A stretch of 33,427 nucleotides of DNA. Source: Rhodoluna sp. (GTDB lineage: Bacteria; Actinomycetota; Actinomycetes; Actinomycetales; Microbacteriaceae). The notes under the pieces are model-generated. The model was not told the DNA's origin, did not search any database, and saw nothing but the letters and a program-made list of their open reading frames with translations. The DNA is taken from the NCBI GenBank assembly GCA_030832605.1, contig JAURIU010000008.1, forward strand, positions 1 through 33,427, read 5' to 3'. The translations under genes were made by a program, and so were the position numbers. The first letter of the stretch is position 1, and every line of letters starts with the position of its first letter. Positions 1 through 33,427 of this stretch are shown piece by piece.

Positions 1-54
1 CACGCCGAACACTAGCCCGACGAGCAGGCCGATGCAGAAGGCTGCGATGGTCAT
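1..54 (-). CDS. 5' end of a truncated membrane-protein CDS (MTIAAFCIGLLVGLVFGV...)
   Basis: ATG at 54..52 overlaps the prs stop codon (ATGA); open to the window edge; hydrophobic N-terminus. Only 18 codons visible. Confidence 0.5.
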   Translation of the reverse strand, partial: MTIAAFCIGLLVGLVFGV

Positions 55-1085
55 GCCTTCTTGAACGCGCCGACCTGATTGAACAGGTTCACGACTACGC
101 CCACCACGTTCTGGACGGTCGGCCACAGTGAGTTGACCGAGTCGTCGTCGAATACCGCGCTTATGGCTTTGGCAATCAGCGGAGCAATCGAGAGAACCAC
201 GAGCTTGTCGAACTGCTTATCTGGGCCAACCGGAAGGGTGTTGGTAACAACTACCGCGTCAACGGCTTCGCTTGAAAGGCGCTCAACCGCTGGGTCAGAG
301 AAGATGGCGTGGGTTGCTGCCACGATCACTCGAGCTGCGCCATTCTTTTTGAGAGCTGCGGCGGCTGCCACGATGGTGCCGGCGGTGTCGATCATGTCGT
401 CAACCAGCAAACAGGTGCGGCCTTCCACGTCACCGACGAGTTCGTGCGCGGTGACCTGGTTCGGAACATCCGGGTCGCGACGTTTGTGAACAATCGCTAG
501 AGGTGCGCCGAGACGATCGGCCCAAATGTCGGCAACTCGAACGCGGCCCGAGTCCGGCGAAACAACGGTTAGTGGCTCGTTACCCCAATTGGCGGCAACA
601 TAATCGCAAAGCATTGGCAGAGCCCAAAGGTGGTCGACAGGGCCGTCGAAAAAACCCTGAATCTGAGGTGTGTGAAGGTCGACCGAAATGAGGCGATTTG
701 CACCAGCGGCCTTGTAAAGGTCGGTGACCAAGCGGGCCGAGATTGGCTCGCGACCCTTGTGCTTCTTGTCTTGACGGGCGTAAGGAAAAAATGGTGAGAC
801 AACGGTGATTCGCTTTGCCGAGGCACGCTTTAGGGCATCGACCATAAGCAGCTGCTCCATTAGCCAGTGGTTGACCGGTGCAGGGTGAGCTTGAATCACG
901 AAGGCGTCGACACCGCGAACACTCTCTTCGAAACGAACAAAGGTTTCGCCGCTGGCAAAGTCGTAAGCGGTGGTTGGAACCAGTTCGGTTCCAAGAAGTT
1001 CAGCAATCTCGAGCGCTAGACCCTGGTGAGCGCGGCCACTAAGTAGTGCGAGTCTTTTTCGACCGGTGATTGTGATTTCGCTCAA
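51..1085 (-). CDS. prs: Ribose-phosphate pyrophosphokinase
   Basis: Motifs RQDKKHKGREPISARLVTDLYKAAGANRLISVDLHTPQIQGFFDGPVDHL and VDDMIDTAGT (PRPP-binding loop). ORF track opens at 1181, but TTG at 1085 (LSEITITGRKRLALL) with upstream GGGAG, just after the glmU stop, is the likelier start. Confidence 0.93.
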   Translation of the reverse strand: MSEITITGRKRLALLSGRAHQGLALEIAELLGTELVPTTAYDFASGETFVRFEESVRGVDAFVIQAHPAPVNHWLMEQLLMVDALKRASAKRITVVSPFFPYARQDKKHKGREPISARLVTDLYKAAGANRLISVDLHTPQIQGFFDGPVDHLWALPMLCDYVAANWGNEPLTVVSPDSGRVRVADIWADRLGAPLAIVHKRRDPDVPNQVTAHELVGDVEGRTCLLVDDMIDTAGTIVAAAAALKKNGAARVIVAATHAIFSDPAVERLSSEAVDAVVVTNTLPVGPDKQFDKLVVLSIAPLIAKAISAVFDDDSVNSLWPTVQNVVGVVVNLFNQVGAFKKA

Positions 1086-1104
1086 CTTATTGGCTCCCGT
1101 TTTG

Positions 1105-2535
1105 TTATTTCTGGTTTTTTGCTGACTCGGCAGCCGCGGCTGCTTTTGAACCAGGACGTTTGTCGAGAACCCAATCGGCAATGTTGCGTTGCGGGGCCAC
1201 GTTCATTGCGAGCGCACCCGGCTCTACATCTTTGCGTACTGCAGTTCCCGCAGCCGTATAGGCTCCATCACCAATAGTAATAGGGGCGACGAAGACATTA
1301 TGCGACCCGGTTTTCACGTGCGAACCGATGATGCTGCGATGTTTTTCTACGCCGTCGTAATTAGCGAAAATCGTTCCGGCACCGATGTTCGAATGCTCAC
1401 CAATCTCGGCGTCGCCAACATAAGAAAGGTGCGGAATCTTGCTTCCAGCACCGATTTTTGCATTCTTGGTTTCGACGAATGTGCCAATTTTGCCGCCGGC
1501 ACCTATTTCTGTTCCCGGGCGAAGGTAGGCAAATGGGCCAACGCTGGCATCGTCACCGATGATCGACGAATTGACGTGCGACTTCACCACGGATGCTCGC
1601 GCACCAACCTGAGCGTCAACCAAAACTACTTCTGGCCCAATGCTCGCGCCTTCGGCAACCGTGGTCATGCCGTGCAGCATGGTGCCCGGCAGCAGTGTTA
1701 CGTCTTGACCAAGTGAAACGGTTACGTCGATCCAGGTAGAGGCCGGGTCGAGAATCGTCACCCCCGCCATCATCCACGCTTCACATATGCGCCAGTTAAG
1801 TTCGGCGCTCACTTCGGCAAGCTGAACTCGGTCGTTGATGCCGGCAACCTGCCAGTTGTCTTCGACTGCGAGTGCCTGAACCTTGTGGCCCGCTTGTAAG
1901 GCAACCGAAACAACGTCGGTTAGGTACTTTTCGCCCTGCGCGTTCGCGGCACCAACATGGCCAAGTGCAGAACGCAAAACGGTCGAATCGAAAACATAAA
2001 CGCCGGCATTCACTTCGGCTATCTCGAGCTGAGCTTCGGTGGCATCTTTGTGCTCGACGATGGTCTGCAATTCGTCATCTTCGCTGCGAACAATACGCCC
2101 GTATCCGGTTGGGTCGTCGGCGATGCTCGAGAGAACCGAGACCGCGTATCCGCCATCAAGGTGGGCTTCGATTAGCGCCTCGAGGGTTGAAACCTCGAGT
2201 AGCGGCACGTCACCGCTGGTAACCACAACTGCCCCGTTGAAATCGCTCGGTAGAGCATCCAAGCCGCATTCGACAGCTCGGCCGGTGCCAGGCTGGTGGT
2301 CTTGCTCGGCCCATTTTGCGTTTGGGTAGAAAGTTTCGATGTAAGCAGCGATTTGGTCGCGTTCGTGGCGAATAATCGGCACAACATGAGCTGCACCTAG
2401 AGCATTTGCGGTTGAGAGAACGTGGCCAAGCATCGGAAGGCCGGCGATTTCGTGCATAACTTTAGGTTTGCCCGACTTCATTCGAGTTCCTTCACCGGCA
2501 GCCAGAACGATCACAGCCAAGTGCTTCTCGGTCAT
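1105..2535 (-). CDS. glmU: Bifunctional UDP-N-acetylglucosamine pyrophosphorylase / glucosamine-1-P acetyltransferase
   Basis: N-terminal VIVLAAGEGTRMKSGKPKVMHEIAG; C-terminal left-handed beta-helix hexapeptides; ATG at 2535 preceded by GGAGAG. Confidence 0.95.
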   Translation of the reverse strand: MTEKHLAVIVLAAGEGTRMKSGKPKVMHEIAGLPMLGHVLSTANALGAAHVVPIIRHERDQIAAYIETFYPNAKWAEQDHQPGTGRAVECGLDALPSDFNGAVVVTSGDVPLLEVSTLEALIEAHLDGGYAVSVLSSIADDPTGYGRIVRSEDDELQTIVEHKDATEAQLEIAEVNAGVYVFDSTVLRSALGHVGAANAQGEKYLTDVVSVALQAGHKVQALAVEDNWQVAGINDRVQLAEVSAELNWRICEAWMMAGVTILDPASTWIDVTVSLGQDVTLLPGTMLHGMTTVAEGASIGPEVVLVDAQVGARASVVKSHVNSSIIGDDASVGPFAYLRPGTEIGAGGKIGTFVETKNAKIGAGSKIPHLSYVGDAEIGEHSNIGAGTIFANYDGVEKHRSIIGSHVKTGSHNVFVAPITIGDGAYTAAGTAVRKDVEPGALAMNVAPQRNIADWVLDKRPGSKAAAAAESAKNQK

Positions 2536-2560
2536 CGCTCTCCTACTCTCGGTTGGATTG

Positions 2561-2631
2561 CTGGCCCACCAGGACTCGAACCTAGACAAACGCCTCCAAA
2601 GGGCGTGGTGCTGCCATTACACCATGGGCCA
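2561..2631 (-). tRNA. tRNA-Gln (anticodon TTG)
   Basis: Minus strand TGGCCCATGGTGTAATGGCAGCACCACGCCCTTTGGAGGCGTTTGTCTAGGTTCGAGTCCTGGTGGGCCAG; 7-bp acceptor, anticodon loop CTTTGGA, T loop TTCGAGT; CCA not encoded. Confidence 0.95.
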
Positions 2632-2676
2632 ACGTCGACGACTTTGAAAGTCTCCAACGCTATAAGTCTGCCAGAT

Positions 2677-4503
2677 TTAGCTGAGCAACTCGGATGTTTC
2701 TAGCCACTCAATCTCTAAAGATTCGCGTTTTTCGTTCAAATCGCTCTGGCGTTCAACCAATTTTGCCAAGCCGTCGTAATCGCTCTGGTCGTGAACCGCC
2801 ATATCGGCGTGTAATGCGGCTTCTTCGGCGCTGAGCTTTTCGAGCGCGCGTTCGATGCGGGCCAGGTTCTTCTCGGCGTCGCGCAACGCTGCACCACTGA
2901 GCTTGGCGGGTGCGGGTGAATCGTTCGCGGCGGGTTCGGCAACAGCATCCGCGTTGCTATCTGCGTTGGTCGGGTGGTTCTTTGCGCCACCGCCCAAGCT
3001 AGCCGCGCGCAGAGCGAGGTATTGGTCTACTCCCCCGGTCAGGTGGCGCAGTCGCAGGTCGCCCATGAGTGCGTATTGGTCGTCGGTCACACGCTCGAGC
3101 AGGTAGCGGTCGTGGCTGACCACGATTAGCGTGCCCGGCCAGCCATCGAGCAGGTCTTCCATGGCGGCGAGAATGTCGGTGTCGAGGTCGTTGGTTGGTT
3201 CGTCGAGAATCAGCACGTTGGGCTCACCAAAAAGTAGGCGCAAGAATTGCAACTTGCGGCGCTGACCACCCGAAAGGTCTTCGATCGGGGTTTGCAATTG
3301 CGCCTGGCTGAAGCCAAGTTGCTCAACAAGTTGGCTCACGCTGACTTCTTTTTTGTCGACGTTGAACGAGGTTTTTTCGCGGGCGAGCAGTTGAAAAATT
3401 CGCTCGCCGTGAAACTCGTCGAGTTCGCGCACGTCTTGGCTCAAGATCGCGATCTTGACGGTCTTACCTAGCTTCACGCGCCCCTTGGTTGGGCTCAACT
3501 CACCCTGAATCAGTCGCAGCAGCGTGGTTTTGCCGGCACCGTTCACGCCGACCAGGCCAACACGATCGCCAGGGCCCAAACGCCAGGTGACATCGTGCAG
3601 CAGCTCGAGTCCGTCGATCGAGTAGCTCAGGTTTTCGACATCGATCACGTCTTTGCCGAGTCTCGCGGTGGCCAGCTTCGACAAGGCAACCCGGTCACGC
3701 GGGGCGGGCTCGTTCGCTATAAGTTCGGCGGCAGCATCCATGCGAAATTTCGGCTTGGTTGTGCGGGCAGGGGCACCACGCCCAAGCCAAGCCAACTCTT
3801 TGCGCAGCGTGTTCTGGCGGCGCGATTCACTCGCCGCAGCACTTCGCGAACGCTCGTTTCGCTGCAAAATGTAGGCGGCGTAACCGCCCTCGAACGGCTC
3901 GATTTGTCCGCCGTAAACCTCCCAGGTGTAGTTGCAAACCGCGTCTAGAAACCAGCGATCGTGAGTCACAACGACGAGACCACCGGCAGTTTTGCTCCAG
4001 CGGTCATTGAGGTGCTTGGCGAGCCAGGCTACGCCTTCGACATCGAGGTGGTTGGTAGGTTCATCGAGCATCACGATGTCGAGGTCTTGCACCAGAAGCG
4101 CGGCTAGGGCCACACGACGACGCTGGCCACCGCTTAGCTCATCGACCAGCTGATTCCAGTCGAGGTCGTTGAGTAGGCCAGAAATCACATCGCGGACGCG
4201 TGCGTCACCGGCCCAAACGTGCTCGGGTGTGTGACCAACAACTGCAGCACCAATCGTGAGCGAGCCGTCGAGCACATCACCTTGGTCGAGTAACCCGATT
4301 CGAATGCCGCCGCGATGAGTGACACGACCCGAGTCGACTTCTAGGCGTTTTGCCAGAACCTTGAGCAGCGTTGATTTGCCATCGCCGTTCGCGCCAACTA
4401 CGCCAATTCGGTCGCCCTCGTTGATGCCGATGGTTACGCCGCTGAAAACCTCTTTGGTCGGAAAAGCGAGCCTGATATCTTCACCGCCTAGCAAGTGGGC
4501 CAA
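2677..4503 (-). CDS. ABC-F family ATP-binding protein (Uup/EttA-like, duplicated NBDs)
   Basis: Two Walker A motifs (GANGDGKSTLLK, GVNGAGKTTLLR), two LSGGQRRR/K signatures, two LDEPTNHLD/NDLD motifs, C-terminal coiled coil; no TM domain. Confidence 0.93.
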   Translation of the reverse strand: MAHLLGGEDIRLAFPTKEVFSGVTIGINEGDRIGVVGANGDGKSTLLKVLAKRLEVDSGRVTHRGGIRIGLLDQGDVLDGSLTIGAAVVGHTPEHVWAGDARVRDVISGLLNDLDWNQLVDELSGGQRRRVALAALLVQDLDIVMLDEPTNHLDVEGVAWLAKHLNDRWSKTAGGLVVVTHDRWFLDAVCNYTWEVYGGQIEPFEGGYAAYILQRNERSRSAAASESRRQNTLRKELAWLGRGAPARTTKPKFRMDAAAELIANEPAPRDRVALSKLATARLGKDVIDVENLSYSIDGLELLHDVTWRLGPGDRVGLVGVNGAGKTTLLRLIQGELSPTKGRVKLGKTVKIAILSQDVRELDEFHGERIFQLLAREKTSFNVDKKEVSVSQLVEQLGFSQAQLQTPIEDLSGGQRRKLQFLRLLFGEPNVLILDEPTNDLDTDILAAMEDLLDGWPGTLIVVSHDRYLLERVTDDQYALMGDLRLRHLTGGVDQYLALRAASLGGGAKNHPTNADSNADAVAEPAANDSPAPAKLSGAALRDAEKNLARIERALEKLSAEEAALHADMAVHDQSDYDGLAKLVERQSDLNEKRESLEIEWLETSELLS

Positions 4504-4507
4504 GTCG

Positions 4508-5443
4508 TTATTCGCTCTCTAGTTGTGCACCGAGCGGGCTGGTGCTGGTGGCGAATGAGTCGAAGTTCGCCTCGCGAAGTTTTGCGACGAGTTCGGTCGC
4601 CGCCTGCTCACTGGCAACCAGTGCCGCAACCGTTGGGCCCGACCCCGAAACAAATGCTCGAAGCGCGCCATACTTTTCGGCGGTCGCCAGGGTGAGTTCA
4701 AGCTCGGGCTGAAGTGCAAGCGCCGCCGGCTCTAGATCGTTGTGAATCAACTTGGCGATTTGCTCGATGTTGCCTTCGGCAAGAGCCGCAATAAGTGCGC
4801 TCGGATGCTCGGGCGACCCGACCTCGTGTGGGTCAACCCCCGCCTGCTCACGTTGCCGGTCGAGCTCGGCATAAACCTTTGGCGTGCTCAAGCCGGTGCG
4901 GCTCGAGATCATCACAAAGTGAAGTTCGGCACCCAGCGCCAGTCGCTCGAGGCGATCACCGCGACCAAGCCCGAGCGCAGTGCCGCCATGCATACAAAAC
5001 GGCACATCGGCACCGAGGCGACGTGACTGAAACTGCAGAGCTTCGATAGACAGGTCTAACCCAAACTTTTCGGCAGCGGCCAAGAACGCTGCGGCAGCAT
5101 CGGCACTGCCACCGGCCATTCCACCGGCAACGGGAATCTGCTTTGAAATTTTTATGTCGAGCGCACGAGGGGTATCGAGGGCAGCCAGCTCGGCGGCCAA
5201 GAGGCTTGCTTTGACCACGAGGTTCGATTCATCGGTTGGCACAAGCTCGAGTTGCTCAGCTGCGATGGTGCCAGCCACCGCGATGCTCCAGGCCGCATCC
5301 TTCGAGCGTGACACTGTTACGCGTTCGCGAAGGTTCAGTGCTTGATAAATACTCACGACGTCGTGGTAGCCGTCGAAATCAAGCGCACCAACGCCAAAGT
5401 GCAGATTAACTTTGCCAGGGGCTGAGGCAATCACTGTGCGCAC
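4508..5443 (-). CDS. ispE: 4-diphosphocytidyl-2-C-methyl-D-erythritol kinase
   Basis: ASAPGKVNLHFGVG and PVAGGMAGGSADAAAAFLA GHMP-kinase motifs, GSGPTVAAL. Likely GTG start at 5443 (VRTVIASAPGK), adjacent to the upstream stop at 5447..5445. Confidence 0.92.
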   Translation of the reverse strand: MRTVIASAPGKVNLHFGVGALDFDGYHDVVSIYQALNLRERVTVSRSKDAAWSIAVAGTIAAEQLELVPTDESNLVVKASLLAAELAALDTPRALDIKISKQIPVAGGMAGGSADAAAAFLAAAEKFGLDLSIEALQFQSRRLGADVPFCMHGGTALGLGRGDRLERLALGAELHFVMISSRTGLSTPKVYAELDRQREQAGVDPHEVGSPEHPSALIAALAEGNIEQIAKLIHNDLEPAALALQPELELTLATAEKYGALRAFVSGSGPTVAALVASEQAATELVAKLREANFDSFATSTSPLGAQLESE

Positions 5444-5444
5444 G

Positions 5445-5741
5445 CTAACCACCGAACCTTGCCACGAGCTCGGCTCGACGAGCATCCCAGTAATTTTTCC
5501 AAAAACTCAACTGCTCTTGGGTTTGGCATAGATCGTGCAAAACAAGGAGCGTGCATAAGTCGGCATTCTCAGCCTCGATCGAGATGGTCACACGCGTTGC
5601 ATCGTCGAAAGAAAGGGCCACGCGCGACTCTTTGCGTACCAACATGCGCGGATGCTCAGCCGCAGGCCATTGAGCCAAATCACCAAGCGCGGCGAATATG
5701 CGGGCAGCCGAAGCGTTGAGCGAAAGCTCGAAATCGAGCAT
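5445..5741 (-). CDS. Small (~98 aa) hypothetical protein, possibly SRPBCC/START-like
   Basis: In-frame ATG at 5741 after the rsmA stop; MLDFELSLNASAARIFAALGDLAQWPAAEH... resembles the N-terminal helix/strand start of SRPBCC proteins; fits tightly between rsmA and ispE. Confidence 0.6.
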   Translation of the reverse strand: MLDFELSLNASAARIFAALGDLAQWPAAEHPRMLVRKESRVALSFDDATRVTISIEAENADLCTLLVLHDLCQTQEQLSFWKNYWDARRAELVARFGG

Positions 5742-5787
5742 GAGAATGTGACGGTTGCGGCCAACCGGCTCTGATTGCGCGGAGTGC

Positions 5788-6642
5788 CTACCCACGAGCC
5801 CTCGCAATCGAAACAAACTGCTCGATGGTGAGTTCTTCGCCACGGGCTTGCGGTGAGATTCCAGCGGCAACCAGCGCGACCTCGGCCTCTGCAGGTGAAC
5901 CAGCCCAACTGGCCAGCGACTGGCGCATGGTCTTGCGGCGCTGACCAAAAGCTGCGTCGATCACTGCAAAGGTAGATTCGCGCAGAGCCTCGGAGTCGAT
6001 TGGGGTGGCGTGTCGCTCGAAATAGACCAGCGCCGAATCAACATTTGGAACCGGCCAAAAAATGGTTCGGCCAACATTACCGGCCAGAGCGGCCGAGCCA
6101 TACCAAGCGAGCTTTGCGCTCGGCGCGCCATAAACCTTCGAGCCTGGCTTGGCAGCGAGTCGGTGAGCGACCTCGGCCTGCACCAAGACCAGCCCCTTGT
6201 TGATTGAGCCGAAGCGCTCTATGAAATTCAGCAGCACCGGCACCGAAATGTTGTATGGCAAGTTAGCCACCAGCGCATCTGGTGCTTTTGGAAGTTCGGT
6301 GATGGTCATCGCATCGTGCGTGACCAGCTTGAAGTTCTTGCCGGGTGCGCGTTTGGCGATGGTCTGCTCAAGGGCCGCGGCCATCTTGGCATCGATCTCG
6401 ACCGAGATCACCGAGTCGGCAACCTCGAGCAACCCTAGAGTGAGCGAGCCGAGGCCTGGGCCAATTTCAACAACGCACTCGTTACCGGTGAGTTTGGCAG
6501 CTGCCACAATGCGGCGAATGGTGTTTGGGTCGGTGACAAAGTTTTGGCCAAGCTTTTTCGTCGGCACCACTCCGAGGCGGTCGGCCAATTCACGGATGTC
6601 GCTACCGCCAAGCAACTCGACCACTAGAGACCCTCGCTCCAT
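5788..6642 (-). CDS. rsmA: 16S rRNA (adenine1518-N6/adenine1519-N6)-dimethyltransferase
   Basis: KKLGQNFVTDPNTIRRIV, VVEIGPGLGSLTLGLLE, VANLPYNISVPVL. Start could be GTG at 6624 (VVELLGG), overlapping the tatD stop. Confidence 0.94.
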   Translation of the reverse strand: MERGSLVVELLGGSDIRELADRLGVVPTKKLGQNFVTDPNTIRRIVAAAKLTGNECVVEIGPGLGSLTLGLLEVADSVISVEIDAKMAAALEQTIAKRAPGKNFKLVTHDAMTITELPKAPDALVANLPYNISVPVLLNFIERFGSINKGLVLVQAEVAHRLAAKPGSKVYGAPSAKLAWYGSAALAGNVGRTIFWPVPNVDSALVYFERHATPIDSEALRESTFAVIDAAFGQRRKTMRQSLASWAGSPAEAEVALVAAGISPQARGEELTIEQFVSIARARG

Positions 6643-7523
6643 GATCCATAGACGCGCACGGTGTTTTCGGCAAGCGCGCCCGCCATTTCGTTCTCATCTA
6701 GCCCACGCAGTTCGGCCATTTTGCGCACTGTGATCGGCACTAGGTATGAGGCGTTCGGACGTCCGCGATAAGGCTCCGGGGTTAAAAACGGTGCATCGGT
6801 CTCGACCAACAGCAGCTCTTTCGGCGCCCACTCTAGGCAATCACGCAAATGTTGGTTTCGTTTGATGGTGATGTTGCCGGCAAAGCTCATGTACCAACCC
6901 TGATTGGCACATTTTTTGGCAAAATCAAGGTCACCCGAATAGCAGTGCATGACGACTCGCTCTGGCGCACCAACCCGAAGCAGAGTTTCATAAACTTCGT
7001 CGTGCGCCTCACGGTCGTGAATCATCAAAGCGATGTTGTTTTCTTTGGCAATTCGAACGTGCTCTTCGAAAGAAAGTTGCTGAAGACCGAGTGATTCGTC
7101 GCCCTCGGTTCGATAAAAGTCCAAACCAGTTTCGCCAATGGCTCGCACCCGGGGTTGAGTGGCGAGCAACTCTATTTCGGCGATGGCTTCTCGAAGAGCA
7201 TCCTCGTTTTCATATAGCGGCGCTTCGTTCGGGTGCAGGGCGACAGCCGCCAGAACGCGCGGTTCGCGGGCCGCCAAGTTCGCCGACCAGATTGAAGATT
7301 CGAGGGTCACGCCAACCTGAACCACGCCCAAAATGCCGGCGCTGTTGGCCAGGTCTAATTGCTCGGATGCGCTGAGCGGATGCTCACCGTCGGCGAAATC
7401 GAAATGCGTGTGATTGTCATAGGTGCCGACTTCGAGTGGTTCGGGAAGCGGCGGGTAACGAAGGTCGCGCGGATTGCTCTCACCCTTGTCTCGGCGAGTG
7501 CGAAACGGAGCGTCTTCGCTCAT
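6624..7523 (-). CDS. tatD: TatD family metal-dependent hydrolase (DNase)
   Basis: DNHTHFDF, AIGETGLDFYRT, ALMIHDREAHDE, VMHCYSGD, LLVETDAPFLTPEPYRGRPN. ATG at 7523 overlaps the metG stop (TAATG). Confidence 0.92.
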   Translation of the reverse strand: MSEDAPFRTRRDKGESNPRDLRYPPLPEPLEVGTYDNHTHFDFADGEHPLSASEQLDLANSAGILGVVQVGVTLESSIWSANLAAREPRVLAAVALHPNEAPLYENEDALREAIAEIELLATQPRVRAIGETGLDFYRTEGDESLGLQQLSFEEHVRIAKENNIALMIHDREAHDEVYETLLRVGAPERVVMHCYSGDLDFAKKCANQGWYMSFAGNITIKRNQHLRDCLEWAPKELLLVETDAPFLTPEPYRGRPNASYLVPITVRKMAELRGLDENEMAGALAENTVRVYGSWSEGL

Positions 7524-9121
7524 TATTTGCCTTCGACGTCGGTTTCGATGCGTGGAAAGAGAATGTCGAGGTCGCCCACTTTTGTGCCGGCCGGTAGCTG
7601 ACCCCAGCGACCCGAGTCGGCAAGCGGCTGATCGGCAAGGTCGCCGATTTTGCCTTCGGTGAGTGCGGCCCAAAGTTTTGCGGTGGCTTTTGGCATAACC
7701 GGGGCGAGTGCGATGCTGAGCACGCGAAGCCCCTCAGCCGTGGTGTAGAGCACCGAGGCTAGACGATCGCGGTTTGCCTCGTCTTTGGCGAGCACCCAAG
7801 GCTCTGACACGGTGATGTAGTTGTTCAGTTCGTCGACCAGAGTCCACACGCTGCCGATTGCTTCGTGAATGGCGATTTCGTCAATGGCGGCATCGGCGGT
7901 TGCAACAGCCTTTTCGGCCACGGCCTGAATGGCAAGGTCAACTTCGTTATAACCAGCGGGCGCTGGAACGACACCGTCGAAATAGCGCTTGATCATGGCT
8001 AGCACGCGCGAGGCAAGGTTGCCTAGACCGTTCGCAAGTTCGCTTTGGTAGCGGGCCGAAAGGTCTTCCCACGAGAACGAACCATCAGAGCCGAACGCGA
8101 TTGCCTTCATGAAGTAATAGCGGAAAGCGTCTGAGCCGAAGGTGTCGGTGATTTGCGAAGGCGCAATACCGGTGAGCTTCGACTTCGACATTTTTTCGCC
8201 GCCGACGAGCAGCCAACCGTGACCGAACACCTGGTCTGCAGGCTTTAGCCCCGCTGCCATCAACATGGCTGGCCAGATTACGGCGTGAAAGCGCAGGATG
8301 TCTTTACCGACGACCTGCACCGATGCAGGCCAAAGCGACTCGAACTTGGCTTCGTCTTCGCCGTAGCCAATCGCGGTGATGTAGTTCAGCAGCGCGTCGA
8401 ACCAAACGTAGGTGATGTGCGAGTCGTCCCAAGGAATGTCAATTCCCCAGTCGAATTTTTCTTTCGAGCGCGAAATGGAAAGATCTTCGAGGCCTCGGCG
8501 AACGAACGCGACAACCTCGTTGCGAGCCGATTCGGGCTGAATGAACTTGGGGTTTTGCTCGTAGAAATCGAGCAGTGGCTGAGTGAAATCGCTCAGCTTG
8601 AAAAAGTAGTTGGTTTCTTGCAGGCGCTCGACCGGGCGGGTGTGAATGGCACAGACATCCTGGCCAGCGTATTCGCCTTCGCCCTCGATGAGGTCGGCTT
8701 CGGTTTTGTATTCTTCACAACCAACGCAGTAGTTACCCTCGTAAGAACCGCGGTAGATGAAGCCGGTGTCATAGAGGTGCTGCAAGAACTTCTGCACGTT
8801 TTTCTCGTGACGAGGTTCGGTGGTGCGAATGAAGTCTTGGTTGTCGATGTCGATGGTTTCAAGAAGTGGCAACCAGGCATCGTGAACAAGTTGGTCGGCC
8901 CAGGCCTTTGGGGTGCTGCCGTTGCCGACTGCGGTGCGAAGAATCTTTTCACCGTGCTCGTCGGTGCCGGTGAGCAAGAATGAGCCCTCGCCGCGCTGAC
9001 GGTGCCAGCGAGCCAACACGTCGGCCGCAACCTCGGTGTAGGCGTGACCGATGTGCGGAGCATCGTTCACATAGAAGATTGGGGTCGTTACGTAAAACGA
9101 CTTACCGGCTTGGCTGGGCAT
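7523..9121 (-). CDS. metG: Methionyl-tRNA synthetase
   Basis: FYVTTPIFYVNDAPHIGHAYTEVAADVLARWHR, KMSKSKLTG, Cys-rich zinc segment (CVGCEEYKTE). Confidence 0.96.
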   Translation of the reverse strand: MPSQAGKSFYVTTPIFYVNDAPHIGHAYTEVAADVLARWHRQRGEGSFLLTGTDEHGEKILRTAVGNGSTPKAWADQLVHDAWLPLLETIDIDNQDFIRTTEPRHEKNVQKFLQHLYDTGFIYRGSYEGNYCVGCEEYKTEADLIEGEGEYAGQDVCAIHTRPVERLQETNYFFKLSDFTQPLLDFYEQNPKFIQPESARNEVVAFVRRGLEDLSISRSKEKFDWGIDIPWDDSHITYVWFDALLNYITAIGYGEDEAKFESLWPASVQVVGKDILRFHAVIWPAMLMAAGLKPADQVFGHGWLLVGGEKMSKSKLTGIAPSQITDTFGSDAFRYYFMKAIAFGSDGSFSWEDLSARYQSELANGLGNLASRVLAMIKRYFDGVVPAPAGYNEVDLAIQAVAEKAVATADAAIDEIAIHEAIGSVWTLVDELNNYITVSEPWVLAKDEANRDRLASVLYTTAEGLRVLSIALAPVMPKATAKLWAALTEGKIGDLADQPLADSGRWGQLPAGTKVGDLDILFPRIETDVEGK

Positions 9122-9154
9122 TGTTCTAGTTTAAGGTCATTCGGCTGGGTTGGC

Positions 9155-9973
9155 TTATTTCTTGGCGTCGAGGCTCAGTTGATAGAGCACCGATTTGCTC
9201 ACGCCGTTCAGTTCGGCGATTTCGGCAACCGCATCTTTCATGCGAAGACCAGAGGCCTCGAGCTTGAGCACATCGGCAACCAGAGTCGAGACATCCTTGT
9301 TGGTCTTCACCGCTCCGGCCAAAACGAACACCATCTCGCCCTTTGGCTCGGTTTTCGTCCACTCGATTAGTTCGGCAAGAGTTCCGCGTTCGGTGTGCTC
9401 AAACTTCTTGGTCAGCTCTCGCGAAACGGTGGCCTGGCGATCGAGGCCAAAAACTTGTGCGGCGGCGGCCAAAGTATCACCGATTCGGTGCGGTGACTCG
9501 AAAAACACCATCGTGCGCATCTCGTCAACCAGCGCTTCAAAAACGCTCTTTCGTTCGGCATCTTTTCGCGGGGCGAACCCTTCGAAGGTGAAGCGGTCGG
9601 TGGCCAAACCAGAAACCGCGAGCGCAGCCAAAACCGCAGATGGGCCTGGAACAACGGTGATTTCAACCCCCGCGGCAACCGCCGCACGAACCAGCGCGAA
9701 GCCCGGGTCGCTGACCGTTGGCATTCCAGCGTCAGACACCAGCAACACATCACTTTCGAGCGCGATCGCAACAATCTGGTCGGCGCGCTCTAACTCGTTG
9801 TGCTCGTGCAGGCTGTAGAGCTTGGCCTTTAGTTTGACTCCGAGCAACCCGGCCAGTTTGGCGAGGCTTCGGGTGTCTTCGGCGGCAATGTGCTCGGCGG
9901 TGCTCAGATGCTCGACCAGGCGCGTCGAAGCGTCGCCCAGGTTGCCGATTGGTGTGGCTGCAATGATTAGCAC
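9155..9973 (-). CDS. rsmI: 16S rRNA (cytidine1402-2'-O)-methyltransferase
   Basis: LIIAATPIGNLGDASTRLVEHLSTAEHIAAEDTR, VSDAGMPTVSDPGF; GTG start at 9973. Confidence 0.94.
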   Translation of the reverse strand: MLIIAATPIGNLGDASTRLVEHLSTAEHIAAEDTRSLAKLAGLLGVKLKAKLYSLHEHNELERADQIVAIALESDVLLVSDAGMPTVSDPGFALVRAAVAAGVEITVVPGPSAVLAALAVSGLATDRFTFEGFAPRKDAERKSVFEALVDEMRTMVFFESPHRIGDTLAAAAQVFGLDRQATVSRELTKKFEHTERGTLAELIEWTKTEPKGEMVFVLAGAVKTNKDVSTLVADVLKLEASGLRMKDAVAEIAELNGVSKSVLYQLSLDAKK

Positions 9974-10003
9974 GCTCTATTGTCGCAAACTAGCATTGGC
10001 TTT

Positions 10004-11527
10004 GTGCCAGTTACTTCTAATGCAAAGGCGGGGGCGGTGACGAAAACAATCGCTAGCCTGCGTCGCATCGCAGAAGGCTATGGAATCTGGCTAATCATGC
10101 TCTTGGCCGCAGCCTTGAGGTTCATCAACCTCGGCTATCCGCGAAAACTGGTCTTCGACGAAACCTATTACGTCAAGGATGCTGTGACTCTCGGCTCTCT
10201 CGGGTACGAGGGGTCTTGGCCAGCCGACCCAAACGCGCAATTCGAGGCCGGTAACACCAACATTTTCAGTTCCGATCCGGCTTATGTTGTGCATCCGCCG
10301 CTCGGTAAATGGATCATCTGGCTCGGCATCAGAGCCCTAGGCGCTGACAACTCGGTCGGATGGCGCTATTCGGTCGCCATCTTGGGGTTAGCTTCGGTCT
10401 GGCTCATCTATCTGGTTGCCAAACGGCTTTTTGAATCGAAACTTTGGGGCCAGGTGGCGGCGCTGCTGCTCGCCGTCGATGGACATGCCATTGTGCTCTC
10501 AAGAACCGGTCTGCTCGACGGCATCCTCGCTTTTTTTGTCATTCTGGCGTTCTACTTTTTGCTGCGTGACCGTGAGCAACTGAGGCTCAGGCTGTTCGCA
10601 CGCCCTTGGCTGATCGCCGCAGCGGTGACGTTGGGTCTGGCCAGCGCCGTCAAATGGTCGGGGCTCTACTACCTGGCATTTTTCTGCGTCTATGTAGTTA
10701 TTTCAGACATCCTCATCGAGCGTCGAACCTACTACGCAGCCAACAGCGAGCCGTTCAACTGGGTTTCGCGCCTGTTTGTTCGCGGTGGTGCCACGGCCCT
10801 GATCACCCTGCCCGTGGCCTTCGTCACCTACCTATCCAGCTGGACCGGCTGGCTAGTGACCTCGGGCGGTTACTACCGAAACTTTGATGCGGCCGAGGTG
10901 AAACTGCCGGCGGCGTTTGAGTGGTTGCCAGCACCGTTGCAAGCCCTTTGGCACTATCACCTTCAGGCCTACGGCTTTCATGTCAGCCTCGCGACCCCGC
11001 ACAATTACCAGGCCAACCCGTTCGGCTGGCTGCTTATGCTTCGCCCAACCTCGTTCTTCTACGAGGGCACGGCCTTTGGCGCGACCAACCCGACCACGGG
11101 GGCGCTGTGTCAAGATCCAAGCGGATGCTCGAGCGCAGTCACCGCGCTTGGCAACCCTGCCATCTGGTGGTTCGGGGTTTTTGCGTTGGTGGCGCTTGCG
11201 GTCTACTGGGCTCGCACTCGCAACCGCACATCCGGCCTGATTTTGCTCGGTCTCGGTGCCGGCTATCTGCCTTGGCTGACCCTTTTGAATCGCACCACTT
11301 TTCAGTTTTACTCGGTGGTGTTCTTGCCGTTCACGATTCTCGCCATTGTCTTTGTGCTGCGTAGATATCTGCAAGAAACCGAAAACCGCGAGCGCGCGCA
11401 AAAAGTGATTTTGGCCTATCTCGGGTTGGTTTTGGTTTTCAGCGCGTTCTTCTTGACCATCTGGATTGGGGTCGAAACCCCCTACTGGTGGTGGCGTTTG
11501 CACATGTGGATTCCGACCTGGATTTAG
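10004..11527 (+). CDS. Dolichyl-phosphate-mannose--protein mannosyltransferase (Pmt family)
   Basis: LRFINLGYPRKLVFDETYYVKDA (DE motif in first loop), multiple TM helices, PTSFFYEG. ORF track starts at TTG 9980; GTG 10004 sits 7 nt after a TAGCAT -10-like element. Confidence 0.88.
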   Translation: MPVTSNAKAGAVTKTIASLRRIAEGYGIWLIMLLAAALRFINLGYPRKLVFDETYYVKDAVTLGSLGYEGSWPADPNAQFEAGNTNIFSSDPAYVVHPPLGKWIIWLGIRALGADNSVGWRYSVAILGLASVWLIYLVAKRLFESKLWGQVAALLLAVDGHAIVLSRTGLLDGILAFFVILAFYFLLRDREQLRLRLFARPWLIAAAVTLGLASAVKWSGLYYLAFFCVYVVISDILIERRTYYAANSEPFNWVSRLFVRGGATALITLPVAFVTYLSSWTGWLVTSGGYYRNFDAAEVKLPAAFEWLPAPLQALWHYHLQAYGFHVSLATPHNYQANPFGWLLMLRPTSFFYEGTAFGATNPTTGALCQDPSGCSSAVTALGNPAIWWFGVFALVALAVYWARTRNRTSGLILLGLGAGYLPWLTLLNRTTFQFYSVVFLPFTILAIVFVLRRYLQETENRERAQKVILAYLGLVLVFSAFFLTIWIGVETPYWWWRLHMWIPTWI

Positions 11528-11590
11528 CCACGCTGCTGACCCCCAAAGACACCCCTCAAACCACCACTACCGTCAAGGTAGGCTGGGTTC

Positions 11591-12769
11591 ATGGCCACCT
11601 ACATGCAACTTCTTTCGCGCCCTGGCGTGCTGCGAGTGGTCTCATCGCAACTTTTTGCGCGCTTTCCGTTCGGTCTGATGAGCCTTGCCTTTGTGCTCCA
11701 CATTCAGCAAATATCCGAATCTTACGCACTTGCCGGCTTGGCCCTCGGGCTCGAAACCGTTGGCGTCGCCGTTTCTGGCCCGCTTCTAGGTCGCTGGATG
11801 GGCGGCTGGGGTGTTCGGCGCACGCTTCTGGTTTCGGCGGGCATCAGCGCTACAACTATTTTCGTAATCGGCTTAGCGCCACTGCCAGCCGAGGTTTTGG
11901 CGATTTTGTGTCTCGTGGTCGGATTATCTAGCCCACCTATTCAGTCGGCTGTTAGAACCATTTATCCGATGCTGGTTGAGCGCAGACAAATGGGCACGCT
12001 ATATGCGCTAGACGCAACCTTGCAAGAAGTCATCTGGATTTTCGGTCCGGTCACGGCCACGTTCATCGCAGCCTTCACCAACACCACAGTGGGCATCGTG
12101 GTCATGGGTGTCATTCAAATCATCGGTGCCATTTGGTTTTCATCAAACCGAGAGATTCGAAGCGTAGAAATTCCGAAATCAAAGCGGCGACTCGGCGGTG
12201 TGCTTCGCAGTCGAATCGTGGTTTCCAACGCCGTCATCGGGGCCTTGCTGATCGGCTCTTTCTCTGGCGTCGAAATTGGAACCGTTGCGGTGTTTACAGA
12301 TAAGGCGACGGCCGGAATCATCGTTGGTGTTCTGTCGCTAGGCTCTTTGCTCGGCGGATTCCTCTTCGGGCACCGAAGTAGAACTCGCTGGGCGCTTTCT
12401 CGCTACCTGTTGGTAGTTTTCGTTGGCTTTGCGATGGTCTTCATTGCACCAGACTCAGCCATCTGGGTGAGCATCGCCTGGTTCATCGCCGGCCTGGGTA
12501 TCGCCCCTGCGCTTGGCTTGCTCGGTGCCATTATCGGCGCTTCGGTAAAAACAGCGGATGCTCCTGAGGCCTACGGCTGGGTTGGCAGCGGGCAAATGAT
12601 TGGCTACGCAGGTGCTGCGGCGATTGCCGGATTCTCGATTGACCTAATCGCACCCGAGGCAGCACTGCTGGTAGCCGTGGTGATGGGTGGTGGAGCAGTG
12701 ATTGTTGCTCTACTTTCGGCTAAGTTCACGCCGGTTATTTCAAACCGCGACCAAGAGGATGAAAAATAA
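11591..12769 (+). CDS. MFS transporter
   Basis: 392 aa, about 12 hydrophobic segments, LLGRWMGGWGVRRTLL loop motif. Confidence 0.8.
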   Translation: MATYMQLLSRPGVLRVVSSQLFARFPFGLMSLAFVLHIQQISESYALAGLALGLETVGVAVSGPLLGRWMGGWGVRRTLLVSAGISATTIFVIGLAPLPAEVLAILCLVVGLSSPPIQSAVRTIYPMLVERRQMGTLYALDATLQEVIWIFGPVTATFIAAFTNTTVGIVVMGVIQIIGAIWFSSNREIRSVEIPKSKRRLGGVLRSRIVVSNAVIGALLIGSFSGVEIGTVAVFTDKATAGIIVGVLSLGSLLGGFLFGHRSRTRWALSRYLLVVFVGFAMVFIAPDSAIWVSIAWFIAGLGIAPALGLLGAIIGASVKTADAPEAYGWVGSGQMIGYAGAAAIAGFSIDLIAPEAALLVAVVMGGGAVIVALLSAKFTPVISNRDQEDEK

Positions 12770-13053
12770 TGGCGATTTTTGCAGTGACCTACGCCTACTC
12801 GGCCAGCGAAGCCGAATTAGCCGAGATTCGACCCACTCACCGAGCATTCTTTAGAGACCTGCTCGAAAAACAGATTCTGCTGGCTAGCGGGCCAATGGTT
12901 GACCGCCCCGGGGCGCTTCTAATCGTGCGTGCCGAATCTGTAGAAGAGGTTGCCGAGCTGCTCGACCAAGACCCGTTTGACATCGCTGGCTACATTGGCG
13001 AGCGCGCCATCGCCGAATGGAACCCAATCTTCGGACCATGGAGTGCATCGTGA
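12769..13053 (+). CDS. YciI-like (YCII-related) protein
   Basis: THRAFFRDLLEKQILLASGPMVDRPGALLIVRAESVEEVAELLDQDPF pattern; overlaps the MFS stop. Confidence 0.85.
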   Translation: MAIFAVTYAYSASEAELAEIRPTHRAFFRDLLEKQILLASGPMVDRPGALLIVRAESVEEVAELLDQDPFDIAGYIGERAIAEWNPIFGPWSAS

Positions 13054-13883
13054 GTTTTAGCGTTAACCAAAACCCGCTGATTCAACTGAACTCCGGGCAA
13101 CTCGTTCCACAACTCGGGCTTGGCATCTACAAGGTCGGCCAAGACATCGCGGTCGACCTGGTCAAGCTGGCGATCGACCTCGGTTACCGAAGGATAGACA
13201 CCGCGGCGCTCTACGACAACGAGCAAGAGGTCGGGGCGGGCATCCGCGCTTCAAGCGTTGAGCGTGAAGAGGTTTTTGTAACCACCAAGATTTGGAATGA
13301 TCGACACGGATACGACAACGCACTCGAGGCAATCGACGAGTCGCTCGCGCGGTTGAAGATTGGCTACATCGATATGCTGCTGATTCACTGGCCGAACCCC
13401 AAACTTGGCAAATTCGTCGAGACCTGGAAAGCGTTTGAACATGTTCTCGAAAGTGGCAGGGTTCGAGGCATCGGGGTTTCTAACTTTCACCCCGAGCACC
13501 TAGAGCCGCTTCTTGAGCAGGCGAGCGTGGTGCCAGCGCTAAACCAGATTGAGCTGCATCCCGGCTTGAATCAGGGTGAAATTCGCGCGTTCAATACCAA
13601 CCACGGCATTGCCACAGAAGCGTGGTCGCCATTGGCGCGGGGTCAGAAGAATGAGGCGGATGCGATTTTGGCGGCCGCTCAGGCTCACGGCAAAACGCCG
13701 ACTCAAGTCATCTTGCGATGGCACATCCAGCTCGGAAATCTTGTGATTCCAAAATCGTCAAACCCTGAGCGTTTGGCCTCGAACCTAGACGTTTTTGACT
13801 TCGAGCTCACCCGTGACGAGATGGCCGCCATCGACTTACTCGAAGACGGTCAGCGAATCGGGCCAGACCCGAGAACCTTCTAG
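13050..13883 (+). CDS. Aldo/keto reductase
   Basis: VPQLGLGIYKVGQ, GYRRIDTAALYDNEQEVG, YIDMLLIHWPNP, GVSNFHPEHL, VIPKSSNPER. GTG at 13050 overlaps the YciI stop (GTGA). Confidence 0.93.
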   Translation: MSFSVNQNPLIQLNSGQLVPQLGLGIYKVGQDIAVDLVKLAIDLGYRRIDTAALYDNEQEVGAGIRASSVEREEVFVTTKIWNDRHGYDNALEAIDESLARLKIGYIDMLLIHWPNPKLGKFVETWKAFEHVLESGRVRGIGVSNFHPEHLEPLLEQASVVPALNQIELHPGLNQGEIRAFNTNHGIATEAWSPLARGQKNEADAILAAAQAHGKTPTQVILRWHIQLGNLVIPKSSNPERLASNLDVFDFELTRDEMAAIDLLEDGQRIGPDPRTF

Positions 13884-14869
13884 ATTTTCGCTGGCGCGTC
13901 GCGGGTAACCAGCAAACTGGCTACTGTCGTGACAATCAGAGTGACGATGATGACACCAAGTGAGAGTTCGGTGGAGATTTCAGGAATGATTTCGACATGC
14001 TCGCCACCATTGATAAACGGCAGCTCATTCTTGTGAAGGGCGTGGTTCACCAGCTTCACACCAATCCAGGCCAGGATGATCGACAGACCGACACCCAAGT
14101 ACTTCAGTCGCTGCATCAATCCGCTTAGCAAGAAGTACAGCTGACGAAGACCGAGCAACGCAAAGGCGTTAGCGGTGAAAACGATGTAGGCCTGGTCGGT
14201 AAGACCGTAAACCGCTGGAATCGAGTCGAGAGCGAAAAGAACGTCGGTTGCACCGATCGAAATCATCACCAACATAAGTGGGGTTAGGTATCGCTTTCCC
14301 TGCTGAACGATGGTCAGCTTGGTGCCGTGATACTCATCAACGGTCGGGTAAAAGCGCTTGACGATTTGCATCAACTTACCGCCGGGCACCTTATCGTCGT
14401 GAGCCTCGTGGAAGGTGTCCCAAATCAGCATCACCGCGGTGTAAACGAGGAATGCACCGAATAGGTAGAAAACCCACGAATAGGCGGCGATCGCTGCGGC
14501 ACCAACCGCGATAAAGATTCCGCGAAGAATCAATGCCACCACGATGCCGATAAGAAGTGCCTGGCTTTGAAGAGCACGCGGCACGGCAAACTGGGTGAAG
14601 ATGATTAAGAAGACGAAGAGGTTGTCTACCGAGAGGCTCTTTTCGGTGATAAAACCGGCCAGATATTCACCGGCGTACTGACCACCCCAGAGGTGACCGA
14701 CAACAAAGGTAAACGCAAGGGCCAGACCCACGTAGATGGCGCTTTGAATAGCCGACTCTTTGAACGTTGGTTCGTGCGGGTGGCGAATCTGGTAAATCAA
14801 ATCGAAAACTATGACCGCCACCAAAACACCGATGGTAACGAGCCAGGCTGTTAGATCAACATTCATCAT
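13880..14869 (-). CDS. TerC family integral membrane protein
   Basis: EKSLSVDNLFVFLIIF, IGATDVLFALDSIPAVYGLT, ANAFALLGLRQLYFLL. Start uncertain (ATG 14869, 14866 or 14878; ORF opens at 14947). Confidence 0.92.
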   Translation of the reverse strand: MMNVDLTAWLVTIGVLVAVIVFDLIYQIRHPHEPTFKESAIQSAIYVGLALAFTFVVGHLWGGQYAGEYLAGFITEKSLSVDNLFVFLIIFTQFAVPRALQSQALLIGIVVALILRGIFIAVGAAAIAAYSWVFYLFGAFLVYTAVMLIWDTFHEAHDDKVPGGKLMQIVKRFYPTVDEYHGTKLTIVQQGKRYLTPLMLVMISIGATDVLFALDSIPAVYGLTDQAYIVFTANAFALLGLRQLYFLLSGLMQRLKYLGVGLSIILAWIGVKLVNHALHKNELPFINGGEHVEIIPEISTELSLGVIIVTLIVTTVASLLVTRDAPAKI

Positions 14870-14964
14870 TGGGGTCATAAGGTAAATCAACAACAAGACG
14901 CTCGGAATAATCCACCATCCGCAACATTTAGTAACAGTGCAACCCAATAGAACAGAGACAACAA

Positions 14965-15861
14965 ATGCGAGTGCTAATCTCGGGCGCCAGCGGTCTAATC
15001 GCCACCGAACTCAAGGTTCAACTCAGGGCTCTCGGACACGAACCGCTTAGCCTTGTTAGGCGCTCCGCGACAAGCTCAGACGAGGTTGAATGGAACCCCT
15101 CAAGCGGATATCTGACCCCAGGAATCATTGAAACCGTCGACGTCGTGGTGAACCTTGGCGGTGCCACCACCGGAAAGATTCCGTGGACCAAGAAGTACAA
15201 GCAAGAACTAATCTCCTCGCGCCTCGATTCGACCAAAACGCTGGTTGACGCCATCAACCAGTCCAGCACCAAACCGAAGGTGCTCCTTAGCGGTTCAGCC
15301 TCGGGTTTTTATGGCGAGCGTGGCGATGAACTGGTCGATGAATCAACGTCAAAGGGCGAGGGCTTTTTGAGCGATCTTGCCTCACAGTGGGAGCAAGAGG
15401 CGAACAAGGCTCAAACTCGAGTTGTTCTGCTGCGCACCACTATGGTCATGTCGCGCAAACTCGGTGCATTGGGAAAGTTGATGCCGCTCATCCGGTTGGG
15501 TATTGGTGGCGCTCTTGGTTCGGGCAAACAATGGTGGGCGTTCATCAGCGTGGTCGACGAGGCCAGGGCGATTATTCATCTCATGAATGACAAGAATGCT
15601 TCTGGCGCTTACAACATCACCGCTCCAGAGCAGGCAACTTGTAAGCAAATGGTGGATGCTCTCGCCAATGCAGTTCGCCGACCCGCACTTTTGCGTGTGC
15701 CCGCGTTCGCGATGCGCCTTCTCATCGGAGAGGCAGCCGACGAGCTACTGCTTTGCAGCCAGAAGATGACAGCAACTCGCTTGCAGAGCACGGGCTTTAA
15801 GTTCGAGCATCCGAGCCTTAGTGCTGCGGTTGCCTACGTGGTTTCTGACCCGCAAAAATAG
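14965..15861 (+). CDS. TIGR01777 family NAD(P)-binding epimerase/SDR
   Basis: MRVLISGASGLIATELKVQLRALGHEPLSLVRR, VVNLGGATTGKIPWTKKYKQELISSRLDST, SGSASGFYGERGDELVDE. Confidence 0.92.
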   Translation: MRVLISGASGLIATELKVQLRALGHEPLSLVRRSATSSDEVEWNPSSGYLTPGIIETVDVVVNLGGATTGKIPWTKKYKQELISSRLDSTKTLVDAINQSSTKPKVLLSGSASGFYGERGDELVDESTSKGEGFLSDLASQWEQEANKAQTRVVLLRTTMVMSRKLGALGKLMPLIRLGIGGALGSGKQWWAFISVVDEARAIIHLMNDKNASGAYNITAPEQATCKQMVDALANAVRRPALLRVPAFAMRLLIGEAADELLLCSQKMTATRLQSTGFKFEHPSLSAAVAYVVSDPQK

Positions 15862-15868
15862 TCGCTGG

Positions 15869-17110
15869 TTATCGCACTGGCTTGTCGGGTTTGTTCGACT
15901 CGTCACCGAGGGCCTTGATAAACCTGAACGAGAAAATCGCAATCAGCGTGGCTATGGTTCCGCCAACAAGGTAGGGCATTCGCAAATCGATCTTGGCCAG
16001 GTTGCCACCGATCAATGCACCGATCGGCATGAGGCCCCAAACCAGTGTTCGGCGGGTGCCGTGAATGCGGCCAAAAATCTCATTCGGAATCAGCGTGTGA
16101 TAGAGGCTCATCAACAGAATGTTCCAGAGCGATACGCCGAAACCACCGACTGCCATAGCAGCCATGAACGCGAAGACGTCTGGAACGAAGCCTTGCAGTA
16201 GATCGAAAACGGTGGTGATTGTGATGCCGGTAGCGAGGGCGGTACCTCTACCCCAGCGCTTCGAGACTCGAGAGGCGAAAAAGGCTCCAGCCACGGCTCC
16301 AACACCGCCTGCCAATAGAACCGACCCAAACGCCGCCTCTGCCACACCAAGCTCTTCGACTAAAAACAGTGCCTGAGTTGCGTTTGACAAGGTGAAACAC
16401 ATACCCATGGCTGCCGTTGTGAGCACTAGGCGCAGAAGTTTCTTGTCATTGATGAGGTAGTTGATTCCAGCCTTCATTTCAGAAACAAAGGCGGGACGCT
16501 CCTTCTTGGCAAGAACCGAGACGGCAATCATGTCTCGCGGAATGGCGGCGATTACCAAAGCGGCCACAAAGAAACCGACCGAGTTAAACAAGAATGGCAA
16601 GGCCGCCATTAGCGTGAATAACACCGAGCCCAACGGTGTGCCGATAAACCCGTTTAAAACGGTTTCTGCAGCCTGCATCCGCGAATTGCCGCGCTCAAGT
16701 TTTGAGTGTGGAAGCACTGTGGGAATCAGTGACTGTAGGCCAGTGTCTGAAACCACATCACAGATGCCCACCACAAAAATCACGAAGTAAAGCAGGCCGA
16801 TGTTGATGAAGTCGAAAAAGATTGAGGCGCAGAGCAAACTGGCGACGGATGCTCGCACCATGGCCGTGACCGACAAAGCTACACGGCGATCGATGCGGTC
16901 TAGAAGTGTGCCGACCGGAATGGCAAACAGCAACCACGGCAGCATGTAAAGAGCACCGGTGAGAGCAATGAGAAATGGGTCGCGTGTGAGCTGGAGTGCA
17001 AGCAGAGGTGAAGCGGCGGCAATTAGACCGTCAGACAACTTGATGAGCGCGAAGGCCGAGAAAAGTCTGTTGAAGGCGGCACCGAGTCCATCTTTTGCTT
17101 TTTCAATCAC
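15869..17110 (-). CDS. MFS transporter (MFS_3-type)
   Basis: 413 aa, about 12 TM segments; AIPVGTLLDRIDRRVALSVTAMVRA; GTG start with GGAG upstream. Confidence 0.82.
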   Translation of the reverse strand: MIEKAKDGLGAAFNRLFSAFALIKLSDGLIAAASPLLALQLTRDPFLIALTGALYMLPWLLFAIPVGTLLDRIDRRVALSVTAMVRASVASLLCASIFFDFINIGLLYFVIFVVGICDVVSDTGLQSLIPTVLPHSKLERGNSRMQAAETVLNGFIGTPLGSVLFTLMAALPFLFNSVGFFVAALVIAAIPRDMIAVSVLAKKERPAFVSEMKAGINYLINDKKLLRLVLTTAAMGMCFTLSNATQALFLVEELGVAEAAFGSVLLAGGVGAVAGAFFASRVSKRWGRGTALATGITITTVFDLLQGFVPDVFAFMAAMAVGGFGVSLWNILLMSLYHTLIPNEIFGRIHGTRRTLVWGLMPIGALIGGNLAKIDLRMPYLVGGTIATLIAIFSFRFIKALGDESNKPDKPVR

Positions 17111-17142
17111 CGATGCTCCTATGCCAACCTTTCAAAGCCTAA

Positions 17143-17178
17143 CCAAAGAAAAGACCCCGATGATTGCTCACCGGGGTC
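17143..17178 (-). terminator. Rho-independent terminator of the H1-like gene
   Basis: Minus strand GACCCCG-GTGAGCAATCAT-CGGGGTC followed by TTTTCTTT. Confidence 0.85.
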
Positions 17179-17193
17179 CTCCACTTTTGTTAG

Positions 17194-17751
17194 TTACTTC
17201 TTAGCAGCTGGCTTCTTAGCGGCTGGCTTTGCAGCGGCTGGCTTTGCAGCGGCCTTCGGAGCAGTCTTAGCAACTGGCTTCTTAGCAGCTGGCTTTGCGG
17301 CGGCCTTCGGAGCAGTCTTAGCAACTGGCTTCTTAGCAACTGGCTTCTTAGCAACTGGCTTTGCAGCGGCCTTCGGAGCAGTCTTAGCCACTGGCTTCTT
17401 AGCAGCTGGCTTTGCAGCGGCCTTCGGAGCAGTCTTAGCAACTGGCTTCTTAGCTGTCGCCTTCATAGCGCCTTCGATCACGTCTTCAGCAGCGTCTACT
17501 GCTTTAGCTGCAGCGGCCTTGGTTGCCTTGGTTGCAGTCTTTACGGCTGCACCGGCTTTCTTCTCGACGTCTTTGGCGACGCGTCCGGCCTCTTTGCCAG
17601 CCTTCTTGGCAGCAACTTCAGCTTTCGCCTTTACCTCTTCGAACACTTCAGCGCTCTCTTTGGCAATGTCGGCGGCTAGTTCGGTGGTTGCCTTGGCAAT
17701 GCCAGGGGCGTTCTTCTTGAAGACCTTTTTAACGCGGTCAAAAATGCTCAC
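17194..17751 (-). CDS. Histone H1-like Lys/Ala/Pro-rich protein
   Basis: 185 aa; helical Lys/Ala/Glu N-terminus and C-terminal tandem KKPVAKTAPKAAAKPAA repeats; GTG start with AGGAG SD. Confidence 0.85.
   Translation of the reverse strand: MSIFDRVKKVFKKNAPGIAKATTELAADIAKESAEVFEEVKAKAEVAAKKAGKEAGRVAKDVEKKAGAAVKTATKATKAAAAKAVDAAEDVIEGAMKATAKKPVAKTAPKAAAKPAAKKPVAKTAPKAAAKPVAKKPVAKKPVAKTAPKAAAKPAAKKPVAKTAPKAAAKPAAAKPAAKKPAAKK
17197..17451 (-). repeat. Intragenic tandem repeat, 51-bp (17-aa) unit, about 4 copies plus partial units
   Basis: KKPVAKTAPKAAAKPAA x4, with one extra 15-bp KKPVA insertion after copy 2 and a degenerate AKPAAKKPAAKK end. Confidence 0.9.
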
Positions 17752-17780
17752 AGTTTTCTCCTACATGGAATTTTGGGATC

Positions 17781-17794
17781 CACTAAAGTTTACC
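17781..17794 (-). promoter_or_regulatory. Promoter -10 of the H1-like gene (GGTAAACTTTAGTG)
   Basis: TAAACT -10 with TTACAT 16 nt upstream as -35; same 8-mer upstream of nlpC/P60, serC and the cold-shock gene. Confidence 0.6.
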
Positions 17795-17827
17795 GCTCGA
17801 ACGATGAAATGTAACTAGGCGGAAGAA

Positions 17828-18523
17828 TTAGCCGTTGGCTCGGCGGCGCTTCAAAATTTCATCGAGGGCTGCGCCGCCCAAGAATTGTTCAACTTCTACC
17901 GCTGACTCGTCGGCAACTGCGGGTTTGATTTCAACAACCTCAGCAAAAGCCACTTGCTCGATGGCACCATCAGAACCTCGGTAAAGTGGCCGAGGCAAGC
18001 CGGGCGCAGACCAGGCGCGAGGATCTCGAGTCACGGCTTCCTTTTCAGATGCGGATGACTGTTTGTTGCGATCTGGAAGAGAAACGGTGGCTCGTCGTTG
18101 AGCTGCACGACTGCGGATTACACGAGAAGAATCGAGCGCCCCTAAGTAGGCCCTCTGAGCAAGGCGATTCACAAAGATAGCTGCGGTAGCCACTCCAGCG
18201 CTTGCAATAGCCCAAATCAACAGTTCGGGATTTGTGGCCAAGATGGCGAGAGACCAAGACAGCACAGCGATAGCCGGCAGACCAACAAAAAGAGTTACGC
18301 GTTTCAGCAAGAGAGCCTTGTTCGCAGAGTTTGCGACCCGTTGCTGTTCAGATTTCGAAAGACTCGCGACTGTCTCGGCCTGATTCTGTTTGGCCAAGGC
18401 AAGCTCTTCACGGTTTTTCTCTCGTTCGCTCGAGCGCGACATCCAAGAAGGTAAAAACATCAAGAACCAAACTGCAGCGAGTGCAGCGAGCATCAGCCCA
18501 CCAGACATCGAAGTTAAGTTCAT
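17828..18523 (-). CDS. Hypothetical membrane protein
   Basis: N-terminal TM helix, charged linker, two central TM helices, conserved-looking C-terminus LGGAALDEILKRRRANG; TAG stop and ATG start intact. Confidence 0.7.
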   Translation of the reverse strand: MNLTSMSGGLMLAALAAVWFLMFLPSWMSRSSEREKNREELALAKQNQAETVASLSKSEQQRVANSANKALLLKRVTLFVGLPAIAVLSWSLAILATNPELLIWAIASAGVATAAIFVNRLAQRAYLGALDSSRVIRSRAAQRRATVSLPDRNKQSSASEKEAVTRDPRAWSAPGLPRPLYRGSDGAIEQVAFAEVVEIKPAVADESAVEVEQFLGGAALDEILKRRRANG

Positions 18524-18555
18524 AACTCTAAAGATATGAGCCGAATTAATTGACC

Positions 18556-19194
18556 CTAGGCATTTGGCTCGGTGTGTTTAGATTTAGCTTCAAATGGGTA
18601 GGCGATTGTCGGCACTCTCCCTCGAAGCCACCGGTTTAAAACGCCGCCGTCTACCTCTTCGCGAGTCAGGGCAAAGACGTAGTGGTCCCGCCAATCACCA
18701 TTGATGTGAATGTAGCGTTCCTTCAACCCCTCGAAGCGGAACCCCAACTTTTGCACAACTCGCAGGCTCGCTACATTTTCAGGGCGAATAGCGATCTCGA
18801 CTCGATGCAAACCAACTTGGTTGAACAAATAGTCGGTTACCAAAGCCACAGCAGTTGGCGCGACTCCGCGACCAGCGACAGCAGGTGAAACCCAGTAGCC
18901 GATCACGGCATTCGATACCGAGCCGTACAGCACGTTCGCAACGTTGAGCTGGCCGGCAATCTCGCCGTCAACCTCGATGATGAACGGGAAACCCCAACCA
19001 TCATCGGCTTGCCTCAGTAACCCTCGAACCATCGCTTTGATGTCAAAGCTCTGTGGTGCGTTGGGCAGCGTTGCTTCCCAGGGCCGAAGCCAACCTCGAT
19101 TTCCAAGAATTAATCGCTCGAGCGCTTTGACATCGCGCATTTTCACGAAGCGCAGGCGAACCGCGTCGTGAGTGAGAGTAAAATTCATGGCCAC
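18556..19194 (-). CDS. GNAT family N-acetyltransferase (RimJ/RimL-like)
   Basis: VRLRFVKMRDVKALERLI, GYWVSPAVAGRGVAPTAVALVTDYLFNQVGLHRVEIAIRPENVASLRVVQKLGFRFEG. Start GTG 19194 or ATG 19188. Confidence 0.92.
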   Translation of the reverse strand: MAMNFTLTHDAVRLRFVKMRDVKALERLILGNRGWLRPWEATLPNAPQSFDIKAMVRGLLRQADDGWGFPFIIEVDGEIAGQLNVANVLYGSVSNAVIGYWVSPAVAGRGVAPTAVALVTDYLFNQVGLHRVEIAIRPENVASLRVVQKLGFRFEGLKERYIHINGDWRDHYVFALTREEVDGGVLNRWLRGRVPTIAYPFEAKSKHTEPNA

Positions 19195-19212
19195 GATGGC
19201 AAGATTAGTCGC

Positions 19213-19776
19213 ATGACCGATTCAGAAGCCACACAAGCAAAGACTGCTCTGCGCAGCAAAATTCGAGCCGCGCGCAAATCGAAGCAAGAAGGTCACTTTT
19301 GTGAAGACGAGCACGATGAACATTTGGTCATGTTTCTGGCCGACCAAAACGTTCGCAAGATTGCGGCCTACATTGCGCTGGATGATGAACCTTGCACAGA
19401 TTTGCTATTGGATGTTTGCGAACAGGTTGGCATTCAGGTTTTGGTGCCCCGAGTTGTGAAAGACGATCTTGAGTGGGCGATTTTCAACTGGGATGAACTA
19501 TCCGAGGGTGAGTTCGGAATTCTCGAGCCAACCGGGCCGGCTGAACCTCTTCAAGTTGATGCAGTCTTGGTGCCAGCATTGGCAGTGGATGCCGCTGGTA
19601 ACAGGCTTGGCAAGGGTCGCGGCTTCTACGACCGAGCGCTGGCGGAACTAGAGAGCCGAGTGCCAATCATTGCGCTGGTACACGACGAAGAAGTGTTTGA
19701 AGAGATTCCTCACGAGGCCCACGATCTCAAAGTTGACTACGTGGCCTGCTGCTCGGGTGTTCACAAACTCGACTGA
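19213..19776 (+). CDS. 5-formyltetrahydrofolate cyclo-ligase
   Basis: LVPALAVDAAGNRLGKGRGFYDRAL signature; ATG at 19213. Confidence 0.92.
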   Translation: MTDSEATQAKTALRSKIRAARKSKQEGHFCEDEHDEHLVMFLADQNVRKIAAYIALDDEPCTDLLLDVCEQVGIQVLVPRVVKDDLEWAIFNWDELSEGEFGILEPTGPAEPLQVDAVLVPALAVDAAGNRLGKGRGFYDRALAELESRVPIIALVHDEEVFEEIPHEAHDLKVDYVACCSGVHKLD

Positions 19777-19823
19777 CGTAAAATCGAATAAGCATCAAAT
19801 TCAAAAGCCAACGGAGAAACCCT

Positions 19824-20021
19824 TTGCCAACTTATTCTTATGCCTGCAAAAAGTGTGGGCACGGGTTTGACGTTCAGCAATCGATTACCGATTCGGCTTT
19901 GACAGAGTGCCCTAAATGTGCGGGCGACTTGAGAAAAGTTTTTGGCAATGTGGGCGTCACGTTTAAGGGCCCAGGCTTTTATAAAACCGATTCTGCAAAA
20001 CCTTCGTCGAGTTCTGAATAG
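19824..20021 (+). CDS. FmdB family zinc-ribbon protein
   Basis: MPTYSYACKKCGHGFDVQQSITDSALTECPKCAGDLRKVFGNVGVTFKGPGFYKTD; TTG start with GGAG SD. Confidence 0.93.
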   Translation: MPTYSYACKKCGHGFDVQQSITDSALTECPKCAGDLRKVFGNVGVTFKGPGFYKTDSAKPSSSSE

Positions 20022-20023
20022 CT

Positions 20024-23000
20024 CTAGCCCCAGTGCGGCGGTTTGTCGTTCTTGAGCCTTGAATCGTTGGATTCGGATCGATCTCCCCAAGCCTCATCTG
20101 ACTCATCGAAAGCGGGCACATCGAACAGCGCTTGTGGGCGTTTGGTGAGCTGCATGCCTAAAGATTCGCCGATTCGAATCGCTAGGGCTTCTGGGTCTGC
20201 GAAGAGTTCGAAGGTGTGAACCCGAACCACTCGCCACCCCATTGCCCTGAGTAAGGCTGGGCGAAGCCTGATGCGCTCTGAAATCGAATCACCAGCCAAA
20301 TTCCAGTCTGGCAAAACAGCTACGGCTTTGTTGGCAAAGCTCACCGCTAGAGGTATCTGGCCTCCTAGATTCAACTCAACGCGTGCCCCGAGTTTGGCGA
20401 GTCTCAATGACAAATCTTGCAGTAACGGATCTTCATCAGACTCTTCACCTGGCGACAACTTGGAACCGTCCAAAACCTCAGCTAGAAGATTGTTGATGTT
20501 TAGCGGGCCACCCTGTTGCAGCTTTTCAGAGCCGAAGCAACTCACTACCGTGATGCTGCTCCGAGCGCTTACCAGCAGGTTAGCCAAGTGCCGTCGGCTA
20601 GCCGGGCCGCGGAGTTCCCCGATTACCTCCGGAGCTCGACCTTCGCCATCGGAGCCGAACCCGATCGAAAAAATCACACGGTCGGCAACTCGGTGCGATA
20701 GCGATGCCACCGATGTGACCTCGAATTTTTCGCGTCCGTGTGAGTCAAAGAATTCTTCGAGTTCAGCCTTCGCCTTCAGCGCTATCCGCAGCGCCTGGTC
20801 AATGCGGTCGGCATGCAACTTGGATGCTGTCGCAACCAACAGCGAATCTTCGGGTTGCTCTGCAGCGTGCTTAAGCACGAGTGCAATCACCCGATCTACT
20901 TCGGCATCTGGGCTTTCTACGGCACTGGTTCCCTTGGTGCTGGACCCGATTCCCGAAGTGATGATCTCGATCAATAGGTTTGGGTTGCCCAAGAACTCTG
21001 CGGCGGTTGGTGCAAACAAAATGCGATTCTGATAGAACTCTCGATTGATTAAAGTTCCCAGCGCCTGACCATTTGGTCGCCATGATTTCTTCAACACCAC
21101 AAGATCATGACCAGAACCGACGGCCGACTGCACCGATGGCACATCGCGTTCACGTTTTAACGAAAACTCATGGCACTCTACTTCGAAGCCGTCAGGTGCT
21201 GCAATGGCCTCATCGCCAAACGATATAACCTGATCGACTCGTTGCAGCGTTGCAAGATTTTCGGCAACCGTTGTGCCGGCGGCATCCAAGATTAGGGCGA
21301 CATCGAATCGATCTTCAGTGAGTTCACGGCTGACCGTGTAAGGCGATGTCATAACCACGGGTACGAGCTGGCCATAGATGTCTGGAGCGGCCGCTTTGAG
21401 TGCCTTATAGGTTGCCTGCTTGGTACGCAACAATGCTTTCAAGTTTGTGGCCTGCTCTGTGTGTTCAGCGAGAGCGTTATGCCATTTTAACGAGAGCTCG
21501 TGAACCAAGCGCAATCGGGACTCAATGTTCACGTTATTGTCAGACGCCGCAAAATCCTCTTCAATCGAATCAATTTGCTCTGCGGTGTACTTCATGACCG
21601 TCGCATCGCGTGCAACCAAGTATTCGAGTGCAGACTGCCACCAAGCGAGGTCAAGCTCTGCAGCAAGATGTTCGCGCTTCACCTTGAGATTCGCTAAGTC
21701 ACGCGCGAGGGCCGAGATTCCTTGCTCACGCAATTCTTCACGCAGAGTGTTTCTTGCCTCAAGGTTTTCGAGAGGTTCTCGATCTGAAGCCATCGATGAA
21801 AGAGATTTTGCGAGCTCAGTCAGTGGCATTTTCAACAGTGGCTTGGCCGAGGCATCATCATCAACATGAGACTGAAGTGAACCGAGGTCGGTCACGAAGT
21901 TTTGATATGCAATCAGTGCCTCGTTGATACCCAGAGGAACCTCGGGTTTGTTCTCATTGAGCGAGTATTGCTGCCAAGCCTGTCGCTGGTCATTTGCCGC
22001 AATGAGAGCGCCGTGAAGATCTCCAACGCTCATGCCGGGTCGAATGTATTCTTTGGCAAGTTTCTTGAGGCGACGACGACTCGAGCCCGACAGTTCAGAC
22101 TTCGCGGTTCTCGGGCCGGTTGCCGTGATGAGTTCGTCAAGTGGCCGCTCAAAAACTTCTGGCACAAAGCGCGCGAGCGATTCTCGCACGCCTACGAATA
22201 GCCTGAGGTACAAACCCCAGTCTTCGACCGTGGCAGCAGATTTGAAGTGAGACTTGCGAATGAAGGAGTCGAGCTGGTTGGTGAGTTCCGGCAAAACGCT
22301 TTTTTCGAGACGACTTGCCAGCTCAAGAGCTTCATCGACTTGATCTTGAGTCTCAAATTTCGCCTGAAACCAAGCAGTGTCAGAGGCTGCAAAATTAAAC
22401 TCGCCCAGATCGTGAGCCTGGTAAAGAAGTTCAAGTGCCCGAGCTCTGTGAGACTCATCGAGCAAATACTGCGGTTTGATACGAGCGCTGGTCTGCGGCG
22501 CTCTAGCCATGAGGCTAAGTTTTGCCAGCGCTACCAGGCTCTCTGAAACAGAAAGGCCAACCTTTTCGTCTCGCTTGGCTAGCAGGTCGAGATACGCGCT
22601 CACGTTTGACTCGGCCGTTGCGCGAGCTTCTAGCGCAGCATCCAAGTTCGAAGCGGCGGCTTTCTCGTTGCGGCTGATTGCTGCGATGACATCGAACCAG
22701 GTGGACTCCGACCGAACAGCAAGGCCGCCAAGCCCAAGGCTTGCGAATCGGTCAGCGAGCTCACTCAAAGTTTGGCGACGTGGGGCCACGACCAGAACTC
22801 GCTTGTTGGCCGCAACCAATCCAGCAATCGTGTTGACGACCGTTTGGGTGTAGCCGCAGCCAGGCAGGGTTTCGACCGCGAAACTGTCTCCAGCTACGGC
22901 ACGCGCCACCACCGTTCGCTGATGAATGTCGGCATCGGTAATGAGGAGCGGGTCACTCGCGCCCGCACCGATATCAACGGTTTGCCGGTCGGTTTCTAAC

Positions 23001-23671
23001 CCAGCCAAGGCGCGAAGTAACGGTGTTTCGTTTTGCTTTACGTCAGCGTGCAACTCGATTGACTCAGCCGCATAGGTTCCCACAGCGAGAATTCGACGGG
23101 TCTCAAGATTCGCCGTCGGACCGGCAAGATTCGCCAAGTATTCGAGCACCGAAATCGGCAGCAAATCTGCACCGGCAGCAAGCAGCGACAGCAGATGGGC
23201 TTCATCAACCTTCGCGCCATAGCTGACTTCTAAGGCCTCGACCAGACCGGGGTTAACTCTCGGATGCTCGCCAAGTCGCAACTCGAAATCATCCGTCTTG
23301 CGATCGAGGTTCAAAGGCCAAATCAATATCGGTAGCGCTAGGTCAAAGCCATCGTGTTCAAGATTGACGAGCCCCCCAACCAGGCCGAGACATTTGATAC
23401 CAAACTGCGAATCTAGAATCTCGGCGCGCTGTTTGATGCGTTTGGCCGCCGAGTAGGCTCGCGAAAAAGCCAAAGGGTCTCGAAAAAGGTTAGAGAGAAC
23501 TCCGGTGCGAGCCGCTGCCAACTGTGCCAAACCGCCAGGATGCGCGCGCTCGAGATCGATTTGCCCAACGTTGTTTGGCTCAAAGTTTAGAAGTGCGTTT
23601 GTAAATCCAATTTCTCTAATTTCGCGCAGCCAAACATTCCAGTCGATGCGGCCAGAACCATTGGAATCCAT
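20024..23671 (-). CDS. DUF4011-type SF1 helicase / REase-like (MTES_1575-type) protein, catalytically degenerate-looking
   Basis: N-terminal DUF4011-like block (LLNFEPNNVGQIDLERAHPGG...LSNLF...FGIKCLGLVGGLVNL...PILIWPL); P-loop position reads LPGCGYTQTVVN; Walker B position FDVALILDAAGTT; C-terminal LRAMGWRVVRVHTFELFADP resembles Vsr/MTES_1575-type endonuclease ends. Confidence 0.8.
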   Translation of the reverse strand: MDSNGSGRIDWNVWLREIREIGFTNALLNFEPNNVGQIDLERAHPGGLAQLAAARTGVLSNLFRDPLAFSRAYSAAKRIKQRAEILDSQFGIKCLGLVGGLVNLEHDGFDLALPILIWPLNLDRKTDDFELRLGEHPRVNPGLVEALEVSYGAKVDEAHLLSLLAAGADLLPISVLEYLANLAGPTANLETRRILAVGTYAAESIELHADVKQNETPLLRALAGLETDRQTVDIGAGASDPLLITDADIHQRTVVARAVAGDSFAVETLPGCGYTQTVVNTIAGLVAANKRVLVVAPRRQTLSELADRFASLGLGGLAVRSESTWFDVIAAISRNEKAAASNLDAALEARATAESNVSAYLDLLAKRDEKVGLSVSESLVALAKLSLMARAPQTSARIKPQYLLDESHRARALELLYQAHDLGEFNFAASDTAWFQAKFETQDQVDEALELASRLEKSVLPELTNQLDSFIRKSHFKSAATVEDWGLYLRLFVGVRESLARFVPEVFERPLDELITATGPRTAKSELSGSSRRRLKKLAKEYIRPGMSVGDLHGALIAANDQRQAWQQYSLNENKPEVPLGINEALIAYQNFVTDLGSLQSHVDDDASAKPLLKMPLTELAKSLSSMASDREPLENLEARNTLREELREQGISALARDLANLKVKREHLAAELDLAWWQSALEYLVARDATVMKYTAEQIDSIEEDFAASDNNVNIESRLRLVHELSLKWHNALAEHTEQATNLKALLRTKQATYKALKAAAPDIYGQLVPVVMTSPYTVSRELTEDRFDVALILDAAGTTVAENLATLQRVDQVISFGDEAIAAPDGFEVECHEFSLKRERDVPSVQSAVGSGHDLVVLKKSWRPNGQALGTLINREFYQNRILFAPTAAEFLGNPNLLIEIITSGIGSSTKGTSAVESPDAEVDRVIALVLKHAAEQPEDSLLVATASKLHADRIDQALRIALKAKAELEEFFDSHGREKFEVTSVASLSHRVADRVIFSIGFGSDGEGRAPEVIGELRGPASRRHLANLLVSARSSITVVSCFGSEKLQQGGPLNINNLLAEVLDGSKLSPGEESDEDPLLQDLSLRLAKLGARVELNLGGQIPLAVSFANKAVAVLPDWNLAGDSISERIRLRPALLRAMGWRVVRVHTFELFADPEALAIRIGESLGMQLTKRPQALFDVPAFDESDEAWGDRSESNDSRLKNDKPPHWG

Positions 23672-23728
23672 GGCTACAGACTAACTTTCACAAGCTCTGC
23701 AGGCTCGGAGGCTTGCGGTGAGGCAGGG

Positions 23729-23734
23729 TATATT
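23729..23734 (+). promoter_or_regulatory. Candidate -10 (TATATT) for tRNA-Arg
   Basis: TATATT 9 nt upstream of the mature tRNA 5' end; no clear -35. Confidence 0.45.
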
Positions 23735-23743
23735 GGGCTTTCC

Positions 23744-23816
23744 GGCTCCGTAGCTCAGTGGATAGAGCAGAGGTTTCCTAAACCTTGTGTCGTAGGTTCG
23801 ATTCCTATCGGGGCCA
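23744..23816 (+). tRNA. tRNA-Arg (anticodon CCT)
   Basis: GGCTCCGTAGCTCAGTGGATAGAGCAGAGGTTTCCTAAACCTTGTGTCGTAGGTTCGATTCCTATCGGGGCCA; full cloverleaf; anticodon loop TTCCTAA. Confidence 0.96.
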
Positions 23817-23857
23817 CAAAAAACCGGGTGTCACCAACGGCGACACCCAGTTTTTTT
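23817..23857. terminator. Bidirectional rho-independent terminator (tRNA-Arg / TM2 gene)
   Basis: AAAAAACC-GGGTGTC-ACCAACGGC-GACACCC-AGTTTTTTT: A-tract on the left, T-tract on the right. Confidence 0.85.
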
Positions 23858-23867
23858 GTTTAGAAAC

Positions 23868-24248
23868 TCAGACGACTCGAACGCCCTGCTTGGTGGCGAA
23901 ATCTTGGTCGTTCTGAGTCAGGTAGATGATTCCCTCAACCAGGCCGATGATGGCGGGAATATAGGTCCAGAAAAACAGCACGTAAGCGACACCCAAACCA
24001 GTTTTGCCAAGGTAAAACTTATGAATGCCAAGCCCACCGAGCAATATGCCAAGAACTCCTGCGGTCACGCGAGACTTTGCTGGGGCGTATGGGTTAGCCA
24101 ATGGCTGCCCTACCGCTGGCTGACCAATCGGCTGACCGATCGGCTGACCGGTTGCCTGTTGAGTTGCGACCGGGTGGCCACACTGCGGGCAAGCCGCGGC
24201 CATAGGGCTCACAGCATTTCCGCAGTGGCTACAGAAGTTTCCTGCCAT
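23868..24248 (-). CDS. Zinc-ribbon + TM2 domain protein
   Basis: CSHCGNAV...CPQCGHPV then SRVTAGVLGILLGGLGIHKFYLGKTGLGVAYVLFFWTYIPAIIGLVEGIIYL; SD TAGGAG. Confidence 0.92.
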   Translation of the reverse strand: MAGNFCSHCGNAVSPMAAACPQCGHPVATQQATGQPIGQPIGQPAVGQPLANPYAPAKSRVTAGVLGILLGGLGIHKFYLGKTGLGVAYVLFFWTYIPAIIGLVEGIIYLTQNDQDFATKQGVRVV

Positions 24249-24312
24249 TTGTATCTCCTATTCGATTGGAACGGAGAATCCCCCATTCATGAAAACAGAT
24301 TAGTGCTGAAAC

Positions 24313-24816
24313 TTAGGCGGCTTGAGCAAAGTTCAGAAACTCGTCCCACTCCGGTTCAAATCGCTCGGCTCCGCGCACGGTCCAGGCAATTCCCTGAGGC
24401 ATCCGAGGTTGATGACGAAGTTCCCAGCCAAGTTCTGCAAGAGTCTTGTCGCTCTTCGCGTTGTTGCACTTCAGGCAACAGGCCACTAGGTTTTCCCAGG
24501 TATCTTTGCCGCCTCGCGACCTAGGTTGAACGTGATCAATGGTGTTGGCTGACTTTTGACAGTAAGCGCACCTGAAGCCGTCTCGACGCAGCACTCCCCT
24601 GCGCGATACCGGAACCTTTCGGGTTGTCGGCACGCGCACGTAGCGCTGCAACAAGATCACTGATGGAAGTGTGAAATCTTTGGTGGCACTGTGAACCTGT
24701 AGGTCACCAGCTCCGGCGAGAACGGTGGCCTTTTGGTTCAGAACCAAAATCAGTGCACGTTTAAACGACACCACTGCGAGTGGCTCGTAACCGGCGTTTA
24801 AAACAAGTGTTCGCAC
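24313..24816 (-). CDS. HNH endonuclease
   Basis: RRDGFRCAYCQKSANTIDHVQPRSRGGKDTWENLVACCLKCNNAKSDKTLAELGW; GTG start. Confidence 0.93.
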   Translation of the reverse strand: MRTLVLNAGYEPLAVVSFKRALILVLNQKATVLAGAGDLQVHSATKDFTLPSVILLQRYVRVPTTRKVPVSRRGVLRRDGFRCAYCQKSANTIDHVQPRSRGGKDTWENLVACCLKCNNAKSDKTLAELGWELRHQPRMPQGIAWTVRGAERFEPEWDEFLNFAQAA

Positions 24817-24878
24817 GAATCAACCTTTCGAAGTCATCCAGACGGATTTCTGGATTTTCGGTGGGTAGGGCAGCCGAG

Positions 24879-24912
24879 AAACAAAAAACGCGCCGTCAAA
24901 AATGACGGCGCG
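24879..24912 (-). terminator. Rho-independent terminator
   Basis: Minus strand CGCGCCGTCA-TTTT-TGACGGCGCG followed by TTTTTTGTTT; perfect 10-bp stem. Confidence 0.9.
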
Positions 24913-24994
24913 CGGTTTCGATGTAAGCCCGGCAGGACTGATGGGGTTGACGCATTTGGTAAACGTGCTTGGCGGGCAGGCTTTGCAAAGTCAT
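24896..24994 (-). CDS. Candidate unannotated sORF, 32 aa (MTLQSLPAKHVYQMRQPHQSCRAYIETARRHF)
   Basis: ATG at 24994 preceded by AGGAGGAGTTG (SD with 5-nt spacing); stop TGA at 24898..24896 within the terminator stem; not in the supplied ORF track (too short). Confidence 0.5.
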   Translation of the reverse strand: MTLQSLPAKHVYQMRQPHQSCRAYIETARRHF

Positions 24995-25124
24995 CAACTC
25001 CTCCTAACCGAGAAAACGATTGCACTACTTAGCATGAGATTACGCCCACAATCTTTGACAGCCATGAATGAAACGCCAACAAAACGTGACGATTTGGTAT
25101 CAAATAAAGCGTGGTCTGAGGGCT

Positions 25125-26042
25125 TTAGCCGTCTATGCCCAAGCGCACAAAATAGTGCTTTGGAGTGAAAATCGGAGCCAGCTTCACCTTGTCGCCGCGA
25201 AGCGGTGCGTGATAGAACATTCCGTTACCCGCGTAGATGCCGTCGTGGCTGTGATCGTTCATGATTACGAGGTCGCCCGGTAGAGCATCCTCTGGGTTGA
25301 TGATTTTACCCATGCGGGCCTGGCCGTTCACCGAGTGCGGCAGTGCGATACCGAACTGCGAGAAGACGAATTTCACATAGCCCGAGCAGTCAAAACCAGC
25401 CGGGGTTTCTCCACCGAAGACGTAAGGAACACCAACGTACTTGGCAGCAACCTGCATCACCTTTTCGGTGTTGTAAGTCGGGAAAGGAGGGTTGAGTAAG
25501 TAGTCTTCGGCAGTCGGGCCAGCGTAGTCGCGGTAGGCGGTAATGGTTTGCTGACGGAATAGTTCTTCGGCTGAAATGTCTTTGGCAGTGCCTCGCTTGT
25601 AGTTCTGCAAACCGATCTGAGTCACGGTTAGGCCCTGTGTTTCGGCATCCGCCGCTAGCAGGCTAGGGTCTAGCGAACCGACACCAGCAAAAGCAGCCAG
25701 TTCGGGACTCATGGCATAAGCGGGCAAGGCTGAAGTTGCCATCATGCCTGAGAAAACCAACATGGTCAGGTAGCCGCGAACCGGCTTTAGCCTGGCGGTC
25801 AAAGTCGTGCGCACTGCGGGAACAATGAAGCTGGCTCCAGTCAAGGCATCTTGAGTGACAGCAACAACTGCGGGAGCGTTTTTGGCAGCCAAACGAGCGG
25901 CTCTGCGATCGGCGCGACGAATCGAGCGTTCTTGCTTAGCAAGCAATGAAGCTTCGACCGAACTACGACTGCGCAACTCAAACTGCTCGAAGACGTTAAT
26001 CTTCACGTTTGCGCGTCTGCGACCACCGGGCTTTTGGGCCAA
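25125..26042 (-). CDS. NlpC/P60 family peptidoglycan endopeptidase
   Basis: YVGVPYVFGGETPAGFDCSGYVKFVFSQFGIALPHS...GDLVIMNDHSHDGIYAGNGMFYHAP (Cys/His/His). ORF track starts at ATG 26096 (no SD); TTG 26042 has GGAGG 6 nt upstream. Confidence 0.92.
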   Translation of the reverse strand: MAQKPGGRRRANVKINVFEQFELRSRSSVEASLLAKQERSIRRADRRAARLAAKNAPAVVAVTQDALTGASFIVPAVRTTLTARLKPVRGYLTMLVFSGMMATSALPAYAMSPELAAFAGVGSLDPSLLAADAETQGLTVTQIGLQNYKRGTAKDISAEELFRQQTITAYRDYAGPTAEDYLLNPPFPTYNTEKVMQVAAKYVGVPYVFGGETPAGFDCSGYVKFVFSQFGIALPHSVNGQARMGKIINPEDALPGDLVIMNDHSHDGIYAGNGMFYHAPLRGDKVKLAPIFTPKHYFVRLGIDG

Positions 26043-26105
26043 GGCAAACCTCCAAGTTTCAGTAACTCTTCGAGCCACTCTCGTATCGAAACTCATCGTT
26101 TAGAA

Positions 26106-26139
26106 AATCTGAATTACGAGAAAAGAAACAATTCAGATT
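26106..26139. repeat. Perfect 10-bp inverted repeat in the NlpC/P60 leader
   Basis: AATCTGAATT (26106-26115) - 14 nt - AATTCAGATT (26130-26139), plus a third half AATTCAGGTT just beyond. Confidence 0.8.
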
Positions 26140-26170
26140 CGACTGCAAATTCAGGTTTGTGAATTGCAAT

Positions 26171-26184
26171 ACCTAAAGTTTACC
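26171..26184 (-). promoter_or_regulatory. Promoter -10 for the NlpC/P60 gene (GGTAAACTTTAGGT)
   Basis: Same GGTAAACTTT element as at 17781-17794 and 27027-27040. Confidence 0.55.
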
Positions 26185-26249
26185 TGCGGTTCGCTTGATT
26201 GCGCCAAACCGTCCCTGTGAATCTGCCGACCTCTGGATGTTAGGTGGTT

Positions 26250-26948
26250 TTAGCTGGCTGACTCCACAAACAAATGTGCAGCTAGGTCGTGGTCAAGGGC
26301 CAACCCGGCGTCTTGGCCGTCGAGCGATACAAATATTCGGCCATCAATGTGGTCGGCGCTAATGGTTGCGCCAGGAACAAGGCCGATGGCCTTTAGCTCG
26401 CTGAGAAACTCTGGGTCGATCTGAATCGGCTCACCGATTCTGCGCAAAATCAAACCGGATGCACGACCTGCGTTTGCGAGCACCGTTGGCAGCGACACCA
26501 CGCCGTCGACAAAAAGCGGGTTCGGTGAAAAACCGAGTTCTTCGAGCCCAGGAATCGGATTTCCGTATGGGGATATATCTGGCGAAGAAATCAGACCAAT
26601 GATTTTGCGCTCGACCTGCTCACTCATCACGTGTTCCCATCGGCAGGCTTCTTCGTGAACAAACTCCCACTCGAGACCGATAACGTCGGCAAGCAACCGC
26701 TCAGCCAAGCGATGCTTTCGCATAACCCGCACGGCTTCAAGCCTCCCCTTCTCGGTGAGATCGAGGTGGCGGTCATCGGCGATTGTCACAAGCCCGTCAC
26801 GAGACATTCGGTTTACGGTCTCAGAAACGGTGGGGCCAGAGTGACCGAGGCGTTCAGAGATTCGAGCTCGAAGCGCAACCTGACCCTCTTCTTCGAGTTC
26901 GAGAATGGTGCGCAGATACATTTCTGTTGTGTCAATCAAGTCAGTCAC
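26250..26948 (-). CDS. DtxR/IdeR/MntR-family metal-dependent transcriptional regulator
   Basis: DTTEMYLRTILELEEEG, RISERLGHSGPTVSETVNRMSRDGLV HTH, HRLAERLLADVIGLEWEFVHEEACRWEHVMSEQVERKI metal/dimer domain, FeoA-like C-terminus; GTG with GGAGG. Confidence 0.93.
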   Translation of the reverse strand: MTDLIDTTEMYLRTILELEEEGQVALRARISERLGHSGPTVSETVNRMSRDGLVTIADDRHLDLTEKGRLEAVRVMRKHRLAERLLADVIGLEWEFVHEEACRWEHVMSEQVERKIIGLISSPDISPYGNPIPGLEELGFSPNPLFVDGVVSLPTVLANAGRASGLILRRIGEPIQIDPEFLSELKAIGLVPGATISADHIDGRIFVSLDGQDAGLALDHDLAAHLFVESAS

Positions 26949-27028
26949 GGTTCACCTCCAAATGCTCTTTTCCCTATTATCAAGCAACTAGGGCGCGACC
27001 CCATACAGGCACTGACAGGAGGTGGCGG

Positions 27029-27034
27029 TAAACT
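27029..27034 (+). promoter_or_regulatory. -10 element (TAAACT) of a probable leaderless serC transcript
   Basis: TAAACT-N6-ATG. Confidence 0.55.
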
Positions 27035-27040
27035 TTGGGT

Positions 27041-28159
27041 ATGCCCGAGATTCTGATCCCCTCTTCACTTTTGCCAGCCGACGGACGTTTCGGTTGCGGA
27101 CCATCTCGTTTGCGTGATGCGCAGCTGCAGGCCTTTGCCTCGGAAGGTGCCAGACTCATGGGAACGTCGCATCGCCAAGCACCGGTTAAGAACCTGGTCA
27201 AGCGAGTTCAGGACGGGCTTCTAGATCTTTTTCACAACCCGACCGGCTATGAGATTGTTCTCGGCAACGGTGGTTCGACCGCTTTCTGGGATGTCGCTGC
27301 GTACTCGCTAGTGACCCGCAAGGCTCAAAATTTGGTGCACGGCGAATTTGGGGCGAAGTTCGCCTCGGCCCTAACCAACCCTTGGCTCGAAAAGCCAACC
27401 GTGATCAACGGTGAACCCGGCTCGCGCCTCGAAATGGTTGCCGAAGACGGCGTAGATTCTTTCTGCTATGCCCAGAATGAAACATCCACCGGTGTGGTCA
27501 CCCCCGTCAAGAGAGTTGCTGGCGCGCATCCCGACTCTCTGATGTTTACCGATGCAACTTCGGCCGCTGGAGGCATCGATTTCGACCCACTGCAAACCGA
27601 CGTCTACTATTTCGCACCACAGAAGAATTTTGCTTCAGACGGAGGCCTATGGTTTGCGCTGATGTCACCAGCTGCAATTACGCGCGCCGAAGAAATCGCG
27701 GCATCCGACCGCTACATCCCAGAGTTTTTGAGCATTAAAACAGCGATCGACAATTCACGCCTAAACCAAACCCTGAATACGCCAGCAATCGCCACGTTGT
27801 TCCTGCTCGGTGAGCAAATCACTTGGATGAACGACAACGGCGGCCTCGGCTGGGCAGCGGCACGAACCAAAGCCGCATCAGATCACCTATACGAATGGGC
27901 CGAAAAGTCGAGCTTTGCCACGCCTTTCGTGAGCAACCCGGAGCATCGCTCGCAGGTTGTCGTGACGATTGACTTTGACGAATCGGTTGACGCGGCGGCA
28001 GTGGCCAAAACCTTGCGAGCAAACGGAATCGTAGATGTTGAGCCTTATCGAAAGCTGGGCAGAAACCAGCTACGCGTCGCAACTTTCGCAGCCACTGACA
28101 AGCACGAGGTTGAACAACTCACCTCAGCCATCGACTTTGTCGTAGAACAACTCGGTTAG
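27041..28159 (+). CDS. serC: Phosphoserine transaminase (actinobacterial type)
   Basis: FGCGPSRLRDAQLQAFASEGARLMGTSHRQAPVKNLV, VLGNGGSTAFWD, DATSAAGGIDFD, YYFAPQKNFASDGGLW (PLP Lys). Confidence 0.95.
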   Translation: MPEILIPSSLLPADGRFGCGPSRLRDAQLQAFASEGARLMGTSHRQAPVKNLVKRVQDGLLDLFHNPTGYEIVLGNGGSTAFWDVAAYSLVTRKAQNLVHGEFGAKFASALTNPWLEKPTVINGEPGSRLEMVAEDGVDSFCYAQNETSTGVVTPVKRVAGAHPDSLMFTDATSAAGGIDFDPLQTDVYYFAPQKNFASDGGLWFALMSPAAITRAEEIAASDRYIPEFLSIKTAIDNSRLNQTLNTPAIATLFLLGEQITWMNDNGGLGWAAARTKAASDHLYEWAEKSSFATPFVSNPEHRSQVVVTIDFDESVDAAAVAKTLRANGIVDVEPYRKLGRNQLRVATFAATDKHEVEQLTSAIDFVVEQLG

Positions 28160-28168
28160 TTTTTGACT

Positions 28169-28393
28169 ATGAAGTTTTTCGTCAAAGAAGAAGAGCGAAA
28201 GCCAGACCCAGCACCTTTAAGAACGAACGCGCGTGCTGTGGTTGTGGTTGGAATCGTGGCCTGGGCTTTGGTTCTAGCGCTTTTTGTTCTTGTTCCGACG
28301 GCGACCCCAGCGGGCAAACAATGGTGGCTTACCAGCTGCATCTTCGGGATCATCCTCGGCGTCTTCGCCTGGTTCAAGGTCGGTCGGCGCTAG
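28169..28393 (+). CDS. DUF2530 small membrane protein
   Basis: PDPAPLRTNARAVVVVGIVAWALVLALFVL...GKQWWLTSCIFGIILGVFAWFKVGRR, two TM helices. Confidence 0.82.
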   Translation: MKFFVKEEERKPDPAPLRTNARAVVVVGIVAWALVLALFVLVPTATPAGKQWWLTSCIFGIILGVFAWFKVGRR

Positions 28394-28861
28394 CTCAGCA
28401 CTCGCCGAATCTTCTGGTTCGACGTCTTCAGACTCTGCGGCTTCGCCGTCTTCATCTTCTTCGATTTCGTCGAGGTCATCATCCTCGTCATCGTCATCGT
28501 CTTCAGTGCTATCGCCGGCTTCTAGAGCATCCAGTGCTGCTTGGGCCTCGAGCTCTACCTGAAGGGCTTTCCAGTCGGCAAGCCTTTCTGACCAAGGTAC
28601 CCAAGCAGGTGCAAGTAGCGCCTGCTCTCCGGGCAAAAGAACCACTTCAGAGATTGTTGGAGATTCGTCGCCACTATCAAATAGCGTCACCGACCAAAGC
28701 CAGCCCTGGTAACCCTCTAGCTTGGCTTCGAACACGAATGAATAAGCGCCATCTCCCTCGTCGATCAGTTCGACAAAGTTTGATACTGCCTTTTCTCCTG
28801 CGTTCTGGGTAGCGGCCGCACGGGCAACTTCGAGAAAGCGTTTTGCGTCTGGTTTAGTCAT
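28274..28861 (-). CDS. DUF3027 family protein
   Basis: TKPDAKRFLEVARAAATQ..GAYSFVFEAKLEGYQGWLWSVTLFD...LLPGEQALLAPAWVPWSERL, then acidic linker and basic tail. ATG 28861 overlaps the end of the upstream cold-shock gene. Confidence 0.85.
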   Translation of the reverse strand: MTKPDAKRFLEVARAAATQNAGEKAVSNFVELIDEGDGAYSFVFEAKLEGYQGWLWSVTLFDSGDESPTISEVVLLPGEQALLAPAWVPWSERLADWKALQVELEAQAALDALEAGDSTEDDDDDEDDDLDEIEEDEDGEAAESEDVEPEDSASAELAPTDLEPGEDAEDDPEDAAGKPPLFARWGRRRNKNKKR

Positions 28862-29237
28862 CCAGTTCGTCTGCCACCTTGCGCAGCAAGCCTGCGATCT
28901 TCTTTGCAGAAGCCGATTCAGGCTGCTTGCCACGGTTCAAGCCAGCACCAAGGTTGTCTAGCAAACGAATAAGGTCTTGAATGATCACTGCCATTTCGTC
29001 GGCAGGCTTGCGCGAGCGACTGGCAAGGCTAACCGGGGCTTCAAGAATGCGCACCGAGGTCGCCTGAGGACCACGCTTGCCGTCAAACAAGCTGAATTCG
29101 ACACGTGAGCCTGGCTTTACGCTGGTGATACCGGCCGGAAGCGCGCTCGCGTGCAAGTAAACCTCGTCGCCCTCGTCGGATGCGATGAATCCGAATCCTT
29201 TAGCGTCATCAAAGAATTTCACTTTGCCGGTTGGCAT
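28854..29237 (-). CDS. Cold-shock-domain protein with about 60-aa C-terminal extension
   Basis: MPTGKVKFFDDAKGFGFIASDEGDEVYLHASAL (RNP1-like KGFGFI), AVIIQDLIRLLDNLGAGLNRGKQPESASAKKIAGLLRKVADELDD extension. Confidence 0.92.
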   Translation of the reverse strand: MPTGKVKFFDDAKGFGFIASDEGDEVYLHASALPAGITSVKPGSRVEFSLFDGKRGPQATSVRILEAPVSLASRSRKPADEMAVIIQDLIRLLDNLGAGLNRGKQPESASAKKIAGLLRKVADELDD

Positions 29238-29266
29238 GGGCCACCTCTTTCAATCAATCAGCCATC

Positions 29267-29272
29267 AGTTTA
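29267..29272 (-). promoter_or_regulatory. -10 element (TAAACT) of the cold-shock gene
   Basis: GGTAAACT on minus strand 30 nt before the ATG at 29237. Confidence 0.5.
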
Positions 29273-29310
29273 CCTTCCACCGGGCTCAGCGCTGAAGGTA
29301 TCCTAGAAGG

Positions 29311-29556
29311 ATGGCTAAACCTCAAGAAACATCAACAACCTCTAGAGCCGAAAACGTGTTGGCTTTCATGGCTATCGGAGTCATCGGCCTATCGCTGCTG
29401 ACCATTGCAGTGCTACTTATCGCCTACGCCATGGGTGCGACGAGCCTTCCAGTGTTGCTACCGTTGCTTCCTTTCATCGGGTTGCCGATCGGAATGTTGT
29501 TGATCATCGCGCTAGCCATAGTTGGCGCAAATCGTCGCAAACGCGAAGGTAACTAA
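29311..29556 (+). CDS. Small hypothetical membrane protein
   Basis: 81 aa, two TM helices, basic C-terminus; TATCCT-N6-ATG upstream arrangement. Confidence 0.65.
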   Translation: MAKPQETSTTSRAENVLAFMAIGVIGLSLLTIAVLLIAYAMGATSLPVLLPLLPFIGLPIGMLLIIALAIVGANRRKREGN

Positions 29557-29576
29557 CCCATCGAGGTTTACGGGCA

Positions 29577-31313
29577 ATGAGCGACGTGCTTCGGGTTGCC
29601 GAACAGCTAAGGGCACTGAGCGATCAAGAGATCGCTCGGCTCGTCAAGCGCTGCCAGATTAACGCCTCCCCCGCCAAAGATTTCTTCGACCTAGCGTCAA
29701 GTTTTTTGCAGACCAAAGCTCAAGATGCGTGGCTTACCTCGGCTAATCGCGACACACTCCAAAACCTCCTTTCGAACTTGGAAAACGACGGAACTTCCGA
29801 AACGGCTACGTCACCAGATCCCACCTATGAACTGGCACTCGATCGCATCAAGGCAGATGCAAAGCTTGCTGAACTCATTCGTGAACGCTGTTCGCCGGCG
29901 GAGCATCCGGTTGCCGCAAAAGCAACCAAATCGGCCTCAAATCAAGACCTTGCCGATAGCGGCATCCGTGCGTTTTTGACCGTGCTGGCAATCTCGGAGT
30001 TTGCTTACGAACTAGAGCACAGGTATCTGCGCGAAATTGGTAAACAGGGGTTAGCACTGCCCGAGGTGAAGTTGTTCGCAGCACACCTCGGCATTGATGG
30101 CGACCAGGTGAAGCAGCTTTGGGAAATCGCGCGCCTGGCCGGGGTCGTCACCTCGGTAGACAGCCGCTGGGTTCTCGGTGCAAACGCGGCCGCTTGGTTT
30201 AGCTCAACCACCGAACTGCGCTGGCAAGCTTTGTGCGACACCTGGCTCGCGTTGCTTGGCTCAGAGGTAAACGGCGACCTGAAAGCTCACTTTGCCGATT
30301 TGGATTCGGTATCGCTGGCACGAAGTTTGGCTTGGATCTACCCCCTGAGCGACACTCTGGTTGCATCGAAGCAGCTTCGACTCGCAGACTTCGCCGAGGC
30401 CATCGGGCTGACTTCGCACGGCCTGCCGCAACCTTGGTTTGGAAACGTAATCGAAGGTAAAGCCAAGGCCGCCCAACTGGCGATAAGCACGCACTTTCCG
30501 GCGACTTCAAATCGAATCATCGTTCAGGCCGACCTCTCGGTGGTGGCTCCCGGGCCACTAAACCTAGAGGTCGAAAAGAGGCTTCGCACTTTTCTCGAAG
30601 CCGACAAGGTTGGGTTAGCCAGCCACTTCAGAATCAGCGCACTCAGCCTTAGCTACGGACTTGAAACCGGCGTCGATGTTGATCACGTTCGATCGACACT
30701 CGTCGAGTTATCAGGAAAGGCGCTGCCCCAACCCGTTGAATACCTGTTGGCAGATGTCGCAAGACGCTTCGGTCGACTGCGAGTAGTTGCCGATGAGTCG
30801 GGTGCTTCGAGCTTTATCGAAGTTCACGAACCCGCGCTCGCAATCGAACTTGCCAACGATCTGCGTCTGCGCAGTTTGGGTTTGCGTCAGATTGAGCAAC
30901 TTCGGCTGTTCACAAAATTCAGCACGGATGTCGCCTACTACACCCTGCGTGAAAACGGGCACCTCGCGGTGCGAGTAACGGCGAAGGGCAAGATTGTTTC
31001 GCCAGAAAAGATCGCGTTTGGCGCGCAGGCTGTGTCACTAGTCAATCCGATCGAGGTGACGCTGGCGAAACTTCGGGCCGCCGACAGTTCGGCCGGGTCG
31101 AGCGACGATGACACCAAGTTGCGCCAGGTTCAGTTGGCGATCAAGAACAAGGCGAACATCCGAGTGGTTTATGTCGGTCGAGATGGTGGCGAATACGAAT
31201 TCGTGCTCGAACCGATTGGTTTGGCGAACGGACGTTTGCGAGGTCGCGACCGCAAGGCCGACATTGAGCGCACCCTGCCGCTGGCCAACATCACCAAACT
31301 AGAACTGACCTAG
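29577..31313 (+). CDS. Helicase-associated (XPB/Ssl2-like Helicase_C_3) protein with WYL-like C-terminus
   Basis: SSFIEVHEPALAIELANDLRLRSLGLRQIEQLRLFTKFSTDVAYYTLRENGHLAVRV and KLRQVQLAIKNKANIRVVYVGRDGGEYEFVLEPIGLANGRLRGRDRKADIERTLPLANI; upstream of XPB. Confidence 0.82.
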   Translation: MSDVLRVAEQLRALSDQEIARLVKRCQINASPAKDFFDLASSFLQTKAQDAWLTSANRDTLQNLLSNLENDGTSETATSPDPTYELALDRIKADAKLAELIRERCSPAEHPVAAKATKSASNQDLADSGIRAFLTVLAISEFAYELEHRYLREIGKQGLALPEVKLFAAHLGIDGDQVKQLWEIARLAGVVTSVDSRWVLGANAAAWFSSTTELRWQALCDTWLALLGSEVNGDLKAHFADLDSVSLARSLAWIYPLSDTLVASKQLRLADFAEAIGLTSHGLPQPWFGNVIEGKAKAAQLAISTHFPATSNRIIVQADLSVVAPGPLNLEVEKRLRTFLEADKVGLASHFRISALSLSYGLETGVDVDHVRSTLVELSGKALPQPVEYLLADVARRFGRLRVVADESGASSFIEVHEPALAIELANDLRLRSLGLRQIEQLRLFTKFSTDVAYYTLRENGHLAVRVTAKGKIVSPEKIAFGAQAVSLVNPIEVTLAKLRAADSSAGSSDDDTKLRQVQLAIKNKANIRVVYVGRDGGEYEFVLEPIGLANGRLRGRDRKADIERTLPLANITKLELT

Positions 31314-31349
31314 GTTTTGCATGTCGGCGATAGAAACTAGGCTAAAAGG

Positions 31350-32981
31350 ATGACTGGACCACTAATCGTTCAGAGCGACAAGACCGCTCTGCTTGAGGTT
31401 GATCACCCCGATGCGGTTGATGCCCGACACGATTTGGCCGTTTTTGCCGAGCTCGAGCGTGCTCCCGAGCACATTCACACCTACCGAATCACAAAACTTG
31501 GCCTCTGGAACGCGCGTGCCGCCGGTCACGACGCCGATTTTGTTCTAGGTGTTCTCGAACGCTACGCGAAGTTCGCGGTACCAACCTCGGTGCGCACCGA
31601 CATCGTCGAAACCATGTCTCGCTATGGCCGCTTGGTCATCAGGCGGGCCGAAGACGGCGGGCTCGAACTGACCTCTGATAGCCCAGCGATTTTGGTCGAA
31701 GCTGGCCACCACCGCAAAATGGCCGACCTGCTCGGCGGGCGCATCAGTGAAACCGCGTTTCGCATTCAAGACTGGGCGCGCGGCGCGGTCAAACAAGAAC
31801 TGCTAAAACTCGGATGGCCGGCCGAAGATCAAGCGGGCTACACCGAAGGCACCCCGCACCCGATCGAGTTGACCGAAACCGACTGGAAGATTCGCGACTA
31901 CCAAAAACTAGCAGTCGAAAAATTCTGGGACGGCGGCTCAGGTGTGGTCGTATTACCCTGTGGTGCGGGTAAGACCATCGTTGGCGCATCCGCTATGACG
32001 GTTGCGAAAACCAACACACTAATCTTGGTCACCAACACCGTGTCGGCCAGACAGTGGAAGGCCGAGCTGCTCAAGCGCACGTCGCTCAGCGAAGATGACA
32101 TCGGCGAGTACTCCGGTTCGGTAAAAGAAGTGAAGCCGGTCACCATCGCTACCTACCAAATCTTGACCACCAAGCGCAAAAACGAATACGCCCACCTGGC
32201 TCTGCTGAATGCCAAAGACTGGGGGCTGATCGTCTACGACGAAGTTCACCTTTTGCCAGCACCGATTTTCAAAATGACCGCAGACCTTCAGGCTCGCAGG
32301 CGTCTTGGATTGACCGCCACTTTGGTTCGCGAAGACGGTAAAGAGGGCGACGTGTTTTCACTCATCGGCCCGAAGCGTTTTGATGCACCTTGGAAAGAAA
32401 TCGAGGCGCAGGGTTACATCGCTCCGGCAGCCTGTTTCGAGGTGCGCGTTGACCTGCAAGATGAAGAGCGCCTCGACTATGCCATGTCGGCCCAAGACGA
32501 CCGCTACCGCATCGCTGCCACCTCGCCCGTGAAGATTAAAGTCATGCAAGACCTGCTGGCCAGGCACGTTGGCGAACCAACCCTGATCATCGGCCAGTAT
32601 CTCGACCAGATTTACACGGTGGCAGCTGCCCTCGGAGTACCTTTCATCACCGGTGAAACCCCGATTGATGAGCGTGAGCGACTTTTTCAAGCTTTCCGCG
32701 AAGGTGTCGAACCTACTCTGGTTGTTTCGAAGGTTGCCAATTTCTCGATCGACCTACCCGAGGCGTCGGTGGCGATTCAAATTTCGGGCTCTTACGGCTC
32801 GCGACAAGAAGAGGCTCAGCGACTGGGTCGCTTGCTCAGGCCCAAGGCCGATGGGCGCAAGGCGTCGTTCTACACGATCATCGCCAGAGACACCGTTGAT
32901 CAAGACTTTGCCCAGAATCGTCAGCGCTTTTTGGCCGAGCAGGGTTACAGCTATGAAATCTTGGATGCTGAGCAGCTCTAG
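31350..32981 (+). CDS. XPB-type DNA repair helicase (SF2)
   Basis: LPCGAGKTIVGASAM, IVYDEVHLLPAP, LTATLVREDGKEGDVFSLIGPKRFDAPWKEIEAQGYIAPAACFEVRV, SGSYGSRQEEAQRLGRLLRPK. Confidence 0.95.
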   Translation: MTGPLIVQSDKTALLEVDHPDAVDARHDLAVFAELERAPEHIHTYRITKLGLWNARAAGHDADFVLGVLERYAKFAVPTSVRTDIVETMSRYGRLVIRRAEDGGLELTSDSPAILVEAGHHRKMADLLGGRISETAFRIQDWARGAVKQELLKLGWPAEDQAGYTEGTPHPIELTETDWKIRDYQKLAVEKFWDGGSGVVVLPCGAGKTIVGASAMTVAKTNTLILVTNTVSARQWKAELLKRTSLSEDDIGEYSGSVKEVKPVTIATYQILTTKRKNEYAHLALLNAKDWGLIVYDEVHLLPAPIFKMTADLQARRRLGLTATLVREDGKEGDVFSLIGPKRFDAPWKEIEAQGYIAPAACFEVRVDLQDEERLDYAMSAQDDRYRIAATSPVKIKVMQDLLARHVGEPTLIIGQYLDQIYTVAAALGVPFITGETPIDERERLFQAFREGVEPTLVVSKVANFSIDLPEASVAIQISGSYGSRQEEAQRLGRLLRPKADGRKASFYTIIARDTVDQDFAQNRQRFLAEQGYSYEILDAEQL

Positions 32982-33020
32982 CGCGACGCTCAAGTAAATC
33001 CCCACCGACTCTAAGGTGGC

Positions 33021-33038
33021 TCACAGCAATCTCACAGC
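33021..33038 (+). promoter_or_regulatory. PhoP-type response-regulator box TCACAGC-AATC-TCACAGC
   Basis: Perfect 7-bp direct repeat with 4-bp spacer (11-bp period), 6 nt upstream of a TAGGAT -10 (33045-33050). Confidence 0.75.
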
Positions 33039-33059
33039 CAAGGTTAGGATGCTGAGCAC

Positions 33060-33427
33060 ATGGCAAATGAACCCATCAAGGTATTAGTCGTTGACGATGA
33101 GCCGAACATCCGTGATCTGCTAACCACCAGCCTTCGCTTCAATGGTTACTCGGTCTATGCGGTCGGTAACGGAAATGACGCGGTTGCTGCTGCTGAAAAG
33201 GGCAAACCAGACATCATTCTTCTCGACGTGATGTTGCCAGACCAAAGTGGTTTTGCCGTCACCAAGAAGCTTCGATCGATGGGAATCGACGTGCCGGTCT
33301 TGTTTCTTACCGCACGCGACGAAACCGAAGACAAGGTAACTGGTCTTACAGTCGGTGGCGATGACTACATGACTAAGCCATTTAGCCTTGATGAAATCAT
33401 GGCTCGCATCAGTGCCATCTTGCGTCG
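33060..33427 (+). CDS. OmpR/PhoP-family response regulator (3' end beyond window)
   Basis: KVLVVDDEPNIRDLL, IILLDVMLPDQSGF, LFLTARDETEDKVTGLTVGGDDYMTKPFSLDEIMARISAIL; receiver domain only visible. Confidence 0.93.
   Translation, partial: MANEPIKVLVVDDEPNIRDLLTTSLRFNGYSVYAVGNGNDAVAAAEKGKPDIILLDVMLPDQSGFAVTKKLRSMGIDVPVLFLTARDETEDKVTGLTVGGDDYMTKPFSLDEIMARISAILR

Follow-up and report, generated by a model that had tools for sequence, protein, structure and literature searches.

The stretch of DNA analysed here (the window; 33,427 nucleotides of one Rhodoluna sp. contig) carries on its minus strand an open reading frame for a protein of 1215 aa (20024..23671) that starts with ATG and holds no internal stop, bearing out the uninterrupted 3.6-kb frame reported in a preliminary description of this DNA. 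The same gene was found in independent MAG contigs (L057, 96% identical; L058, 90%), which rules out an assembly error as the source of the frame. ORF, profile, model and fold comparisons together point to a core pseudo-helicase-nuclease gene. It is convergent with a gene for an fmdB-like zinc-ribbon protein (19824..20021, plus strand), followed by that for 5-formyltetrahydrofolate cyclo-ligase (5-FCL; 19168..19776, plus strand), and this arrangement, with fmdB and then 5-FCL/RimJ, is conserved across many families. Upstream on the same strand lies an HNH endonuclease gene (24313..24816), a neighbour conserved in several family members. Genes for an NlpC/P60 (C40) peptidase (25125..26096, minus strand) and a DtxR-type regulator (26250..26948, minus strand) are syntenic as far as Actinomyces oris, whose ortholog occupies the same locus, with mscL/5-FCL. 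A constant neighbour acting as functional partner was rejected because the HNH, NlpC and DtxR genes adjoin only part of the loci; the automatic neighbour clusters include spurious antisense ORFs. The commonest neighbours, fmdB, mscL and 5-FCL, give no hint on function.

The window protein consists of a DUF4011-like N-terminal domain, an Upf1-like SF1 core and a C-terminal domain with an MTES_1575/Vsr-type REase fold. The N-terminal domain (residues ~14-146; 23234..23632, minus strand) was placed by alignment to the orthologs L041, from the same family, and L076, a syntenic ortholog from family f18 that carries canonical motifs. PF13195 (DUF4011; curated cut-off 22.2 bits) detects these at 23.1 and 33.6 bits, respectively, and stays below detection in a Pfam search of the window protein, so that the DUF4011-like N-terminus proposed earlier is Pfam-detectable through the orthologs only. 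Between motifs Ia and II, a large, mostly helical insert of ~430 aa (residues ~331-760; 21392..22681, minus strand) is confidently modelled and includes a conserved basic stretch, SRRRLKKLAKEYIRPG. PF18741 (REase_MTES_1575; cut-off 38.2 bits) scores 15.3 bits in the window protein, 72.5 in L076 and 51.7 in L128; judged by its sequence, the C-terminal domain is a divergent descendant of this nuclease, and its conserved tail MGWRVVRVHTFELFADP (residues 1144-1160; 20192..20242, minus strand) was confirmed.

The helicase motifs, all on the minus strand, are degenerate where the preliminary description had located them (P-loop, Walker B, motifs III and VI). At the Walker A position, canonical orthologs read GPPGTGKSQTIAN whereas the window protein reads LPGCGYTQTVVN (residues 269-280; 22832..22867), with Tyr in place of Lys. 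Walker B, FDVALILDAAGTT (residues 789-801; 21269..21307), has Leu-Asp in place of Asp-Glu, and its earlier reading could be refined: gapless alignment to canonical orthologs sets DEASQ against L-D-A-A-G, so that the Mg2+-binding Asp is gone and an Asp occupies the position of the catalytic Glu. A reading of this motif as Glu to Ala was wrong, since the ungapped alignment gives Asp to Val/Leu and Glu to Asp. Motif III, ISFGDEAIAAP (residues 816-826; 21194..21226), has lost Gln and kept Gly-Asp. In the motif IV region, KSWRPNG (21068..21088), Arg865 is retained in the canonical and own-family orthologs checked. Motif V, SLSHRVADRVIFS (20666..20704), has lost the QGDERD signature and kept D997, and motif VI, LLVSARSS (residues 1032-1039; 20555..20578), has lost TRAR. 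The window protein thus lacks the residue set of an active SF1 helicase (GK(T/S), DE, motif III Gln, motif V QG.E, motif VI Arg). In the nuclease domain, also on the minus strand, the beta-2 strand QIPLAVSF (residues 1105-1112; 20336..20359) lacks the catalytic Asp of IDLAV. The beta-3 strand AVLPDW (residues 1118-1123; 20303..20320) has Leu for the Glu of E-x-D-G and keeps the second Asp, D1122. Of the nuclease motif loss first described, the missing beta-2 Asp therefore stands, but the second Asp of E-x-D is present and is kept in all 123 family orthologs in which residue retention was scored.

Among these 123 orthologs, the Walker A Lys, the Walker B Asp and Glu and the motif III Gln are each retained in none, and motif V Q, G and E in 0.8, 4 and 0%. 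Retention fell below 10% in 7/7 NTP-site columns vs 59/257 of the other columns that never vary among canonical orthologs (Fisher p = 5e-5), with mean retention of 0.007 and 0.62, respectively; loss of catalytic residues is targeted to the NTP site. The Lys position holds G, Y, A, S, V and one Arg, never Lys. Around it, each of the P-loop residues Pro, Gly, Gln and Asn is shared by 122-123 orthologs and the following Thr by 113/123; an Asp stands at the Walker B Glu position in 122/123. As for the nuclease, the beta-2 Asp persists in 0.8% (lost in ~99%), so that the catalytic D ... E-x-D of MTES_1575 REases is broken. The Glu of E-x-D is kept in 74% of the family and is variable in the window's own genus; most family members from other genera still have E-x-D and the motif VI TRAR, the latter being absent from the window's genus. 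Since P-loop glycines, Thr and the Asp at the Glu position persist in the family, it is conceivable that NTP is still bound here, or hydrolysed at a low rate, despite the unusual residues.

The gene belongs to the core genome of its family and order, a scale that the preliminary description had underestimated. Orthologs were found in 58/60 genomes of the genus, in 198/200 of the family (178/179 good genomes; 85/85 genera) and in 292/297 of the order (278/280 good genomes), and the gene is retained even in genomes of 0.8-0.9 Mb. A protein of ~1200 residues kept in ~98% of the order's genomes, down to that size, is likely to be important. No plasmid record matched the window protein over 80% of its length; the best plasmid match, on a 415-kb A. 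oris replicon, is only 27% identical and shows the same synteny, and a mobile defence gene was rejected on this basis. The phage search gave one weak match.

The inactive form is under purifying selection, with dN/dS of 0.02-0.13 in own-family pairs with measurable dS. Catalytic residues are lost while dN/dS lies well below 1, as for a pseudoenzyme under selection. The degenerate Walker A ranks among the top 1-1.5% most conserved windows; Tyr stands at the Lys position in 29/29 genus members, in which the signatures G.GY.Q and DA(A/S)(G), named earlier as GxGYTQ and DAAG, are invariant or nearly so. No stops occur within genus orthologs among the matches listed, and the reading frame is intact in essentially all genomes. 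The AlphaFold model shows an intact fold (pLDDT 91.4, pTM 0.82). Because a single-sequence phmmer search of the PDB with the window protein gave no match, a profile was used instead; in Foldseek the closest solved folds were Setx, Upf1-RNA, Ighmbp2-RNA and Dna2, and the matches to Setx, Upf1 and Ighmbp2 (prob 1.00, TMt 0.42-0.57) identify an Upf1-like SF1 fold. Conserved signatures, low dN/dS and intact fold support the earlier proposal of a retained, non-catalytic scaffold under selection. Near-universal presence, low dN/dS and the conserved degenerate P-loop rule out recent lineage-specific decay; strong conservation of the inactive state in all 123 orthologs makes it ancient.

Syntenic orthologs in family f5 and most of f18 keep all canonical motifs, which indicates that the inactive protein arose from an active ancestor, an Upf1-like helicase of the DUF4011 type that carried a Vsr-type (MTES_1575) nuclease. 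Such GKT/DE orthologs had been named in advance as a sign of lineage decay; they do exist at the same locus, so that this objection holds in part, but the inactive state is not a recent decay. fmdB is also a neighbour of the canonical genes in f5 and f18 and of the gene in f36, a family outside the order. The tree was built on divergent sequences (~20-35% identity between families), so its deep order is uncertain. In it, canonical proteins group near those of f34/f41, from other orders, as does the inactive f36 protein, and the AU test rejects a single clade of canonical proteins (p = 0.0009). The Walker A Lys was lost at least four times, assuming that it was never regained. In f9, f14, f20 and f4 the P-loop has been lost altogether and the protein is still kept.

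Homology to defence models is clear, as the preliminary description had proposed for the protein's descent. Hhe (NF042953, PADLOC Hhe; DUF4011, SF1 helicase and Vsr-type nuclease) shares its domain order with the window protein, and the homology spans helicase core and C-terminus. Hhe is, however, ~1800 aa long vs ~1215 aa, and the window protein is without catalytic motifs and sits at a fixed core locus. It scores 75.7 bits against the NF042953 cut-off of 2000 (L076, 547 bits), and 0/123 family orthologs keep the Walker Lys or Asp-Glu. The best-scoring models were ProA (NF058533; 166.3 bits, L076 803.8, cut-off 1500) and the PADLOC candidate PDC-S37 (195 bits, L076 823), from which it differs in its inactive motifs and housekeeping synteny. 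PF18741 likewise lies C-terminal to an SF1 helicase in MTES_1575 (>2100 aa, with a predicted role in conflict systems) and in the HEPN-helicase-Vsr giants (PMC3710099), but the window protein has no HEPN, transglutaminase or wHTH fusion. Upf1, Ighmbp2, Setx and Dna2 (SF1B) resemble it in fold and partly in sequence, yet these eukaryotic enzymes are active and carry neither a DUF4011 nor an MTES_1575 domain. In Pseudomonas aeruginosa, which belongs to another phylum, a DUF4011 core gene also holds a fixed locus, flanking the defence hotspot cDHS1 in every isolate (PMC10250203). No description of the window protein was met in the literature searched on DUF4011, MTES_1575, Hhe, ProA and pseudo- or inactive helicases.

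PriA is an SF2 helicase. Although devoid of ATPase activity, the PriA pseudohelicase of Deinococcus radiodurans still binds both DNA and its partner protein DnaB (PMC4504706); like the window protein it has a helicase fold, lost Walker motifs and lineage-wide retention, but it belongs to an unrelated superfamily, has a known primosome role and lacks a nuclease domain.

Pseudoenzyme status of the window protein is well supported by its sequence, which predicts that it would be unable to hydrolyse ATP, unwind or cut. Our preferred reading, with a probability of about 0.7, is a pseudo-helicase-nuclease of ancient origin and vertical inheritance, whose housekeeping role requires no catalysis and probably involves binding of nucleic acid. 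The ancestor would have been an active DUF4011-type protein related to Hhe and ProA/PDC-S37, in which an MTES_1575/Vsr-type nuclease was joined to an Upf1-like SF1 helicase; its gene would then have become fixed as a chromosomal core gene beside fmdB/mscL. In most families of the order, this one included, the residues that bind and hydrolyse ATP and the beta-2 Asp of the nuclease would afterwards have disappeared, with the entire fold, the full length and a strong constraint on the sequence all maintained. A protein kept intact at the same spot in almost every genome of the order probably does an everyday job without enzyme activity. Fold and ancestry suggest an NTP-independent nucleic-acid-binding clamp or scaffold, which may recruit or position partners in chromosome or RNA maintenance, much as D. 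radiodurans PriA binds DNA and DnaB. Tentatively, a bolder version can be put forward, in which a defence-type helicase-nuclease was domesticated order-wide as a (near-)essential housekeeping factor, its activities discarded at least four times independently and its scaffold kept as a previously undescribed NTP-independent nucleic-acid clamp.

The protein might instead still serve immunity as a non-hydrolysing sensor or guard of foreign or damaged nucleic acid that signals another nuclease, e.g., the neighbouring HNH protein. The homology to Hhe, ProA and PDC-S37, the HNH gene adjoining in several family members and the P. aeruginosa core gene at a defence hotspot (PMC10250203) fit such a role. 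We consider it unlikely, given NCBIfam scores that fall far short (166 bits for a cut-off of 1500 and 76 for one of 2000), housekeeping flanking genes, and an occurrence in nearly all genomes, at a fixed locus and even at a genome size of 0.8-0.9 Mb, which is unlike the patchy occurrence of defence genes. Less probable still is a remodelled NTPase site that works as a ligand switch: P-loop and Asp would bind ATP, GTP or an alarmone but not turn it over rapidly. The near-invariant P-loop residues, the Asp at the Glu position and the extreme conservation of the P-loop window favour it, but the Lys position without any Lys, the loss of Gln from motif III and of QG.E from motif V, and the families that keep the protein without a P-loop argue against it.

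Neutral decay of a former helicase heading for loss would accommodate the canonical orthologs elsewhere and the stronger erosion of motif VI and the nuclease Glu in the streamlined own genus relative to other family members. Its probability is nonetheless negligible, and as a general explanation it is refuted by the dN/dS values, the intact frames, the family-wide fixation of the degenerate signature and the confident fold. Compatible with the preferred reading of an ancient pseudo-helicase-nuclease, though unlikely, is an origin in which the order's ancestor was already inactive and the canonical form of f5/f18 is a later horizontal replacement. Its restriction to few families and its place near f34/f41 in the tree agree with this, whereas the shared fmdB locus would call for full replacement in place and the inactive f36, with fmdB, is nested there too. 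Such a replacement would leave the pseudoenzyme claim for the window protein unchanged.

These findings tie anti-phage helicase-nucleases to what is probably a core function of the cell. With repeated losses, one locus carries canonical orthologs in some families and inactivated ones in others, an unusual natural experiment in which the role left to the scaffold once its engine is gone can be addressed directly. The findings also caution against transferring annotation on fold or family alone, as databases may say 'DNA helicase'; the A. oris ortholog is so annotated though its residues for helicase activity are gone.

The pseudo-helicase-nuclease gene (20024-23671, minus strand) is one unbroken frame encoding 1215 aa, and the same gene is present in two independent metagenome assemblies (L057 and L058, 96% and 90% identity). 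The motif sequences quoted in the preliminary description were found at their positions in this frame, and the uninterrupted reading and the two assemblies confirm that observation. Against Pfam, the protein showed AAA_11 and MTES_1575 matches only, both sub-threshold, and it scored 166 bits to the anti-phage ProA model of NCBIfam (cut-off 1500), 76 bits to the anti-phage Hhe model of NCBIfam/PADLOC (cut-off 2000) and 195 bits to the anti-phage PDC-S37 model of PADLOC. The canonical ortholog L076 exceeds the curated Pfam cut-offs for DUF4011, AAA_11, AAA_12 and MTES_1575, and the ancestry of the protein is therefore fixed. Its defining features rule out that it is itself Hhe, ProA or an MTES_1575 nuclease; judged by sequence, it is descended from this kind of protein. 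No description of this order-wide pseudoenzyme was found in the literature searched.

Orthologs from across the order were aligned together with two proteins from other orders (L134 and L135). Motifs were fully canonical in family f5, in most of f18 and in L134 and L135 (GPPGTGKSQTIAN, FDVVIFDEASQ, GDERQLPPT, QGDERD, TRAR, IDLAV and E-x-DG). Every other sampled family lacked them, each being differently degenerate: the P-loop reads LPG[TC]G[GYAS]TQT in the window's own family, f1 (Walker B [VL]DA[GA]), PPGTGQTQT in f6, PPGTGATQ in f7 and PPGTDPID in f12, and most of it is gone in f9, f14 and f3. The canonical state was also lost by a fragment from f5 (L228) and by several members of f18; the latter are single lineages without the Walker Lys (L088, PPGTGAGRL; L105, PPGTGASQT; L223, PPGTGIARL) that represent more recent cases and could be used to date the loss. 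A second lineage keeping the gene, f36 (L127-L132, L136-L138), belongs to another order, and its gene mostly adjoins fmdB; here Lys is replaced by Arg (GRTQT, with EDAGR at Walker B), the same kind of change as in the Deinococcus radiodurans PriA pseudohelicase.

Among 123 family orthologs, none keeps the Walker-A Lys, Walker-B Asp, Walker-B Glu (Asp in 122) or motif III Gln, and retention of motif V Q, G and E is 0.8%, 4% and 0%. The nuclease beta-2 Asp is kept in 0.8%. The Asp of the nuclease E-x-D (20303-20320, residues 1118-1123) is kept in 123/123, and the Glu is not kept in all of them. For columns invariant in canonical orthologs (at most one exception), mean retention was 0.7% at the seven NTP-site columns versus 62% at the 257 remaining ones (retention below 10%, Fisher p = 5e-5). 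The loss was thus directed at the NTP site, with the rest preserved.

Pairwise dN/dS (Nei-Gojobori, own script; pairs with measurable dS, saturated pairs left out) was 0.018-0.133 within the family and 0.20 within f36, values indicative of purifying selection. Within the genus, the degenerate Walker A ranks in the top 1% of the protein's windows by conservation, Tyr occupies the Walker Lys position in 29/29 members and Asp796 is invariant. Together these rule out decay of a former helicase, and the sequences indicate that the degenerate protein is remodelled under constraint. Canonical orthologs, which the preliminary description had linked to lineage decay, do exist in f5 and most of f18, but the genus shows constraint rather than decay. 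The earlier interpretation, a retained scaffold under selection, is supported and enlarged by the catalytic loss, the order-wide presence and the low dN/dS. In the gene tree, families resolve almost entirely as clades, and a tree constrained to a single clade of all canonical sequences was rejected (AU p = 0.0009). Rooted on L134/L135, the tree would require at least four losses of the Walker Lys if Lys was never regained; alternatively, f5 and f18 may have been re-supplied in place with a canonical copy.

Matches to the gene occur in 58/60 genus genomes, 198/200 family genomes (178/179 of good quality; 85/85 genera) and 292/297 order genomes (278/280 of good quality), and full-length class matches outside the order are mainly limited to f36. 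Family f1 is probably Microbacteriaceae, and the order probably corresponds to Actinomycetales in GTDB. The gene is retained in genomes as small as 0.9 Mb (f1/g15) and 0.8 Mb (f4/g117); the source genome of the window is 1.22 Mb and 77% complete. In most loci having flanks the gene converges on fmdB, beyond which 5-formyl-THF cyclo-ligase and a RimJ-type acetyltransferase often lie, and in many the opposite flank carries an NlpC/P60 peptidase, a DtxR regulator and SerC. fmdB also adjoins the gene in canonical families f5 and f18 and in f36. The orthologs are thus positional copies of one vertically kept gene; a mobile defence gene was rejected given this fixed locus across families and plasmid and phage collections in which no close copy was found. 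In the window, the fmdB stop faces the pseudo-helicase stop 2 bases apart (20021-20024), leaving no space for an intervening terminator.

The AlphaFold model built with 90 orthologs was confident (mean pLDDT 91.4, pTM 0.82, residues 7-1200), and the predicted fold bears out the proposed kinship with Upf1-like helicases: Setx-RNA, Upf1-RNA, Ighmbp2-RNA, Sen1, Aquarius and Dna2 were among the first Foldseek matches in the PDB, a ranking that agrees with the profile search. A large, mostly helical insert is confidently predicted between motifs Ia and II and holds a conserved basic stretch, SRRRLKKLAKEYIRPG.

Arg308 of motif Ia (fully conserved), Arg299 (mostly conserved), the GD of motif III, Arg865 of motif IV and D997 of motif V persist while the ATP side is lost. 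The simplest reading is that the protein would act as a nucleic-acid-binding scaffold or clamp, neither moving nor cutting, and work via partners. By analogy, D. radiodurans PriA, in which the Walker A Lys is replaced, was shown experimentally to lack ATPase and unwinding activity and to keep DNA and DnaB binding (PMC4504706). The main rival is a sensor role in immunity, suggested by relatives that are anti-phage proteins; near-universality, the fixed locus and persistence in minimal genomes argue against it and speak for a housekeeping role. In Pseudomonas aeruginosa, however, a core DUF4011 gene flanks a defence hotspot (PMC10250203), and being a core gene thus does not by itself rule out a connection to immunity.

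The Actinomyces oris ortholog (L177 4480-8793, PGE45_RS12785, WP_271289505.1), nearest f3 by identity (66% to L158), is named 'DNA helicase' despite a degenerate P-loop (PPGSDVAGT), Walker B (LDAST), motif V and motif VI. Its annotated gene order is DtxR, C40 peptidase, universal stress protein, 'DNA helicase', mscL, SAF, 5-FCL, glp and GNAT, and the 415-kb 'plasmid' carrying this core locus may be part of the chromosome or a chromid. Elsewhere in the window, a gene at 17194-17751 (minus strand) encodes a Lys/Ala/Pro-rich protein of 185 aa, carrying AAKPAAKKPVAKTAPK-type repeats, that resembles a histone-H1-like DNA-binding tail; tandem repeats with periods of 51, 66 and 117 bp lie within it at 17197-17454.
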